Shown in pieces: positions 1-64,000 of a DNA stretch of 64,000 bases. Source of the DNA: Desulfobacteraceae bacterium (GTDB lineage Bacteria > Desulfobacterota > Desulfobacteria > Desulfobacterales > JAABSP01). How positions within the stretch are numbered: position 1 is the stretch's first letter; every line of letters begins with the position of its first letter. A program made the translations under genes and the position numbers. The stretch is taken from the NCBI GenBank assembly GCA_011390345.1, contig JAABSP010000002.1, positions 62,001 to 126,000 on the forward strand, in the 5' to 3' direction. The notes below the pieces were generated by a model. It saw only the letters and a program-made list of their open reading frames with translations, made no database searches and was not told the DNA's origin.

Positions 1-1436
1 GAGGAATTTTCTGGAAGGGAGGAAACCGCAAGGGGGCCCTCTGCGGCCTCATCTCAGGCTTTCTCCTCTGGGGCTACACCCTGGTGGTTCCCTCCATGGC
101 ACAGACCGGGCTGATTCCGGATCACATCATCACCCACGGCCCCTGGGACATCGGATGGCTCAAACCCTACGCCCTCTTCGGCCTGACCGATTTCAACCCC
201 ATCTCCCATGCGGTCTTCTGGAGCCTGCTGGTCAATCTGTCGGCCTATATCGGGGTCTCCCTCTTCACCCGAACCGATACCCTGGAGCACACCCAGGCGA
301 CCCTTTTTGTGGATGTCTTCCGATATTCGGAAGATACCTCCCCTCTATGGCGGGGAACCGCGTCGGTTCCGGATCTCCATTCACTTTTGGAACGATTTCT
401 GGGAAGCGCACGGGCAGAAGAAGCCTTCTCCCTTTATGCACAGCGCCATCCGGCCGCGGGTCATCCGCTGGAGGCGGGCGAAGAAAAGACCGCAGACTCC
501 GGGCTGGTGGACTATGCGGAAAAGCTTCTGGCCGGCGTTATCGGCTCGGCCTCGGCCCGGGTGATGGTGGCCTCGGTAGTCAAGGAGGAGCCCCTGGGAA
601 TGGCCGAGGTGATGCACATCTTAGACGAAACCCGCCAGGTAATCGCCTACAGCCGGGAGCTGGAGCGGACCACCGAGGAACTGGTCGCGGCAAACGAGCG
701 GCTCAAAGAGCTGGACCGGCTCAAGGACGAGTTCATCTCCACCGTCACCCACGAACTGCGCACCCCCCTCACCTCAATCCGGGCACTCGCGGAAATCCTC
801 CACGACACCCCGGACCTCGACCTCTCCCAGAAAGAGGAGTTCACGGAAATCATCATCAAGGAGACGGACCGTCTCACCCGGCTGATCACCCAGGTGCTGG
901 ATATCCAGAAGATCGAATCCGGAAGGATCGAATGGCAGATCACCGACGTAGACCTCAATTCGGTGGTCAAAGATGCGGTTTTAACGACCCGTCAGTTGAT
1001 CGAGGAGAAAAAGCTCCATCTGGATGTAAACCTTTCTGAAACAATTCCCATCATCAAAGGGGATCAGGACCGGCTTATCCAGGTCATGGTCAACCTGATC
1101 TCCAATGCCGTCAAATTCTGCGATCCCGGGGGAAAGATCGAAATCCGAACGGAAATGAAACCCCAATCAATCGGCGTGAGCATCATCGATGACGGCATCG
1201 GCATCAGCACGGAAAACCAGAAGATCATCTTCGAGAAGTTTCAGCAGATCAAGGAGGCAGGCCGCGGCCGCCCCCCGGGAAGCGGCCTGGGACTTGCCAT
1301 TACCAAGCGGATCATTGATTTCCACAGAGGAACCGTTCAAGTACGGAGCCGGCCCGATGAAGGCTCGACCTTCACCTTTTTCCTCCCCCTTCCGGCCCAA
1401 ACCCGACCCGACAATGAGAAACCGGAAGCCCCATAA
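1..1436 (+). CDS. SSS-family transporter/sensor histidine kinase fusion (CbrA-like), 3' part
   Basis: The reading frame is open from the left edge, so the start lies outside the window. The first ~100 visible residues are the last membrane helices of a sodium:solute symporter-type module (WGYTLVVPSMAQTGL, SLLVNLSAYIGVSLF). A STAC-like linker follows (LLAGVIGSASARVMVAS), then a coiled coil (RELERTTEELVAANERLKEL) and a HisKA domain with the phosphoacceptor His in HELRTPL (codon 750-752). The HATPase domain shows the N box NLISNAVKF, DDGIGIS and GSGLGLAITKRI. This order (SSS, STAC, kinase) is that of CbrA-type sensors, which couple solute uptake or sensing to phosphorelay. No receiver domain is fused and no response regulator follows, so the partner is elsewhere or upstream. 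The ligand cannot be told from this part. Confidence 0.9.
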   Translation, partial: GIFWKGGNRKGALCGLISGFLLWGYTLVVPSMAQTGLIPDHIITHGPWDIGWLKPYALFGLTDFNPISHAVFWSLLVNLSAYIGVSLFTRTDTLEHTQATLFVDVFRYSEDTSPLWRGTASVPDLHSLLERFLGSARAEEAFSLYAQRHPAAGHPLEAGEEKTADSGLVDYAEKLLAGVIGSASARVMVASVVKEEPLGMAEVMHILDETRQVIAYSRELERTTEELVAANERLKELDRLKDEFISTVTHELRTPLTSIRALAEILHDTPDLDLSQKEEFTEIIIKETDRLTRLITQVLDIQKIESGRIEWQITDVDLNSVVKDAVLTTRQLIEEKKLHLDVNLSETIPIIKGDQDRLIQVMVNLISNAVKFCDPGGKIEIRTEMKPQSIGVSIIDDGIGISTENQKIIFEKFQQIKEAGRGRPPGSGLGLAITKRIIDFHRGTVQVRSRPDEGSTFTFFLPLPAQTRPDNEKPEAP

Positions 1437-1606
1437 ACCCCACCCGAAAGCAAATAGCAGAAAATCGCCGCAGAAACCGCACATAAATCCTTTATATCAG
1501 GAACTTACTGAAAATTCCTTGAAATATTCCCCCTGATAAGAGATAATTATTCTTATGGTTTAAGTTATTTGAAGAGATTTGAACATTAAGGAACAAGGAG
1601 GCGACA

Positions 1607-2254
1607 ATGATCAACGCACAAAAAATTCTCGGCGGATTGCTGCGCAATCGGGCCGGGGACAAAAAGATTCATATGGCCGCCCAACAGGGAACAACCGGAA
1701 CCGGTTTTCTTTCCGATGCAATGAATTCCATCAAAAAATTTATCAAACCCGCGGCCGGCACTTCCCCGACGCCGCCGGGAACCGCGCCGGTTCATCCGGA
1801 GCATGAGACCCCGCCCGATGATGGCCGGGCTGCGTCACCGCCGCCGCCGCCCCGAAAGGCTCCTGGTGAAAGCGCCGACATGGACGTTATGGACAGGATG
1901 GACCCGGATGGACTGGTATTGATTCAAGCCATGATCGCTTCGGCTGCGGCCGACGGCCATATCGATGCATCGGAGAAGAGCCGGATCATGGAGAGCGTGG
2001 AATCTATCGGCCTCAACGCGGAGGAGCGCTCTTTCTTGGAAAAGGAGCTGGCCAATCCGGTGGATATGGAGAAACTGGCTGCCGGCGCGAAAACGCCTGA
2101 GATGGCCAAGGAGATCTACACCGTCTCCCTCATGGCGGTGAAGGCCGACACCCATTCCGAGCAGGAGTATCTCAAGAAACTGGCCCAGCGCCTCCATATC
2201 GATTCGGAGACGGTCAAAAAGGTTCATACGGGGCTCGGTGTTGAAAATTTCTAA
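1607..2254 (+). CDS. DUF533 (TerB-like fold) protein
   Basis: 215 aa. The ATG is preceded by AAGGAGG at a good distance. The N-terminal ~90 residues are a proline/alanine-rich linker that begins with a short amphipathic stretch. The C-terminal ~120 residues match the DUF533/YebE family (LIQAMIASAAADGHIDASEK, then LANPVDMEKLAAGAKTPEMA and SLMAVKADTHSEQEYL), an all-helical TerB-like fold with conserved acidic residues. The family is widespread and often membrane-associated; its function is not established. It is followed 35 bp downstream by an AIM24-family gene, and the two are probably cotranscribed because the next terminator lies after that gene. Confidence 0.85.
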   Translation: MINAQKILGGLLRNRAGDKKIHMAAQQGTTGTGFLSDAMNSIKKFIKPAAGTSPTPPGTAPVHPEHETPPDDGRAASPPPPPRKAPGESADMDVMDRMDPDGLVLIQAMIASAAADGHIDASEKSRIMESVESIGLNAEERSFLEKELANPVDMEKLAAGAKTPEMAKEIYTVSLMAVKADTHSEQEYLKKLAQRLHIDSETVKKVHTGLGVENF

Positions 2255-2289
2255 CCAGAAGATCGGGATTTTTGCATAAGGAGGAGGAG

Positions 2290-3318
2290 ATGTCCCAGTG
2301 GTATCTCAGTTTTGAAGGAAAGCAGGAAGGGCCTATGGATCTCAATCAGGCCATCTTCAGGGCTCAGATGAACCCCAACGGCTTTGCCTGGCGGGAGGGC
2401 TTTTCAGACTGGCTTCCCATAAAAGAAATCCCGGAGCTGAGCGGAAAATCAACCCCGCCGGCTTCGGGCACACCCCCCGGCAACATGCCGAAACCTGCGG
2501 GCAAAATTCGAAGTACCCCATCCAGCGCAGATGAGATCGACTATAAAGTCTTTGGTGCTGAGATGCAGTTCGTGGAAGTGGAGCTGGACCCGGGCGAAAG
2601 TGCTGTAGCCGAGGCCGGCGCGATGATGTACAAGGACAGCTCAATCGAGATGGAGACCATCTTCGGCGACGGATCGGCCAAGAGCGCCAGCCAGGGCTTC
2701 ATGGGCAAACTACTGGGCGCGGGCAAACGAATCCTCACCGGAGAGAGCCTCTTCATGACCGTCTTCACCCACACGGGCCAGGGAAAGGCCCATGTGGCCT
2801 TCGGCGCCCCCTTCCCCGGCAACATCGTCCCGGTGAGCCTGGCCGATATCGGCGGGGGCCTGGTCTGCCAGAAGGACAGCTTTCTCTGCGCGGCCAAAGG
2901 CGTCTCTGTCGGAATCTACCTCCAGCGGAAGATCATGACCGGCCTCTTTGGCGGCGAAGGATTTATCATGCAGAAACTCGAAGGTGACGGCATGGCCTTT
3001 CTCCACGCCGGCGGAACGGTCGTTGAAAGGACCCTGCAGCCCGGCGAAGTCCTCCATGTGGACACCGGCTGCGTAGCCGCGTTCGAGCCGACCGTCGATT
3101 TCGAGATCCAGAGAGCCGGCGGTGTAAAGACCATGCTCTTCGGCGGCGAAGGCTTCTTCTTTGCCATCATGGAGGGTCCCGGCAGAATCTGGCTGCAATC
3201 TCTCCCCTTCTCCCGCCTTGCCGGCCGGATGCTCCAGGCCGCGCCCCAGGTCAGCGGCGGCGGCAAAGGCGAAGGCTCCGTCCTCGGCGGCATCGGAGAC
3301 TTCCTAGACGGCGACTGA
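2290..3318 (+). CDS. GYF_2 / AIM24-family protein
   Basis: 342 aa from the ATG at 2290, which has a strong AAGGAGGAGGAG Shine-Dalgarno directly upstream; an earlier in-frame TTG at 2272 would place that ribosome site inside the gene. Residues ~1-55 are a GYF_2-type domain (MSQWYLSFEGKQEGPMDL, then FAWREGFSDWLPI), normally a peptide- or membrane-surface adaptor. Residues ~85-330 are a TIGR00266/AIM24 domain rich in beta-hairpins and glycine (AEAGAMMYKDSSIEME, FGGEGFIMQKLEGDG, FGGEGFFFAIMEGPG). The family is related to mitochondrial AIM24, and its bacterial function is unknown. It ends before a strong terminator. Confidence 0.85.
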   Translation: MSQWYLSFEGKQEGPMDLNQAIFRAQMNPNGFAWREGFSDWLPIKEIPELSGKSTPPASGTPPGNMPKPAGKIRSTPSSADEIDYKVFGAEMQFVEVELDPGESAVAEAGAMMYKDSSIEMETIFGDGSAKSASQGFMGKLLGAGKRILTGESLFMTVFTHTGQGKAHVAFGAPFPGNIVPVSLADIGGGLVCQKDSFLCAAKGVSVGIYLQRKIMTGLFGGEGFIMQKLEGDGMAFLHAGGTVVERTLQPGEVLHVDTGCVAAFEPTVDFEIQRAGGVKTMLFGGEGFFFAIMEGPGRIWLQSLPFSRLAGRMLQAAPQVSGGGKGEGSVLGGIGDFLDGD

Positions 3319-3344
3319 AGCCCCCCAAGCCCCCCCAAAAAAAA

Positions 3345-3392
3345 GACAAAAGACGGCCCCGCCCCCACAATGCACGCCGTCTTTTGTCCTTT
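3345..3392 (+). terminator. Rho-independent terminator after the AIM24 gene
   Basis: A perfect 12-bp inverted repeat (GACAAAAGACGG at 3345-3356 and CCGTCTTTTGTC at 3377-3388) with a 20-nt loop, followed by CTTTT. It lies 26 bp after the stop codon of the AIM24-family gene. Confidence 0.75.
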
Positions 3393-3400
3393 TCCCCGCT

Positions 3401-3489
3401 GTCTTTTATGTCCTTTTGGTCTTTGTCCTTTCCCTTCTCTTACCCGGTCAATTTTCTTCTTCCCCGGTCACTTTCCCTTCTCTTCCCCG
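3401..3489. repeat. Degenerate 9-bp repeat tract, pyrimidine-rich
   Basis: The intergenic stretch between the AIM24 terminator and the 3' end of the minus-strand J-like gene is almost pure pyrimidine and contains GTCTTTTAT, GTCCTTTTG, GTCTTT and GTCCTTT units in tandem, then two ~25-bp CCGGTCA...TTCTTCCCC units. The 9-mers resemble those in the coding tracts at 42691-42735 and 51738-51782. No gene is seen here. Confidence 0.6.
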
Positions 3490-6435
3490 CTAGGGCGATC
3501 TCACCGCCCGCACCGCCCCACACTTCTCCAATTCCACCTGAAGCCTACTCCAAGCCGTCTCCTGCTTTGTGGTGACGATATACCCCTTCTTGTTCCACCC
3601 GTGCCAGATCAGATCCGAACTCCAGTACCATTGCGCCTGGGACCCGGGAAAGAAGGGCTGTGTCTTATAGATCCCGGCCAGCTCATTGAGTGTCGGAAGA
3701 CGCCAATTCCTGTATCCGCCGGTATTCAAGCTCCTCACATACTCTTCAGCTTTTGAAAAATCAATGCACTGCCCCAGATCCACATAGGAATCGACCGTGG
3801 CCCACATCAGCCCGGTCTTCTGGTCCGTCACCGTGCCGTTGCCATTCTCCGTATACCGTCCGATCTGACTCGCCAGAGATCGAATCCTGGCAATCTCCCG
3901 ATTCACCCTTGCCTGCCGCTCCTGCTGGGCCCGGATACGCTCATCGATGGCCTGCTTCTCCTGCCGGAGCCTGGACAAAAGCGTCTGCGCTCCCTGCAGA
4001 AACTTCTCCGAGGGTTTCTGCGTAATAAACCGCTCCACCCGAGCGATCCGGTCATTGATATCCACAGAACTGTTCCGGCTGTAGGCCATTACCGCAGCCC
4101 ACTCCTGCTGCTCTGACTGCGCCTCCATCCGGGCATCCTGAAGTTTTTTCTCCTCCCGAAGCTCTACAAGGAGTTTTTGGGCCTCCTCCTGATGACGGAA
4201 TGCACCCGGATTGCTGGCAAGATATCTCTCCAGCCGATCGACCCGATCATCCAGCCCGGCCAGCCGATCATTGGCAAAGGAAAGGACATTCTCCCATTCC
4301 TGCTCCTCCTTCTCATACTGCGTCTTCTTCTGCTCGATAGCCGAAACCTGACCCGCGATCCGCTTTCGCATATAGGAAGGCGCTTCGGGATTGGCCTCGA
4401 GATAGGCCTGATAGATCCCTTTGGCGCTCTCGAAATCATACTGCATCAGGCGGATATCAGACTCCTTGGCCAGGGTGGCCAGATCCTTCTCATGCTGAAG
4501 GGTCTTCTGATACCTGATCTTCAGCCCCTCGGCCTCCCGAGCCTGCTCCGTGCCGGCAAACCGGGCAGCGAACTCATGGGTCAGCCTGATGCACTCGGCC
4601 CAGTCCTCTCGGCTCTCGCATCCGGCCAGCTCCTGTTTCAGCGCAGAAAAGTAATGCTCCACCATCTCCATGATCTGACGCCGGACATCCTCGATATGCT
4701 TCCCCTCCGGGTGCTGCTTCAGGTAGGCATTGTAGGCCCGGATGCTCTGGGTAAAATCCCCTCTGGACGCGGCCTCGACCGCCTTTTCATAATCACGGTC
4801 GTCGATCAGTTCCGGGATCTTTTCCGCCTGTTCCCGGATCCGGGCAGTATGAGCCCCTTTAGGATACCGCTTCAGATACCAGTCATAGATCTTAGCGGTC
4901 TCCTCGTAATTATCTTCGGCATTGAAGGCCTCGGCATCGGAAAGGGTCTTTTTATAATCCTGCTCCTCCATTCCCTGCCGAACCCTTGCCAGTTCCTTCC
5001 GAGCGGACCCGGCATATTCAGTATGCCCATACCGGTTGAGAAAGTTCTGCAGAACCCGCTCTTTGGCTTCGAGCCCGGGCCGGGATTGAACATCGGAAAG
5101 CATGGTGTTGTAGGCGCTTTTCAACTGTGCGGCCCGGTACATATTCATGGAGAACATCCCTCCGACCGCTATCAGAGAGACGAGCAGCAGAACCGCGGCA
5201 GCAACAATCCAGAAAGAGGGCTGCTTCGGGTTGAGCCCCAGTGTCCATTTCTCATTGATGACGATCTTGTCCCGGCTCAGGGAGAATCTTTTGATCGGCT
5301 CCTCCAGCTTATAGCCCTTCTCCCGGCAGTACTCCCGAAGATAGTCGATCCCCTCCTCCACACTCATTCCGATGGTGATGGCCCGCCGGACCAGGGGACA
5401 GAACAGGGGCTCTTTGATCTTCTTTTCGATGCCGGCCACATCGATATCGGTGTTGAACTCCCCGACCCGGGTGAGGCGGCGGGTGAAATCATAGGCCGCA
5501 CGGCTCCGGGTGGATCGGAAGATGACCATGCAGTGTCCGGCCAATGCGCCGCTGGCCGTTGTCACCGCATCTTTTTTCGAGATCTTCCGGATCTCCATCT
5601 CCTTTTCCCTGGAAATCTCCTGAAGGATGCTCAGCGGCGCATCTCTAGGAAGATCGAGAAATTCATAGAGGGTATCCTTGCCGACGATCTTCAGGTTATC
5701 CTCGATCGTATGCACCAGTGTTGTATCCAGCGGCTTGGGCTGAGGCCCCTTGGGCCCCGCCTGCTTCCGGATGGGACACTCCAGACGGGAGAGGATCAAC
5801 CCCTCCTTGACCGCATAGACTTTGGAGAGCTTTGCAATCGCATTCTCTGTGATATATCCCTTCTGGCAGGCGACCGCCAGATAATTGCGGATATTCTCAA
5901 GCCGGACCTCCTCCTTTTTCCGGACCTGCTCCCGAAGCTTGTCGGGCCCTACAGAGAGCTTTTTGGCCAGGGCTTTGAGATTCTTTTCCGAAACCATGCC
6001 GCCGGCCAGTTGCTTTTCGATCTCTACGTCGATCTTAAACAGAATCTCGTTCTTCTTCAGCCGCTCCCGGACCAGATCTTCGGAGACCCCATCGATCGCG
6101 GCAATTCCTGCGATCTCCTTATCCGTAACCGCGCCTTTGTTCATCAGAAGCCGCAGGTGATTGTCGATCCTTTCGAACTGCTCTGTTTGGCTCTTCTTCA
6201 TATGCTGCCGGGCCGCATGGGCCTCCTGCTTCCGAAGCTTGGGATCGGAAAAGACCTTTCGCATATCCGGGATCATACCGATATACCGCTTGGCCTGCAT
6301 CGCCTTTGTGGGATGATTCCGGCTGCGGCTCCATTCGGCCTGCTTTTTCTTCAGAGCCTCACTGATCACCTTCGGGTCCTGCTCCGGAGGATCCACGGAC
6401 AGTCCGAGCAACAGATAGTAATTTTCCCTCTCCAT
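3490..6435 (-). CDS. Membrane-anchored J-like protein with tandem helical repeats and C-terminal DUF1566
   Basis: 981 aa, last gene of an Hsp70 operon. Residues 1-75 look like a J-domain (ENYYLLLGLSVDPPEQ, VFSDPKLRKQEA), but the usual HPD is HPT (NHPTKAMQAK). Residues ~250-320 (TLYEFLDLPRDAPLSILQ) resemble a second, degenerate J-like unit. A single membrane helix lies at ~408-429 (FWIVAAAVLLLVSLIAVGG). The rest is long helical repeats of the TPR/YfiO kind (YDWYLKRYPKGAH, YNAYLKQHPEGKH, YLEANPEAPSY), then coiled coil. The last ~110 residues are a DUF1566/Lcl_C domain (NGTVTDQKTGLMWA, GGYRNWRLPTLNELAGIY). By topology the J-like end should be cytosolic and the repeats plus DUF1566 periplasmic. 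It starts 45 bp after the Hsp70 gene. Inference: it recruits the Hsp70 to the membrane. Confidence 0.8.
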   Translation of the reverse strand: MERENYYLLLGLSVDPPEQDPKVISEALKKKQAEWSRSRNHPTKAMQAKRYIGMIPDMRKVFSDPKLRKQEAHAARQHMKKSQTEQFERIDNHLRLLMNKGAVTDKEIAGIAAIDGVSEDLVRERLKKNEILFKIDVEIEKQLAGGMVSEKNLKALAKKLSVGPDKLREQVRKKEEVRLENIRNYLAVACQKGYITENAIAKLSKVYAVKEGLILSRLECPIRKQAGPKGPQPKPLDTTLVHTIEDNLKIVGKDTLYEFLDLPRDAPLSILQEISREKEMEIRKISKKDAVTTASGALAGHCMVIFRSTRSRAAYDFTRRLTRVGEFNTDIDVAGIEKKIKEPLFCPLVRRAITIGMSVEEGIDYLREYCREKGYKLEEPIKRFSLSRDKIVINEKWTLGLNPKQPSFWIVAAAVLLLVSLIAVGGMFSMNMYRAAQLKSAYNTMLSDVQSRPGLEAKERVLQNFLNRYGHTEYAGSARKELARVRQGMEEQDYKKTLSDAEAFNAEDNYEETAKIYDWYLKRYPKGAHTARIREQAEKIPELIDDRDYEKAVEAASRGDFTQSIRAYNAYLKQHPEGKHIEDVRRQIMEMVEHYFSALKQELAGCESREDWAECIRLTHEFAARFAGTEQAREAEGLKIRYQKTLQHEKDLATLAKESDIRLMQYDFESAKGIYQAYLEANPEAPSYMRKRIAGQVSAIEQKKTQYEKEEQEWENVLSFANDRLAGLDDRVDRLERYLASNPGAFRHQEEAQKLLVELREEKKLQDARMEAQSEQQEWAAVMAYSRNSSVDINDRIARVERFITQKPSEKFLQGAQTLLSRLRQEKQAIDERIRAQQERQARVNREIARIRSLASQIGRYTENGNGTVTDQKTGLMWATVDSYVDLGQCIDFSKAEEYVRSLNTGGYRNWRLPTLNELAGIYKTQPFFPGSQAQWYWSSDLIWHGWNKKGYIVTTKQETAWSRLQVELEKCGAVRAVRSP

Positions 6436-6479
6436 TTATGGTAACCTCTTGGTATTCTGAAGAATCTAAATCAGACGGC

Positions 6480-8150
6480 TCAGGAGACCACCAGGTTGCG
6501 GCTCCGGGCTTTTGCCTGCTCGAACTCCTCTCCCTGAATCACGGAGCGGGTATCGATCGTCACATTGACGGTCCGTTTGGATGCGGTGGGCTCGATCGCT
6601 GTGATCTCCAGCCGCCCCTCCTCATTGAGCTTGAAAGTGATATCGATGGGCGTGTCCGCGGGAAGATTCTCCGGCAGATTGAGCACCGCCGTTCCGATCT
6701 CAGCGGCCTCGCTGATGGCCGTCATGACCTCGCTGCTGTCATTCTCCATGATCTGGATGGTCACGGCCTCCTGGTTGGCCACGGCCGTGCCAAAGGTCTT
6801 TGTGATCTTCTTGGGCACATCGGTATTTTTCAATATCAGATTGAAGACGATCTCCTCATCTCTCGAGTTGACCGCGATGATCCCGAAGCTCTTGCTGGTG
6901 ACATTCTTGACCCGAACCCTGGAGAGGCGCATCTGTGACGGGCTCATGGCATCATCATCATTGACAAGCTGCTCCACCTCCTCGAGAACATCGTCGATCT
7001 CGAACTCCAGGGTCTCCTGGGCCGACATCTCTTTGGACCGCTTATCAGTCACCCGCTGCTTGAGCCCCTCGTTGAGCGCGATCTTCATGCCGTAGATCGC
7101 TGCCCCTTTGGCCACGGCCTCGTCCGGATCAAAGACCCGGGGTTTCATGTTGAACTCCCGCTGAATCCGGCTCGTCACCTGGGGCATCCGGGTCGCGCCG
7201 CCCACCAGAATGATCTCATCGAAGTTCCAGTATCCCTTCTTCTTGGCCTCTTCGAGCATCTCATGGGTAAGGGCTACGGTCCGCTCCAGAAGATCCTGGG
7301 TGATCTCCTCGAACTTCCGCCGTTCGATCACCACCTTGACCCGCTCTCCGCCGTGGGTGATCAGCACCGGAGTCTTGTCCCGCTGGGAGAGGACCTTTTT
7401 GGCCTTTTCAGCCGAAAGCTGCAGGTCCTGGCAGGTATCCGCATCATCGAGAATATCCTCGGAGGACTTGGTCGCGTTCTGAAACTCCTGAACCAAGTAG
7501 GCCACGATCCGGTCATCCCAGTCCTTTCCGCCGAGGTTGTGATCGCCGCCGGTGCAGATCACTTCGATGGAATTGGCCTGGATCTCGATCATGGTGATGT
7601 CAAAGGTTCCGCCGCCCAGGTCGTAGACCACGACGACCCGCTCCTCATCCGACTCGACTTCGATGGTTCCGTAAGCGATGGCGGCTGCGGTTGGCTCATT
7701 GATGATCTGGCGGACATTATAGCCGGCAATCTCGCCGGCCCGCCGCGTGGCCTCCCGCTCATTGATCCCGAAATAGGCCGGGCAGGTGATCACCACATCG
7801 GTGATCTTCTCTCCTGAAGAATGCTCCGCATCCTGCACCACCTTCCGGATGACGAAGCTTGAGATCTCCTCGGGACGAAAGGTCCGGCCATTGTGCTCGA
7901 AGACATAATCGGGCTCTCCCATGGATCGCTTGATGAAGCTCACCACATCATGGGGATAGAGCCGGGAACTCTCCTTGGCCACCTCCCCCACGACGATGTT
8001 GTCACCATCGAAGAAGACCACAGAAGGCGTAACAGCCATATTCTCCGCATTATGCACCACAACCGGCTTTCCATACTCATCCATGTAGGCGATGGAGGTA
8101 TAGGTCGTGCCCAGATCGATGCCGTAGATCTTGCGAACATTGTCACTCAT
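6480..8150 (-). CDS. Accessory Hsp70 (DnaK-like) chaperone with shortened C-terminus
   Basis: 556 aa, against ~640 for housekeeping DnaK. The nucleotide-binding domain is complete: phosphate 1 IYGIDLGTTYTSIAYMDEYG, ITCPAYFGINEREATR, NEPTAAAIAYG, phosphate 2 VVVYDLGGGTFDITM, and adenosine motif IILVGGATRMPQV. A divergent substrate-binding beta domain follows (VTIQIMENDSSEVM, ENLPADTPIDITFKLNEEG). The protein stops soon after, so most of the helical lid and the EEVD-like tail are missing. It sits between a PAS-GrpE fusion gene (37 bp upstream) and a J-like gene (45 bp downstream), an operon of ATPase, exchange factor and cochaperone candidate. Such lid-poor Hsp70s are usually specialised rather than general folding chaperones. 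Confidence 0.9.
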   Translation of the reverse strand: MSDNVRKIYGIDLGTTYTSIAYMDEYGKPVVVHNAENMAVTPSVVFFDGDNIVVGEVAKESSRLYPHDVVSFIKRSMGEPDYVFEHNGRTFRPEEISSFVIRKVVQDAEHSSGEKITDVVITCPAYFGINEREATRRAGEIAGYNVRQIINEPTAAAIAYGTIEVESDEERVVVVYDLGGGTFDITMIEIQANSIEVICTGGDHNLGGKDWDDRIVAYLVQEFQNATKSSEDILDDADTCQDLQLSAEKAKKVLSQRDKTPVLITHGGERVKVVIERRKFEEITQDLLERTVALTHEMLEEAKKKGYWNFDEIILVGGATRMPQVTSRIQREFNMKPRVFDPDEAVAKGAAIYGMKIALNEGLKQRVTDKRSKEMSAQETLEFEIDDVLEEVEQLVNDDDAMSPSQMRLSRVRVKNVTSKSFGIIAVNSRDEEIVFNLILKNTDVPKKITKTFGTAVANQEAVTIQIMENDSSEVMTAISEAAEIGTAVLNLPENLPADTPIDITFKLNEEGRLEITAIEPTASKRTVNVTIDTRSVIQGEEFEQAKARSRNLVVS

Positions 8151-8187
8151 TCAAGAACTCCTGTCAGAGCAATTGTATCGGATAAAA

Positions 8188-9498
8188 CTATTTCTTTTTT
8201 TTATAAATATGGGCCGCCACCATCTCGGGACGAATCACCTGGCCATCCCATTCATACCCCGGATGGAGACTTTCGGCAACCCTCTTGTCCTGCTCCTCAT
8301 CCTCGGTGACGAGGGTCTTCAATACCCGTTGACGGCTCGGGTCGAACTCGTCTCCGTTACCGGTAAAGGGCCGCACCCCGTGCCGATAGAAGAGATCCTC
8401 CAGGTCAGAGGGAATATTCTTCAATATTTCCAAAAGCTTGTTCGGATCGATCTCCGAAGGGTCCAGCGCCACATAGTGATTGGCCAGCTTCCGCAGATTG
8501 TCGACAATCTGGATTATGTCCATAATTATGGACTGGAGATATTTTTTAAGTATATCCCCCTTATACTCCTGAAGATCCTCATGAAGCTTGTCGATGATCC
8601 CATTTTTATGAGCATCGAATTTGATCTTTTCGGAGAATTCATTCCGCAACTGTCCCAGTTCTTCCCGGATCTCCCGGATTTCATCGAGGTCGTCATCCTC
8701 CAGTATCCTGGGCGTAGATATCTGTTCAGCCGAGGCTTCACCGGAGGGCGCAGCCGATACCGGAACCGGCTTTCTTTCCAGAAGAATCCGCTGCAGGCGT
8801 TCGATGATCGTGTCCTTCTGGGTGTCGTGTTTGATCTTGCTCTGAAACTCCCGGTGGAGGGTTCGCATCATCTGGGCCAGTTCATCGACCCGCTCGGCCA
8901 TTGAAGGTACATCTTCAAGATCCTCAGCGGCCTCGGTCTCCTCCTCCTGCTCCAAATCCTCTTCCGCAGCGATCTCATCCGGCATCTTTCCCCCCAGGGG
9001 ACGGCCGTCGAGAATGCTGCTGATCACCGAAATGAAACCGGTGATTCTGCCCTGGGTATCCTTCCGATGGTTCCAGTCCACCTGAAGTTTGACGGTCTCT
9101 CCGTTCTGGCGAAGATACTCTCCGGTCCAAGGAAAAGAGGCGTACTCCCCCTCCGCGATCCGGGTCAGATATTCGGTGAGCCGATCCCGATCCGCATCGT
9201 TTACCAGAAGATCCCAGATCTGCTTCCCCTTCAACTCGCCCATCTTATAGCCGAGAATCTTGTAGAAGACCGAATTCATATAGGTGATGATCCCATAGAT
9301 ATCGATCTCCTGGATGGCATAAAGATTGGTGTCGATCAGTGCCTCGTACTTCTTCTCGATCTCGTGCAGGGCTCTTTCGGGCCAGTGTTCTTCATCTTCC
9401 AGCTTCTTCTCCAGGGACTCCAGCTCGTTCACCCGGCGGCGCAGGCTCTCGATCTCGCTGATGAGCTGTCCTTTTGTCTTGTACCGTTCTCTCATCAA
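8188..9498 (-). CDS. PAS domain-GrpE-like fusion protein
   Basis: 436 aa, first gene of the accessory Hsp70 operon. Residues 1-45 are coiled coil. Residues ~45-165 form a PAS/PAC sensor (LIDTNLYAIQEIDIYGIITY, FYKILGYKMGELKGKQIW, DTQGRITGFISVI). An acidic linker leads to a GrpE-like region at ~270-400: a long helix (LGQLRNEFSEKIKFDAHKNG, IIDKLHEDLQEYKGD) then a short beta-rich end (HGVRPFTGNGDEFDPSRQRV, HPGYEWDGQVIRPEMVA). An earlier stretch at ~212-240 (LHREFQSKIKHDTQKDTIIE) looks like a partial duplicate of the GrpE helix. GrpE is the nucleotide exchange factor of Hsp70; the PAS domain suggests that exchange on the neighbouring Hsp70 is tied to a small-molecule, redox or light signal. No kinase domain is present. 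Confidence 0.85.
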   Translation of the reverse strand: MMRERYKTKGQLISEIESLRRRVNELESLEKKLEDEEHWPERALHEIEKKYEALIDTNLYAIQEIDIYGIITYMNSVFYKILGYKMGELKGKQIWDLLVNDADRDRLTEYLTRIAEGEYASFPWTGEYLRQNGETVKLQVDWNHRKDTQGRITGFISVISSILDGRPLGGKMPDEIAAEEDLEQEEETEAAEDLEDVPSMAERVDELAQMMRTLHREFQSKIKHDTQKDTIIERLQRILLERKPVPVSAAPSGEASAEQISTPRILEDDDLDEIREIREELGQLRNEFSEKIKFDAHKNGIIDKLHEDLQEYKGDILKKYLQSIIMDIIQIVDNLRKLANHYVALDPSEIDPNKLLEILKNIPSDLEDLFYRHGVRPFTGNGDEFDPSRQRVLKTLVTEDEEQDKRVAESLHPGYEWDGQVIRPEMVAAHIYKKKK

Positions 9499-9690
9499 TA
9501 ACCTATCTTCTCTGATCTTTTATCTGGGCGTGAAGGGGTCTCAATCTGCCGTTACGTCTTCGATGTCGCCGATGGTCTTCAATTTCAGATAGATGAGATT
9601 ATAGGGAAAAGCAATAGAGGTGTCAATGGAAAAGGGGGAGGGTCGAGTGCTCTTCATCCTGCATCCAGCAAGGCAAAGACGTTGTAAAAA

Positions 9691-9719
9691 TTGACGCGGG
9701 TGCTGTTATAGGATAGGAT
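9691..9719 (+). promoter_or_regulatory. Predicted sigma-70 promoter for the DUF3352 gene
   Basis: TTGACG at 9691-9696, a 17-bp spacer and TAGGAT at 9714-9719. It is 44 bp before the ATG at 9764 and is the only convincing box pair in the 9499-9763 gap between the divergent Hsp70 operon and the DUF3352 gene. Confidence 0.5.
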
Positions 9720-9763
9720 CATTTTCAAGGAGTTGGCATTTAACCCAAACTTATGGAGGAATT

Positions 9764-11509
9764 ATGAAGAGGCCCATTCTGACGATGCTTGCGCTTGCGC
9801 TCATTTCATCCTGCATCTGGCTGCTGCCGTTCTCAGCGGCCGAGACCCGGGGAGCCGATCTCGAAACTATGGTTCCCGAAAGTGCCGATGCCATGATCCG
9901 GCTCGGCTCTCTGTCATCCCTTTACGACCATCTATCCGTAACCGAAACCACCTTTTTCGGAGAACCGATTGAAGACCTTTCGGAAATCAAAGAAGAGTTG
10001 GGCTTCAATCCCTTCTCGCTTGCGGAACTGGAGCAGAACGGCATTGCGGTTTCAAAACCGCTTGCGATTGTGATCAACAGCCTCCGCTGGAGCGAAACAG
10101 AGGAAGGGCCCAAGCCCGATTTTTCGATAATGATCCCGGTGACCGACTATCAGAAGGCAAAGGACCGGTTTATGGGTTCATTGAAGGCGGAGAACTCCGA
10201 AACCCAGATTCAAGAGAAGAATGGTTTCACCCGTTTTACCATCCCCGGCGAGGAGGGCGGATACATCGGGAAAAAAGGGGATTATCTTCTTCTTGCCAAC
10301 AGCCCCGAAGAGGAGGGGGCGGGCTATATGGAGGCGATTTTAAACCCGGAAAAGAAACTCTCGAAAAACGAGCTTTACCGGGAGATCAAGGGGGGGCTGG
10401 ATGCTGACGAGGATATCTTTGCCTATATCAACATCAAAAAGATCGCAGAGACCCAGATGGCGGCATTGAAAAAGCTTCTGGCCAGGGCCGAAGAAGAGGA
10501 GGAAGGTGTCGAAACCCAGACGAACATGAACCTGGAATCCCTCAAGGATGCCCGGGGAATGGGATTTACCCTGAACCTCGATTCGCCGGACCTGATGATT
10601 CGCTCCCTGGTCAAGATGGTTCCCGGCTCCAAGACCCTCAAGATGATGGAAAACATCCAATTCGACAAATCAGTCGTCTTCGGTATCCGGGAGAATCCGA
10701 TGCTGCTGCTTTCCCTGGGCATCGATCCGGCCCTTTACTACCAGATGATGATCGACGCGATGCCTCCGGAAAGACAGGAGGAGTTTGACAGCGAACTGTC
10801 TGCCATAAAAGCGCAGTACGGAATCGACATCAAGACCGATCTGATCGACAATTTCGGGGGAAGCTTCAACCTGGGGATCTATGACGGGGCCAGCATCAAC
10901 ATGATGAACTACAACACCCTGATCAGCGCAAACCTCAAGGATCCGGCCAGGATGAATACGGTCATCGAAAAATTCATGGCCAAACTCCCGCCGGAGCAGC
11001 AGTCGATGATCGTCAAATCGACCTATGAGGGGGTTCCCACATATACGATCAACGTCATGGGAATGATGCAGGTCTATATCGGCATCAAGGGAAACAACCT
11101 GATCCTCTCCGTTGGACAGCCCATGTATCAGAAGGCGCTCAACGCGGATGCCGGAGCCGGCTTCATTGCCAATATCGACGATCCTAAGCTGAAAGCCGTC
11201 CTTACGGATAAAACCTCAAACATCTTCTATCTCAACGCGTTGGAGCTGGGCAAGGCCGTGCGGAATTTCTGGGCCATGATCCAGCAGATGAAACAGGTTC
11301 CGCCCCCGTCCCAGGAGGTCTGGGCAATGGCCGATCACTTCAAGTATCTGCTCTCCACCACTACCCTGAAAGGCGCGGACGGGGTCGGCCTCATGACCTT
11401 GAAGACCGATTTTTCCAAGCCCTTTTTAAAAGGTGTTCTCGATGTCAAAGAGATGTTGAAGAAGATGGAAGAAAGCGGCGGAGCAGCCGCGGACAGGCCG
11501 GCCCAATAG
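9764..11509 (+). CDS. Secreted DUF3352-like protein
   Basis: 581 aa; the ATG follows a GGAGGAATT ribosome site. Residues 1-28 are a signal peptide (MKRPILTMLALALISSCIWL, then PFSAAETRGA). The body resembles DUF3352 proteins: it opens with MVPESADAMIRLGSLSSLYD and contains repeated alpha/beta units, each with a central hydrophobic strand followed by small-residue turns (GGYIGKKGDYLLLANSPEE; VPTYTINVMGMMQVYIGIKG). The role is unknown; the family is predicted to be exported and stress- or envelope-related. It is probably monocistronic, with its own promoter 44 bp upstream and a strong terminator 14 bp downstream. A lipoprotein is less likely: the only Cys in the signal region is inside the hydrophobic core. 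Confidence 0.75.
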   Translation: MKRPILTMLALALISSCIWLLPFSAAETRGADLETMVPESADAMIRLGSLSSLYDHLSVTETTFFGEPIEDLSEIKEELGFNPFSLAELEQNGIAVSKPLAIVINSLRWSETEEGPKPDFSIMIPVTDYQKAKDRFMGSLKAENSETQIQEKNGFTRFTIPGEEGGYIGKKGDYLLLANSPEEEGAGYMEAILNPEKKLSKNELYREIKGGLDADEDIFAYINIKKIAETQMAALKKLLARAEEEEEGVETQTNMNLESLKDARGMGFTLNLDSPDLMIRSLVKMVPGSKTLKMMENIQFDKSVVFGIRENPMLLLSLGIDPALYYQMMIDAMPPERQEEFDSELSAIKAQYGIDIKTDLIDNFGGSFNLGIYDGASINMMNYNTLISANLKDPARMNTVIEKFMAKLPPEQQSMIVKSTYEGVPTYTINVMGMMQVYIGIKGNNLILSVGQPMYQKALNADAGAGFIANIDDPKLKAVLTDKTSNIFYLNALELGKAVRNFWAMIQQMKQVPPPSQEVWAMADHFKYLLSTTTLKGADGVGLMTLKTDFSKPFLKGVLDVKEMLKKMEESGGAAADRPAQ

Positions 11510-11523
11510 AAAGGAAATAAAGC

Positions 11524-11588
11524 ACGCGCGCCCTCTTCTTCCGAAGAATTTTTCAATGAAGTTATCCGGAAGCGGGCGCGCGTTTTTC
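11524..11588 (+). terminator. Rho-independent terminator after the DUF3352 gene
   Basis: Perfect 10-bp inverted repeat ACGCGCGCCC (11524-11533) and GGGCGCGCGT (11574-11583), with partial pairing inside the loop (TTCCG/CGGAA), followed by a run of five T. Confidence 0.75.
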
Positions 11589-11614
11589 TTCCGGTCAATC
11601 TCTTCCCGAAAAAC

Positions 11615-12163
11615 CTACAGCCAGACCGAATGGATCTCCTCCACGGTCTCCTTGACGGTCTCCAACGCTGTGGCCAGCCGGAAATACATGAGCGCAATCC
11701 CCATGGTTCGCGCCATCACCTCCAAGTGAACCACCTCTTCATCAGAAACCTCCCAAGCTTTTGAATGGTAGAGCCGCAGTGCGCCGATGATCCTACCCCG
11801 GACGCTGACCGGAAAGGAGACGATCGCGCGGATGCCCTCATCCTTTGCCTTTTTTGGGTACTGGAGCCGGTCGCTCTTTTCAGTGTCCATAACGATCACC
11901 GGCTCCCGGTTGGAGGCCAGTCTGATGCTCTTGTCCACCAGAATGGGGCCTTTGTTGACGTAATCCTTGCTCAGCCCGGCATTTGCCAGGACCTCCAGCT
12001 CCTCGGAGGCGGGATTGAGCACGAAGATCGAAGCCCCCTTGATCCCCAGAGCCCCCACAAAGAGCTGGGTGAGCTGGTTGGCCAGCATGTCTAGGGAATC
12101 GGTCTCCGCAATGGTATTGAGAACCAGTTGGACCAGATGGATGTCGATTCTGTTGGCGGTCAT
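11615..12163 (-). CDS. GAF domain protein
   Basis: 182 aa from the ATG at 12163, which has AAGGAGG 6 nt upstream; the upstream in-frame TTG lacks this. Almost the whole chain is one GAF domain (LVGALGIKG-like start, GASIFVLNPASEELEVLANA, IRAIVSFPVSVRGRIIGALR). It has no output domain, so it probably signals by protein contact or acts as a free ligand sensor. It lies 75 bp downstream of a universal stress protein gene on the same strand; the two likely form a stress-related pair. Ligand unknown. Confidence 0.8.
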   Translation of the reverse strand: MTANRIDIHLVQLVLNTIAETDSLDMLANQLTQLFVGALGIKGASIFVLNPASEELEVLANAGLSKDYVNKGPILVDKSIRLASNREPVIVMDTEKSDRLQYPKKAKDEGIRAIVSFPVSVRGRIIGALRLYHSKAWEVSDEEVVHLEVMARTMGIALMYFRLATALETVKETVEEIHSVWL

Positions 12164-12238
12164 GTGAACCTCCTTATCCTCCAAAAAATAGTCAATCGTT
12201 TACAACAGCCGAAAGAACCCCTGCAACACGGCTGTTTT

Positions 12239-12703
12239 TTAGTTCACCATCAGCACCGTCTTGTCTGGCAGACGCCGGGTCACCTTGTCGGAGACGCTGC
12301 TGGTGAAGAAACGGGTGATCCTTTCAGGGCTGCGATTCACGACCACCGTGGAAAAACCCTCCTTTGCGGCATAGTCCGCGATATCCTGTGCCACCCCCTT
12401 TTTCATGGGCATTTGCACATAATTGACCTGCTCTTTGGAAAACCCATTTTCCACAAGCCGATCCCTGGCCTTTTTCATCTCCTCTTCCTGCTCCATGATC
12501 TTCTGGCGCAGATAGTTGAGGTTTGCCGCCATCTTCTGCATGATGGGATTGCCCCGGACATCGATCTCCGGCACCGCCGCATAGATGTTCAGCAGCGTCA
12601 CCTCGACTTCCTTGTCTTTGGAAAAACGTTGGACGACAAATTCCAGGGCATTTTCGTCGTTTGCTCTAAAATTGTACGGAACTAGGACTTTCTGCCTGGC
12701 CAT
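12239..12703 (-). CDS. Universal stress protein (UspA family)
   Basis: 154 aa, one Usp domain: first strand QKVLVPYNFRANDENALEFV, then VTLLNIYAA, and last strands FSTVVVNRSPE and DKTVLMVN. The C-terminal ATP-binding motif G-2x-G-9x-G(S/T) is not recognisable (NRSPERITRFFTSSVSDKV), so it is probably of the non-ATP-binding type. The insert of ~35 residues in the middle is strongly charged and likely helical (KIMEQEEEMKKARDRL). The ATG follows AAAGGAGGGCG. It is followed by the GAF gene and preceded by nadE on the same strand. Confidence 0.88.
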   Translation of the reverse strand: MARQKVLVPYNFRANDENALEFVVQRFSKDKEVEVTLLNIYAAVPEIDVRGNPIMQKMAANLNYLRQKIMEQEEEMKKARDRLVENGFSKEQVNYVQMPMKKGVAQDIADYAAKEGFSTVVVNRSPERITRFFTSSVSDKVTRRLPDKTVLMVN

Positions 12704-12749
12704 CTCGCCCTCCTTTCCCTGCTCTCACAGGATGATTTGGGGTCTACTG

Positions 12750-12779
12750 CAAAAGAGGCCGCCGTCAGTTTTCGGCGGC
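12750..12779 (-). terminator. Possible terminator at the end of nadE
   Basis: 7-bp GC stem (12758-12764 with 12773-12779, loop of 8) followed on the minus strand by CTCTTTTG. The stem includes the nadE stop codon. The T tract is short, so termination may be partial and allow read-through to the Usp gene. Confidence 0.45.
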
Positions 12780-14450
12780 ATCAGTGATGCCCTTTTCGAA
12801 TGAAATTCGAACAGGGCTGAAACGCTGCGCTATGGGATACCTGCGGCCGTATCCGAAGGCCTTGGAAGTCACCTTCAGGCCCGGTGCGGCCTGCTGGCGC
12901 TTGTATTCGTTCCGGTCGACCCGGGTGATCACCTCTTCCACCACATCGGGATCAAATCCCATCTTCGCGATCTCTTCCCTCCCCTTGAACTCCTCGATAT
13001 AGGCTTTCAATATCTGATCCAGAACCTCGTAGGGCGGCAGATCATCCTGGTCGGTCTGATCCGGTTTGAGTTCGGCCGAAGGGGCCTTGTCGATGATCCG
13101 GACCGGGATGATCTCCCTCTCCCGGTTGAAGCGGCGGGAGAGATCCCAGACCATGGTCTTGGGCACGTCCGAAAGTACCGAAAGGCCCCCGCTCATGTCG
13201 CCGTACAGGGTGCAGTAGCCGATGGCCATCTCTGATTTGTTCCCTGTGGAGAGCACCAGGTGGCCGTATTTGTTGGAGATCCCCATGAGGATCGTCCCCC
13301 GGATCCGGGCCTGGATGTTCTGCTCGGTCACTTCAGGGTTGTCCGCGTCGAAATCAGGGGAGAGGTGGTCCACAAAGCACTTGAACATCTCGTCGATCGG
13401 GATGATCTGGTATTCGACCCCGAGGTTGTCGGCAAGCTGCTTTGTATCCTCGAAATTCTCTTTGGAAGTGTACCGGGAGGGCATGAAGATCGTCAGCACG
13501 TTTTCGGGCCCCAGCGCGCGGACCGCGACGGCCGCAGTGAGCGCGGAGTCGATCCCGCCGGAAAGGCCGATGACGGCCTTTGAAAACCCGCACTTCTTCA
13601 GATAATCCTTCGTTCCCATCACCAGTCCCTTGAAGGCCGCGTCCTGGTCCGTCTCGGAGACTGCGTGGATATCCCCGGTTCCCGATTCGGTGTCATAGAC
13701 CACCAGATCCTCTTTGAAATCTAGTGCCCGGGCCCCGATCCGGCCATCGGGATTGAAGGCAATGCCTGTCCCGTCAAAGAGGACAGAGTCGTTTCCGCCC
13801 ACCTGATTTCCGTAGACCAGCGAGATGCCGTACTTTTTGGAGATCGTGCCGAGCATATGGAGCCGGAAGGCCCGCTTCCCCAGAAAAAAGGGAGAGGCTG
13901 ATACATTCAAGATGACATCGGCACCATCTCTTGCCATCTCCTCCACCGGATCGACCGGATAGTAACGCCGCAGTTTGAAGATATCCTTATCGTTCCAGAC
14001 ATCCTCGCAGACCGTCAGCCCCAGCCGGTGGCCCTTGTATTGGACCAGGCTGAGGTCATCCCCCGGCTCGAAGTAGCGCCGCTCGTCAAAGACATCATAG
14101 GTTGGCAGCAGCCGCTTGAAGACCTTCTTGATGATCACGCCATCCTCGAAGAGCGCGGCCGCGTTGTAGAGGTTGTTACCCTTGTCTCCGGGATTGGGCT
14201 CCACATAGCCGCAGAAGACGCCGATGCCCTGAATATTCGAGACCAGATGATCCAAGGTTTCGAGATTGGCGCGGATGAAGTCATTTTTCTCCAGAAGATC
14301 CCGTGTGGGATAGCCGGGGATGGCCATCTCCGAAAAGATCACGAGGTCGCATCCCCTCTCCTTTGCATCCGCGGCATACCGGATGATCTTTTGGGCATTG
14401 TAATCGAAATCGCCTATGGTAGGATTGACTTGTGCAATAGCTATCTTCAT
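12765..14450 (-). CDS. nadE: NAD+ synthetase, glutamine-hydrolysing
   Basis: 561 aa from the ATG at 14450 (MKIAIAQVNPTIGDF), the usual family start; the frame is open to an earlier start at 14474. The last step of NAD synthesis: deamido-NAD + ATP + glutamine gives NAD. The N-terminal nitrilase-fold glutaminase (~1-260) shows the catalytic Glu in VIFSEMAIPGYP, Lys in FKRLLPTYDVFDERRYF and Cys in LGLTVCEDVW. The C-terminal synthetase shows the ATP pyrophosphatase loop IGLSGGIDSALTAAVA and the family motif LSTGNKSEMAIGYCTLYGD. Length is normal for the two-domain form. Divergent from the tatD-family gene across a 131-bp gap. Confidence 0.95.
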   Translation of the reverse strand: MKIAIAQVNPTIGDFDYNAQKIIRYAADAKERGCDLVIFSEMAIPGYPTRDLLEKNDFIRANLETLDHLVSNIQGIGVFCGYVEPNPGDKGNNLYNAAALFEDGVIIKKVFKRLLPTYDVFDERRYFEPGDDLSLVQYKGHRLGLTVCEDVWNDKDIFKLRRYYPVDPVEEMARDGADVILNVSASPFFLGKRAFRLHMLGTISKKYGISLVYGNQVGGNDSVLFDGTGIAFNPDGRIGARALDFKEDLVVYDTESGTGDIHAVSETDQDAAFKGLVMGTKDYLKKCGFSKAVIGLSGGIDSALTAAVAVRALGPENVLTIFMPSRYTSKENFEDTKQLADNLGVEYQIIPIDEMFKCFVDHLSPDFDADNPEVTEQNIQARIRGTILMGISNKYGHLVLSTGNKSEMAIGYCTLYGDMSGGLSVLSDVPKTMVWDLSRRFNREREIIPVRIIDKAPSAELKPDQTDQDDLPPYEVLDQILKAYIEEFKGREEIAKMGFDPDVVEEVITRVDRNEYKRQQAAPGLKVTSKAFGYGRRYPIAQRFSPVRISFEKGITDAAEN

Positions 14451-14581
14451 GGTAATGTTGCCTTTCAATATCATAAGAACTCGCAGAAATCACTTTTGAA
14501 AAGAATCTTACCACAAGGATTTTTCAAGAGAAAGTCAAAACCGCAGGGCAGAAAAGATAAAGAAGGAATCGGAACGGATTT

Positions 14582-15379
14582 ATGAAGATATTCGACAGCC
14601 ATTGTCATCTGGATGATAGGACATTTAGAGGGGATCGGACAGAAGTTCTGGAAAAGATGGCGGCAGCAGGCGTTCTTGGGGCCATGACCGTCGGGATCAC
14701 CCGGAGTAGTTCGGAAAAGGGCGTGAAACTGGCAAAAGCCCATCCCAATCTCTTTGCCTCTGTGGGAGTTCATCCTCATGATGCAAAGTCGTGCAGCGAA
14801 TCGACCCTTTCGTACTTAAAGGAGCTGGCCGGCAATCCAAAGGTCAGGGCATGGGGAGAGACCGGGCTCGACTTCAACCGGATGTTCTCCCCTCAGGAGA
14901 TTCAGGAGAAGTGGTTTCTCCGCCAGATTGAGATGGCAGACGGACTCGATCTTCCCCTGATCTTTCACGAGCGGGACAGCGGTGGGAGGTTTCTTTCGAT
15001 CTTAAAAGAGACCCATCATCCTAAGCGGAGGGGCGTTGTCCACTGCTTCAGCGGAAACAAGGCCGAGCTGGAGGAGTACCTCGCGCTCGGATACCATATC
15101 GGGATCACCGGGATTCTCACCGTAAAAAAAAGGGGTGAGGACTTGCGAAGCCTCGTTCCGATCATCCCTGAAGAGCGCATCCTGGTGGAGACGGATGCGC
15201 CTTACCTCACCCCGACACCGGAGCGGAACCATCATCGGAGAAACGAACCGGCATTTGTCAAGACCACGCTGTTGAAGCTTGCGGAGGTGCTGGGGAAAGA
15301 TCCGGTTCTGCTGAGTGAAGTCGTCTGGGAAAATACCTGCAGGCTCTTTGATGTCGATCCTCTTTTGGGCAGCTCATGA
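14582..15379 (+). CDS. TatD-family metal-dependent hydrolase/DNase
   Basis: 265 aa TIM-barrel hydrolase. The metal ligands are visible: HCHLDD near the start (HxH), GETGLDF (Glu), IFHERD (His), VHCFSGN (His) and VETDAPYLTP (Asp). Members are 3'-5' exonucleases or deoxyribonucleases in DNA repair and turnover. The start codon follows a purine-rich GGAATCGGAACGG stretch. The stop overlaps the start of the next gene by 4 bp (ATGA), so the AAA-ATPase gene is translationally coupled to it. Confidence 0.92.
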   Translation: MKIFDSHCHLDDRTFRGDRTEVLEKMAAAGVLGAMTVGITRSSSEKGVKLAKAHPNLFASVGVHPHDAKSCSESTLSYLKELAGNPKVRAWGETGLDFNRMFSPQEIQEKWFLRQIEMADGLDLPLIFHERDSGGRFLSILKETHHPKRRGVVHCFSGNKAELEEYLALGYHIGITGILTVKKRGEDLRSLVPIIPEERILVETDAPYLTPTPERNHHRRNEPAFVKTTLLKLAEVLGKDPVLLSEVVWENTCRLFDVDPLLGSS

Positions 15380-16653
15380 TCAAACAGATCACATTTCATC
15401 ACTGGAAAAGCTTCGAAAAGGCGGATCTTTTTATCGACCCGCTTACCGTTCTGATCGGCGCGAATGCCGGCGGTAAATCGAATGCCATCGATGCGCTTGC
15501 ATTTTTGCAGCGGGTCGCTTCAGGCGTCGGGCTGACTGCATCATTGGCCGGGGATACGAATCTGCCTGCAATCCGAGGCGGTATAGGATGGGCTTCCCGT
15601 AAGCCGGAAGGAAAAGCCTTTTCTTTTGATATTCTTGTCTCCGGAAGCAGTGAGCGGATCGAATATCTTTATAGTTTGAAAGTCGGGATCGAAAATGCCC
15701 AATGCCAATTGATCGCAGAATCGATCAAAAGGCTGAAATACCGGCCATCCAAAGGAGAGAATTCCACAGAAAAACCCGATGAGAATTATTTTTTTCGGAC
15801 AGATAATAAGAACTATGACACTGACAGTTCTTCAATCTGGGTTCGACTGTACAATGAAGAAAAGAGGGTTCATTGGCCGGCATCAAGAGCCAGCACTATC
15901 CTGACACAACTTGTCGGCCTGAAAGCAACAGAAGAGATTGCAGAAGGAATCCATGATGTTACTGAAGCGCTGCGCAACATCTTCATTCTCGATCCGATTC
16001 CGGCCCATATGAGAAACTACACCCCGTTCTCCGAACGGCTGGAAACCGACGGCGCCAACATTGCAGGCGTCATTGCCGCCCTGCCGGAGGTGGAAAAGAG
16101 GAGAATGGAAGATGTGTTGACGCAGTATGTGCGCCATCTTCCGGAAAAAGATATCCGAAAAGTCTGGGCCGAACCGGTCGGCAAATTTCAATCGGATGCC
16201 ATGCTCTACTGTGAAGAGGAATGGCAGGATAAGGGTGAGCCGACACTTGTGGATGCCCGGGGCATGTCCGACGGAACACTCCGCTTTCTTGCCATTCTGA
16301 CCGCGCTGCAGACCCGCCCGAAAGAGAGCCTGCTGGTCATCGAAGAGATCGACAATGGCCTTCATCCCTCCCGGGCTCGCCTGATCGTCGAAATGCTCCG
16401 GGAGATCGGAACCTCCCGGCGAATCGATGTATTGGCGACCACCCACAACCCCGCGCTCCTCGATGCACTGGGGCCGGAAATCGTTCCCTTTATCACCATA
16501 TGCCACCGGGACAACATAACAGGATACAGCAGGCTTACCCTGCTGGAGGATCTTCAGCAGCTTCCGAAACTCCTTGCTTACGGTCCCGTCGGCAGACTGG
16601 CCTCCCTTGGAATGATTGAAAAGGCCATCAAAGCGGAAACCATAGATGCGTAA
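15376..16653 (+). CDS. AAA_21-type SMC/RecF-like ATPase
   Basis: 425 aa, OLD/RecF-like. Walker A near the N-terminus is IGANAGGKSNAIDALAF (residues ~26-42), after the typical opening IKQITFHHWKSFEKADLFID. The C-terminal half carries an ABC-like signature region (DARGMSDGTLRFLAILTAL) and Walker B with catalytic Glu (LLVIEEIDNGLHPSRA), then the H-loop (VLATTHNPALLDALG). There is no Toprim domain. It overlaps tatD upstream and a PIN-like gene downstream (8 bp), so the ATPase and PIN protein are almost certainly made together. Single-chain ATPases of this kind paired with a separate nuclease are common in anti-phage and toxin systems; that role is inferred here. Confidence 0.88.
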   Translation: MIKQITFHHWKSFEKADLFIDPLTVLIGANAGGKSNAIDALAFLQRVASGVGLTASLAGDTNLPAIRGGIGWASRKPEGKAFSFDILVSGSSERIEYLYSLKVGIENAQCQLIAESIKRLKYRPSKGENSTEKPDENYFFRTDNKNYDTDSSSIWVRLYNEEKRVHWPASRASTILTQLVGLKATEEIAEGIHDVTEALRNIFILDPIPAHMRNYTPFSERLETDGANIAGVIAALPEVEKRRMEDVLTQYVRHLPEKDIRKVWAEPVGKFQSDAMLYCEEEWQDKGEPTLVDARGMSDGTLRFLAILTALQTRPKESLLVIEEIDNGLHPSRARLIVEMLREIGTSRRIDVLATTHNPALLDALGPEIVPFITICHRDNITGYSRLTLLEDLQQLPKLLAYGPVGRLASLGMIEKAIKAETIDA

Positions 16654-17167
16654 GGTCTTGATCTTCGATACATCCATCCTCTGCGTCTGGCTCCAGGTTC
16701 GGGGAAAGGAGACCTGCGGCTCCCAAAATGACATATGGGACAAAAACCGCATCCAAAAGCTGATCCGAGAAGAGGAAAAAGCCAACAGCACTTTTGTTCT
16801 GCCCATGGCGTCCATCATCGAAACGGGAAATCACATCAGCCAAGCCTCAAGCAATCGGTACGAAACCGCAAAACGGTTGACCGATATCATCATCAAAGCG
16901 GCCGATGCAACCTCCCCCTGGGCCGCCTTTGCCGAACAGTCCACCCTTTGGCAGCCGGATCATCTCCGCGATCTGGCGGAATACTGGCCTCAACTTGCCG
17001 CACAGGGACTTTCCATCGGAGATGCCACCATAAAAGATGTTGCCGAATACTATACCAAAACCAGTATGGAAGTTCAAATACTGACCGGAGATGAAGGACT
17101 GAAGGCATACGAACCTCCCCAACCGACCCAACCGCTGCTGATCCCTAGAAGGCGCGGCCGCAGTTAA
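16646..17167 (+). CDS. PIN-like nuclease domain protein, partner of the AAA ATPase
   Basis: 173 aa. The start ATG lies inside the last codons of the ATPase gene. The pattern of acidic residues fits a PIN fold: [13 protein letters not shown] (first Asp), [10 protein letters not shown] (Glu), [15 protein letters not shown] (Asp) and [14 protein letters not shown] (last Asp). PIN domains are Mg-dependent RNases, most often toxins. It has no antitoxin-like neighbour; the only coupled gene is the AAA ATPase, which may control it. The end is close to the chemoreceptor gene (19 bp), which has its own ribosome site. Family assignment rests on motifs only. Confidence 0.65.
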
Positions 17168-17186
17168 GAAAGTAGAGTTTGCACCG

Positions 17187-19793
17187 ATGCTTCTTTTCAA
17201 AAAATTCCCTATCCGAAGAACCGGCTTGAACCTGAAGCTCTTTGCCGGATTTGCCGCTGTTCTGCTACTGACCATCCTTGTGGCGCTGGTGGGATATAAA
17301 GGATTGGCCGATATCATGGAAAGCGAAGAGAAAGGGGATGCGGCCGATGAGATGCTCCGTTCCATGCTGAGAGCCCGCCTTGCGGAGATGCAGTACCGGA
17401 TCGACCAGAGGCCGGAGAACATCGAGAGCCTGAAAGAGGAGATCGGCGAACTGATCCGTGATGCGCAGGAGAACAAGAAAAGCTTTTCCGGAGAGGATCA
17501 GCGGGCCGATTTGAACCGAGTCATCGGGGAAGCGCAGAGCTATCTTTCGGCCTTTGAGCAGTATGCGGCGCTGAATCAGACCCGCAATCGTTCAATGGCA
17601 GAGATGAACGAGCGTGCGGCCAATGCCTTGATCATTGCCCAAAAGATCGCGGAAGATCAGCAGTATCAGCTCTCCCGGGAAAGAGACGAGGCAAAATCGA
17701 ATCTGGAGAAGCGTATCCTGACCGCCGGCCAGGCCGTTGAGATCATCAAAGGGTTTCTCAGTATCCAAATCGATGAGGAGGTGTTTCTCGGTTCTGGCGG
17801 CAACGCGGAAATCGCCAGAACCATGATCCGAAAGATCGATGAGATCCTTTCGTTGGCCAACGAACTGCGCGGCCGCTTCAAAAATGGAGCCAATACCACT
17901 GTGATCGACTGGGTCATCGATTCCATATACGCCTACCAAATCACCTTTGAACAGGTGGCAAAACTGGTGGACCAGCAGCAGGCGCTCCAGGAAACAATGA
18001 CTGCACAATCCACAGCCCTGCTGGAGGAATTGAAGACCATGCGGGACGGATTACGGATTGAAATCGATCTTCTCCTGCAAAATCCCAATACCGGTGCTGA
18101 AACGCTGGAGCAGTTTTTCAAAACAAAGTTTTCCACCTTCCTCAACACCACCGAAGCCCTTGGATTCTTTTTCGATCTTCTTGAGACGGAAAAGGAATTT
18201 ATCCATACCCGAGGCGCGGAAGACCCCAAGGATATGCTGGAAAGATACCTCTCCATTGTCGAATTCCGATTTGCAATGATCCGGAACAATATTGATGCCT
18301 TGAACGACAATTGGAGTATGGGGCAGATCAACGAGATCCTCAAACGGATCCGCGCCTATGAAGGGGCATATAAGAAGCTCTCCGAATCTTTTTTATTGCT
18401 GAATGAGAGGCTGGAAGAGATGGAGCGGGTTGCGCGTAAGACGCTGGAATACTGCCGGGCCATCAGTTCGGAGCAGCAGATGCTGCTGATGCAGGCCCAG
18501 GAAAAGAGCAACCGCTTCATCAACCAGAAACTGGCCATTGCAGAGGATGCCCGCTCGATCATTCGGATCTTTTTGCAGGGAAGAATCGATGAAAAAGAGT
18601 ATATCCTCTCCAATGGCGATCCACAGAGGATGGAAAGGGTGGAGAAGGCCATTGCTGATATCCAGCAGATCTCCGGTGATTTGAAAAACCGGTTCCATGA
18701 AGCGGAGAACTTGCAGCAGATCGAATCGGCCATCGAAGCGATATCGGCCTATTCCAGTGCTCTGCAGACCTTTCAGGTGGCGATGAACCGCCAGCAGGAG
18801 GCCGAAGGGGTCATGACCGAGGCCGCAAAATCCTCAGAAGCGGTGAATCAAAAGGTGCAGACCGCAGAGCAGGAAAGAATGGCCGCGCATCTCCGCCAAT
18901 CCCTATTCTGGATGGGGACTGCCACCATCCTCTGCATTCTTCTGGGGATTTTTCTCTCCGGGTATATCTCCCGGCTGATCAGCAGGCCCCTGAAACGGAT
19001 GATCGAAAAACTCGGTGAAGTGTCCGGACAACTTTCGGCCACCGCATCCGAGGTGGCCGACGCGAGCCAGTCCCTCTCCCAGATGTCATCGGAACAGGCC
19101 GCATCCGTCGAGGAGACCTTTGCCACCCTGGAGCAGATGACCGGCATGAGCACCCGCACCTCTGAGCTGACGGACGGCGTGGAACGGCTCATGAAGGAGA
19201 ACATCGAAAAATCGGGCGCCTCTTTGCGGGAGCTGATCACCGTCACCCGGGACATCAACCGGATCGAGCAGGACAGCGATCAGATGGGGCAGATCATCGG
19301 CTCCATCAACGACATCGCGTTTCAGACGACCCTTTTGGCCCTGAATGCGGCCATCGAGGCGGCCCGGGCCGGGGAGGCCGGATCAGGATTTGCCGTGGTG
19401 GCCCAGGAGGTCCGGAACCTCGCGCTCCGGGCCACCGAAGCCGCAGACAAGACCCGTGAGCTGCTCGAGACGAATATCCACCGGTTTTCCGATGCCGCGG
19501 CATCCATCAAATCGGTAAACCTCGATTTCGACACCATCATCGAATCGGCCACCATTATCGGCGAGAAGTCGGAATCGATCACCCGGGCCAGTAAATCCCT
19601 GGCATCAGGCATCAGGCAGGTAACGGAGTCGGCCCGGGGGATCGATCAGGTGACGCAGCAGATCGCATCGAGTGCCGAAGAGTCGTCCAGCGCATCCGAA
19701 GAACTGGCGGCCCAGGCGGAGATCGTTCAGTCCTCGGTCGAGGAACTTATCGGGCTGGTACATGGGAAGGGGAAAAAAAGGCTAAAGGGGTGA
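17187..19793 (+). CDS. Methyl-accepting chemotaxis protein with large periplasmic sensor
   Basis: 868 aa. First membrane helix at ~11-32 ([20 protein letters not shown]), then an exceptionally long all-helical periplasmic region (~35-570). It looks like two helical-bundle (HBM-like) units in tandem, since similar pieces recur ([20 protein letters not shown] with [38 protein letters not shown] with [18 protein letters not shown]). Second helix ([20 protein letters not shown]), HAMP, and the cytoplasmic signalling domain with hairpin tip [20 protein letters not shown]. It has no C-terminal receptor-binding pentapeptide. HBM sensors often bind organic acids; the ligand is unknown here. Confidence 0.93.
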
Positions 19794-19829
19794 ATCCGTG
19801 GAAGGATCAGCCCCGACCTGTGAGCCGGG

Positions 19830-20363
19830 CTACCAGACCCGGGGCGTAAACTTCTCGTCGTTTAAAAACTTCACGGTCTCTCCGCTCTGCGCGATGACAA
19901 ACAGACCTTTTTTATAAGCAAAACGATCTACGTTCTCATCGATGACGATCCCGGCCACGGCTCCGATCACCTCCCGGTCCGCATATTCCGGAAAGACGGT
20001 TTTGAACTTTTCCAACCGCTTCAGATGATCCCGGACATCCTCAACCGTCAGGGTGCTTTTGACCTCGATCAGAACGGCATACCTTCCGTCGATGGCAAGG
20101 AGATCGATCTCCATTTCCGGGGTTTTCACCCGCTGATACACCTTGTCCACCACAATGCCCCTGGCCCGGAAGAGACGCTTGGCTGCGGGTACGACAAGAC
20201 CTTCCACAAACCGGCCCCATTTACTGCTCAGCTCTCCGTTCTTCCGATCTGTATCCTTCGTGAATTCTGCAAGCTGCCGCTCGGTCCGGGTCATCCTCCT
20301 GTCGCTCTCCGCAAATAGCTTCCAGATCTCCTGAAACCCCTTTTCCATCTCCTGCATATCCAT
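19830..20363 (-). CDS. PD-(D/E)XK nuclease-fold protein, DUF3782/DUF1626-like
   Basis: 177 aa from the ATG at 20363, which is preceded by AAAGGGAGG. The N-terminal half is coiled coil (MQEMEKGFQEIWKLFAES, RRMTRTERQLAEFT). The C-terminal half has the nuclease-fold pattern: EMEIDLLAIDGRYAVLIEVK (Asp, then ExK) followed by helices. Proteins of this kind are found in many copies in cyanobacteria and deltaproteobacteria; the activity is unproven. It is convergent with the chemoreceptor gene and divergent from the TetR gene. Confidence 0.75.
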   Translation of the reverse strand: MDMQEMEKGFQEIWKLFAESDRRMTRTERQLAEFTKDTDRKNGELSSKWGRFVEGLVVPAAKRLFRARGIVVDKVYQRVKTPEMEIDLLAIDGRYAVLIEVKSTLTVEDVRDHLKRLEKFKTVFPEYADREVIGAVAGIVIDENVDRFAYKKGLFVIAQSGETVKFLNDEKFTPRVW

Positions 20364-20460
20364 AGATCGACCTCCCTTTTCCAATACCTCAAGCCTACCG
20401 CAGATCGCTTTTGAATTCAACATTTTTGAAAGACGCCCTCGGCCAAGTCCAATTTTATTC

Positions 20461-20490
20461 TTGACAAGCCCCCCAATTTATGAAATAGAT
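20461..20490 (+). promoter_or_regulatory. Predicted promoter of the TetR regulator gene
   Basis: A perfect TTGACA at 20461-20466 with an AT-rich -10 region near 20484-20490 (weakly matching). It is followed by the operator at 20501-20516. Confidence 0.4.
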
Positions 20491-20500
20491 TCATTCAACC

Positions 20501-20516
20501 TAACGACCGGTCGGTA
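20501..20516. promoter_or_regulatory. TetR operator 1 (before the regulator gene)
   Basis: TAACGACCGGTCGGTA: a 16-bp palindrome with one mismatched pair, centred on CCGG. It matches the perfect copy at 21265-21280. It sits just downstream of the predicted -10 region of the TetR gene, so it should mediate autorepression. Confidence 0.75.
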
Positions 20517-20554
20517 GTCGCGTGAGCCGGTCACTTCCGACGGAGAGAATGTGC

Positions 20555-21148
20555 ATGGCCCCACAGAACATGAAGCAGACCATCAAATCCGTAGCGATCG
20601 ACCTCTTTTCCAGAAAGGGGTATTTCGCCACCAGCATCAGCGAGATCGCGAGGGGCAGCGGCATCCAGAAGGCGAGCATCTATTACCACTATGAGAGCAA
20701 GGAGGACCTGCTCTTCCACATCCTCAAGACCACGATGGATGACCTGATCGCCTATGTCAGAAGGAGCATCCAGGATGTCACCGATGTCGAGACCCGGATG
20801 CGCCGTGCGGTGCGGAGCCATGTCCATTTCCACCTGGAGCGCCAGAAGGAGAACTTCATCTCAAACAGCGAACTGCGGGGGATCACGCCGGAACATTATC
20901 AAATGATTGTAGACAAAAGAGACGAGTACGAACGGATCTTTCAGGATCTGATCCGGGAAGGAGCCGAGGCCGGCGTCTTCCTCACCAAGGACATTAAGAT
21001 CGTCTCCTATGCCATTCTGACCATCTGCACGGCCGGCGCGGCCTGGTACAACTACCAGGGAAGGCTCTCCATCGACCGGATCGCGATGATCTACGAGGAT
21101 TTCATCATCGACGGCCTCAAGGGAAAGCACCCCTTCCCGCCGGAGTGA
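20555..21148 (+). CDS. TetR-family regulator of the acyl-CoA operon
   Basis: 197 aa from the ATG at 20555, spaced correctly from CGGAGAG; in-frame starts also exist at 20522 (GTG) and 20549. The N-terminal helix-turn-helix is typical: AIDLFSRKGYFATSISEIAR, then GSGIQKASIYYHYESKEDLL. The C-terminal ligand domain has a TetR_C_33-like look (FISNSELRGITPEHYQMIV), common in regulators that sense acyl-CoA thioesters. Two matching palindromes, one before this gene and one before the acyl-CoA dehydrogenase gene, mark it as the local repressor. The natural inducer is likely an acyl-CoA of the pathway. Confidence 0.92.
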   Translation: MAPQNMKQTIKSVAIDLFSRKGYFATSISEIARGSGIQKASIYYHYESKEDLLFHILKTTMDDLIAYVRRSIQDVTDVETRMRRAVRSHVHFHLERQKENFISNSELRGITPEHYQMIVDKRDEYERIFQDLIREGAEAGVFLTKDIKIVSYAILTICTAGAAWYNYQGRLSIDRIAMIYEDFIIDGLKGKHPFPPE

Positions 21149-21222
21149 AGATCCGTCAGATTCGGCTTTTGACAAGGTTTTTTTACGATCTCAAGGAATA
21201 AAGCGACATTTCCCTTTTTTCC

Positions 21223-21250
21223 TTGACAGCACAAATGGACATGGGATAAA
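21223..21250 (+). promoter_or_regulatory. Predicted sigma-70 promoter of the acyl-CoA operon
   Basis: TTGACA at 21223-21228, 16-bp spacer, GATAAA at 21245-21250. The palindromic operator begins 15 bp after the -10 box, where it would overlap the start of transcription. Confidence 0.6.
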
Positions 21251-21264
21251 AAATCGAAAGAGCC

Positions 21265-21280
21265 TACCGACCGGTCGGTA
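21265..21280. promoter_or_regulatory. TetR operator 2 (before the acyl-CoA operon)
   Basis: TACCGACCGGTCGGTA, a perfect 16-bp palindrome, 15 bp downstream of the predicted -10 box and 61 bp before the GTG start of the acyl-CoA dehydrogenase gene. Confidence 0.8.
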
Positions 21281-21340
21281 GAAGACGATTTTTCCCATCA
21301 CTGCTTTTTACACATTATCCCTAATCGAGGAGGATGTATC

Positions 21341-22489
21341 GTGGACTTCGATCTAACCAAAGAACAGGAGATGATCCGCAAGGAGGTCCGTAAATTCGCA
21401 CAGAGCGAGATCTCGCCGGTTGCCCTCGAACTGGACGAGAAGGAAGAATTCTCCGTTGAACTGACCAAAAAGATGGGCGAGATCGGCCTTTTCGGGATGT
21501 TCGTCTCGGAGAAGTACGAGGGCCAGGGCATGGATTATCTCTCCTATATCATCGCGGTGGAGGAGGTGGCCCGGATCGACGGCTCACAGGCCGCGACCGT
21601 TGCTGCCGGCAACTCCCTGGGCATCGGCCCCCTGTACTACTTCGGCACCGAGGAGCAGAAGAAGAAGTATCTGCCCCCCCTCTGCCGGGGAGAAGCCCTC
21701 TGGGGGTTCGGCCTAACCGAGCCCACGGCCGGATCGGACGCGGGCGGCTCCAAGACCACGGCCGTCCAGGACGGCAGCGAGTGGGTGATCAACGGCTCCA
21801 AGATATTCATCACCAATGCGGCCTGCGAGATGACCTTGGGCGTTACGGTTCAGGCCATCACCGGAACCCGGCCAAACGGCAAGCCGGAATACACCTGCTT
21901 TATCGTGGAGCCGGGCATGAAGGGCTTCAAAGCCGTTCCCATGCACAAGAAGATGATGTGGCGCGCCTCCAACACCGCGGAACTCTACTTCGACGATGTC
22001 CGGGTCCCGGCCGAAAACGTCCTCGGCAGTCCGGGGGACGGCTTCCACCAGATGCTCAAGACCCTGGACGGGGGGCGGCTCTCCATCGGCTCGATGGGTC
22101 TGGGTGGGGCACAAGGAGCCTATGAGCTGGCCCTCAAATATGCCAAACAGCGGGAGCAGTTCGGCCAGCCCATCAGCAAGTTCCAGGCCGTGGCCTTCAA
22201 ACTTGCGGACTGTGCCATGGAGATCGAATGCGCCCGGAACCTTCTCTACAAAGCCTGCGTCCTGCGGAACCAGAACCGCCCCTATGAACTCTATGCAGCC
22301 ATGGGCAAGCTCTACTGCTCGGAACTGATGGGCCGGGTGGTCAACCATGCGGTGCAGATCCACGGCGGCTACGGCCTGATGAAGGAGTATGCTGTGGAGC
22401 GATTCTATCGGGATCAGAAGCTTCTGGACATCGGAGAGGGAACATCCGAGGTGCAGCGGCTGGTTATCTCCCGCCATATCGGCTGTTAA
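21341..22489 (+). CDS. Acyl-CoA dehydrogenase, short-chain type
   Basis: 382 aa, GTG start after GAGGAGGATG. FAD enzyme that makes a 2,3-enoyl-CoA. Seen: FGLTEPTAGSDAGGSKTTA and WVINGSKIFITNA (FAD/substrate region), QREQFGQPISKFQAV, and the C-terminal QIHGGYGLMKEYAVERFYRD. The base Glu is in IGEGTSEVQRL, the position used by short/medium-chain and short-branched enzymes; isovaleryl-CoA dehydrogenase usually has IGAGTSE there and its Glu in an earlier helix, where this protein reads LDGGRLSIG. So despite the leucine-like neighbours the substrate is more likely butyryl-, methylbutyryl- or a related acyl-CoA. First gene of the TetR-controlled operon; electrons would go to ETF encoded elsewhere. 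Confidence 0.92.
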   Translation: MDFDLTKEQEMIRKEVRKFAQSEISPVALELDEKEEFSVELTKKMGEIGLFGMFVSEKYEGQGMDYLSYIIAVEEVARIDGSQAATVAAGNSLGIGPLYYFGTEEQKKKYLPPLCRGEALWGFGLTEPTAGSDAGGSKTTAVQDGSEWVINGSKIFITNAACEMTLGVTVQAITGTRPNGKPEYTCFIVEPGMKGFKAVPMHKKMMWRASNTAELYFDDVRVPAENVLGSPGDGFHQMLKTLDGGRLSIGSMGLGGAQGAYELALKYAKQREQFGQPISKFQAVAFKLADCAMEIECARNLLYKACVLRNQNRPYELYAAMGKLYCSELMGRVVNHAVQIHGGYGLMKEYAVERFYRDQKLLDIGEGTSEVQRLVISRHIGC

Positions 22490-22522
22490 ACCGCAGGATC
22501 TTCAGAAGACGGAGGAAAAGAT

Positions 22523-23311
22523 ATGACAGCAGAAGAAAAGGTTCTTCTGATCGAAGAGCAGGATCAGGTGGCGGTCTGGACATTGAACCGGCCCGGGGCG
22601 ATGAACTCTTTGAATTTCGAGATGCTCCGGGCACTCAAAGATGCGGTGGAGGCGATCCGGTTCCGGAGCGACATCCGGGTGATCATCATCACAGCCGCAG
22701 GAGAAAAGGCATTTTGCGCGGGCGCGGATCTCAAAGAGCGGGCCACCCTGAGCCCAACCCAGGTGAAGGAGTTCATCTTCACCATCCGCAATCTCTTTGC
22801 CGCAATCGAGCAACTGAACAAGCCGGTGATCGCGGCCGTCAACGGGATCGCGCTGGGTGGCGGAACCGAGCTGGCACTGGCCGCAGACATCCGGATCGCA
22901 TCGACTGCCGCAACAATGGGGCTGACCGAAACCCGCCTTGCCATCATCCCGGGCGCGGGCGGAACCCAGCGGCTCCCCCGTCTGGTGGGCAGGGGCAAGG
23001 CCAAGGAGCTGATCTTCACGGGCCGGCGGGTCGGCGCGGAAGAGGCGTTGAACATCGGCCTGGTCAACCATATCTGCGAACCTGCCGAGCTGCTGGACCA
23101 GTGCAAAAAGATGGCCGCCATGATCTGCGAGACCGGCCCCATCGCGGTGGAGCAGGCCAAATACGCGATCAACTACGGCCTGGAGACCGACATGAACACG
23201 GGTCTTGCCATCGAATCGAACGCATACTGGGTGACGATTCCCACCGAGGACCGGCTCGAAGGGCTGGCCGCGTTCCGGGAGAAGCGGAAACCCCAATACA
23301 AGGGTAAATAG
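22523..23311 (+). CDS. Enoyl-CoA hydratase, methylglutaconyl-CoA hydratase-like
   Basis: 262 aa crotonase. Both catalytic glutamates are present: ALGGGTELALAADIRIA and MGLTETRLAIIPGAGGTQRL. The oxyanion-hole region is AFCAGADLKERA. The ETRLAIIPG...TQRLPR stretch is closer to AUH/LiuC-type methylglutaconyl-CoA hydratases than to standard crotonases, as recalled from family members and not aligned. The gene lies 33 bp after the dehydrogenase gene and 18 bp before the carboxylase gene, in one operon. A general short-chain enoyl-CoA hydratase remains possible. Confidence 0.9.
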   Translation: MTAEEKVLLIEEQDQVAVWTLNRPGAMNSLNFEMLRALKDAVEAIRFRSDIRVIIITAAGEKAFCAGADLKERATLSPTQVKEFIFTIRNLFAAIEQLNKPVIAAVNGIALGGGTELALAADIRIASTAATMGLTETRLAIIPGAGGTQRLPRLVGRGKAKELIFTGRRVGAEEALNIGLVNHICEPAELLDQCKKMAAMICETGPIAVEQAKYAINYGLETDMNTGLAIESNAYWVTIPTEDRLEGLAAFREKRKPQYKGK

Positions 23312-23329
23312 GAAAGGGGGGAGGATATT

Positions 23330-24925
23330 ATGACAACAGAGAACCGGGCCCACTGGCTGGCCGAGGAGCAAAAGCTCGACGAGCGGCTTTACGAGGCCAT
23401 GAATCCGGGCGGGGAGAAGGCGGTCGGACGCCTCGCGAAGCAGAACAAGCGGCCCGTGCGGGAATTGATCGCAGACCTCATCGACCCGGGGGAGACCTTT
23501 TTTGAACTCTCCCGCCTGGCCGGATTCGGAGTTGACTATCCGGACGGGATCGACGATGTGCCGTGCGGCGGCGTCGTCACCGGCATCGGCAGGATCCACG
23601 GCAACTGGACCATGATCATCGGCAACGACAGCCGGGTCAAGGCCGGAACCTACTTCCCCATCACCTTGAAAAAGCACATACGAGCCCAGGCCATCGCGGA
23701 GAATTGCGGCCTCAACTGCGTCTATATCGCGGATTCGGGCGGCGCGTTTCTGCCGATGCAGGCCGATGTCTTCCCGGATGACGGCCACTTCGGCTCCATG
23801 TTCTACAACATGGCAAGAATGTCGGCCAAAGGCATCAAGCAGGTCACCCTCAGCACCGGCGGCAACACCGCAGGGGGCGCATACATCGTCTTCATGGCCT
23901 GCCAGGCCGTGATGATCGACAAACTCGCCTACTCCTTTCTCGGGGGTCCCCCGCTGGTGAAGATGGCCACAGGCGAGGTGATCTCGGCAGAAGACCTTGG
24001 CGGCGCGAATGTCCACACCGGGATCTCCGGCGGCGCGGACCGCTTCTGCGGGGATCAGGCCGAGGCCATCGAAGCGGTCCGGGAGATCCTCTCCCTTGAG
24101 CCGCCCCAGAGCATAAATGTCCATCGGTATCAGGAGAGCCCGCCGGCGGTCCCACAGGATTCCATCTACGACCTCATGCCGGCCGCGATCCACCAAGGCA
24201 TCGACGTCCGAACGATCCTGGAGACCTTCTCGGACGACTCCTACTTCATCGAATACAAGAAGAACTACGCGGTGGGCCGGGGCGACAACATCGTGGCCGG
24301 CAAGATCCGAATCAAAGGAATTCCGGTGGGCGTCATCGCGTCCAACGCGGTCGGCATCATCTTTGTGGAGGCCGCGCGCAAAGCCGCTGAGTGGATCGTC
24401 CGGTGCAACCAGGAGAAGATCCCGCTGCTCTTTCTCCAGAACGCGCCCGGCTACATGGTCGGCTCGGAATCGGAGCACATGGGCATGGGGAAATACGGCG
24501 CGGACATGGTGCGGGCAGTCTCCTGCTCCAAGGTTCCCCGGGTTCAGCTCGTCATCGGCCCTGACAACGGCGCGGCCAACTACGGCATGAGCGGCAGGGC
24601 CTACCGCCCCGATTTCCTCTTCTCCACCATGCGAGCCCGAACCGGCGTGATGAGCGGAAGGAGCGCGGCAGGCGTCCTCCTCTCCATTGAGGAGCGGAAG
24701 CGGGAATCTCAGGGAAAGCCCATGTCCGAAGAGGAGAAGGAGAACTTCCGCCAGAAGATGATCGAAAAGTATGACGGCGAGGCCCACCCCTTCTTCTGCG
24801 GCTCCAGGCTGCTCAATGATGCGGTCCTGAAGTTCGGCGAGATCCGGGACTGGCTCGGCATGGCCTTTGAAGTGAGCCTGCTGCGGGAGATCGAAGATCC
24901 GAGCTTCGGCAATTTCCGCTTTTAA
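23330..24925 (+). CDS. Acyl-CoA carboxylase, carboxyltransferase (beta) subunit, MCC-like
   Basis: 531 aa, the usual length for methylcrotonyl-CoA carboxylase beta. Seen: ADSGGAFLPMQADVFPDDGH, STGGNTAGGAYIVFMACQAV, FLGGPPLVKMATGEVISAED (acyl-CoA site), and in the second half NAVGIIFVEAARKAAEWIV, LLFLQNAPGYMVGSESEHMG. Ribosome site AAAGGGGGGAGG. The partner carrying biotin carboxylase and biotin carrier domains is not encoded in the operon or anywhere in the window, so either it is elsewhere or the protein serves another biotin-dependent system such as a sodium-pumping decarboxylase. Confidence 0.9.
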   Translation: MTTENRAHWLAEEQKLDERLYEAMNPGGEKAVGRLAKQNKRPVRELIADLIDPGETFFELSRLAGFGVDYPDGIDDVPCGGVVTGIGRIHGNWTMIIGNDSRVKAGTYFPITLKKHIRAQAIAENCGLNCVYIADSGGAFLPMQADVFPDDGHFGSMFYNMARMSAKGIKQVTLSTGGNTAGGAYIVFMACQAVMIDKLAYSFLGGPPLVKMATGEVISAEDLGGANVHTGISGGADRFCGDQAEAIEAVREILSLEPPQSINVHRYQESPPAVPQDSIYDLMPAAIHQGIDVRTILETFSDDSYFIEYKKNYAVGRGDNIVAGKIRIKGIPVGVIASNAVGIIFVEAARKAAEWIVRCNQEKIPLLFLQNAPGYMVGSESEHMGMGKYGADMVRAVSCSKVPRVQLVIGPDNGAANYGMSGRAYRPDFLFSTMRARTGVMSGRSAAGVLLSIEERKRESQGKPMSEEEKENFRQKMIEKYDGEAHPFFCGSRLLNDAVLKFGEIRDWLGMAFEVSLLREIEDPSFGNFRF

Positions 24926-25029
24926 ATAAATGAGGAAACCATCTTTACCAAAAGCGTTTTTCTACATTATTCGGCCAGAAAATGTTATGAAGTTAAACAA
25001 GAATCAAAAAACCAATGGAGTAAAGAACA

Positions 25030-26196
25030 ATGACCGAATATGATTACTGGAAGATTTTTCCCCGGATGCCCAAGAAAGTAACCATCGGCGATATCACCGT
25101 GCGCGACGGATTTCAGCACGAGGAGAAATTCATCTCCACCCGGGCAAAGAAGTTCTACTTAGACGAGCTGATCTTTGCCGGATGCAGAGATATCGAGGTG
25201 ACCAACCTCGGCAACCCCTTTCTGATGCCTCAGTTCGAGGATGCCGAAGAGCTGCTGACCCATTTGAGAAGCGACCGGTTCAAGAAGCGGTGCGCAAATA
25301 AGGGGATCAACTACGACGATATCACCTTGACCTGCATCACCATTCGTGAAGGCGCGGTGGATCGGGCCATCCGGCTCAAGGATCAGGGGATCGGCCCGGA
25401 CCGCATCCTGATGATGGTCTCCACCGAAGAGGAGCACCACTTTGCCAACTCCGGCACCACCCTCTCCGAATACTGGAAGGAGGCGGAGCGGTGCATCAAG
25501 AAATGTACCGACGCAGGGATCAAGATGTGCGGAACCGTCTCCACCATCTGGGGCAGCCCCATCGGCGGCGCAACAGACATGAAGGACGCGGTGGAGTTCA
25601 CCAAGCGGTGGCTGGAGATCGGCGCGCACGATGTGGAGCATGCTGACCATGACGGCAGCGCATCCGCGCCCGATGTCTACCGGTATTTTTCCATGATCTT
25701 GGACGGAATCCCAGACACCAGTCTGCACATCGCACACTTCCATGAGACCAAGCGGGTCGCATCCGCGTCGATACTCGCGACGCTGCAGGCCGGCATCACA
25801 AACTTCGAGGCCACCCTGGGCGGACTCGGGGGGCAGCCGGCCAACTTCCTGGACGACTCCCCGGTGAAGGGAACCGGCGAGTACTACTATAACGACCCCC
25901 GCTATGTGGGCCTCAACTGCCTGGAGGATATGCTGGTGCAGGTGGATGAGATGGGGATCGAGCACGGCTATGATGTGGACCGGATTCTCTGGCTGGGCCG
26001 GCAGATGGAGAGGACTATGGGCCGCAGGCTCCGCTCCGAGGCCGCGATCAACGGCCGGACACTGAAGGAAGGCCACCCGAGGTTTGCCCGTCCCGGCCTC
26101 AAGAAGCTGAAGGAGAAGCTCGGGGAGGCCCCGGACCAGAAGCTGCCCAAGGAGTGGAAGGAGAAGGCTGAGCTGCCGGAGAAGTATCGTCCGTAG
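25030..26196 (+). CDS. HMG-CoA lyase-like / pyruvate carboxyltransferase-family protein
   Basis: 388 aa, longer than HMG-CoA lyase (~300). TIM-barrel HMGL-like fold: VTIGDITVRDGFQHEEKFI has the catalytic Arg-Asp pair (RDG), GCRDIEVTNLGNP the Glu of the barrel, and AHFHETKRVASASILATLQA the two metal-binding His. The signature GLGGCPYA of HMG-CoA lyase, with its catalytic Cys, reads GLGGQPANF here, and ~90 extra residues follow. So the metal site is kept but the Cys is not. Position in the operon suggests cleavage of a 3-hydroxy-3-methylglutaryl-like CoA; a different aldol-type reaction is also possible. A 104-bp gap separates it from the carboxylase gene. Confidence 0.82.
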   Translation: MTEYDYWKIFPRMPKKVTIGDITVRDGFQHEEKFISTRAKKFYLDELIFAGCRDIEVTNLGNPFLMPQFEDAEELLTHLRSDRFKKRCANKGINYDDITLTCITIREGAVDRAIRLKDQGIGPDRILMMVSTEEEHHFANSGTTLSEYWKEAERCIKKCTDAGIKMCGTVSTIWGSPIGGATDMKDAVEFTKRWLEIGAHDVEHADHDGSASAPDVYRYFSMILDGIPDTSLHIAHFHETKRVASASILATLQAGITNFEATLGGLGGQPANFLDDSPVKGTGEYYYNDPRYVGLNCLEDMLVQVDEMGIEHGYDVDRILWLGRQMERTMGRRLRSEAAINGRTLKEGHPRFARPGLKKLKEKLGEAPDQKLPKEWKEKAELPEKYRP

Positions 26197-26271
26197 GTCG
26201 TCATCAACCGCCAAGGTGATTTCCTAAGATATTTGCTTTCGGAAATCACCTAAACCGAATCAGGAGCCAAT

Positions 26272-26910
26272 ATGGAAACCAAGGATTCTCAAAAACCCCA
26301 TATCAATGTCGATTACTTCGAGGATCTGACCGGAGATATCGACCATAAACAGACCGAAGGCCCCGATATCGGCAACCGCATCCGGATGCTGCGGGAGGAG
26401 AAGGGGCTGACCCTGGAGGAACTCTCCCGGATCAGCGGCTGTGAGATCGATTTTCTGGCCGACATCGAATCGGGCAAGAGCCAGCCCCAGCTCGGCACCG
26501 CGATCAAGCTCTCCAAAGCCTTGGACAGCGCGCTGGGCGGTCTGATCTCGGGCCCGGCCGACAAGCCCTACTCCATCACCCGGAAGGCCGAGCGGAAGAG
26601 CATCTCCCGCTCCACGGCCCAGAAGGGTCAGAAGAAGCTCTATGCCTACAAGAGCCTTGCACCCGAGGTCAAGGGCCGCCACATGGAGGCACTAATGGTG
26701 CAGCTCGAGGAGAACCCGGATGAGGAGACCTCCCTGCACGACGGCGAGGAGTTCATCTATGTGCTGGAGGGCGTGGTGGTGCTGAAAGTCGGCGAGGACC
26801 AGTACGAGCTGGAACCCGGAGACAGCGCCTATTACATCTCCTCAATACCGCACCTGATCGCGGCAAAGGAGAAAAATGCCATGATCCTTGCGGTGCTCTA
26901 CGAGGGATAA
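26272..26910 (+). CDS. XRE-family regulator with cupin domain
   Basis: 212 aa. HTH of the Cro/C1 kind at ~35-90 (RIRMLREEKGLTLEELSRIS, then SQPQLGTAIKLSKALD) and a C-terminal cupin_2 barrel (~140-212: SLHDGEEFIYVLEGVVVLKV, ELEPGDSAYYISSIPHLI). Such fusions bind a small effector in the cupin and act as repressors or activators of neighbouring metabolic genes. It lies inside the acyl-CoA operon, just before the acetoacetyl-CoA synthetase gene (38-bp gap), so it likely adds a second layer of control to the TetR protein. Confidence 0.9.
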   Translation: METKDSQKPHINVDYFEDLTGDIDHKQTEGPDIGNRIRMLREEKGLTLEELSRISGCEIDFLADIESGKSQPQLGTAIKLSKALDSALGGLISGPADKPYSITRKAERKSISRSTAQKGQKKLYAYKSLAPEVKGRHMEALMVQLEENPDEETSLHDGEEFIYVLEGVVVLKVGEDQYELEPGDSAYYISSIPHLIAAKEKNAMILAVLYEG

Positions 26911-26948
26911 TCTTAAAAAAAAAGATCCCAGCAAAAGGAGGCCATCAA

Positions 26949-28904
26949 ATGGGCAAGCTGCTGTGGACGCCTTCGGAAGAGCGCGTTCAGCAAACCAATA
27001 TGTACCGGTTCATGCACCGGATCAACGACAAATATAAAAAGGACTTCCGGGAGTACAGCGATCTCTACGCCTGGTCTGTTGCAAACATCGAAGACTTCTG
27101 GACCGAAATGTGGGACTTTGCCGGGATCATCGCGTCACAACCGTATGAAAAGGTGATCGACGACCCGACAAAGATGCCGGGAGCCGAATGGTTCCCCGGC
27201 GCGAAGCTCAACTTTGCCGAAAACCTCCTCCGGTTCAGAGACGACCGTCCTGCGATCATCTTCAAGGGCGAGGCGCGGCCGGTGCGCACCATCACCTACG
27301 CCCAGCTCTACGATGAGGTGGCGCGGGTTGCAAAATCCCTGAGGGCCGCTGGGATAAAGACCGGAGACCGGGTGGTGGGCTTCATGCCCAACATGCCCGA
27401 GACCATCATTGCGATGCTGGCAGCCGCCAGCATCGGCGCAGCCTGGTCCTCCTGCTCCCCGGACTTCGGGATAAAAGGAGTGCTGGACCGGTTCGGCCAG
27501 ATCCGGCCCAAGGTGTTGTTTACGGCCAACGGCTACTCCTTCAAGGGAAAGAGCATCGATTCGTTAGGCCGCATCACCGATATTTTAAAGCAGATCGACT
27601 CCGTGGAGAAGGTGGTGGTGGTTCCCTACACCGAGGAGAAGCCGGACATCAGCAATGTCCCCAACGCGGTGATGTTCGACGACTTCAAGGCAGAGGAATC
27701 GGGCATCGAGATCGAATTCGAGCAGCTCCCCTTCAACCATCCCCTCTACATCATGTACTCCTCCGGCACAACGGGTCTGCCCAAGTGCATGGTCCAGAGT
27801 GCCGGCGGCATCCTGATCCACCATTTAAAAGAATTGATGCTGCATACGGATCTGAAGCGGGAGGATGTGATCTTCTATTTCACCACCTGCGGATGGATGA
27901 TGTGGAACTGGCTCACCAGCTCCCTGGGCACGGGCGCCACCATCGTGCTCTTCGACGGGAACCCGTTCCATCCCCATCCGGCCGCTCTCTGGGAGCTGGC
28001 CCAGGAGGTGAAGATCAGCGTCTTCGGCACCAGCGCGGGGTATCTTGCAGCCCTTGAGGCGGCCGGAGCCAAGCCGGGGAAAGAGTACGATCTTTCAAAC
28101 CTGAGAGCGGTCCTCTCAACCGGCTCTCCCCTCTCCATCGAGGGCTTCGAGTATGTCTACCGGGACATCAAGGAGGATCTGCAGCTCGCATCCATCTCCG
28201 GCGGCACCGACTTGAACGGCTGCTTTGCCCTGGGCAACCCCATGGGCCCGGTCTATGCCGGAGAGCTGCAGTGCCGGGGGCTTGCCATGAAGGTGGAGGC
28301 CTTCAACGACGAGGGCAAGCCGGTGGTCGGGGAGCAGGGGGAGCTGGTATGCACCGCGCCCTTCCCCTCCATGCCGATCTACTTCTGGGATGACCCTGAC
28401 GGGAAGAAGTACCATGACGCGTATTTCGACGTCTATCCCGGGGTCTGGCGCCACGGGGACTACATCGAGGTGAACGACCACGGCGGCGTGGTCATCTACG
28501 GCCGCTCGGATGCGACATTGAACCCGGGCGGGGTCCGGATCGGGACAGCCGAGATCTACCGCCAGGTGGAGCAGATCGACGAGATCGAAGACAGCCTCGT
28601 AATCGGCCAGCCGTGGCAGAACGATGTGCGGGTGGTGCTCTTTGTGAAGCTCAAAGAAGGGGTGGATCTGAGTGAGAATCTGAAGAACCGCATCCGGAAG
28701 ACCATCCGGGAGAACGCCTCCCCCCGCCATGTGCCGGCCAAGATCGTTTCGGTGCCGGATGTGCCCTACACCCTGAACATGAAGAAGGTGGAACTGGCGG
28801 TGAAGAAGGTGATCCAGGGTAAGACCGTGCTGAACAAGGATGCACTGCGGAATCCGGAGGTGCTCGATTTCTATGCGGGGATTCCGGAGTTGAAGGAAGA
28901 TTGA
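26949..28904 (+). CDS. Acetoacetate-CoA ligase (acetoacetyl-CoA synthetase)
   Basis: 651 aa ANL-superfamily enzyme making acetoacetyl-CoA from acetoacetate, ATP and CoA. The N-terminus is typical of the family (LWTPSEERVQQTNMYRFMH, WFPGAKLNFAENLL). Motif A3 is YIMYSSGTTGLPKCMVQSAG, A5 region ISGGTDLNGCFALGNP, A8 GRSDATLNPGGVRIGTAEIY, and the C-terminal Lys is in YTLNMKKVELAVKK. The operon thus would convert acetoacetate released by the HMG-lyase-like enzyme into two acetyl-CoA. AAGGAGG precedes the ATG and a strong terminator follows. Confidence 0.93.
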   Translation: MGKLLWTPSEERVQQTNMYRFMHRINDKYKKDFREYSDLYAWSVANIEDFWTEMWDFAGIIASQPYEKVIDDPTKMPGAEWFPGAKLNFAENLLRFRDDRPAIIFKGEARPVRTITYAQLYDEVARVAKSLRAAGIKTGDRVVGFMPNMPETIIAMLAAASIGAAWSSCSPDFGIKGVLDRFGQIRPKVLFTANGYSFKGKSIDSLGRITDILKQIDSVEKVVVVPYTEEKPDISNVPNAVMFDDFKAEESGIEIEFEQLPFNHPLYIMYSSGTTGLPKCMVQSAGGILIHHLKELMLHTDLKREDVIFYFTTCGWMMWNWLTSSLGTGATIVLFDGNPFHPHPAALWELAQEVKISVFGTSAGYLAALEAAGAKPGKEYDLSNLRAVLSTGSPLSIEGFEYVYRDIKEDLQLASISGGTDLNGCFALGNPMGPVYAGELQCRGLAMKVEAFNDEGKPVVGEQGELVCTAPFPSMPIYFWDDPDGKKYHDAYFDVYPGVWRHGDYIEVNDHGGVVIYGRSDATLNPGGVRIGTAEIYRQVEQIDEIEDSLVIGQPWQNDVRVVLFVKLKEGVDLSENLKNRIRKTIRENASPRHVPAKIVSVPDVPYTLNMKKVELAVKKVIQGKTVLNKDALRNPEVLDFYAGIPELKED

Positions 28905-28928
28905 CCGCGGGTTGATATAATTGTTTTG

Positions 28929-28966
28929 AAGGAGAGGCTCCGGAGACGGAGCCTCTCCTTTTGGTT
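28929..28966 (+). terminator. Rho-independent terminator of the acyl-CoA operon
   Basis: 14-bp perfect stem (28929-28942 with 28947-28960), GAGA loop, then TTTTGGTTTT. The rest of the 28905-29119 gap holds no recognisable gene. Confidence 0.85.
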
Positions 28967-29119
28967 TTGGAGGAATGAAAGGAAGATTGGCCGATGGATC
29001 TTCCTACGGTTTCAAGGAAATTTCAACCCTCTTTTCAGATCTTTCGGCACGGCCTTGATTTTCCCGGGTCTCGGCTTATGTTTTTTCCGGGACATCACGC
29101 GGATTACAGGAGAAAACCC

Positions 29120-29731
29120 ATGAAAATATACGGATGCAAAAACAGGTTGTCGGATGCGGATCGGGCAGGCGTCCTGTCGGAGGGGCATGATTCGGGCCGG
29201 CGTAATTTTTTGAAACAGATCCTTCTAACCGGGGCCGCATGGGGGGCTTTTGCCCATCTGCCCCGGGGCAAAGGGATTTTTGCAGCGGAGGAGAAAATGG
29301 TCGATTGCAAAGAAAATCCTGGTAAGATTGAAAGAACCGAGGCTGAATGGCAGGAGATGCTGACGCCGGAAGAGTACCATATCCTGCGGGAGAAGGGGAC
29401 TGAACAGGCTTTTTCCGGGAAGTATGCCGATTACAAGAAGGAGGGGGTCTATAACTGCGCGGGGTGTGATCTGCCCCTGTTCAGTTCCGGAACCAAATAC
29501 GATTCCGGATCAGGATGGCCCAGCTTCTGGGAGCCGATCTGCCCGAACCATGTTAAGACCCGGCCGGACCGGAGCCTCTTTTCGGCGAGAACCGAGGTCC
29601 TCTGCAGACGGTGTGAATCCCACCTGGGGCATCTGTTCGAGGATGGCCCTCAGCCGACGGGGCTGCGGTACTGCATGAATTCGGCGGCGTTAAAATTTGA
29701 AAAAGAGTCGGATTCAGAATCAAAAAGATAA
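29120..29731 (+). CDS. msrB: Methionine-R-sulfoxide reductase with Tat signal
   Basis: 203 aa from the ATG at 29120 (AGGAGAAAA upstream); the frame is open further up but without a ribosome site. Residues ~25-55 form a twin-arginine signal (GRRNFLKQILLTGAAWGAFA), so the enzyme should be folded in the cytoplasm and exported. The MsrB domain has zinc pairs CAGC and CRRC, substrate motif SGSGWPSFWEPI and catalytic Cys in LRYCMNSAAL. The position that can hold a resolving Cys reads DSGSGW, so reduction may use another Cys or an outside donor. It is a free-standing gene, convergent with prfC. Confidence 0.92.
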   Translation: MKIYGCKNRLSDADRAGVLSEGHDSGRRNFLKQILLTGAAWGAFAHLPRGKGIFAAEEKMVDCKENPGKIERTEAEWQEMLTPEEYHILREKGTEQAFSGKYADYKKEGVYNCAGCDLPLFSSGTKYDSGSGWPSFWEPICPNHVKTRPDRSLFSARTEVLCRRCESHLGHLFEDGPQPTGLRYCMNSAALKFEKESDSESKR

Positions 29732-29744
29732 AATAAATCTTTTT
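29722..29744. terminator. Weak AT-rich hairpin between msrB and prfC
   Basis: AAAAAGAT and ATCTTTTT (8 bp, loop AAAATAA) overlap the end of msrB. Being U-rich in both directions it may end both convergent transcripts, but the stem has no GC core. Confidence 0.35.
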
Positions 29745-29757
29745 CGGAAAAGTCAGA

Positions 29758-31386
29758 TCAATCCACCTCCCGGGTCTTCATGAACCTGATTTCAGGCCAC
29801 TGCTCCGCCACGAACTCCAGGCGCCACTCCCCATCGGCCAGAAAGGTCAGGTTTCCCTGGGCATCCAGTGCAAGATTCTTCTGATTTGCCTTTTCAAAGG
29901 CCGCCAGCCGTTTTTTGTCATCACAGTCTATCCAGCGGGCCGTGGAAAAGTTGATCGGCTCATAGATCGCATCCACGCCATACTCGGCCTTGAGCCGGCC
30001 CATGGTCACATCGAACTGCAGCACACCCACCGCGCCTAAGATGTAGTCATTTCCCATGAGGGGCCGAAAGAGCTGCACCGCGCCCTCCTCCACCAACTGG
30101 GTCAATCCCTTGTTCAGTTGTTTGGCCTTCAGTGGGGATTTGAGCTGCACCCGGCGGAAGTGTTCGGGCGCGAAGATGGGAATGCCGGTGAAGCTCAGAG
30201 GTTCCTTGTCGGTAAAGGTATCGCCGATCTTGATGGTTCCGTGGTTGTGGAGGCCGATGATGTCGCCGGGCCAGGCTTCGTCTACGGTGGTTCGGTCCTG
30301 GGCCATGAAGATGATCGGGTTGGCGAGCTGGACATCCTTGCCGATCCGGTGGTGGCGCACCCGCATTCCCCTTTCGAAACGGCCCGAACAGATCCGCAGA
30401 AACGCGATCCGGTCCCGGTGGGCCGGGTCCATGTTGGCCTGGATCTTGAAAACAAAGCCGGAGAAGGTCTCCTCTTCGGGAAAGACCTGGCGGGTGGTGG
30501 TTTCCCTCGGCAGGGGCCGGGGCGCGATCTCCACAAAGGTGTCGAGAAGTTCCCGGACTCCGAAGTTGTTGATGGCACTTCCGAAGAAGACCGGGGTCTG
30601 GCTCCCTTTCAGAAAATCATCCAGGTCAAAGGGGTTGGCCGCGCCCTCCAGCAGTTCGATGTCCTCTCGCAACTGATGGGCCTGGGTTCCCAGAAGTTCA
30701 TCCAGTTGCGGATCATCCAGATCCCGGATGGTGATCGCATCTTCGGGCAGCCGCTCCTGCCCCGGGGCAAAAAGGATGAGTTCCTTGCGATAGAGATTGT
30801 AGGTCCCTTTGAACCGCTTGCCCATGCCGATGGGCCAGGTGAGAGGGGCGCATTCGATCTGCAGGGTCTCCTCGATATCCCCGAGAATCTCCAGAGGCGA
30901 CATCCCCTCCCGGTCCAGCTTGTTGATGAAGGTCAGGATGGGGGTGTTGCGCATCCGGCAGACCTCCATCAGCTTCCGGGTCTGGGTCTCGACGCCCTTG
31001 ACGCTGTCGATGACCATCACCGCACTGTCCACCGCGGTCAGCACCCGGTAGGTATCTTCGGAAAAGTCCTGGTGGCCCGGGGTGTCCAGCAGGTTGATCT
31101 CGTAGTCGTGATAGTTGAACTTCATCACCGAGCTGGTGACAGAAATCCCTCTCTCCTGTTCGATGGCCATCCAGTCGCTGGTGGCGTGGCGGCTGGCCTT
31201 TCGGGCCTTGACCGAGCCGGCCATCTGTATCGCGCCGCCGAAGAGGAGCATCTTCTCGGTGAGAGTTGTCTTGCCGGCGTCCGGATGGCTGATGATGCCG
31301 AAGGTGCGGCGGCGGTCGATTTCCGGCTTGCCGGATCGCTTTTTGGGCCGTGCTTTTGTACTGTCAGATCCTTTTTCCATATTCAT
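29758..31386 (-). CDS. prfC: Peptide chain release factor 3
   Basis: 542 aa translational GTPase that recycles RF1/RF2 after termination. G1 [20 protein letters not shown], switch I region [21 protein letters not shown]3 [15 protein letters not shown]4 [13 protein letters not shown]. The C-terminal domain III and IV patterns ([20 protein letters not shown]) fit RF3 and not EF-G. The N-terminus has ~20 extra basic residues ahead of the first strand. No clear Shine-Dalgarno precedes the ATG; the best promoter lies ~310 bp upstream, giving a long leader. Confidence 0.95.
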
Positions 31387-31570
31387 GACACTGGTCTTTC
31401 GGATGATTTTCTTTTGCGCCGGCCGAACCGGGCTGTGCGGAAAAATATGGCTCTATGCGCAAACAGTCCTTCTGCCGGCAGCAGTATTTTTTTTATTTTT
31501 GCTGGGAAATCTGCAGGGATGCCGGAAAATTGAAACCGGTCAAGCTATAACGGATGCAGGTCGATGAACA

Positions 31571-31690
31571 TCAGGGCGGTGTGGGACAGGCATAAGCATT
31601 GCCGGTCATGGATGTTCCCGCAGGAGTGGAAAGCCTGTTCGGGCAAAGGTTGAAGCTGCAAGTTATTTTCGGATGTTCGTCACTGTTCAT
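31571..31690 (-). CDS. Possible small ORF in the prfC leader (39 aa)
   Basis: ATG at 31690 with CAAGG 5 nt upstream and stop TGA at 31571-31573. The start is ~10 nt after the predicted -10 box, so if made it would be the first ORF of the prfC transcript. It begins MNSDEHPKITCSFNLCPNRL, has three Cys in all and ends in TPP. No family is recognised. It may be a leader peptide or chance. Confidence 0.25.
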   Translation of the reverse strand: MNSDEHPKITCSFNLCPNRLSTPAGTSMTGNAYACPTPP

Positions 31691-31698
31691 AACCTTGA

Positions 31699-31727
31699 AG
31701 AATAGGATTTTTTACGGATGGTGTCAA
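31699..31727 (-). promoter_or_regulatory. Predicted sigma-70 promoter for prfC
   Basis: On the minus strand: TTGACA (31727-31722), 17-bp spacer, TATTCT (31704-31699). It points toward prfC and lies right behind the stop codon of the upstream peptidase gene. Confidence 0.55.
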
Positions 31728-31746
31728 GCAGAATCATTTTTCGCCA

Positions 31747-33261
31747 TTATGCCAGACATTCTTTCCATCGATCCAGCAGCGGCTCCGGCCCCAACTCCCC
31801 CAATCCCTTTTCCGCAAAGAAGGCAAAGATATCATACCGGAACCCCTCCTGCCACCACTCCTTGAGGATCTCTCCGGTCTGCTGGGAAAATGCCCACCCC
31901 TCCCCGAGTTCCTGTTGAAGGTACTGCGCGAAGATCGCCTCCCCCATCCAGCCGAGGAGATAGTCGAGGCTGTAGAACTCCGGGACAAGATCGAAGAGGT
32001 GGCTTTCGGGCTGGTGGTAGAAGCCGGTGCTTTTCCGCATCTGTTCGGCATAGGGCTCTCCGTTTTCCAGATCTCCCCTTGAAAACATCTCGTATTCGGA
32101 GATGAACTTCCCCGCATATCGGCGGAAGACCGACAGGTCCCGAAGGTTCTTGTAATAATAGAGGGTTTGGGCATCCTTTTCGGAAAGGCCGATGATCCCC
32201 TTCGTAAAGGGCGGCGTCATCGCGATGTGCTGGAGCAGAAAGGCGTAGCACTCCGACAGGCTGTAGGCGGTCGGGAGATTTCGATCGGATAAAGGTAGAT
32301 CGGGCCGGGCGTGGGCCGCGGAAAGGCCGTGCCCCAGCTCGTGCCAGAGGGTTTCGATGTCGATCCAGCCGCGCTGGGGCCGCATCAGCACATGGATCTC
32401 CTCGGGCACAGAGAGGAAGAAGGTCATGCCCTGGGCACGTTTGCCGGTCTGCATCCCGATATCCAGATGGAGATGCGGCATCCGGAAAGGGTTGATCCCC
32501 CAGCTCTTTAAAAAGCCGAGCTGATCCTTCAGATGCTCACCCAGTAGATCCCCCAGCCGATCCTTTGGATGTTTTTCATGGAGCATCGGATCGAATTCCT
32601 GAAGACATAGGAGCTTGATCGCGTCGAACCGGTTGAGTTCAGACAATGGCCTGCCGAACCGGTTTTGAACCCATTCCTCCATGCGGGCGAAATAGAGATC
32701 ATCGGTTCTTTTCAGCAGATCGACCGCCAGCTCGTAATACCGCGCGTAGTCGATCCCCTTTTTCCGGCCGCAGTAGTCGATGTAGTTTTCAAACCCCAGC
32801 TCCTCCTTGAGCATGGTCAATTGCACATCCCAATAGTTGAGGGCAAAAGGCTTCAAAAACTTGCAAAGAGGGCCGGTCTCCTGCTGCAGAATCTGCCGCT
32901 TCTCATAGGTGCTCGATGTCTGACACCAGGGGATTATCTCCCGCATGTAGATCCGCTCTTCCCCCACCACAGCTCTGGCCCCGCGCATCCATGCCTGCAT
33001 CTCCACATCGTGGGGAAGAAGGGTCCGCTGGAGATAATGGTCAATCAGCGCGAAGCGGAGCCGGTTTCGGATTTCGGGAGGCGCGATCTCGTCGATCCGG
33101 GCAAGGGTTTTGCGGCTGATGAGTTCCTCGACTCCGTCGTAGAGTTCAAAGGAGCGCTCGGGGACCTCGCCCTTCCACAAGGAGAGGACGTCCATCTTCC
33201 AGCGGTAGTTGAGCCGGTGCAGTTCCGACTCGATATCGGCAATGGTCCGGGGTTCTCTCAT
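31747..33261 (-). CDS. M3-like zinc metallopeptidase
   Basis: 504 aa. The zinc site is LWHELGHGLSAAHA (HExxH, resembling the HEFGHA of M3 enzymes), with the third ligand Glu likely in SECYAFLLQHIAM ~30 residues on. The chain is mostly helical, as in thimet oligopeptidase/PepF-type enzymes, but shorter than the usual ~600 aa. It would cut short peptides in the cytoplasm; no signal peptide. The ATG overlaps the stop of the DsbA-like selenoprotein gene by 4 bp, so the two are translationally coupled. Confidence 0.8.
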   Translation of the reverse strand: MREPRTIADIESELHRLNYRWKMDVLSLWKGEVPERSFELYDGVEELISRKTLARIDEIAPPEIRNRLRFALIDHYLQRTLLPHDVEMQAWMRGARAVVGEERIYMREIIPWCQTSSTYEKRQILQQETGPLCKFLKPFALNYWDVQLTMLKEELGFENYIDYCGRKKGIDYARYYELAVDLLKRTDDLYFARMEEWVQNRFGRPLSELNRFDAIKLLCLQEFDPMLHEKHPKDRLGDLLGEHLKDQLGFLKSWGINPFRMPHLHLDIGMQTGKRAQGMTFFLSVPEEIHVLMRPQRGWIDIETLWHELGHGLSAAHARPDLPLSDRNLPTAYSLSECYAFLLQHIAMTPPFTKGIIGLSEKDAQTLYYYKNLRDLSVFRRYAGKFISEYEMFSRGDLENGEPYAEQMRKSTGFYHQPESHLFDLVPEFYSLDYLLGWMGEAIFAQYLQQELGEGWAFSQQTGEILKEWWQEGFRYDIFAFFAEKGLGELGPEPLLDRWKECLA

Positions 33262-33902
33262 CCGCTTTTTTCGCTTCTGCGAGGGATACCGGCTTCGATC
33301 AGCAGCCGTTCCAGCGCTTCATAGGGCTGGGCCCCAACCAGGCGGGAAACCAGTTGGGAGCCATTTGCAAAAAAGGTGGGAACCGCTCTGATCCGCTTCT
33401 CCTTTGACAATTCCCAATCACTGTCCACCGCGGCTTTGTACTTTTCCGAGCCGATAGCCTCTTTGGCTTCCCCTTCGGAAAGCCCGGCCCGGCCTGCGAT
33501 CTCTTTCAAAACCTCCGGTTCTGCAATGTTCTTTCCTTCGGCAAAGTAGGCATGGAATGCCGCGTGGTGAAATTCCTCCCCCCTACCCTTCTCCTCTGCC
33601 CACTTTCCCAGCTCCTGGGCCCCGCGGCTGTTGTAGGTATGGGTGCGATCGACAAATGGCAGCCCCAGCTCCACGGCAGCGGATTTGACCCTTGCCATGA
33701 CCTCGTCGATGTTCCCCGCGCGGCCTTTGAAGAGATCTTCCATAGACAGCCCCGCCTCCGGCGTCTCCGGATGGAGCGGAAAGGCTCGCCACTGGATGCG
33801 GACATCGAATTCTTTTTTCAGTTTTTCAATACGCCCGGTAATGAAGTAGCACCAGGGTCAGATATAGTCGGAATAGATCTCCAGTACGTTCTCTTGTGCC
33901 AT
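33258..33902 (-). CDS. DsbA/FrnE-like oxidoreductase with in-frame UGA (probable selenoprotein)
   Basis: 214 residues if TGA at 33858-33860 (codon 15) is read as selenocysteine. The N-terminus is MAQENVLEIYSDYI, then UGA, then PWCYFITGRIEKL: exactly the DsbA/FrnE active site CPWC with the first Cys as Sec (UPWC). The rest is continuous and typical of the family (FPLHPETPEAGLS; THTYNSRGAQELGKW; the cis-Pro loop AVPTFFANGSQLVSRLVGAQ). Without recoding, a protein from Met at 33743 would lack the first strand and active site. A hairpin after the UGA fits a bacterial SECIS. The gene lies 44 bp after the old yellow enzyme gene and overlaps the peptidase gene. FrnE relatives are thiol oxidoreductases or isomerases. 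Confidence 0.85.
33825..33860 (-). promoter_or_regulatory. Predicted bacterial SECIS element
   Basis: UGA (33860-33858), 12 nt, then a stem TTCA-T-TAC (33845-33838), loop CGGGC (33837-33833), and GTA-T-TGAA (33832-33825): seven base pairs with one T-T mismatch. The loop begins 20 nt after the UGA and contains G residues, in the range seen for bacterial SECIS elements recognised by SelB. Confidence 0.65.
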
Positions 33903-33946
33903 CTCGTTCTTCTCCTTTTTCGGATCACAATGGGGGATTGGGGAAC

Positions 33947-35056
33947 TTATGCCTCTTCTTCCGCGGTTTTGCAGCAGATCCCCTCCCCTTCCAGGGCCGG
34001 TTTGAAGCAGCGGTTGTCTGATTTGCATCCGGATATCCGGTTTTTCCCCGCCATCCATTCCCGGATCAGCTCGGGATTCCGGATCAGGGGACGGCTCATC
34101 GCGATGTAATCGGCAGTGCCCTCTTTGATCAGCCCCTCTGCCGTCTCCAGAGAGCGGATACCGCCCACCAGGATCAGCGGGGTTCTCAGATATGTTTTGT
34201 ATTTTTGGGCAGCGTCCCGGTAGAAGACCTCCTTTTCCGGGGAATCGATGCGAACCGTCCGCACCGGGTTCAGCTTGGGGCTGGAGAACTGAACCCCGCC
34301 CGAGAGTTCGATCGCGTCGATCCCCTCGGCCTCGAGCATCCGGGCCACGGTCAGCATCTCCTCCTGTGTCATTCCCCCGTCGATGAAGTCCTCGGAATTG
34401 AGCTTGATCAGCACCGGAAATTCCGGACCAACGGCCTCCCGCACCAGGCGGCAGACTTCGATGACGGCCTTTGCCCGGTTTTCGATGGGGCCGCCGTATT
34501 CATCGGTTCTCTTGTTGTAATAGGGGGAGAGAAACTGGCTGAGGAAGTAGCCGTGTGCGGCATGGATCTGAACCGCATCGAATCCGGCAGATTTGGCCCG
34601 GGCCGCGGCCATTCCAAATGCATCGAGAGCCTCTTCGATCTCCTGAACCGTGATCTCTCTGCAGATGGGCCCCTGTTTTCCACTTACCACAGAAGGGCCG
34701 AATCCCTTTTCCCCGATGATCTCCTGATTGGCATGGCATCCGGCATGGGCCAACTGAATCGCCATGGCTCCGCCCGCGTCATGGACCGCGTCGGCCATCT
34801 TTTTCAGGCCAGGAAGCAGATGATCGTCATATATCCCCAACTGGCGGCCGGATGCCTTTCCCAGGGGATGGACATAGGCGTGGCCGCTGATGATGAGCCC
34901 TACGCCGCCCCGGACCAGTTTTGTCATCAGCTCGATGAGTTGATCCGTCACCGCACCGTCAGCGGCTGCGGCCAGTCCGGTCCATGTGGCGGAACGGACC
35001 GTGCGGTTTTTCAGCTCCATGCTCTTGATTGTCGTCTTTTCAAATAGTTCAGGCAC
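33947..35056 (-). CDS. Old yellow enzyme-family NADH:flavin oxidoreductase
   Basis: 369 aa FMN TIM barrel. Start region LFEKTTIKSMELKNRTVRSA; AMAIQLAHAGCHAN; the substrate-binding His pair and the tyrosine-rich loop IHAAHGYFLSQFLSPYYNKR, then TDEYGGPIENRAKAV; phosphate-binding ILVGGIRSLETAEGLI. It lacks the second flavin domain of 2,4-dienoyl-CoA reductases but ends in a short Cys-rich tail (GCKSDNRCFKP, GEGICCK). Substrate unknown; probably an enone or enoate. Member of a minus-strand redox operon. Confidence 0.9.
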   Translation of the reverse strand: MPELFEKTTIKSMELKNRTVRSATWTGLAAAADGAVTDQLIELMTKLVRGGVGLIISGHAYVHPLGKASGRQLGIYDDHLLPGLKKMADAVHDAGGAMAIQLAHAGCHANQEIIGEKGFGPSVVSGKQGPICREITVQEIEEALDAFGMAAARAKSAGFDAVQIHAAHGYFLSQFLSPYYNKRTDEYGGPIENRAKAVIEVCRLVREAVGPEFPVLIKLNSEDFIDGGMTQEEMLTVARMLEAEGIDAIELSGGVQFSSPKLNPVRTVRIDSPEKEVFYRDAAQKYKTYLRTPLILVGGIRSLETAEGLIKEGTADYIAMSRPLIRNPELIREWMAGKNRISGCKSDNRCFKPALEGEGICCKTAEEEA

Positions 35057-35127
35057 GAAAATTCTCCGGTTGTTTCAATTGATTATATTCAACAGGTGAG
35101 ATGAAACTCCCCTGCAGTATCCCTTTC

Positions 35128-35694
35128 CTAAACCAGCTTTCCCAGAGAGAAGGCATCGCCGATGAGTTCTCCCACACCATAATATTTCCGGGCCTCCGGT
35201 GCAAAGAGAATGGGCCGGATCTTTTCGATATCCGGAAGGCCATTCTCGCCGATGGCCTCCTCATCGGCCTTTACATCCATGATCTCCCCCACAAACTGGG
35301 TGTGGAGCCCGATCTCGAGGGTATGAATCAGGCTGCACTCGAGAATCAGAGGGAACTCCTTGACATAGGGCGCATCCACCCGGTCGCTCTTGGCCGGGGT
35401 GAGGCCGGTCTTTTCGAATTTGTTCTCCCGCTTTCCCGAGACCATGCCGAAGTAGTCGGCCTCTTTGGCATATCTCTCCGATGGGATGCTCAGGGTGTAG
35501 GCTTTCCGCTCCACGATGCACCCGTAACTGTATGTGGCCTTTCGAAGGGAGACCGTAACGCATGGGGGGCTGGAGCAGCAGATGCCGCCCCAGGCCGCGG
35601 TCATGCCGTTGGGCTTGCCCTCCTTGTCATAGGTTCCCACGATCAGCACCGGTGTGGGATAGAGGATTGTCTTTGCGCCGATGGATCTTTTCAT
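35128..35694 (-). CDS. Flavin reductase-family protein
   Basis: 188 aa, FMN-binding split barrel of the DIM6/NTAB (flavoredoxin-like) kind: [39 protein letters not shown], and [20 protein letters not shown] (FMN-binding region). Members reduce FMN with NAD(P)H or shuttle electrons in anaerobes. It lies between the SDR gene (32 bp upstream) and the old yellow enzyme gene (71 bp downstream) and may supply reduced flavin to the latter. Two adjacent Cys at ICCSSPPC are unusual but not known to be catalytic. Confidence 0.88.
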
Positions 35695-35726
35695 CTTCCG
35701 CCTCCTTTATTTTTATATGGATGATA

Positions 35727-36509
35727 TCACTGGTTGAAAGCCGCTTTGGCCCTGCTGCTGATCTGGGGATCGTCATGCTCCAGGAACTGGCCGTTCAGCT
35801 CTTCGGTTCCGTGAAGGACGAGCCATGCCATGATCTTTGCCGGAACATCGGGAGAATAGAGCTTTCCCTCGGCCTTGAGTTCCCGGAAATACTCGGCCTT
35901 CTCCTTTGTCATGTTGCCGGGGCCTTCTTCACGGATCTGCTGCTGCATCTGGGTATCCACCACCCCGGGCCGCAGGGCCACGAAGGTCACATCCGGCTCT
36001 TCGGCCGCAATGACCCGGGTCATGTGGGTCAGCCCCGCCTTTGCGGTGCAGTAGGCGCTCCATCCTTCGATGGCTTTGTGAGCCGCTCCGCTGCTTACAT
36101 TGACCACCCGGCCCCCGCGCTTCCGGAGTTCGGGAAGGGCTGCCCGGATCAGGTAGAAGGGGGCCAGCAGGTTGACCTCGATGTTGTACCGCCACTGCCC
36201 GATATCGGCAGATCCCGCGGGGGAGAGGGGTCCCAGAATCCCCGCGTTGTTGATGAGGCCGTCGATTCGGCCGAAGCGCTTCCGGGTTTCGGATACGATC
36301 CTCTCGCAGGCTTCCGGGTCCGCTACGTCCGCCGCGATGGAAAGGGTCTGTGCCCCCAGTTTTTCGGCCTCCTCTGCAACCGCCTTGAGCGCGTCTTCAC
36401 TCCTTGCCGTAAGCACGATGTCGGCCCCGGCCTTTGCCAGCCAGCGGACAGCGGCCGCGCCCATCCCCCGGGATGCGCCGGTAACGATCACAACCGGTCG
36501 ATTCGACAT
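35727..36509 (-). CDS. Short-chain dehydrogenase/reductase
   Basis: 260 aa from the ATG at 36509 (AAAGGAGGAGG upstream). Classical SDR: cofactor motif VTGASRGMGAAAVRWL, NNAGIL, catalytic Ser in VNVSSGAAHKA and YCTAKAGLTHMTRV (YxxxK). The residue after the second strand (TARSEDAL) suggests NADP(H) preference, weakly. First gene of the minus-strand operon that continues with flavin reductase, old yellow enzyme, the DsbA-like selenoprotein and the peptidase. Substrate unknown. Confidence 0.9.
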   Translation of the reverse strand: MSNRPVVIVTGASRGMGAAAVRWLAKAGADIVLTARSEDALKAVAEEAEKLGAQTLSIAADVADPEACERIVSETRKRFGRIDGLINNAGILGPLSPAGSADIGQWRYNIEVNLLAPFYLIRAALPELRKRGGRVVNVSSGAAHKAIEGWSAYCTAKAGLTHMTRVIAAEEPDVTFVALRPGVVDTQMQQQIREEGPGNMTKEKAEYFRELKAEGKLYSPDVPAKIMAWLVLHGTEELNGQFLEHDDPQISSRAKAAFNQ

Positions 36510-36712
36510 ATGGCCTCCTCCTTTATCTATTTGGAACTGCATCCGATCAAAAAAATCAATCTACTGCTTTTGATTTCCCCAGTTTCATCCTATAAAATAG
36601 CATGGATGGCCTTGCCGAATCAATCAGAGAAGCGGATTGCTTTTGGAAGGCGTCATGTAAACCTCCCTTTACAGACGGCGTCTAAAGGGCACAGGAAAAG
36701 GAAAGAGGAAGA

Positions 36713-37321
36713 ATGAAGGAGACCGGTCTATTTCCGGATGAAACAACGCTGATCCGGAGGGCGCAGAAGGGCGACGCGGATGCGGCAGATGCGCTGGTGC
36801 TTCGGTATCAGCAGAAGGTCTACGGTCTGGCCTTTCGGATGTGCGACCGGAATCCGGATGCCGCGGCCGATATGACGCAGGAGGCGTTTTTAAAGGTCTT
36901 TTCCAATCTGAATATGTTTCGCGGGGACTCGGCCTTCTCCACATGGCTCTTCCGGATCGCGGCCAACACCTGCCTGGACGAGCGCCGCCGCCGGATTCGG
37001 TGGCGGAAGATCTTCACCCCCTGGCGGAAGATGGCCGAAGCCGAAGGGCCGGGCGAGACGGATCTGGAAGAGACGCCGGATCTGGGCAAAGGAAAGAGCC
37101 CGCTGGATGCGGTGCGCTCCCGGCAACTGGGGGAAGCGGTGGAAGCGGCCATGACGCACCTGTCGGACCAGCAGCGGATGGCCTTTCACCTGAAGGCCGT
37201 GGAGGAGATGCAGATCCGGGAGATCGCGGAAGTGATGGGGCTGGCCGAGGGAACCGTGAAATCCCATCTGTTCCGGGCTACCCGGACGTTGCGGGAAGCC
37301 TTGAAGGAGTGGGAGCCTTGA
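36713..37321 (+). CDS. ECF RNA polymerase sigma factor (RpoE-like)
   Basis: 202 aa. Region 2: LVLRYQQKVYGLAFRMCDRN, then DMTQEAFLKVFSNLNMFRG and FSTWLFRIAANTCLDERRRR. Region 4: LSDQQRMAFHLKAVEEMQIR, EIAEVMGLAEGTVKSHLFRA. The linker is longer than usual (~45 residues, acidic). The zinc anti-sigma gene normally next to such a factor is here 878 bp downstream, split off by a toxin-antitoxin pair and an intron relic. A -10-like TATAAA at 36591-36596 lies upstream. Confidence 0.93.
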   Translation: MKETGLFPDETTLIRRAQKGDADAADALVLRYQQKVYGLAFRMCDRNPDAAADMTQEAFLKVFSNLNMFRGDSAFSTWLFRIAANTCLDERRRRIRWRKIFTPWRKMAEAEGPGETDLEETPDLGKGKSPLDAVRSRQLGEAVEAAMTHLSDQQRMAFHLKAVEEMQIREIAEVMGLAEGTVKSHLFRATRTLREALKEWEP

Positions 37322-37448
37322 ACCTGACCAGGTTTCACCCGGAAGATAAGGACAAGGGGCGCTGGCATGGTCATCTTCAGGCGGATTGCAAAACGGCTTT
37401 TTTGATAGATCCCATAGAAATTCAACAGCAATTTCAGGAGTTTTAAAA

Positions 37449-37700
37449 ATGGAAACTACGATTATAGGACGTTACATCGTCGCTGATCCGAAAATATGTC
37501 ATGGGAAACCGACGTTCAGGGGGACACGAATAATGGTTTCCGACGTGCTGGAACAGGTTGAAGAAGGTCTGGCATGGGAAAGCATCATCGAAGGATGGCA
37601 TAACAGTATTTCCAAAGAAGCAATTGCTGAGGCGTTAACATTATCACGTCAGGCATTCATCAATCATATTGAGGATTTTGCTTTAGATCCGGCTCTATGA
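37449..37700 (+). CDS. DUF433 antitoxin
   Basis: 83 aa from the ATG at 37449 (CAGGAG upstream). DUF433 signature: RYIVADPKICHGKPTFRGTR, then VLEQVEEGLAWESIIEGW. The winged-helix-like DUF433 family serves as the antitoxin of DUF5615 PIN-like toxins. Its last codon overlaps the toxin start (ATGA). The DNA here is visibly richer in A+T than the neighbouring sigma and anti-sigma genes, a sign of separate origin. Confidence 0.85.
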   Translation: METTIIGRYIVADPKICHGKPTFRGTRIMVSDVLEQVEEGLAWESIIEGWHNSISKEAIAEALTLSRQAFINHIEDFALDPAL

Positions 37701-38080
37701 ATATTCTGGACGAGAACATACTGAGTGACCAGAAGCAATTGCTTAAAATGTGGAGAATTCCGGTTCATCAAATCGGTGATGACATTGGATGGAAAGGAAT
37801 GCAGGATGAAGAAATCATAACGCTTCTGCACCGATTGAACCGTCCTGCATTTTTTACACGGGACAATGATTTTTACCAGCGGGATCTTTGTCATCCGAAA
37901 TACTGTCTTGTGTATCTCGATATTGGAAGATATGAGGTCGCCGGTTTTGTTCGCCGTCTTCTTCGTCATTGGCAGTTTGATACTCATGCAAAACGTATGG
38001 GAAATGTCATTCGAATTTTCCATGGCGGCCTGACGGTGTGGTGCCTTCATGAGGAGAAAGAAAATCATCTTGAATGGTGA
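37697..38080 (+). CDS. DUF5615 PIN-like toxin
   Basis: 127 aa. MNILDENILSDQKQLLKMW gives the first acidic pair (DE), QIGDDIGWKGMQDEEIITLL the second, and AFFTRDNDFYQRDL the TxDxD motif of PIN-like RNases. It overlaps the DUF433 antitoxin gene by 4 bp, the standard layout of this toxin-antitoxin family. The target RNA is unknown. The pair lies between the sigma factor and its anti-sigma gene. Confidence 0.85.
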   Translation: MNILDENILSDQKQLLKMWRIPVHQIGDDIGWKGMQDEEIITLLHRLNRPAFFTRDNDFYQRDLCHPKYCLVYLDIGRYEVAGFVRRLLRHWQFDTHAKRMGNVIRIFHGGLTVWCLHEEKENHLEW

Positions 38081-38103
38081 AATCGGCAAAAGACGCCTGC
38101 CAA

Positions 38104-38165
38104 AGAGCCGGATGTGGGAAATCCGCACGAGTCCGGCTCTGTGAGGGGCATTGAAGTTCCTCACA
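38104..38165 (+). mobile_element. Group II intron 3' end relic (domains V and VI)
   Basis: 38105-38139 reads GAGCCGGATGTGGGAAATCC then GCACGAGTCCGGCTC. It folds as a 9-bp outer stem (38104-38112 with 38132-38140), a bulge and an inner stem capped by GAAA, the layout and near-sequence of group II intron domain V. The bulge has four bases (CGAG) rather than the usual two. It is followed at once by a 7-bp hairpin (38140-38146 with 38159-38165), in the place of domain VI. No intron reverse transcriptase or 5' end is seen, so it is a remnant. Confidence 0.6.
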
Positions 38166-38198
38166 TCTTTTAAAATTCAAATTTGGAGGAACCATATT

Positions 38199-38789
38199 AT
38201 GTCTACTCGACAATCCTGTCTCAACCATCAAAACGACATCCTGCAGCTCGACGCTTTCAAGGAGCTTGTGCCGGAAGAGCGTCCCGACTGGGATGCCCAT
38301 CTTGCGGAATGCAGCGGATGCCGGCACGAGCAGGAGCGGATTCATCAGTTGATGGCTGCGGCAAAGGCGGCCACGCCGCAGATACCGCCATCGGTTCAGG
38401 CGCAGCTTCAAAGGGCGGTTCGGGATCAGGTGCGGCGGAGCCGTCCAGCGCAGGAAAAGGCGGGAACAGCCCTCGATCGTTCCCTTTCCGGCCGCTTTCG
38501 GGGCTGGGGCTTTCCCCGGATCTTCGCGCCGACGCTTGCCGCGGCCGCGCTGCTGCTGGGGCTGGTCGGGGTCGGGCTTTTCGGGCTTTGGGAAAATCCG
38601 GAACAGCCGATCGCGGTCAAGGCGCAGGATGTGGAGGTGATCGAGAATCTGGAGCTGCTGCAGGAGATGGATGTGCTGAAAAAACTGGTGCAGAAGGTGG
38701 ATGCAAGGGGGGAGATCATCGAAACCGATGATCCCCGGCTCAAATCCCTGCGGGAATTTGGTGGCAGTGATGGAACGGTCAGCGTATAG
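38199..38789 (+). CDS. Zinc-type anti-sigma factor
   Basis: 196 aa from the ATG at 38199 (TTTGGAGGAACC upstream). The N-terminal cytoplasmic part has the zinc anti-sigma pattern H-x3-C-x2-C (HLAECSGCRHEQE), followed by a linker and one membrane helix at ~110-130 (FAPTLAAAALLLGLVGVGLF). The short C-terminal part (ENLELLQEMDVLKKLVQKV) would be periplasmic. It should hold the upstream ECF sigma factor (36713-37321) inactive. The first ribosome site lies just past the intron relic. Confidence 0.82.
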   Translation: MSTRQSCLNHQNDILQLDAFKELVPEERPDWDAHLAECSGCRHEQERIHQLMAAAKAATPQIPPSVQAQLQRAVRDQVRRSRPAQEKAGTALDRSLSGRFRGWGFPRIFAPTLAAAALLLGLVGVGLFGLWENPEQPIAVKAQDVEVIENLELLQEMDVLKKLVQKVDARGEIIETDDPRLKSLREFGGSDGTVSV

Positions 38790-38811
38790 ATCAGCGTATA
38801 ATAAGGATGCA

Positions 38812-39213
38812 ATGCATCGCCTGCTTCGGATTGCAGGGGCACTCTTCTGCTGCCTGATCTTCGGGTCCGTCCTTCTGATTCAATTTGCAGGCGCGGGGCC
38901 GCCGCCGAGACAGATGCGCTCCCCCGGGGACGGAAAGAAATGGGAGAATCTCTCCCCGGAACAGCGGGAGCAGTTGAAACAGCGCTACGACAAGTGGCAG
39001 TCCCTTCCCCCGGGGGAGAAAGAGCGGCTCCGGCAGCGGCTGGATCAGTTGAAGGGCATGCCCCCCGAAGCCCGGGAGCTTTACCAGCGGCGGTTCCGCC
39101 AATGGCAGCGACTGAGCCCCGACGAACAGAATCAACTGCAGCGAAAACTGGAACAGTGGGATACATTGCCGCCGGAGGAAAAAAACAGCATCCGGCGCAG
39201 GTTCAGGGATTGA
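38812..39213 (+). CDS. DUF3106-family exported protein
   Basis: 133 aa from the ATG at 38812; an alternative start at 38770 would overlap the anti-sigma gene. A signal peptide (LLRIAGALFCCLIFGSVLLI) is followed by tandem ~18-residue repeats: NLSPEQREQLKQRYDKWQSL, PPGEKERLRQRLDQLKGM, PPEARELYQRRFRQWQRL, SPDEQNQLQRKLEQWDTL, PPEEKNSIRRRF. This is the DUF3106 layout, a periplasmic all-helical protein often next to ECF sigma and anti-sigma genes. It is part of the same operon and may sense or buffer envelope signals, by analogy with LTXXQ/CpxP-like proteins. Confidence 0.82.
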   Translation: MHRLLRIAGALFCCLIFGSVLLIQFAGAGPPPRQMRSPGDGKKWENLSPEQREQLKQRYDKWQSLPPGEKERLRQRLDQLKGMPPEARELYQRRFRQWQRLSPDEQNQLQRKLEQWDTLPPEEKNSIRRRFRD

Positions 39214-39229
39214 AAATAAGGAGGATATC

Positions 39230-39700
39230 ATGAACATGAAACGGACAATCATCATTACGATTGCAGCAATCTTCTGTATCAGCCTCGTTCTTCCGGCCGG
39301 CGCGTGGGCCGGCGCGAAACAGCGCCACCGGTGGGAAGGGGTCGCCATCGGCGTGGGCGCGGCCATTCTGGGGCATACTATCGTCAACAGCTATCAGCAC
39401 AACAATCGGCCTCACCACTCCCGCGGCGGCGGCACGGTGATCGTCAACTCCCCGCCGGCCCGAGTCCATCACCGCCCCCCGCGCTATCATCGGCAGCGGT
39501 ACTCTCCGACGCCGCCCTCTCCTCCGCCATCCTGCGGCCACTGGGAGGTTCAGCGGGTCTGGGTAGCCCCGGTGCATGAGAAGGTCTGGAATCCGGGCCA
39601 CTACGATGCGAACCAGAGCTGGGTTCCCGGCTCCTGGATCAATGTGGTGAAGGAGGAGGGCTACTGGAAGGAAGAGCGGGTATGGGTGTCGAGCCGATGA
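39230..39700 (+). CDS. Exported His/Trp-rich protein of unknown function
   Basis: 156 aa. Signal peptide MKRTIIITIAAIFCISLVLP with cleavage after GAWA. A glycine-rich hydrophobic stretch (GVAIGVGAAILGHTIV) could be a second membrane-inserting segment, then a His/Arg/Pro-rich linker, then Trp-rich repeats at the C-terminus (VQRVWVAPVHEKVWNPGHYD, SWVPGSWINVVKEEGYWKEE). Similar proteins follow DUF3106 and ECF sigma genes. Two start codons at 39230 and 39236; GGAGG precedes the first. Function unknown. Confidence 0.75.
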   Translation: MNMKRTIIITIAAIFCISLVLPAGAWAGAKQRHRWEGVAIGVGAAILGHTIVNSYQHNNRPHHSRGGGTVIVNSPPARVHHRPPRYHRQRYSPTPPSPPPSCGHWEVQRVWVAPVHEKVWNPGHYDANQSWVPGSWINVVKEEGYWKEERVWVSSR

Positions 39701-40140
39701 GACGCTCCTGGAAAATCCTGCTGCTGATGGTGGTCATGGCCGCTCTCGTCACCGGCTGCAACGAGAGCGGCGATACCGAGGTGATCATCCGGGACCCGGA
39801 CCCCCGTTCCGGAATCATCGAGGGCACCGCATTCTACCCCTTCTATGATGAAGCCGGCGAGCCGGTCTATTACGATGCGGAGAACCAGAACATCCACGTC
39901 ATCCTCTACGACGAGCACGGCTACACTATCGAAGAGCAGGTCACCGACTCGTCGGGCTTCTATGCATTCGACTACCTGCCGGCCGGCTGGTATTCGGTGG
40001 CAGCCGAAGTGGAGGAGTATGATTCGATCGATGATGTCTTCTACATCTATACGGTATCACTGCCCCTCTTTTACCTGGAAGAGGGGGAGATCCTCCATGA
40101 AGTGAACCTCTTTCTCGAATACAGCCATGTCGAGAGCTGA
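39697..40140 (+). CDS. Lipoprotein with Cna-B/carboxypeptidase-regulatory-like domain
   Basis: 147 aa from the ATG at 39697; an earlier in-frame ATG at 39682 is possible. Lipobox LVTGC at residues ~17-21 after a hydrophobic core (ILLLMVVMAALV). The mature part resembles a single beta-sandwich of the SdrD-B/Cna-B kind (NIHVILYDEHGYTIEEQVTD, SSGFYAFDYLPAGWYSVAAE). The residue after the lipid Cys is Asn, which does not give inner-membrane retention. Last gene of the sigma-factor operon, followed by a terminator. Confidence 0.8.
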   Translation: MRRSWKILLLMVVMAALVTGCNESGDTEVIIRDPDPRSGIIEGTAFYPFYDEAGEPVYYDAENQNIHVILYDEHGYTIEEQVTDSSGFYAFDYLPAGWYSVAAEVEEYDSIDDVFYIYTVSLPLFYLEEGEILHEVNLFLEYSHVES

Positions 40141-40170
40141 ACTCTTTTCGGTCCGGCTCTGAACCGCTTC

Positions 40171-40198
40171 AAGGGGGGAATATCCATTTCCCCCTTTT
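40171..40198 (+). terminator. Rho-independent terminator of the sigma-factor operon
   Basis: GGGGGAA (40174-40180) and TTCCCCC (40188-40194), flanked by AA and TTTT; loop about 7 nt. It is 31 bp after the lipoprotein stop codon. Confidence 0.75.
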
Positions 40199-40337
40199 CA
40201 CTTTTCACAGACATTTCATTTTGCCTTCGTAATATTTTCATCTACGGCCATTAGAGTTGTAGGCAAGGGATGCGGATGGTTTTTCCGCTCCGCATCTCCC
40301 TGCAACCCGAAACCAATTTACCCAATGGAGGCAGAAG

Positions 40338-42401
40338 ATGAAAACAACGGCAAAGGCAGTTCTTCTCACAGCAGCGGTTCTTTTCCTTTTTTCAGGGGCG
40401 TTTGCGTTCGCCCAATCCGAAAAGAACATCGAAAAAACCCTCTCCCCCTACTTCTTCGTGGAAAGCGAGTCCGGTTCCGGTGATCCGGAAGGCGGAGGCT
40501 CTCCTTCCACCGATTCCACGGATCATTTCTTCCTCAAAAAGACCGATGTCTCCGTTAAGATCAGCGGCGTGATCGCGGCCGTGACGGTTCGGCAGCATTA
40601 CGCCAATGAGGGGAAAGATACGGTTCACGGAACCTATATCTTTCCGGCCTCCACCCGGGCTGCAGTTCACGGGATGACGATGACGATCGGAGATCGGGTG
40701 ATCCGTGCGAAGATCGAAGAGAAGGATGAGGCCCGGCAGATATATGAAACCGCGAAGAGCGAGGGAAAGAGCGCCTCTTTATTAGAGCAGAAGCGGCCCA
40801 ATGTCTTCTCCATGTCGGTGGCCAACATACTGCCGGGGGATCTGGTCGTCATCGAACTGCAGTACACCGAGCTGCTGGTTCCAACCGAAGGCACTTATCA
40901 ATTCGTCTATCCCACGGTTGTGGGGCCGAGATACACAGATATGGACGAGGCCGGCGCGCCCCAAGGCGAGAAATGGGTCAAAAACCCCTATCTGAAAGAG
41001 GGAAGCGCTCCCCGGACCGCATTCGACATTGGGGTGGACCTTTCGACCGGTATGCCGATCCAGGAGGCGGTCTGCAACACCCACGAGACCGATATCCGGT
41101 GGGACGGAGCAGATCTGGCGCATATCGGCCTTGCCGATCCCGGGGATTTCGGCGGGGACCGGGATTTCATTTTACGATACCGGCTTGTGGACAAGCAGAT
41201 CACATCCGGGCTGATGCTCTATGAAGGCGAGACCGAGAACTTCTTCCTGCTGATGATGCAGCCCCCCGAGCGGGTGAAGCCTGCGCATATTCCGGGCCGG
41301 GAATACATCTTTGTGGTGGATGTCTCCGGCTCCATGAACGGCTTTCCGCTGAATACGACAAAGGAGCTGTTGGGGGATCTGGTGGGGAATCTCAGGCCCA
41401 CGGACGCCTTCAATGTGCTTCTCTTTGCAGGCGTTTCCAACCTGATGGCGCCGAACTCCCTTCCCGCGACGCCGGGCAACCTCTCCCAGGCACTCTCATT
41501 TATCGACGGTCAGCAGGGAAGCGGCGGCACCGATCTCTTCTCGGCCATGAACCGGGCAATGGCCATACCGGCATCCGAAGGCTTTGCCCGCACCCTGGTC
41601 ATCGTGACGGACGGTTATATCCATGCGGAAAATGCGGTTTTCGAATCCATCCAGAACAACCTGAACCGGGCCAATGTCTTTGCATTCGGCATCGGCAGCA
41701 GCGTCAACCGGTTTCTGATCGAAGGGATGGCAAAGGCGGGGCAGGGAGAGCCCTTTGTGGTCACGGGGCCGGCAGAGGCGCCGGATGCGGCCCGGCGGTT
41801 CCGGGAATATATCGCATCGCCTGTGCTTACAGGCATCGATGTCGAGTTTGAAGGGTTTGATGCCTATGATGTGGAGCCGCGGTCCTTCCCGGATCTCTTT
41901 GCGGCCCGGCCGGTACTCCTCATCGGTAAATGGCGGGGGGAGGCAGACGGAAAGATCACGATCCGCGGGACAACGGGATCAGGGGCTTATGAGAAAAGCT
42001 TTGCGGTCGGGGAGACAAGTCCGGCCGATGCCAATGAAGCACTGCGCTATCTGTGGGCCAGGACCCGGATCTCCCGCCTCTCCGACTTCAATCCGCAGCC
42101 GCATGATCCGGAGAATCGGGCCGAGATCGTCTCCCTGGGGCTCACCTATAATCTGCTGACCGCGTTTACCTCCTTTGTGGCTGTGGATGAGATCATCCGG
42201 AATCCGGGCGGAGAGGGCGAGGATGTGAAGCAGCCGCTGCCGCTTCCCAAAGGGGTTTCAAATCTTGCGGTGAGCAGCGGGCCTGTTTCGGTTCCGGAGC
42301 CGGAATTGATGCTGCTGGGGATTCTCTGTTCGGGGATGCTGCTGATTATTCATATCCGGCATATCCGGCGCAGAAGGATGCAAAAGAAGAAGGCCGCTTA
42401 G
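40338..42401 (+). CDS. VIT and VWA domain protein with PEP-CTERM-like tail (predicted exosortase target)
   Basis: 687 aa. Signal peptide (AVLLTAAVLFLFSGAFAFA). VIT domain ~50-185 (TDVSVKISGVIAAVTVRQHY, VHGTYIFPASTRAAVHGMTM). VWA domain ~325-490 with a complete MIDAS (FVVDVSGSMNGFPLNTTKEL; GSGGTDLFSAMNRAMA; LVIVTDGYIHAENAV). The C-terminus has VPEPELMLLGILCSGMLLII followed by a basic end, the pattern of a PEP-CTERM sorting signal. The exosortase gene begins 14 bp later, so this is very likely its dedicated substrate, processed at the membrane and displayed or released outside. VIT/VWA proteins bind other proteins through metal; the partner is unknown. Confidence 0.88.
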   Translation: MKTTAKAVLLTAAVLFLFSGAFAFAQSEKNIEKTLSPYFFVESESGSGDPEGGGSPSTDSTDHFFLKKTDVSVKISGVIAAVTVRQHYANEGKDTVHGTYIFPASTRAAVHGMTMTIGDRVIRAKIEEKDEARQIYETAKSEGKSASLLEQKRPNVFSMSVANILPGDLVVIELQYTELLVPTEGTYQFVYPTVVGPRYTDMDEAGAPQGEKWVKNPYLKEGSAPRTAFDIGVDLSTGMPIQEAVCNTHETDIRWDGADLAHIGLADPGDFGGDRDFILRYRLVDKQITSGLMLYEGETENFFLLMMQPPERVKPAHIPGREYIFVVDVSGSMNGFPLNTTKELLGDLVGNLRPTDAFNVLLFAGVSNLMAPNSLPATPGNLSQALSFIDGQQGSGGTDLFSAMNRAMAIPASEGFARTLVIVTDGYIHAENAVFESIQNNLNRANVFAFGIGSSVNRFLIEGMAKAGQGEPFVVTGPAEAPDAARRFREYIASPVLTGIDVEFEGFDAYDVEPRSFPDLFAARPVLLIGKWRGEADGKITIRGTTGSGAYEKSFAVGETSPADANEALRYLWARTRISRLSDFNPQPHDPENRAEIVSLGLTYNLLTAFTSFVAVDEIIRNPGGEGEDVKQPLPLPKGVSNLAVSSGPVSVPEPELMLLGILCSGMLLIIHIRHIRRRRMQKKKAA

Positions 42402-42414
42402 CGGGGAGCAGAAG

Positions 42415-43230
42415 ATGAAACGAACCTTCTTCTTTGCCATACTGATCGGGATAATCGCGCTGGGCCTGAAACTCCACTACAGCCGTGCGGACAGCGACGG
42501 CCTGGTCTGGATACTGAAGCCCACCGCGATCCTGGTGCGCGGGGTAACGGGCGCGGTTTTCGAATATCAGAGCAGCGCGGGATACCTGAGCCGGGAACTG
42601 GATATTCTGATTGCGCCGGCCTGTGCGGGGGTCAATTTTTTGATCATTGCTTTTGTTATGGCGGGGCTCTGCGGGGTTTGGCGGTTTGAAGGGACCCAAA
42701 GGACGAAAAGGACGCAAGGGACGGAGTGGACCGGAAAAAAGGGAAAAACGGAGAGAATGGGAAGAACTGGAAGGAGTCTCTTGTGGATTTTTTTCTCTCT
42801 TCTGACGGCCTACGGGCTGACCCTTGTGGTCAATACGATCCGGATCGTTCTTTCGATCTATCTTTACCGGATGGATATCTACGGGTCTGCGCTGACCCCG
42901 GCGGGTCTTCACCGGATTTCCGGGGCTTTCCTTTATCTCCTCTCTCTTTACGGCTATTATTGGGGAGTCTGTGCAGCGGCCGGGAGATGGGAGCATATTA
43001 CCTTTGAAAAGTCCCGAAAGATGCGGAAGAATCTACTTTTTCCACTGCTCTGCTATTTTTCGATGACGATCGGTGTTCCGCTCTTGAACGGGGCTTATGA
43101 AAAGAACCCGGACCGCTTTGCGGATCACATTTTCATGGTGACGGGGATCGGCGGATTCGTTTTGGGGTTGACACTCCTGCTGCAATGGGTTGTAAGCAGA
43201 TGTAAGAAGAGATCGGCGCAACCCCTGTAA
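42415..43230 (+). CDS. Exosortase (XrtK-like, single-target type)
   Basis: 271 aa multi-pass membrane protein. The catalytic triad of exosortases is visible: Cys in LIAPACAGVNFLIIAFVMAG, Arg in VVNTIRIVLSIYLY, His in LHRISGAFLYLLSLYGYYWG. It has about seven hydrophobic segments. A charged insert at residues ~93-121 between two of them is a 9-bp repeat tract (GTQRTKRTQGTEWTG). It probably cuts the PEP-CTERM-like tail of the VIT/VWA protein encoded just before it. The name XrtK is from memory of small exosortases with one adjacent substrate and needs a model search. The CreBC-like pair follows 16 bp later. Confidence 0.82.
   Translation: MKRTFFFAILIGIIALGLKLHYSRADSDGLVWILKPTAILVRGVTGAVFEYQSSAGYLSRELDILIAPACAGVNFLIIAFVMAGLCGVWRFEGTQRTKRTQGTEWTGKKGKTERMGRTGRSLLWIFFSLLTAYGLTLVVNTIRIVLSIYLYRMDIYGSALTPAGLHRISGAFLYLLSLYGYYWGVCAAAGRWEHITFEKSRKMRKNLLFPLLCYFSMTIGVPLLNGAYEKNPDRFADHIFMVTGIGGFVLGLTLLLQWVVSRCKKRSAQPL
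42691..42735. repeat. 9-bp tandem repeat inside the exosortase gene
   Basis: Five 9-bp units in frame: GGGACCCAA, AGGACGAAA, AGGACGCAA, GGGACGGAG, TGGACCGGA, coding for (G/R/W)-T-x triplets. A degenerate purine-rich extension runs to ~42775. The same kind of unit occurs on the opposite strand at 51738-51782 and near 3401-3424. Confidence 0.75.
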
Positions 43231-43246
43231 GAGGAGCATTACCATC

Positions 43247-43924
43247 ATGAAGCCCAAAATCCTGATCGTGGAAGATGAGCCGGCCATTGCGGATACGATC
43301 CAGTATGCGCTGGAGACGGACGGGTTCGCCACCGAAATTCTGAACTCGGGAGGCCCTGCCCTGCCCCTGCTCAAGGCGGAGAAGATCGCTCTCATCGTGC
43401 TGGACATCGGCCTGCCGGACATCAACGGCATCGAGCTGTGCAAAAAGATCCGGACGCTCTCCGATGTTCCGATCATCTTTCTCACCGCGAGATCGGACGA
43501 GATCGACCGGGTGGTGGGGCTGGAGATCGGCGGGGACGACTATGTCACCAAGCCCTTCAGCCCCCGTGAACTGGCCGCACGGGTCAAGGCGGTGCTGCGA
43601 CGGGTAAAGGGAGATCCTTCCCCGGCCGGGAAGACCGTCTTTTCCCTGGACACGGAAAAGTGCCGGATCGCCTATTTCGGAACCCGCCTCGATCTTTCCA
43701 AATATGAATACAACCTGTTGACCGTCTTCATCAACCGGCCCGGCCGGGTCTTCTCCAGGGACCGGCTCATGGAGCTGGCCTGGGACGAGCCGGACGCGAG
43801 CATGGACCGCACCGTGGATGCACACATCAAAAACCTCCGGGCAAAGCTGAAAACCATCCGGCCCGATATCGACCCGATCCTGACCCATCGGGGCATGGGA
43901 TATTCGCTCAAAGAGGGATTATGA
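43247..43924 (+). CDS. creB: CreB-like response regulator (OmpR family)
   Basis: 225 aa. Receiver domain with acidic pocket ILIVEDEPAIADTIQ, phosphoacceptor Asp in LIVLDIGLPDINGIELCKKI, Thr/Ser in PIIFLTARSDEIDRVVGLE and Lys in DDYVTKPFSPREL. C-terminal winged helix of the OmpR kind (RVFSRDRLMELAWDEPDASM, DRTVDAHIKNLRAKL). The stop overlaps the kinase start by 4 bp. Named by analogy because the kinase resembles CreC. Its place after the exosortase gene suggests that it controls this module. Confidence 0.85.
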   Translation: MKPKILIVEDEPAIADTIQYALETDGFATEILNSGGPALPLLKAEKIALIVLDIGLPDINGIELCKKIRTLSDVPIIFLTARSDEIDRVVGLEIGGDDYVTKPFSPRELAARVKAVLRRVKGDPSPAGKTVFSLDTEKCRIAYFGTRLDLSKYEYNLLTVFINRPGRVFSRDRLMELAWDEPDASMDRTVDAHIKNLRAKLKTIRPDIDPILTHRGMGYSLKEGL

Positions 43925-45351
43925 GACTCGGCACAAGGATTTTCTTCTGTTATCTGCTGATATTCGCCATCTGCTTCTACTCTCCCATCGACTGGATCAT
44001 CTACACCCTTCGGGCCCGCTATCTGGAGGGGGTGGAAGATCCGCTGGTGGATCAGGCAAACATCCTCGGGGCCTTTGCCGGGATGCAGATGGAGGCCGGG
44101 GAGTTCGACCCGGAAAAGTGGTATGCGATCTTCGACCGGGTCTATGAAGCGCCGATTTCGGCAAAGATCTATAAGTTGGTAAAGGATTCGGTGGATCTGA
44201 GGGTCTACATCACCGATGCCGGGGGAAAGGTCATTTTCGACTCGGAATCGAAGGAGACTATCGGCGAGGATTATTCCGAATGGCGGGATGTGATGCTGAC
44301 GCTGCGGGGAGAATACGGCGCCCGAACCACACTGATGGATGAAGATGATCCCACCTCATCCGTGCTCTATGTGGCCGCGCCCATTCAGGTGGACGGCGAG
44401 ATCGCAGGGGTGTTGACTGTGGCAAAGCCGACCACCAACATCAAATACTTTTTGAAAAATGCAAGGCCCCAGATCCTGGGCATCGGCCTGCTCTATCTGC
44501 TGGCCGCGATCCTGCTGAGCTTTCTCGTCTCCCTCTGGCTGACGCTGCCCATCAAGCGGCTCACCAAATATGCCGAAGCTATCCGGGAGGGCAAAAGGCC
44601 CGAATTCCCCCGGCTGGACAAGAGCGAGATCGGCGAGATGGGCAAAGCCTTCGAGGGGATGCAGGAGGCCCTGGAGGGGAAGCGGTATGTGGAGCAGTAT
44701 GTCCAGAATCTGACCCATGAGATCAAAAGCCCCCTTTCCGCGATCCGGGGCGCGGCCGAATTGATGGCCGAGCCCGGAATGGACGAGGAAAGAAGGGCAA
44801 AATTTACGGCAAATATTCGAAATGAAGCCCGAAGGATTCAGCGGATCATCGACCGGATGCTGGAGCTTGCTGCCCTGGAAAATCAGAAGAAGCTCCGGAA
44901 GATCGAAGCGGTATCTTTAAATACGATCGTCAAGACGGTGCTGGAGAGCAATGAAATTCAACTCTCTGAAAAAGAAATCCAAATCCAGATGGATCTGCCG
45001 GAGGATCTCCAGATCGGCGGGGATGGCTTCCTGCTTCACCAGGCCGTTGCAAATTTAATTCAAAACAGCATCGACTTCAGCCCCCGGGGAGGAGCCATCG
45101 CGATTTCTGCACAAACAGAAGAGCTGATGCTGCGGCTCATCATTGCAGACGAGGGCCCCGGCATTCCCGAATATGCCAAAGAGAAGGTCTTCGAGAAGTT
45201 CTTCTCCCTCCAGCGGCCCGATACCGGGGAGAAGAGTACGGGGCTGGGGTTGAACTTCGTTAGAGAGGTGGCAATGCTGCATGGGGGCAGGGTCTTTCTG
45301 GAGGAGAGAGCGGGAAAAGGGTTGAAGGCCGTACTGGAGATCGGCAGGTAA
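43921..45351 (+). CDS. creC: CreC-like sensor histidine kinase
   Basis: 476 aa. Two membrane helices (IFFCYLLIFAICFYSPIDWI; ILGIGLLYLLAAILLSFLVS) flank a periplasmic sensor very like CreC (VYITDAGGKVIFDSESKETI, DYSEWRDVMLTLRGEYGART, SSVLYVAAPIQVDGEIAGVL). Then HAMP, HisKA with HEIKSPLSAIRGAAELMA, and HATPase (NLIQNSIDFSPRGGAI, DEGPGIPEYA, STGLGLNFV). In enterics CreC responds to carbon or envelope cues and the regulon includes creD, which is absent here; instead the exosortase and its target are adjacent. Signal unknown. Confidence 0.88.
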   Translation: MRLGTRIFFCYLLIFAICFYSPIDWIIYTLRARYLEGVEDPLVDQANILGAFAGMQMEAGEFDPEKWYAIFDRVYEAPISAKIYKLVKDSVDLRVYITDAGGKVIFDSESKETIGEDYSEWRDVMLTLRGEYGARTTLMDEDDPTSSVLYVAAPIQVDGEIAGVLTVAKPTTNIKYFLKNARPQILGIGLLYLLAAILLSFLVSLWLTLPIKRLTKYAEAIREGKRPEFPRLDKSEIGEMGKAFEGMQEALEGKRYVEQYVQNLTHEIKSPLSAIRGAAELMAEPGMDEERRAKFTANIRNEARRIQRIIDRMLELAALENQKKLRKIEAVSLNTIVKTVLESNEIQLSEKEIQIQMDLPEDLQIGGDGFLLHQAVANLIQNSIDFSPRGGAIAISAQTEELMLRLIIADEGPGIPEYAKEKVFEKFFSLQRPDTGEKSTGLGLNFVREVAMLHGGRVFLEERAGKGLKAVLEIGR

Positions 45352-45498
45352 GATCCATTTTGTCACGGCCCCCGATGCATCTGATGGAAATGATGGGCCG
45401 TGACGCTTTATCACAACCCATCACTTTAGGCAGATTTCAAGCCGTCATCGCATCAATGCCCCATCAGTGGCCATCATATCCATCATATGCATCCGGGT

Positions 45499-46122
45499 TC
45501 AGGCAGTTTTGATCACCACCTCCATCTTATCCTTGAGCGCCTCCTTGAACTTGTCCGCATCCTCGGCCGAACCGACAACCGTTCCGTAGTGCATGGGAAT
45601 GACGATCTTTGGATTGACGGCAAGCGCTGCATCCACGGCCTGATCCGCTGTCATCACATAGGTTCCCGAGACCGGCAGCAGCGCGATATCGGCATCGATA
45701 TCCTTCATCTCCGGGATTAAATCGGTATCCCCGGCATGGTAGATCCGAACCCCGTCGATCTCGACCACGAACCCGACCCAACCGTTTTCTTTTGGGTGGA
45801 AATCCTTGTCCGTGTTATAGGCCGGAACCGCCTCGATCTTTACACCCTCGAGGGTTGCGGACTCGCCCGGCGCAACGACCTTTACATTTCCGGAGAGCTT
45901 CTTTGCCGAGTCCTTCTCCGTCACGATGACGGTGTTTTTGCCCTGGATCTTCTCCACATCCTCGGGGGAACAGTGGTCGAAATGGTCATGGGTGATCAGG
46001 ATGATATCGGCTTCAGGTCCCGGCTCGATCTGGTACGGGTCGATGTAGATCCTTTTGGATGCATCGATCCGAAAGCAGTCGTGCCCGAGCCATACGATCT
46101 TTTCCGCCATCTCTTTTACCAT
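45499..46122 (-). CDS. UlaG-like MBL-fold metal-dependent hydrolase
   Basis: 207 aa; the ATG at 46122 follows AAGGAGACATC. Metallo-beta-lactamase fold: first strands KIVWLGHDCFRIDASKRIYI, metal motif ILITHDHFDHCSPEDVEKI (HxHxDH), GVRIYHAGDTDLIPEM (next His and Asp) and VIPMHYGTV (last His). This short form is the UPF0173/UlaG-like family (L-ascorbate-6-phosphate lactonase relatives), but no sugar genes are near. The role of these paralogs is usually unknown. It stands alone. Confidence 0.88.
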   Translation of the reverse strand: MVKEMAEKIVWLGHDCFRIDASKRIYIDPYQIEPGPEADIILITHDHFDHCSPEDVEKIQGKNTVIVTEKDSAKKLSGNVKVVAPGESATLEGVKIEAVPAYNTDKDFHPKENGWVGFVVEIDGVRIYHAGDTDLIPEMKDIDADIALLPVSGTYVMTADQAVDAALAVNPKIVIPMHYGTVVGSAEDADKFKEALKDKMEVVIKTA

Positions 46123-46325
46123 TTGATGTCTCCTTGAAGCTTTGTAAGGGTTTGCATTTGGCCGATGTTTTCCGGCGCGATCCTGCCCATTTTAGCCGTT
46201 ATCATCCGTTCGGGTCAAAAGAAAAATTCAGGAGCTGTCAGGAGCATTCTTTTCCCGCGGACATTTGACTTGAATTGTGATACCCTTCATTGTATGAATA
46301 GCTTTTCGTGTCAGGAGAAAGTAGG

Positions 46326-46550
46326 ATGGCAACAAACATGAATGAAGAAAATTTCGTAGAACAGGAAGTAACATATACACTTGTAAAAGAGGGAAAGATT
46401 TTCATCATCGAGAATGTACCGGCCCGGGTGAATACAGAAACAGGGGAACAATTCTTTTCACCGCAGACCGTTGAACGATTACAGCGGATCATCCGGAGCG
46501 AACATCAGCCTGTTCGGTTTGTTCAAACACCCGTGTTTGAGTTTTCATAA
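46326..46550 (+). CDS. YgiT-like small protein lacking the zinc motifs
   Basis: 74 aa from the ATG at 46326 (AGGAG upstream). EQEVTYTLVKEGKIFIIENV, then PARVNTETGEQFFSPQTVER, corresponds to the zinc-ribbon half of YgiT/MqsA-type antitoxins, but the two CxxC pairs (usually before EVTY and in VPAxVCxxCGE) are gone. There is no C-terminal HTH and no toxin gene adjacent. It may be an orphan, or a partner of the GTPase operon that starts 26 bp later. Confidence 0.65.
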   Translation: MATNMNEENFVEQEVTYTLVKEGKIFIIENVPARVNTETGEQFFSPQTVERLQRIIRSEHQPVRFVQTPVFEFS

Positions 46551-46575
46551 GATTCATATGATGAGGTAGGACGCT

Positions 46576-48867
46576 ATGGCAGCATCAGCACTGAGCCGGG
46601 AGATCATCGAAAGCCGCAGGGAGAAGGCCCCCCGCCTGCAGCGGATCATCGACGGATGCAAAGAGTTGAGCGAAAAGCTTGAAGATGTGGTCTCTGCGAT
46701 GACATCGCTGGATGAGATCGACGCGCATCGGATGCGGGAGGCCGACGAGAAGATCCGGGGGATTCAGGAAGCGCTGGAAGCTCTTCGGAAAAGGGCAGCA
46801 CTTAGGCACGACCGGTTCAGCTCCGGGCTCATCACTGTTGCGGTCGCGGGGCTGGAGAAGGCCGGGAAGACGACCTTTCTCCGGTCTCTCACCGGAATCG
46901 AGGCGCTGCCGACCTTTGATGAGCGCTGTACCGCAGTCCTCTGCGAGATCCGGTATGCCCAAGGCCGGGAGGATTTCGATCTGGAGTTCTATACCGAGGC
47001 CGAGTTTACGGACCGGGTGCTTCGGCCCCTGATAGAGACGGTGCAGAGTGCGCTTCCCGGGGATCAGCAGCGAGGTTTTTCGGTTCCTGGTACGGCAGCA
47101 GGGTTTTCTTCCATGAGCCTGCCCCCGCCCGAGACGCTGCCGGGCGGAACCACCGCACATAAGCTGCTCAAGGATCTGCACCGGCTGAAGAACAGCTTTG
47201 GCGAGTGCCTCAAATATCTGGGCCATGTGCCGCTGCAACGGCAGCCCCTCTCCGAGATGCGGGAATGGGTCTCCTACCCGCAGACCATGGAGGAGACCGC
47301 AGATGAAAAGGCGCGGGGGGATCGGATGGCGCGGGTTGCGGCCGCAAAGCGCTGCCGGATTCACACCGCGTTTGCCGGGGGCTCCGAGCACCTGCGATGG
47401 ATCGACACCCCGGGCGTGGATGATCCCAACCGCAGAGCCCGGGATATGACCCTTGCCACCATCGCGGCCGACGCGGATCTACTGGTGACGGCCAGCCGCC
47501 CCGGCGCGACCCCTTCGCCCGGAGAAAGTTTCCACCGGTTCTGGGATTCGGTCTCCCGGCAGCCGGACGAGATCGACCTGATGAGCCGCCTCCTCTTTGC
47601 CCTGAACATCGACAAGCGGGTCGATCCGGAGGGGGAGAATATCCGGATTCACCGGAAATATCTGATGGATGCCGGGGTTCCGGGCCATATCTTCGTCGGC
47701 CCATTCGAGGCCACAAACCCCGATGATGCAAAGGGGCTGATGAAAGCGGTCAACGATCATCTGCAGAAAAACCTTGCTGATCAGGATATGGCCGCGGTGG
47801 ACCTGATCGAAGGGCAGTTGAAGCACATCCGGGCACAGATCCGACTGCTCTGCGATCTGCTGGCCCAAAGCCACCCGGCCGATGCCTCCCTGCAGGAGAT
47901 GGAGGACGAGGCCTTTCACCGCTGGTTCCACTGGTATCAGGCCGAGGAGGATACCGGCTTCTGGTCCGACCTGGTGGAGGCTCTGGACCGATCGGTCCGC
48001 AACATCACCGAAGATTCCCGGATCAAGGATTCAGAGGCCGCGCTCAATGCGATCTTTGCGCAGGAGGCCGGGACCATCCAGGAAAAGATCCCCAAGCCCA
48101 AGGATCTGGAGACCTACCTGATCCGCCACCGGGGAGAGAATCCGATCCCGCACGGGATGCGGACCATAAGCACCCACTTTTCAAAGCTCATCAACAAGCT
48201 CTCCGGAGAGATCCAGGCATTCGGGCCCGTGATGCAGGACGAGCTGGTCTCGGTGCTGACCGAGGCGGGGCTGGGGCCTCTGCTGAAGGGGGATGCCAGC
48301 TCAGCAAAGCTGAAGAGCCTTGTGGAACGGTTCGAGAACAGCGCAGGCCCCAACGAGGTGACGGATGTGCTGAAGGAGACCCTGGAGCTTCCCCGGAACC
48401 TGAAATATGTGCTCCGGTACGAACTCCGGGGCGCGGTCGATTTCAGCGACCCGACATTGTGGGACGAGAACGAGACCGCGTGGAGCCGCCTGGTGGACAT
48501 GATCACCGCAAACAACGGGGATCTGGAGCGGCTCTCGACCTTCGACACCTACCGCCATCCGCCCGTGACGGAATCCCGGGAAGCCGACAGCGACATCCTG
48601 AAACGGATCGCGGGCAACGCGATGCTTGGGGTCCATGCGGTTCTGAACAACGAGCGGAACCTCCCCCGAAGGATCGCGGACGACTTCATGCGGGACTGCC
48701 GGGTGCGCCTCTGCTTCGCGCCCGAATCAGAGCAGCAGTGGCGATCCCTTCTCTTCCGGAACCGGGCCGAACTCCTCTCCCAGGCCATCGGCCGGATCCG
48801 GTCATCTTCGGAGAGAATCCGAGACTTCCACCGGGCCGTGCGGGGGCTGGCCGCGGAGCTGCCATGA
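46576..48867 (+). CDS. Dynamin-like GTPase 1
   Basis: 763 aa. P-loop VAVAGLEKAGKTTFLRSLTG at ~residue 95-110, after an N-terminal helical segment. G2 Thr likely in FDERCTAVLCEIRY. G3 LRWIDTPGVDDPNRRARDMT, G4-like FALNIDKRVDPEG (NIDK in place of NKxD). The C-terminal ~350 residues are helical, without an evident membrane segment. No known close relative is recalled; it is placed with dynamin-family proteins by the large G domain and long helical stalk. First of three consecutive GTPase genes; its stop overlaps the start of the next (ATGA). Confidence 0.78.
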   Translation: MAASALSREIIESRREKAPRLQRIIDGCKELSEKLEDVVSAMTSLDEIDAHRMREADEKIRGIQEALEALRKRAALRHDRFSSGLITVAVAGLEKAGKTTFLRSLTGIEALPTFDERCTAVLCEIRYAQGREDFDLEFYTEAEFTDRVLRPLIETVQSALPGDQQRGFSVPGTAAGFSSMSLPPPETLPGGTTAHKLLKDLHRLKNSFGECLKYLGHVPLQRQPLSEMREWVSYPQTMEETADEKARGDRMARVAAAKRCRIHTAFAGGSEHLRWIDTPGVDDPNRRARDMTLATIAADADLLVTASRPGATPSPGESFHRFWDSVSRQPDEIDLMSRLLFALNIDKRVDPEGENIRIHRKYLMDAGVPGHIFVGPFEATNPDDAKGLMKAVNDHLQKNLADQDMAAVDLIEGQLKHIRAQIRLLCDLLAQSHPADASLQEMEDEAFHRWFHWYQAEEDTGFWSDLVEALDRSVRNITEDSRIKDSEAALNAIFAQEAGTIQEKIPKPKDLETYLIRHRGENPIPHGMRTISTHFSKLINKLSGEIQAFGPVMQDELVSVLTEAGLGPLLKGDASSAKLKSLVERFENSAGPNEVTDVLKETLELPRNLKYVLRYELRGAVDFSDPTLWDENETAWSRLVDMITANNGDLERLSTFDTYRHPPVTESREADSDILKRIAGNAMLGVHAVLNNERNLPRRIADDFMRDCRVRLCFAPESEQQWRSLLFRNRAELLSQAIGRIRSSSERIRDFHRAVRGLAAELP

Positions 48868-50882
48868 GCGAAAGAGGGTTGGAAAGCCGCTTCAGAAAGG
48901 CCGCAGAAGCTGCGGAAAGGGCAGGCGATGAAGAGAGCGCGGCCAAGCTTCGAAAGATCCTCGGTGAACTCCGGTCCGAGATCTACACCCTTGCCGTGGT
49001 GGGGGAGTTCAAGACCGGGAAATCGACGCTGATCAACCGGATCTTTTTAAAAGCGGATGTCCTGTTTACGGATGTGCTGGAGGCCACCGCGATTCCCACC
49101 GAGATCCGGTATGGGCCGGAAAAGCGGCTGCTCGTCTTCCCAAGAGTTCAGGGGGAAAAGGCAGACCATCCCTTTGCAGAAGGGAAAACCGCGGAAGGGT
49201 CGGCGGCCGACCGAGAGGGAGAGGGGGAGGGAGAACCGATCGAGATCCCCGACCCCGGAGAGGCCGATATCCGGGATCAGACCACGGCCTCCACCCCCGA
49301 GGCCCGGGAGGCGCTTTCAAGAAAGACCGAAAGGGTGGTGCTATATTGGCCCGCGCCCAGCCTAGCAGGGCTTGCGGTATTCGACACCCCCGGCATCAAT
49401 GCGGCCAACGAGGCCCTGGCCGCAACCACCTACCGAATCATTCCCCGGGCAGATCTGGTCCTCTTTGCCACCAACGCGCGCCAGCTCTCGGAGACGGAAC
49501 TCGCCTTTCTAACAGGCGGCGTCTTCGCGCACGGCATTACAAAGGTGATGACCGTTGTGACCTACGATCCCAAAGCCGGGGCTCTTCCCCCGGACCGGCA
49601 GCGGCGACTGAAGGAGACCATCCGGGCACAGCTTGCCGCGATCGGAAGGGAAGAGATCCCGGTGGAGATGGTCCAACTGAAGGAGCCACAGGAGAGAGCG
49701 GAGAAAGCCGGAGAAGATAAGGAAAAATGGCCGAGCTTTCGGGAGCGGATCGAGCTGGAAAGCCCGGGCGGTAAAGGGGAGAGTGACGGGCGGATCGAGA
49801 TTGAAACCCCGGGCCGTAAAGGAGAGAGAAACGGCCGGCAGATGGTGGAAGGCGTGATCGGGGATCTGCTGGGCGAGCGCCCCGGCTCCGGGCCTGCCCA
49901 CAAAGGCGGCATCGCCCGGTTCGAGGAGAAGCTGATCGCCTTCATCCGTGAAAATATCCGGCCTGGCCGGCAGGTAAAGGCCGAGCATCTTTTTCAAAAG
50001 ACCCTCTCCCTTGCCGTGATGCGGTGCGAGGCCGAGATATCGGCCATCGACAAGGGGGAGGCCGAGCGGCAGGAGATGATCGGGGCATTCCGGGAGCGGG
50101 AGGCTTCCATTCAAAAGGAGCATGAAACCGTGACTGCCCGGCTTCGGGAGGATCTCGGAGAGATCGAAACCGGATTCACCCGGGAGCTGCTGCAGGGGCT
50201 TTCGGAGATCTCGGAGCGGTTCATCCGCAGCTTTGAAGAATGCGAGGATGTGGGGGATCTCCAGAACCGGCTCAATCATGCCGAGGGAAAGCTCCGGCAG
50301 GCGATCGAGAATCTCTTTTTTACGGCAGCCGACCGGACCAAAAAGAAGATCGAAGATCGAATCCGGGAGGATCAGAGGGCCGGGGAGATCGCATTTTCCC
50401 TGGATTCGGCCATTGCCGGAAATCTGGACATCGAAGGCGGAGTGCTGGCAAATGTGCCGCCCTTTGCGGTCTATGCCCTCGATTTCTCCCTTTTCATTCT
50501 GGTAGGGCCATTCCGACCCGTGGCCCGCCTCCTCATGCGCCTGGCGGCCCAGGAAATCCCCTTTTTGAACCGGATTCTGCCTGCCAATGTGGCCGCCTCC
50601 ATCCTGAAGGGCCGCATCCGGAAATCCCTGAACGCGGAGTTCGCCCGCATTGAGGCCGAGCTTCCCCCGAAGATCGAAGCGATGTTTGCAGAGCTGACGG
50701 AAAATATCTCCGGAGAATGGCGAAAAGCCGCAGAGGAGCGGATGGGGGCCGTGCGCCGGGGGATGGAGAGCGCGGAAAGTGGCCCAAAAGACCCGGCCCA
50801 AAAAGCCCGGCTGGAGCAGTATCTGGCCGAACTGAAGAAGCTTTCGGCAGCCGGACAAATGGCGCCGACCCCGGCCCAATGA
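48864..50882 (+). CDS. Dynamin-like GTPase 2
   Basis: 672 aa from the ATG at 48864, which overlaps the previous stop; the longer open frame upstream lies within GTPase 1. P-loop YTLAVVGEFKTGKSTLINRI at ~45-60, G2 Thr in LFTDVLEATAIPTEIRYG, G3 LAVFDTPGINAANEALAATT; G4 is not clear (MTVVTYDPKAG). A low-complexity Gly/Glu-rich insert with a duplicated unit occurs near 295-325 (LESPGGKGES, then IETPGRKGERNG). Residues ~535-580 are hydrophobic (VPPFAVYALDFSLFILVGPF), suitable as a membrane paddle. GEFxxGKST is a typical bacterial dynamin P-loop. Confidence 0.85.
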   Translation: MSERGLESRFRKAAEAAERAGDEESAAKLRKILGELRSEIYTLAVVGEFKTGKSTLINRIFLKADVLFTDVLEATAIPTEIRYGPEKRLLVFPRVQGEKADHPFAEGKTAEGSAADREGEGEGEPIEIPDPGEADIRDQTTASTPEAREALSRKTERVVLYWPAPSLAGLAVFDTPGINAANEALAATTYRIIPRADLVLFATNARQLSETELAFLTGGVFAHGITKVMTVVTYDPKAGALPPDRQRRLKETIRAQLAAIGREEIPVEMVQLKEPQERAEKAGEDKEKWPSFRERIELESPGGKGESDGRIEIETPGRKGERNGRQMVEGVIGDLLGERPGSGPAHKGGIARFEEKLIAFIRENIRPGRQVKAEHLFQKTLSLAVMRCEAEISAIDKGEAERQEMIGAFREREASIQKEHETVTARLREDLGEIETGFTRELLQGLSEISERFIRSFEECEDVGDLQNRLNHAEGKLRQAIENLFFTAADRTKKKIEDRIREDQRAGEIAFSLDSAIAGNLDIEGGVLANVPPFAVYALDFSLFILVGPFRPVARLLMRLAAQEIPFLNRILPANVAASILKGRIRKSLNAEFARIEAELPPKIEAMFAELTENISGEWRKAAEERMGAVRRGMESAESGPKDPAQKARLEQYLAELKKLSAAGQMAPTPAQ

Positions 50883-50988
50883 TCCGGCAAGGCCGACCAG
50901 CATATGCCTGAAAACCTTCGATGACGGATACCGCGTGCCAGGCCGCAAGAATGATCCGGTAATGCCGGCCAACATATGCCTGAAAACC
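50879..50988. repeat. 38-bp direct repeat duplicating the GTPase 3 start region
   Basis: 50879-50916 and 50951-50988 match at 34 of 38 positions, 72 bp apart. Copy 1 begins on the stop codon of GTPase 2 and holds a dead start (ATGCCTGAAAACC then a stop after six codons). Copy 2 holds the real start of GTPase 3 with the same MPEN codons. Confidence 0.8.
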
Positions 50989-53435
50989 CCTCCACGCACC
51001 CTCCCCTCTCTCCTCAGGATTATTCCGCCCTTCGAAACGAACTCCTCTCCCTGATGGACCAGGGGCTTGCGATCGAGGGGCTCGATCCGGATTTTCGCTG
51101 TTCCCTAAAAAATATCCGAAGCCGGACCCTGGAGGACCGGTTTCATATCGTTCTGGCCGGTGAGTTCCAAGGGGGAAAATCGACTACCTTCAACGCGATC
51201 TGCGGCCGAAGGCCCCTTTCCCCGATGGGATCAGGCATTAAAACAAGTGCAGCGCTGCTTTCGGCCCAGCCCCTTTCCGATGCCGACGCTGCGGAATGGG
51301 CTCAGGTGGAATGGAAAACCCCTTCACAGCTCATGGCAGGCTTTTCCGATCTTCTGCTGCCCCAACTGCGGGCACTGGCCCCCAAACGGCTTGAAAAAGC
51401 CGACGCGGGGGGCCTGCCCCATCTTCTGGATCTTAAAAACCCCGCGGACCGATCCCTGATTCAAAAAGCGATCGACGCGGAATGGAGTCGCTGGGAGCAG
51501 AACCGCCGCGGCTACGACCCTCAAGGAAAGGGAAACCTTGAAATCCTCCGCTGCGCCACCCTGATCCTGCGCCATTACGACAGTCCGGTACTTCAAAAAC
51601 TTTCCCGCCAGAACCGCTTTTCCCTGCAGGAGATCCCACCCCTGGCCGCCTTCCCGGAAGACTGGGAGATCCGCTGGATCGAACAGGGCCCCCAAGCCTT
51701 TTCCGATAACGATATCCTTTCCGTTTCCGATAAAGATGTCCCTTCCGTCCTTTTTGTCCCTTCGGTCCTTTTTGTCTTTGTGGCCCACATCCGCCTCTTC
51801 ATCCATTCCCCGAACCTTCAAAGAATCGGCTGCGTCCTCCGAGACTGTCCCGGCCTCTTCGCCAGCCGCTGGGACACCCAGATCGCCCGCCGCGCAATCC
51901 TTTCCGCAGACGCCATCCTCTACATCTTCGACGGCTCCCGCCCCTTAAAAGGATCTGACCTCAAAGCCCTCGACTTCATCCGAAACCACCGCATCCTCCA
52001 CAGAACCTTTTACGGATGCAACCTCCGGGGCCGCACCCCGGAAGAGGGCATCCGGGTACTCGACGCCAGCCTCAGCGCCCTCCGCAGGCGCGAAATCGAA
52101 GTCCCCCAAGAGCGAACCGCCCTCTTCGATGCAAAAAAAGCATTCGAAGCCGCACAGAAAAAGGAGAAGGCCCCCGGCCTGGAACGCCTGACGGAGATGG
52201 CCGAAACCGCAGTGATTCAGGAAAAGGCAAGAGCGATCCTCATCGACAACGGCGCCCAAATCCTCCTGGAGGGCCTGGACCGCCTGAAAGGGGATCTGCT
52301 CAACAGAGAGGTTCAGGCCAGAAGAACGGAAAAGGAGCTGCGGGAGGCCGCAGCAAATGCCGAAGCAGCGTTGCGCCGGTTCGAAGCCGACTGCAGGATC
52401 GCGCTCACCCCTTTGGAGAATCCGGCCCCGGACCGAATCCTTGCTCAAGCCCTCTGGGAAGAACTCCTATCAGAGCAAAATCCGCTCATAGAATCCCTCA
52501 CCAAAAGAATCACCAAGGAGATCTTTAACATCAAAGACCTCTCCCGCGTCATCCTCCGATCCAAAACAGTGGAGAACCGAATCATGGATCTGATCCAAAG
52601 GGAGATCGACGAGCGGTTCGAAGCGCGAATTCATGCCTGGATGAACCAGATCGAAACCGGGAGAAATCCGGTCTACAACCGGGAGATGGCCCGGCGGATC
52701 AAGGCCGTGGACGCGGACCTGAAACGGATCTGGGCCCGCGTCTCTTCGGGCGAGCAGGATCTGCTGCAGGGGATCTCTCCCCCGGTCTTCACCGGCAATC
52801 CCGCGCTGGATCACGAACGGATCTGCTGCGGAATGGAGAGCGGAGAACTCCTTTCAAACCTCCGGTACAGCGCGGCCGCAGCCGCAAGCCTTACGGGAAT
52901 TATGACCGCGGCATCGGGAATCGCGGCCTCGGTCACGGCCGTTGTGGGCCGGCTCTTCTGGGCCGCGGCCGCGTCGGCCGGGGTGATGCTCGTCAATGCC
53001 CTGCTGCTTATTGCCGCAAAGGGAGCCATCAAAGAGACCCTTCAGGAGGAGATCCGAACCCGCCTCTCCCCGGCCCTGATCCGCCTCTTTTCCGAAATCG
53101 AACCGGAAGTGAATGCCCATTTTGCCCTTTTCTTCAAAGAGGTCAGGGAAGGCTATCTCACCCTTTTTCTCGACGCGGCCAAAGCACCGGCCCGGGCACT
53201 GGCGGCCCGGGTGGAAGCGGCCCGAGACGCTCAGACAATGGGAGCCGAAGAACGAAAGCTGTCCGCATCCCAAGCCAGAGCCTCGAGAACCAAAACCGTG
53301 GAACCGCTGCTGCAGGATGTTGCCGCCTTCATCCACCATGTCCGCGAAAGGGTTTCACAAAGATGGTCCCCATCTGAAAGGGAAATCCCCTGCCGGCCGC
53401 CCGATCCCGGAAATAGCGCTGAAGTGTCTCTTTGA
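50976..53435 (+). CDS. Dynamin-like GTPase 3
   Basis: 819 aa. P-loop FHIVLAGEFQGGKSTTFNAI at ~52-68; G2 likely GSGIKTSAALLS; G3 RIGCVLRDCPGLFASRWD (DCPG); G4 not clear. Residues ~245-270 contain the repeat VPSVLFVPSVLFVFV just before G3. A hydrophobic hairpin at ~630-690 (LTGIMTAASGIAASVTAVVG, FWAAAASAGVMLVNALLLIA) would be a membrane-inserting paddle, and helices flank it, as in bacterial dynamin-like proteins. No convincing Shine-Dalgarno; its start lies in a duplicated 38-bp unit. Its last 107 bp overlap the convergent Nudix gene. Confidence 0.82.
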   Translation: MPENPSTHPPLSPQDYSALRNELLSLMDQGLAIEGLDPDFRCSLKNIRSRTLEDRFHIVLAGEFQGGKSTTFNAICGRRPLSPMGSGIKTSAALLSAQPLSDADAAEWAQVEWKTPSQLMAGFSDLLLPQLRALAPKRLEKADAGGLPHLLDLKNPADRSLIQKAIDAEWSRWEQNRRGYDPQGKGNLEILRCATLILRHYDSPVLQKLSRQNRFSLQEIPPLAAFPEDWEIRWIEQGPQAFSDNDILSVSDKDVPSVLFVPSVLFVFVAHIRLFIHSPNLQRIGCVLRDCPGLFASRWDTQIARRAILSADAILYIFDGSRPLKGSDLKALDFIRNHRILHRTFYGCNLRGRTPEEGIRVLDASLSALRRREIEVPQERTALFDAKKAFEAAQKKEKAPGLERLTEMAETAVIQEKARAILIDNGAQILLEGLDRLKGDLLNREVQARRTEKELREAAANAEAALRRFEADCRIALTPLENPAPDRILAQALWEELLSEQNPLIESLTKRITKEIFNIKDLSRVILRSKTVENRIMDLIQREIDERFEARIHAWMNQIETGRNPVYNREMARRIKAVDADLKRIWARVSSGEQDLLQGISPPVFTGNPALDHERICCGMESGELLSNLRYSAAAAASLTGIMTAASGIAASVTAVVGRLFWAAAASAGVMLVNALLLIAAKGAIKETLQEEIRTRLSPALIRLFSEIEPEVNAHFALFFKEVREGYLTLFLDAAKAPARALAARVEAARDAQTMGAEERKLSASQARASRTKTVEPLLQDVAAFIHHVRERVSQRWSPSEREIPCRPPDPGNSAEVSL
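51738..51782. repeat. 9/18-bp tandem repeat inside GTPase 3
   Basis: GTCCCTTCSGTCCTTTTT occurs twice (51738-51773, one difference), followed by GTCTTTGTG. In frame it codes for VPSVLF twice. On the other strand it reads AAAAAGGAC/GGAAGGGAC, like the tract at 42691-42735. Confidence 0.8.
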
Positions 53436-53886
53436 TCACCGTGAACGCGATCTCGTCCCACGGGATCTCCGCCTCGGTAAAAAGGTCAACTTCCAGGCTC
53501 TCCTCACCGCTGCCGAACCGGTTTTCGACCATGGGCCCCCGGAACATGAAATAGATCTGGCTGACAAAGGGAAGATCGAAAAGCGCATAGGGCTCGATCT
53601 CTCCAAGTATCACTTCGGCCTCCTCCAGAGTCTCCCGCCTGGCCCCCGCGGCCGCGGTCTCCTCATTTTCCAGATAGCCGGCCGGCAGAGTCCATTTCCC
53701 CCGCCGGGGCTCGATAGCCCGTTTGCAGAGCAGGATCTTCTCCTCCCATTCGGGAATGCACCCCACCACCAGTTTGGGATTGCTGTAAAAGATCGATCCG
53801 CAGGAATCACAGATATACCGGGAACGATCGTCCCCGGAGGGAATTTTTAATTCAACCGGCGCGGCGCAGTTGCTGCAAAAATTCAT
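53329..53886 (-). CDS. Nudix hydrolase with zinc-ribbon N-terminus
   Basis: 185 aa from the ATG at 53886. An N-terminal zinc ribbon ([25 protein letters not shown]) is followed by a Nudix domain: [20 protein letters not shown], then the Nudix box [20 protein letters not shown] in which the usual final Gly is Ala. The layout matches NUDT-like ADP-ribose/NADH pyrophosphatase relatives. It hydrolyses a nucleoside diphosphate-X; the substrate is unknown. The 3' end overlaps GTPase 3 tail to tail by 107 bp. Confidence 0.9.
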
Positions 53887-53989
53887 GAACAAATTCTCCT
53901 TTGTGTCGGCTTTGCCTGTTTCAAATCAAACGCGTAAACATATCATCATATCTTCTCTACGGCAATTGAAACCTCGGCAGGATTGTGCT

Positions 53990-56800
53990 ATGAAGATCGG
54001 GCGGAGCATCTGCCTTTCCGCAGTCCTTAAAACGAGGACAACTATAAGACAAATCGATATAGAAAACGGATCGCATACGAATATGTCCGGCTTCTGGCTC
54101 ATTCTTTTTCAAACATTTCTCATCCTGCTCCTCTCCCTCTGGATCATTACCCAAAAGGTGTGGGAAAAACAGCGGAAACGGGTATTCAAGGATCTGGAAA
54201 GAACCGTGGAGGCCCAAAACCAGGACCTGCTGCAGGCCAATGAATCCCTCTACGCGCTTCACCAGACCACACTGGAGATCATGGGAAGGCTGGAACTCTC
54301 CGATCTTCTGGAGGCCATTGTGGAAAGGGCCGCGTTTCTGGCCGGCAGCATCCACGGCTTCATCTATCTCTATGATCCGGAGCAGGATAAGATGGAGATG
54401 CGCATAGGCACGGGCCGGTATGCCAATGATATCGGGCTGAAACTCTCCAAAGGAAATGGGATGGGGGGAACGGTCTGGGAGACCGGAAAACCGACCCTGC
54501 TGGCAGACTACTCCACATGGCCCAACCGGCTGCCCAAAAACCGGTACGACGATCTCTACTCGACCCTCGGCACGCCCCTGAAACAGGAGGAAACAGTCAT
54601 CGGGATCATCGGCCTGGGCCACTTCAACAAAGCGCAGCAATTCACCGAAAAGGATCTGGAGGTGCTCAACCGGTTTGCCGCGCTTGCGGCCATCGCGATC
54701 AACAATGCCACCCTCTATTCAGACCTGAAAAAAGAGCTTGCAGAGCGAAAAAGAGCCCAGCAGGAACTGAACCGGCTCAACACTCAACTGGAGATGCGGG
54801 TGGCCGAGCGGACGGCCCAGATCGAGATAGCCAACCTCCTTCTCTCCCAGGCCCTGAACCGGGCTCAGCAACTGGCCAAAGAGGCCGAGGCCGCAAATTC
54901 TGCCAAAAGCGAATTTCTGGCCAACATGAGCCATGAGATCCGGACCCCCATGAACGGGATCATCGGCATGTGCGACATTCTCGGAGAGACCCGGCTGACC
55001 CGGCGGCAGCAGGAGTATCTCCAGGTGATCGGAAGCTCCTCCCATGTCCTGATGACCCTGGTCAATGATATCCTCGATTTTTCCAAGATCGAGGCCGGAA
55101 AACTGGCTCTGGAGGAGATCGATCTCTCGGCCCGGAAGGTGGTGGAGGAGGTTTCCGATCTCTATGCGGAAAAGGCCGCGGAAAAGGGGATCGAACTGGT
55201 GGTGGACATCGACCCCGGAACCCCGGAGCATCTGCTGGGTGACCCGCTGCGCCTCCATCAGGTCCTCTCCAACCTGCTTTCAAACGCCATCAAATTCACC
55301 CAAGCCGGAGAGATCCATATCCGATGCGCCCTCAATGCAGAGATCCCAGATGCCCAGGGGATGGAGATTCTCTTCTCCGTTCGGGACACGGGCATCGGCA
55401 TCCAAAAGGACGCAATCGAGAATCTGTTTTCCACCTTTACCCAGGCCGAAAGCTCCACCACCCGGAAATATGGCGGCACCGGGCTTGGGCTGGCCATCTG
55501 CAAGCGGCTCGCAGAGCTGATGGGAGGGGAGATGTGGGCCCAAAGCGACGGGCCCAAAAAGGGGAGCATGTTCTCCTTTACGGCCTGTTTCAAGACCGCG
55601 GATTTTAAACCGGAGGGCTCCATGGAAAATTTTTCCGACTTTCAGGGGTTTCAGGCACTTCTGGCCGGGGCATCCCCTTCCACGGCCGCGGTCACCCGGC
55701 AGTATCTCAGCGCATTGGGTTTTGAAACCGATGAGGCTCCTTCAGGGCATAGAGCACTGGCGCTTTTCGACAGCGGAAAAGCAGAGCAGAAGCCCTTTGA
55801 CCTGATCCTGCTGGATATGGATCTCCATGACCGTGAGGCGCTCCGTTTGTTGGAAAGCTTCGGAGAAAAGATCCCCCGGCCCCGGATTCTCCTGCTGCTT
55901 CCCTATCTTCAGGGCATCGATGATGTTGGGGTGCAGGGATTGATGATCGACGCCTGCCTCTTCAAGCCGGTGAAGCCCTCCTCTCTGCTGAATGCCATTG
56001 TGGAGGCATTTGCCGGTATGCCGAAATCAGAACAGTCCATTGTGGAATCCTTTACATCGAATCTGTTGCAGGGGAGGCGAATTCTGCTGGTCGAGGATCA
56101 TCCGGTCAACCGGAAGGTGGCCCAGGAGATGCTGGAGGGGGCCGGCGCTGCCGTCGATATCGCGGTAAACGGCGAGGAGGCCACCTTTCTGGTGCAGGAA
56201 AATCATTATGATGCGGTGCTGATGGATCTCCACATGCCGGTGATGGATGGGCTGCATGCGGCAGAGCAGATCCGTGAAATGGCATCACCAATAAAGGATA
56301 TTCCGATTATCGCGCTCACGGCCAGGGCCATGAACGGAGATCGGAAGCGGTGTCTTGGGGCGGGCATGGATGATTTCATTCCAAAGCCCGTGAACCGGAA
56401 GATTCTGATGCAGACCCTGCTGCGCCATATGAAGAAGCCGCGGCATCCCGCGCCCTCGGACGCGGAAGCCCCCTCGAAACCGGCAATCCTCTCCTCCCCT
56501 GATCCTGCCCCGCAACCCGATCTTCTTCCGGAAGTCCTGTTTTCGGAAAAATTTCCCGAAAAGCTGGCCCGGGAACTGGAGGTCTCCCTAATCCAGTGTG
56601 ATCCCATTGCTTCTGGTGAATGTCTCGAAGGAATGCTGGAGCATCTGGCAAACCATAACCGGCTCTCCGGAGAACTCAAGACACTGGCAAGACATGTGCG
56701 GGAGTACCAATTCGATGAAGCCCGGGAGGTGCTGGCTCGCATCGTGAAAACAGGGCAGAGGGAACTGAATGGAGCGGGGTCGGGCAAAAGGTCCCTTTAG
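53990..56800 (+). CDS. Hybrid sensor histidine kinase (GAF, HisKA, HATPase, two receiver domains)
   Basis: 936 aa from the ATG at 53990 (GGCAGGA 8 nt upstream); ATG 54083 (before [11 protein letters not shown]) is the other candidate and would start right at the membrane helix. Then a coiled coil, a GAF domain ([40 protein letters not shown]), HisKA with [14 protein letters not shown], HATPase ([34 protein letters not shown]), a receiver-like domain of low conservation ([20 protein letters not shown]) and a standard receiver ([46 protein letters not shown]). A BarA/EvgS-like layout without a clear Hpt. Confidence 0.9.
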
Positions 56801-56820
56801 GAAAAGAGCCTTTTGCCCGA
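56780..56820. terminator. Strong hairpin between convergent kinase and glutamate synthase genes
   Basis: 12-bp perfect stem TCGGGCAAAAGG (56780-56791) with CCTTTTGCCCGA (56809-56820), spanning the kinase stop codon. No T run follows on either strand, so intrinsic termination is doubtful; it may protect transcript ends. Confidence 0.45.
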
Positions 56821-56859
56821 ATTCAAACCGATTCAGAGGATCAGTCGTCGATGATGGAA

Positions 56860-58440
56860 TCAGGCGTCGATGATGGCCAGCCCCTCTTCCCGATAGGCAT
56901 CCATGATATAGGGAATGCCGGTGATCTTTGCAGCCTCTTCGGTGAGACAGGCCAGCTCTTTGCGGGTGATCAGATGGGTCCGCCATTTCCGTGAACCGGC
57001 CATGAGCTGCTGGAGGCCGATTCTCAGCTTTTCGCATGCGGTGAAGAGGCCGATCGCGCCCAGGGGGAAGCTGTCCACATCATCACCGTAGACCGATTTG
57101 AGGTTCTTGTAGGTGACGAAGATCTCCTCTTTGGTGCTGCCGTACCGGGAGACCGTGGGAGGAAGCCCGCCATCTTCGCCCTTGAGCCAGTTGGAGATGT
57201 TCTTGCCCACCATTCCGGGGATCATCAGGGCACGGCCCATGCAGACCGCCTTTGTATAGGGAGCCCCCAGGGCAATGGCCTTGTAGATGTGATCCTCGGA
57301 GGAGAAGCCGCCCGCGAATGCGATGTCGGGAACCCATGCACCCTTTGCGGCCAGCCGCTTGCAGAGTTCATAGGTCATCGAGTGGAGATAGATGGAGGGG
57401 ATGCCCCACTCCGCCATCATCCGCCAGGGGCTCATGCCGGTGCCGCCGGGTGCGCCGTCGATGGTTAGCAGGTCGATCTTGGCATCCGATGCCCACCGGA
57501 TGGCCATGGCCAGCTCCCGCATGGGATATGCCCCGGTCTTCAATGTCACCCGCTTCGCGCCCAGCTTCCGGACCCGGTCCACCTCCTTCATGAAGGCATC
57601 CTGCTCCAGGAAGCCGACCCGGGAATGGCGCTCGAACTCCTTGATGGAGCCGTCTTTGTAGGCCGCGATGTTCGACTCCTCATTCGGGTCCGGGGTGACG
57701 ATGTATCCCCGCCGGCTCAGCTCCTGTGCCCGCTCCAGGGTAAATACCTTGATCTCGCCGCCGATCGATTTTGCCCCTTGGCCCCATTTCAGCTCGATGG
57801 TCTCGACCCCCAGCTCATCGATGACGTATTCCGCGACCCCCAGCCGGGTATCCTCCACATTGAGCTGCACCAGAATATCGCCGTAGCCCTGATGGTAGCG
57901 CCGGTAGGTCTCGATCCTGCGCTCCATCTCCGGGGATCTGACCACCCTTCCGTCTCTGGTCTCCAGCTCCGGGTCCACGCCGCAGACGTTCTCGCCGCAG
58001 ACCAGGCTGATGCCGGTGATGGCCGCGCCGATGGAGAAGTGCTCCCAGTTATTCCGGGCCACGTCGGTGCTGCCCAGAGCGCCCGTGAAGATCGGAATCT
58101 TCATCTTCACCTTCTCGGTCGCGCCGAACCAGGTCTCGGTGTTGACCTTGGGGAAGGTGGCGTGATCCGGGTCCGCCTCGATCCCCTCCGCGCCGATCGC
58201 ATATCCCATGATCTGCAGGTGGGAATAATCGACCGGATAATCCTTGTCCGCGCCCGCGGTGATCTCGCCAAAGGGAGAGGGATATAACAGCTCACGGCCC
58301 CGGAAGGTGGCCTTGAACATGTCGCAGTTGCCTTTGCATCCGTCCATGCACCGGCTGCAGATGCCGGACTGGGGAGCGACGCTCCGGGAGCGGTTTTTGG
58401 TCTGCAGGGCTTCATTTGCATTGGGTCTGTTCAGGTTCAT
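56860..58440 (-). CDS. FMN-binding glutamate synthase-family protein (GltB central domain type)
   Basis: 526 aa. A Cys cluster near the N-terminus (GICSRCMDGCKGNCDMF) suggests an iron-sulfur centre. The FMN barrel shows KVKMKIPIFTGALGSTDVAR, ELKWGQGAKSIGGEIK, LLTIDGAPGGTGMSPWRMM, and VPDIAFAGGFSSEDHIYKAI, all typical of the glutamate synthase alpha-subunit FMN domain. It lacks the N-terminal amidotransferase and the C-terminal beta-helix domain, as in archaeal-type split enzymes; those parts would be separate proteins. Divergent from the P-II gene, which supports a role in nitrogen metabolism. Confidence 0.9.
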   Translation of the reverse strand: MNLNRPNANEALQTKNRSRSVAPQSGICSRCMDGCKGNCDMFKATFRGRELLYPSPFGEITAGADKDYPVDYSHLQIMGYAIGAEGIEADPDHATFPKVNTETWFGATEKVKMKIPIFTGALGSTDVARNNWEHFSIGAAITGISLVCGENVCGVDPELETRDGRVVRSPEMERRIETYRRYHQGYGDILVQLNVEDTRLGVAEYVIDELGVETIELKWGQGAKSIGGEIKVFTLERAQELSRRGYIVTPDPNEESNIAAYKDGSIKEFERHSRVGFLEQDAFMKEVDRVRKLGAKRVTLKTGAYPMRELAMAIRWASDAKIDLLTIDGAPGGTGMSPWRMMAEWGIPSIYLHSMTYELCKRLAAKGAWVPDIAFAGGFSSEDHIYKAIALGAPYTKAVCMGRALMIPGMVGKNISNWLKGEDGGLPPTVSRYGSTKEEIFVTYKNLKSVYGDDVDSFPLGAIGLFTACEKLRIGLQQLMAGSRKWRTHLITRKELACLTEEAAKITGIPYIMDAYREEGLAIIDA

Positions 58441-58525
58441 CGGTTCTTTCTCCTTATTACTCCTTATTATCTTCTTTCTACTTCTACAAAACCTTTTTCC
58501 GAAAAAGATATCAAAGCGAAGCCCT

Positions 58526-58553
58526 TTTATCCCTATCCCATAATCTTTGTCAA
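58526..58553 (-). promoter_or_regulatory. Predicted sigma-70 promoter of the glutamate synthase-like gene
   Basis: On the minus strand TTGACA (58553-58548), 16-bp spacer, GATAAA (58531-58526), the same boxes and spacing as at 21223-21250. It gives a leader of about 80 nt. On the plus strand TTGACA at 58614 has no good -10 box for the P-II gene. Confidence 0.55.
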
Positions 58554-58632
58554 GTTTTAATTATACTTTCACCCCTGTTTAAGTTATTTTAATCATAGGT
58601 TTTTGTTTCCTATTGACATTTAGTCCAACTAA

Positions 58633-59064
<432 letters not shown>

Positions 59065-59135
59065 CGGATGCGGATGGAACCCGCGGAAAAGCTCTTTTCC
59101 GAAACCGGATCTCCGTAAACCAGACACTTTTCATA

Positions 59136-59164
59136 TTGCACCTACGGCGGTTGCGGGTTATAGT
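59136..59164 (+). promoter_or_regulatory. Predicted promoter of the KaiC-like/XRE/cupin gene
   Basis: TTGCAC at 59136-59141, 17-bp spacer, TATAGT at 59159-59164 (five of six -10 matches). It gives a leader of about 90 nt. Confidence 0.5.
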
Positions 59165-59261
59165 GGCTGAAAAAATGTGCCATGACGACCATAAGCATCA
59201 TGCTGAATCCGATGTCGGCAAATAAATATAGACAATCTATTCAAAGACTTGAAGTTTATAT

Positions 59262-60626
59262 ATGGCAAAGAAACCATCCAAAGCCAAGCCCAAAACAGGT
59301 GTTCCCATGGCAGCACCGAGAAGCCGCGCTACATCCGGAGTTCCGCAACTGGACAAGATCCTCGGCGGGCTTTTCATCGGCGACAACGTGATCTGGTATG
59401 ATGACGCCGGCAGCCTCGCGCCGGTCTTCTACAAGAATTTCATCGCCACCTCCCTGGCAGATAACAAACCTGTCATATACGTCAGCTTCGACCGCTCCCC
59501 CAACAATCTGCTGGAGAAGCTCGGGGGGCTGGTCAACAATCCTAACCTGACCATCCTCGACTGCTTTACCAACGGCAAGGGCGCGGGCTCCAATGTCTTT
59601 TTGCGCTTCTATGAAGAGGAAAATGAGAAGGAGAGAAGCTGCGAGATCCTGCTGGTCGATTCTCCGGGCGATATGGAGAAGGTGATGGAGGTCTTCTACG
59701 GCATCCATGAAAAGCTGGAAGGCGATGTCCGCTTTGTCTTCGAGAGCCTCACCGGGATGCAGGATCTCTGGAACGGCGAGGAGAGCATATTGAAGTTCTA
59801 CACCCACTCCTGCCCCCGTCTATATGAGCTTAACACCATCGCCTACTGGATTGCGGAAAAAGAGGCGCACACGAGCCGACTCAAGGCCCACATCAATCAG
59901 GTGGCCCAGGTGGTCATCGACCTCTCGGTAAAGCGGGGAAAGACGAGCCTGTCGGTGGTAAAGGCCGAAAACCGGAACCTCCAGACCCTGGACCAGCCCT
60001 TTCCCTACTGGACAAAGCTCCAGGCCGAGGGGATCCACAAGGTCTTTTTCGAATCGGAAAAGGGCTCATCGGGCCGCATCGATCTGGGGCAGCGGCTCAA
60101 GGATCTCAGAACCCGCCGGGGCCTCTCCCAGACCGAGCTGGCGAGATTGGTGGGCGTCACCCCCAGCAACATCTCCCAGGTGGAGAGCAATCTCATCTAC
60201 CCTTCTCTTCCCGCACTGATCAAGATCGCGGAGATCCTCGGTGTGGAGATGAGCGCGTTTTTCCATGATGTGGACGATATCCGGCACCCCATCATCTTTC
60301 CGGCCGAGGAGAACTTCGAGATCCAGCTTTCGGATCTGCCCAGGGATGCGGTCAGGGCACGGCGCCTGACCCCCATCGACTTCGAGGTCAAAGCCGAGCC
60401 GTGCATCATCGAAATTCCTCCCGGAACAAAGCTCAACGCCCATTTTTTCATCTTCAAAGGCGAAGAGATGGGGTATCTTCTCTCCGGGGAGCTGAAGATC
60501 AAGACCGACAGCAGCCTGCAGACAATCCGGCCCGGGGATCTGATCTATCTGACTTCGGAGATGCCGGCCGGCTGGGTAAATTCCGGAGAGGAACCGGCAA
60601 AGCTGCTCTGGATCAAGATCCGGTGA
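59262..60626 (+). CDS. KaiC-like RecA-fold/XRE/cupin fusion protein
   Basis: 454 aa, three parts. Residues ~25-230: KaiC/RadA-like fold (ATSGVPQLDKILGGLFIGDN, VIYVSFDRSPNNLLEKL, EILLVDSPGDMEKVM), but at the Walker A site there is DDAGSLAPVFYKNF with no GKT, so ATP binding is likely lost. Residues ~270-325: XRE helix-turn-helix (LGQRLKDLRTRRGLSQTELA, VTPSNISQVESNLIYPSLPA). Residues ~360-454: cupin (IIEIPPGTKLNAHFFIFKGE, GYLLSGELKIKTDSSLQTIR). A DNA-binding regulator with two possible sensing domains. Its stop overlaps the ABC ATPase start (GTGA), so it is coupled to the exporter genes. Confidence 0.88.
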   Translation: MAKKPSKAKPKTGVPMAAPRSRATSGVPQLDKILGGLFIGDNVIWYDDAGSLAPVFYKNFIATSLADNKPVIYVSFDRSPNNLLEKLGGLVNNPNLTILDCFTNGKGAGSNVFLRFYEEENEKERSCEILLVDSPGDMEKVMEVFYGIHEKLEGDVRFVFESLTGMQDLWNGEESILKFYTHSCPRLYELNTIAYWIAEKEAHTSRLKAHINQVAQVVIDLSVKRGKTSLSVVKAENRNLQTLDQPFPYWTKLQAEGIHKVFFESEKGSSGRIDLGQRLKDLRTRRGLSQTELARLVGVTPSNISQVESNLIYPSLPALIKIAEILGVEMSAFFHDVDDIRHPIIFPAEENFEIQLSDLPRDAVRARRLTPIDFEVKAEPCIIEIPPGTKLNAHFFIFKGEEMGYLLSGELKIKTDSSLQTIRPGDLIYLTSEMPAGWVNSGEEPAKLLWIKIR

Positions 60627-61477
60627 ATCCGGAACCAGACAGCCCCCTGATCCGGTATCCGATCGACGCGAGGAATCTGACCTATAAAGTGGGCCTTCGA
60701 AAGAAGATTCTGGAGAACATCTCGGTGGTGATCGAAAAGGGGGAGTTTGTGGGGCTCATCGGCGGCAGCGGCTCCGGAAAGACGACGCTGCTCACCTGCC
60801 TCAACGGATTCCGGCAGCCGACCGAGGGCCAGGTGCGGATCAACGGGATTCCCGGGGAGAAGAAGGAGAAGATCCGCCATCTCATCGGGTATGTGCCCCA
60901 GGACGACATCGTCCACAGAACATTGACTGTGGAAAGGGCGCTTCATTACGCCTGTCTGCTGAGACTGGACCAGGAGACGCCGGAGGAGAAGATCGAGTAC
61001 CGGGTGGGAAAGATCCTCTACCAGTTGGATCTGAGGGATCACAAGGAGAAGAAGGTCGCATCGCTTTCAGGGGGCCAGCGGAAGCGGGTCAACATCGGCA
61101 TCGAGCTTCTTCATTCTCCCCGGCTCTTTTTTCTGGACGAGCCCACGGCCGGCCTGGACCCGGGTCTGGAGCGGCAGTTGATGCGTCTTCTCCACTCTTT
61201 GGCCAAAGACGAAAAGGAGGAGCGGGCCGTGGTGATGACCACCCACCTGATGCAGCATGTCGAGATGTTCGACATCCTCATCTTCATCCATCGGGGTCTT
61301 CTCATCTATTTCGGGCCCAGCACCGAGATCACCGGCTTTTTCGGCGTCAGGGACATGATCGACCTCTTTGAGACCGCGATGCGGGCAGATCCGCTCCTTC
61401 TGCAGAACCGGTACTACAACTCCGCGATGCACCGGCAGTGGCTCCTGCCGAGGATGAGGGCTCCGGTCAATGGGTAA
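60623..61477 (+). CDS. ABC transporter ATP-binding protein (ABCG-like)
   Basis: 284 aa from the GTG at 60623, overlapping the previous stop. Walker A LIGGSGSGKTTLLTCLNGF, Q-loop VPQDDIVHRTLTVERALHYA, signature SLSGGQRKRVNIGIELL, Walker B RLFFLDEPTAGLDPGLERQL, H-loop VMTTHLMQHVEMFD. The order and spacing resemble the ABCG/White family of exporters. The next gene encodes the membrane half as a separate chain. Substrate unknown. Confidence 0.92.
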   Translation: MNPEPDSPLIRYPIDARNLTYKVGLRKKILENISVVIEKGEFVGLIGGSGSGKTTLLTCLNGFRQPTEGQVRINGIPGEKKEKIRHLIGYVPQDDIVHRTLTVERALHYACLLRLDQETPEEKIEYRVGKILYQLDLRDHKEKKVASLSGGQRKRVNIGIELLHSPRLFFLDEPTAGLDPGLERQLMRLLHSLAKDEKEERAVVMTTHLMQHVEMFDILIFIHRGLLIYFGPSTEITGFFGVRDMIDLFETAMRADPLLLQNRYYNSAMHRQWLLPRMRAPVNG

Positions 61478-62204
61478 AAGATTCGACCGGCGCCAGTATG
61501 CGATCCTCTCGGAGCGGTACTTCGAGATCCTGATGGGGGATTTCTCCTCTCTCATCTGGATGGTTGGACAGGGGCCTCTGATCGCGGGCCTCGTCATCCT
61601 CCGGTGGCGCTCCTGGCAGGCCACGGAAACGATGTATTTCGTGATCGCGCTCAGCGCGGTCTGGTTCGGCTGCATCAACGCGTGCCGGGAGATCGCAAGG
61701 GAGTCGGCCATCTACCGTAGAGAGCGCCTCTTCGGAATCAACATCCCCGCCTACCTAGCCTCGAAGATCAAGATTTTAAGCATTTTAGGGCTTGTGGAGA
61801 TCGCGCTCTTCTATTTCCTGATCCACCGGTACCTGGACACGGACCTGGTGCTGTTTCCGGCCTTTGTCGCGCTCTTCGCCCTCTATTTTTCCGGGATGAA
61901 CCTGGGGCTGCTCCTCTCCCGCTGGTGCGGCAGTGCGGGCCGGGCCGTGGTCGCGGTTCCCATCGTGATCATCCCCCAGATCGTCTTTTCCAAGTTCGTG
62001 ATGCCGGAGAACACCTTGAAAGGTGCTGCTCTGAAAGTGGAGAAGCTGATGGTGGTCAAGTGGGGGTTCGAGGCATTGAAATCGGTGCAGAAGGGGGAGA
62101 CCGCATACGGGGATTACTTCTTTTCGCTTCTGATTCTGGCGCTGCTGACCCTTCTCTTCATCGCGCTGACGCTCTTTCACCTCTGGTTCGTGCCGGACGA
62201 GTAA
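61470..62204 (+). CDS. ABC-2 type (ABCG-like) membrane permease
   Basis: 244 aa with six likely helices. The signature stretch CREIARESAIYRRERLFGIN is typical of ABCG membrane domains. Hydrophobic segments: SLIWMVGQGPLIAGLVIL, FVIALSAVWFGCIN, ILSILGLVEIALFYFLI, FPAFVALFALYFSGMNLGLL, AVVAVPIVIIPQIVFSKFV and FFSLLILALLTLLFIALTLF. It overlaps the ATPase gene by 8 bp. With the ATPase it makes a half-transporter pair working as an exporter, likely of a lipid or hydrophobic compound. Control is probably by the KaiC-like/XRE/cupin protein. Confidence 0.88.
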   Translation: MGKRFDRRQYAILSERYFEILMGDFSSLIWMVGQGPLIAGLVILRWRSWQATETMYFVIALSAVWFGCINACREIARESAIYRRERLFGINIPAYLASKIKILSILGLVEIALFYFLIHRYLDTDLVLFPAFVALFALYFSGMNLGLLLSRWCGSAGRAVVAVPIVIIPQIVFSKFVMPENTLKGAALKVEKLMVVKWGFEALKSVQKGETAYGDYFFSLLILALLTLLFIALTLFHLWFVPDE

Positions 62205-62253
62205 CCCCGAACGAGTAACAATTGACCTCCAATCCGTCGAAGGAGACCGAGCC

Positions 62254-62706
62254 ATGAAGAAATCGACCCTCGCCTTCCTGCTGATCCTTCTCATGGTGGG
62301 CGGATACATCCTCTACGATTCTGGGTGGGGCAGATCTGTGCTGTTGAACTTCTTCTCCGAAGATCTGGGCCGGATCGAAGAGATATCCCTTGCCTTTATG
62401 GAGGACATCCAGTACAAGGATTTTCAATCCGCGGCAGAATACCACAGCCCCGAAGATCAGGAAAAGGCCGACATTCCCAAGATGATCGAGCGGATGTTCA
62501 AGATCAAGCCGGAGCTGCTGGATATGATGGAGTATTCCATCCTGGAAAGCTCGCTCGATTCCTCGAAGACCCGGGGGCGGGTGAAGATGAAGTCGAAAGT
62601 GAATGTGCTCAACTCGGGGAAGATCAAGAATCCGGAGTTCATTCTCTACTATCATAAGGAGGGGGAGATGTGGTATATGGATTTGGAGTCTTCGCTGCAG
62701 GGGTGA
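62254..62706 (+). CDS. Membrane-anchored protein of unknown function
   Basis: 150 aa. One N-terminal membrane helix (STLAFLLILLMVGGYILY), then a soluble part that resembles small NTF2-like folds (ISLAFMEDIQYKDFQSAAEY, FILYYHKEGEMWYMDLESSL), outside the cytoplasm. No family is recognised. It is the last gene of the regulator/ABC operon (49-bp gap) and may be an accessory factor of the exporter. Confidence 0.7.
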   Translation: MKKSTLAFLLILLMVGGYILYDSGWGRSVLLNFFSEDLGRIEEISLAFMEDIQYKDFQSAAEYHSPEDQEKADIPKMIERMFKIKPELLDMMEYSILESSLDSSKTRGRVKMKSKVNVLNSGKIKNPEFILYYHKEGEMWYMDLESSLQG

Positions 62707-62759
62707 GCGGGGATTGAAAAGGCTGATTTGTCAGCATAACGACCTTCCCGTTTTCGATG

Positions 62760-64000
62760 CTAAAAATCGAGCGGGCTTTTGGCCTCTTTGATGGTTCGGC
62801 TTTTGATGGTATGGGTGTAGATCATGGTGGTTCTGACGTTGCTGTGCCCTAAAAGCTCCTGGACCGTGCGGATGTCGTAGTCGGCCTCCAGCAGGTGGGT
62901 GGCGAAGCTGTGGCGGAAGGTATGGCAGGTGGCCCGCTTCAGGAGCCGGGCCCGGAAAACGGCCTGTTTCAGAGTTTTCTGCACAAGGCTCTCATGGAGA
63001 TGGTATCGGCGCCGCTCCCCGGTTTCGGGAATCCGGGTCAACTGCTTTGCCGGGAAGAACCACTGCCATATCCGCTCTTTTGCACAGCTTTTGTATTTCA
63101 TCTCCATCTGCCCGAACATGAAGGTTCCGGCATACCCCGCCTTCAAATCATTCTCATAGATCCCGTTGACCACATCCAGTTGCCGTTTCAGCTCCGGAAT
63201 GAGCGACTGCGGCATGGGAACGGTTCTCTCCTTTTTTCCCTTGCCGTCGTGGATTGTCAAAACCGCGTTGTCGAAGTTGAAGTCCTGAATGCGGAGGTTG
63301 AGGCATTCGGACAGCCGCAGTCCGCACCCGTACAGAAGTTTGACGACGAGATCATAGGGCGGGCTCAGGTGGGATAAAATTTTGTCGATTTCCTCCCGGG
63401 TCAGCACAACCGGTATGCAGGGCCTTCTCTTGGCTATGACGGTATCCCTGATCTCTCCGGGCTCTTTCTTCAGTACATTTCGGAAGAAGAAGAGCAGGGC
63501 ATTGAATGCCTGGTTCTGTGTGGATGCGGATACGTCTCTTTCAACGGCCAGAAAGGTCATGTAGGCTTTGATGTCCGAATCCTCCAGTTCTTCCGGAGAT
63601 TTCGGTTCCGTAAAATTTCGGAACTTTTGAAGCCATCCCGAATAGCTTTTCAAGGTCTTCGGCGAATAGTGGCGGACTTTGATTTCGTCGCTCAGGCTTT
63701 TGTAAGCGGTTTCCCATCGATCTGTTTTTGCGGGTTCAGGTATATTTTCCTTCTTTTCCGGTGGAAAAACGGATTCGGCGACGCCGGCAGCACCTGTGGT
63801 ATGGGTATGTTGCGGTTGTGAAGGCCGGGATCTGTCATGGATCGTTCGGCCTTGTCCGTAGTGATTTGTATTATTGTCGATTGTGGGAGGAATCCGCTTG
63901 GGTTCGGGGAAAGCCGTTTTCCGGTTTGCCTGTTTCTGATCGGAAACGACCTCATAATAAAGGTTGACGGCCTGGGAAGCCTGTCTGATTTGAAACTCTT
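62760..64000 (-). CDS. intI: Integron integrase (IntI-type tyrosine recombinase), 5' end outside the window
   Basis: The frame is open from 63653 (a mere TTG) up to the right edge, so the true start is beyond 64000; at least 413 residues are visible. Catalytic residues: Arg in [28 protein letters not shown] (HxxR), [16 protein letters not shown] (His/Trp position and Tyr). The insert [20 protein letters not shown], then [17 protein letters not shown] matches the extra patch that sets IntI apart from XerC/D. The visible N-terminal part is a long linker (~100 residues, Pro/His-rich) before [20 protein letters not shown], as in the long integrases of deltaproteobacteria. attI and cassettes would be expected beyond the right edge. 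Confidence 0.85.

Follow-up and report, generated by a model that had tools for sequence, protein, structure and literature searches.

Selenoproteins with a UxxC motif and belonging to COG2761/PF01323 were described from the Sargasso Sea in 2005 (PMC1088965), and DsbA-like selenoproteins were found in several sequenced bacteria one year later, in 2006 (PMC1794560). The DsbA-like UxxC kind has since been listed in later reviews (PMC9312934, PMC13188914). The bacterial SECIS model comprises an apical loop of 3–9 nt, an upper stem of 4–16 bp, a G at loop position 1 or 2, a distance of 16–37 nt from the UGA and a minimum free energy of -7.5 kcal/mol or lower (PMC13188914). For the FrnE proteins, a C-terminal CXXXXC motif helps to regenerate the Deinococcus enzyme, and members without this motif have been reported, showing that it is not universal (PMC8945050).

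The gene and its protein family

The complete coding sequence of a predicted FrnE/DsbA-type selenoprotein was identified on the minus strand at 33258–33902 of the window, the whole 64,000-nucleotide stretch of DNA analyzed here, which is located in contig C58 of its own Desulfobacterales-type genome (G000). The gene encodes 214 residues with the putative Sec at position 15. A Shine–Dalgarno sequence (AGGAG, 33912–33916, minus strand) lies nine bases 5' of the ATG at 33902, and the in-frame UGA of codon 15 occupies 33858–33860 (minus strand). Reading of the sequence gives 199 codons after this UGA and a TGA stop codon at 33260–33258 (minus strand). The N-terminus reads MAQENVLEIYSDYI-U-PWCYF..., in which the UGA replaces the first Cys of a CPWC motif and forms the first residue of a UPWC active site. 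In the plain list of open reading frames, the same frame begins at ATG 33743 and lacks the active site, but the extent of the coding sequence is supported by homologs of the same start and length. The first-pass annotation had read the minus-strand frame from ATG 33902 through the TGA of codon 15 into a complete FrnE/DsbA-like protein, with the UGA at the first Cys of CPWC. Both claims are borne out by the sequence, and the homologs carry only TGA or Cys codons here. The sequence-based evidence that codon 15 would be translated as selenocysteine is strong.

The Pfam DSBA model (PF01323) matches residues 7–200 of the protein with 125.5 bits, and the best PDB match by sequence is FrnE (E 9e-18). 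The AlphaFold model (pLDDT 95.7, pTM 0.91) reaches TM scores of 0.83–0.86 against the FrnE structures and 0.84 against S. coelicolor SCO1869. No solved structure is closer than FrnE in either sequence or fold, in agreement with the DsbA/FrnE-like identity first assigned to the gene. We take COG2761 to be the FrnE family, which the PDB match supports. The redox CXXC-type motif (C/U) is present at the start of helix 1, and Sec/Cys15, Cys18 and Pro175 (the cis-Pro position) are invariant in the alignments. The codon of the resolving Cys18 (TGC, 33849–33851, minus strand) encodes the only Cys besides the Sec site, and this residue is invariant in the A2 and A3 alignments. The protein sequence carries neither a leader segment nor a C-terminal CXXXXC motif, and no Cys other than Cys18. 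NCBIfam has no model capturing the protein, its best match reaching 25 bits where the cut-off is 190.

We consider it almost certain that the product is a cytosolic thiol-disulfide oxidoreductase of the FrnE type, with the Sec of UPWC as nucleophile, decoded via SelB and the SECIS element. The insertion of Sec, the cytosolic reductase or isomerase activity and the substrate are what we infer for this protein. In the proposed scheme, SelB carrying Sec-tRNA would bind the hairpin just 3' of the UGA, and Sec would be incorporated where translation would otherwise end. Sec15, as selenolate, would then attack a disulfide or another oxidized thiol substrate, Cys18 would resolve the resulting mixed selenenylsulfide, and the enzyme would be brought back to its reduced state by a reductant of the cell.

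Active-site codon and hairpin among the homologs

Among 291 genomes of the class, 120 contain homologs at E ≤ 1e-20, mostly with a single in-frame TGA. The active-site codon was read in 69 class homologs, giving TGA in 61, TGC in 7 and TGT in 1, with no other codon. A second collection with named organisms contains 79 homologs, with 28 TGA, 26 TGC and 25 TGT codons and again no other. TGA, TGC and TGT are therefore the sole codons at this site in the 148 homologs of the two collections together, and the Cys homologs that had been anticipated were found in both (8 of 69 and 51 of 79). The TGA form was seen in Desulfobacterales, Desulfobulbaceae, Syntrophaceae, Desulfofustis glycolicus and Desulfosediminicola flagellatus, among others, as well as in an Acidobacteria bin, a candidate Abyssobacteria bin and a Dehalococcoidia bin. 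Single in-frame TGAs occur in homologs across the phylum. The Sec form of this gene is widespread in Desulfobacterota, and more than 100 related genomes appear to use UGA likewise at this site. Gene callers for which UGA can only terminate would return a fragment without the active site, probably in at least 100 genomes. TAG and TAA codons listed inside some homologs were considered as candidates for pyrrolysine and proved to be the ordinary terminators of these genes.

The SECIS hairpin, assigned by covariation and pair retention, spans 33825–33845 on the minus strand, with arms at 33845–33838 and 33832–33825 (UUCAUUAC and GUAUUGAA). The apical loop CGGGC is at 33837–33833 (minus strand), and 20 nt separate it from the UGA. 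Of the 7-bp hairpin described in the first-pass annotation, the loop and the 20-nt spacing held, but the continuous 7-bp stem did not: the stem is formed by 4 bp, a U-U mismatch and 3 bp (UUCA-U-UAC / GUA-U-UGAA). Set against the bacterial SECIS model, as that annotation had proposed, the hairpin fits in loop size (5 nt), stem length, position of the G (second) and spacing. Its energy is weak, as the hairpin alone in the window sequence gives -3.6 kcal/mol and falls short of the -7.5 kcal/mol threshold. A 45-nt stretch reaches -9.4 kcal/mol, but as a competing fold, and single-sequence folding of a 49-nt stretch also prefers another fold, so the minimum-energy structure is not this hairpin. 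When synonymous codons were shuffled, the folding energies of TGA and Cys homologs were alike (mean z -0.72 and -0.79); this comparison is uninformative, since another structure often takes the global minimum. Given the weak single-sequence energy, the argument for the SECIS therefore rests on comparison and not on folding.

Comparative analysis revealed standard pairs in 424 of 472 pair cells among 59 distinct TGA homologs, and in only 29 of 64 pair cells among 8 Cys homologs. The loop G is in the second position in nearly all homologs. Covariation was assessed in 32 diverse sequences against shuffles and slid stems. Double-sided changes affect five stem pairs and 32 cells, compared with 9.8 ± 2.2 in shuffles, and 90.2% of the cells are paired, compared with 77.8 ± 1.3%. 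The covariation score is 0.377, against 0.159 ± 0.019 in shuffles and at most 0.155 for slid stems, and RNAalifold recovers the same stem unprompted. Examples of paired changes are A-U to G-C at columns 19/33, U-A to C-G at 21/31 and C-G to A-U at 23/29. In the distant branch L117–L122, the hairpin sequence differs (e.g., ATCGGCAAAGGTATTGTCGAT) with its shape and distance unchanged. The hairpin expected after the UGA is thus present and covaries in the TGA homologs; judged from these alignments, it is real, far beyond chance, and as an example of covariation in a bacterial SECIS the homolog set is unusually clear.

The history of the site was read from a quick tree of 145 proteins, on which the U/C label requires 8 changes, with at least 3 forced by strongly supported branches. 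In one large Desulfobacterota clade, Sec is the usual residue, and Cys is nested within this clade several times (L105/L109, L106, L107/L108 and L148/L152), so that the homologs show nested Sec-to-Cys losses. L106, a second copy in genome G104 (1489–2208, plus strand), carries TGT among Sec homologs together with a damaged hairpin (TTCATAATCGGGTGCATTGAA), and from its sequence looks like a possible recent Sec-to-Cys loss. The other Sec branches, L117–L122 and L163, lie outside the large clade. L117–L122 form a distant UPFC branch, and two of the genomes concerned (G117 and G119) carry the main Sec copy as well. L162, which is not on the tree, and L163 both have TGA at this codon and come from Chloroflexi and Dehalococcoidia bins; a separate origin or a transfer of Sec is possible for these two.

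Selenocysteine machinery and neighboring genes

The genome's own SelA, SelB and SelD were detected with 600, 360 and 386 bits, respectively, all above the curated cut-offs. The SelD gene (L018, contig C131, minus strand) itself contains an in-frame UGA (GAG-U-ASKLP), which is followed by a hairpin of -20.3 kcal/mol. Of the four genes selA, selB, selC and selD that the first-pass annotation had named for a check, selC is the one missing: Rfam tRNA-Sec and pattern searches did not find tRNA-Sec in this fragmented assembly. The top match of the Rfam search was a tRNA-Trp, the rest being tRNAs for Leu, Ser and Arg. The anticodon and T-arm pattern gave two identical matches in contig C197, where ARAGORN called no tRNA and the flanks resemble coding repeats. 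These stretches, at 53334 and 57316 (L056 and L057), are identical, lie 4 kb apart and are apparently repeated coding sequence that mimics the tRNA-Sec pattern.

In the same-family genomes G237 and G069, tRNA-Sec was found with 76.5 bits and called tRNA-SeC by ARAGORN. The selC of G237 lies between a cNMP-binding gene and a gene that, from reading its protein, we take to be lepB. In the genome studied here, the ortholog that best matches the cNMP-binding gene lies on contig C81 and extends to base 5470 of 5471, and the lepB query gave no match. The contig breaks where selC should lie, which would account for its absence from the assembly; most likely, selC falls in the gap at the end of contig C81. 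TGAs reported inside genes by the expected selC position lie before the start codons. SelA is present in 24 of 24 TGA-bearing genomes tested and also in 11 of 13 Cys-only genomes. This co-occurrence fits selenocysteine use but does not discriminate, because nearly all the Cys-only genomes tested have SelA.

Downstream, a gene for a 504-residue WHELGH zinc-peptidase-like protein (31747–33261, minus strand) overlaps the Sec gene by 4 bases (ATGA) and is probably co-transcribed with it. For the WHELGH protein, Pfam gave no match even with the threshold relaxed to E 1, nor did NCBIfam at 1e-3. Upstream, an OYE-type FMN oxidoreductase gene (33947–35056, minus strand; Oxidored_FMN, 231 bits) is located 44 bases before the Sec gene, and a flavin reductase-like gene (35128–35694, minus strand; PF01613, 116 bits) runs in the same direction. 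The WHELGH gene and the flavin reductase gene are kept beside the Sec gene, downstream and upstream respectively, in G237 and G069, but the OYE-type gene was not found adjacent to it in the same-family genomes. Beyond the family, the neighborhood shows only sporadic similarity. A functional link of the Sec protein to flavin enzymes is only a guess. Two further genes lie near the Sec gene in the window and were not seen beside it elsewhere, encoding release factor RF3 (29758–31386, minus strand) and methionine sulfoxide reductase B with a SelR domain (28994–29731, plus strand). Other UGA/Cys neighbors were sought across the window, and by eye nothing stood out from noise.

Alternative readings and known relatives

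Several other explanations of the TGA were weighed against selenocysteine. A plain open reading frame does begin at 33743, and the TGA could accordingly be a real stop, leaving either a broken pseudogene or a 161-residue true product. This is very unlikely given that the same codon is TGA, with the frame intact on both sides, in 61 of 69 homologs; moreover, the hairpin covaries, and the downstream frame would be missing the initial beta strands as well as the active-site helix. An error of sequencing or assembly for TGC or TGT needs a single base, the one that separates TGA from a Cys codon, but is hardly credible when TGA is found independently in dozens of genomes, complete and isolate ones included. 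Neither such an error nor a random stop can explain the site, since the same-codon TGA recurs among the homologs and across the phylum. A general code change, with UGA assigned to Trp, Cys or some other residue, is extremely unlikely: the window gene and many of its relatives terminate at TGA, the neighboring genes are normal under table 11, and the Sec machinery is present.

The main job of the selenoprotein may also differ from disulfide exchange, for example in the manner of a GSH-dependent HCCA isomerase or kappa-type GST. The fold is shared with 2-hydroxychromene-2-carboxylate isomerase and kappa GST (TM 0.69–0.73, normalized by query length), but FrnE is clearly the nearest structure, and the two redox residues of UPWC and the cis-Pro position are kept and invariant in the alignments, which makes this role improbable. 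A much broader reading of the FrnE-type oxidoreductase preferred here is speculative and rather doubtful: the Sec-containing FrnE would serve Desulfobacterota as a core and widespread disulfide reductase of the cytosol, dependent on selenium and recycled by a route of its own through neighboring flavin enzymes in place of a C-terminal Cys pair, and Sec would have arisen more than once in the family. The homolog set points to a testable role for selenium in the cytosolic disulfide control of sulfate-reducing bacteria.

The nearest solved relative is FrnE of Deinococcus radiodurans (PDB 5cnw, 5co3 and 5xwh), a cytosolic DsbA-family protein with a CP(W/F)C motif, from which the window protein differs by Sec in place of the first Cys and by lacking the C-terminal CXXXXC. 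The Cys-containing FrnE/DsbA homologs of Pseudomonadota, Bacillota, Chloroflexota and archaea (L144, L149, L153, L155 and others) belong to the same family, but carry an ordinary TGC or TGT and no SECIS hairpin. The published DsbA-like selenoproteins are likewise assigned to COG2761/PF01323, with a UxxC motif and Sec at the first Cys, and likewise have a downstream hairpin with G in the apical loop; deltaproteobacteria are among their hosts. The window gene is a further example of this selenoprotein type, known since 2005, its identity with the published subfamily being deduced from COG2761.
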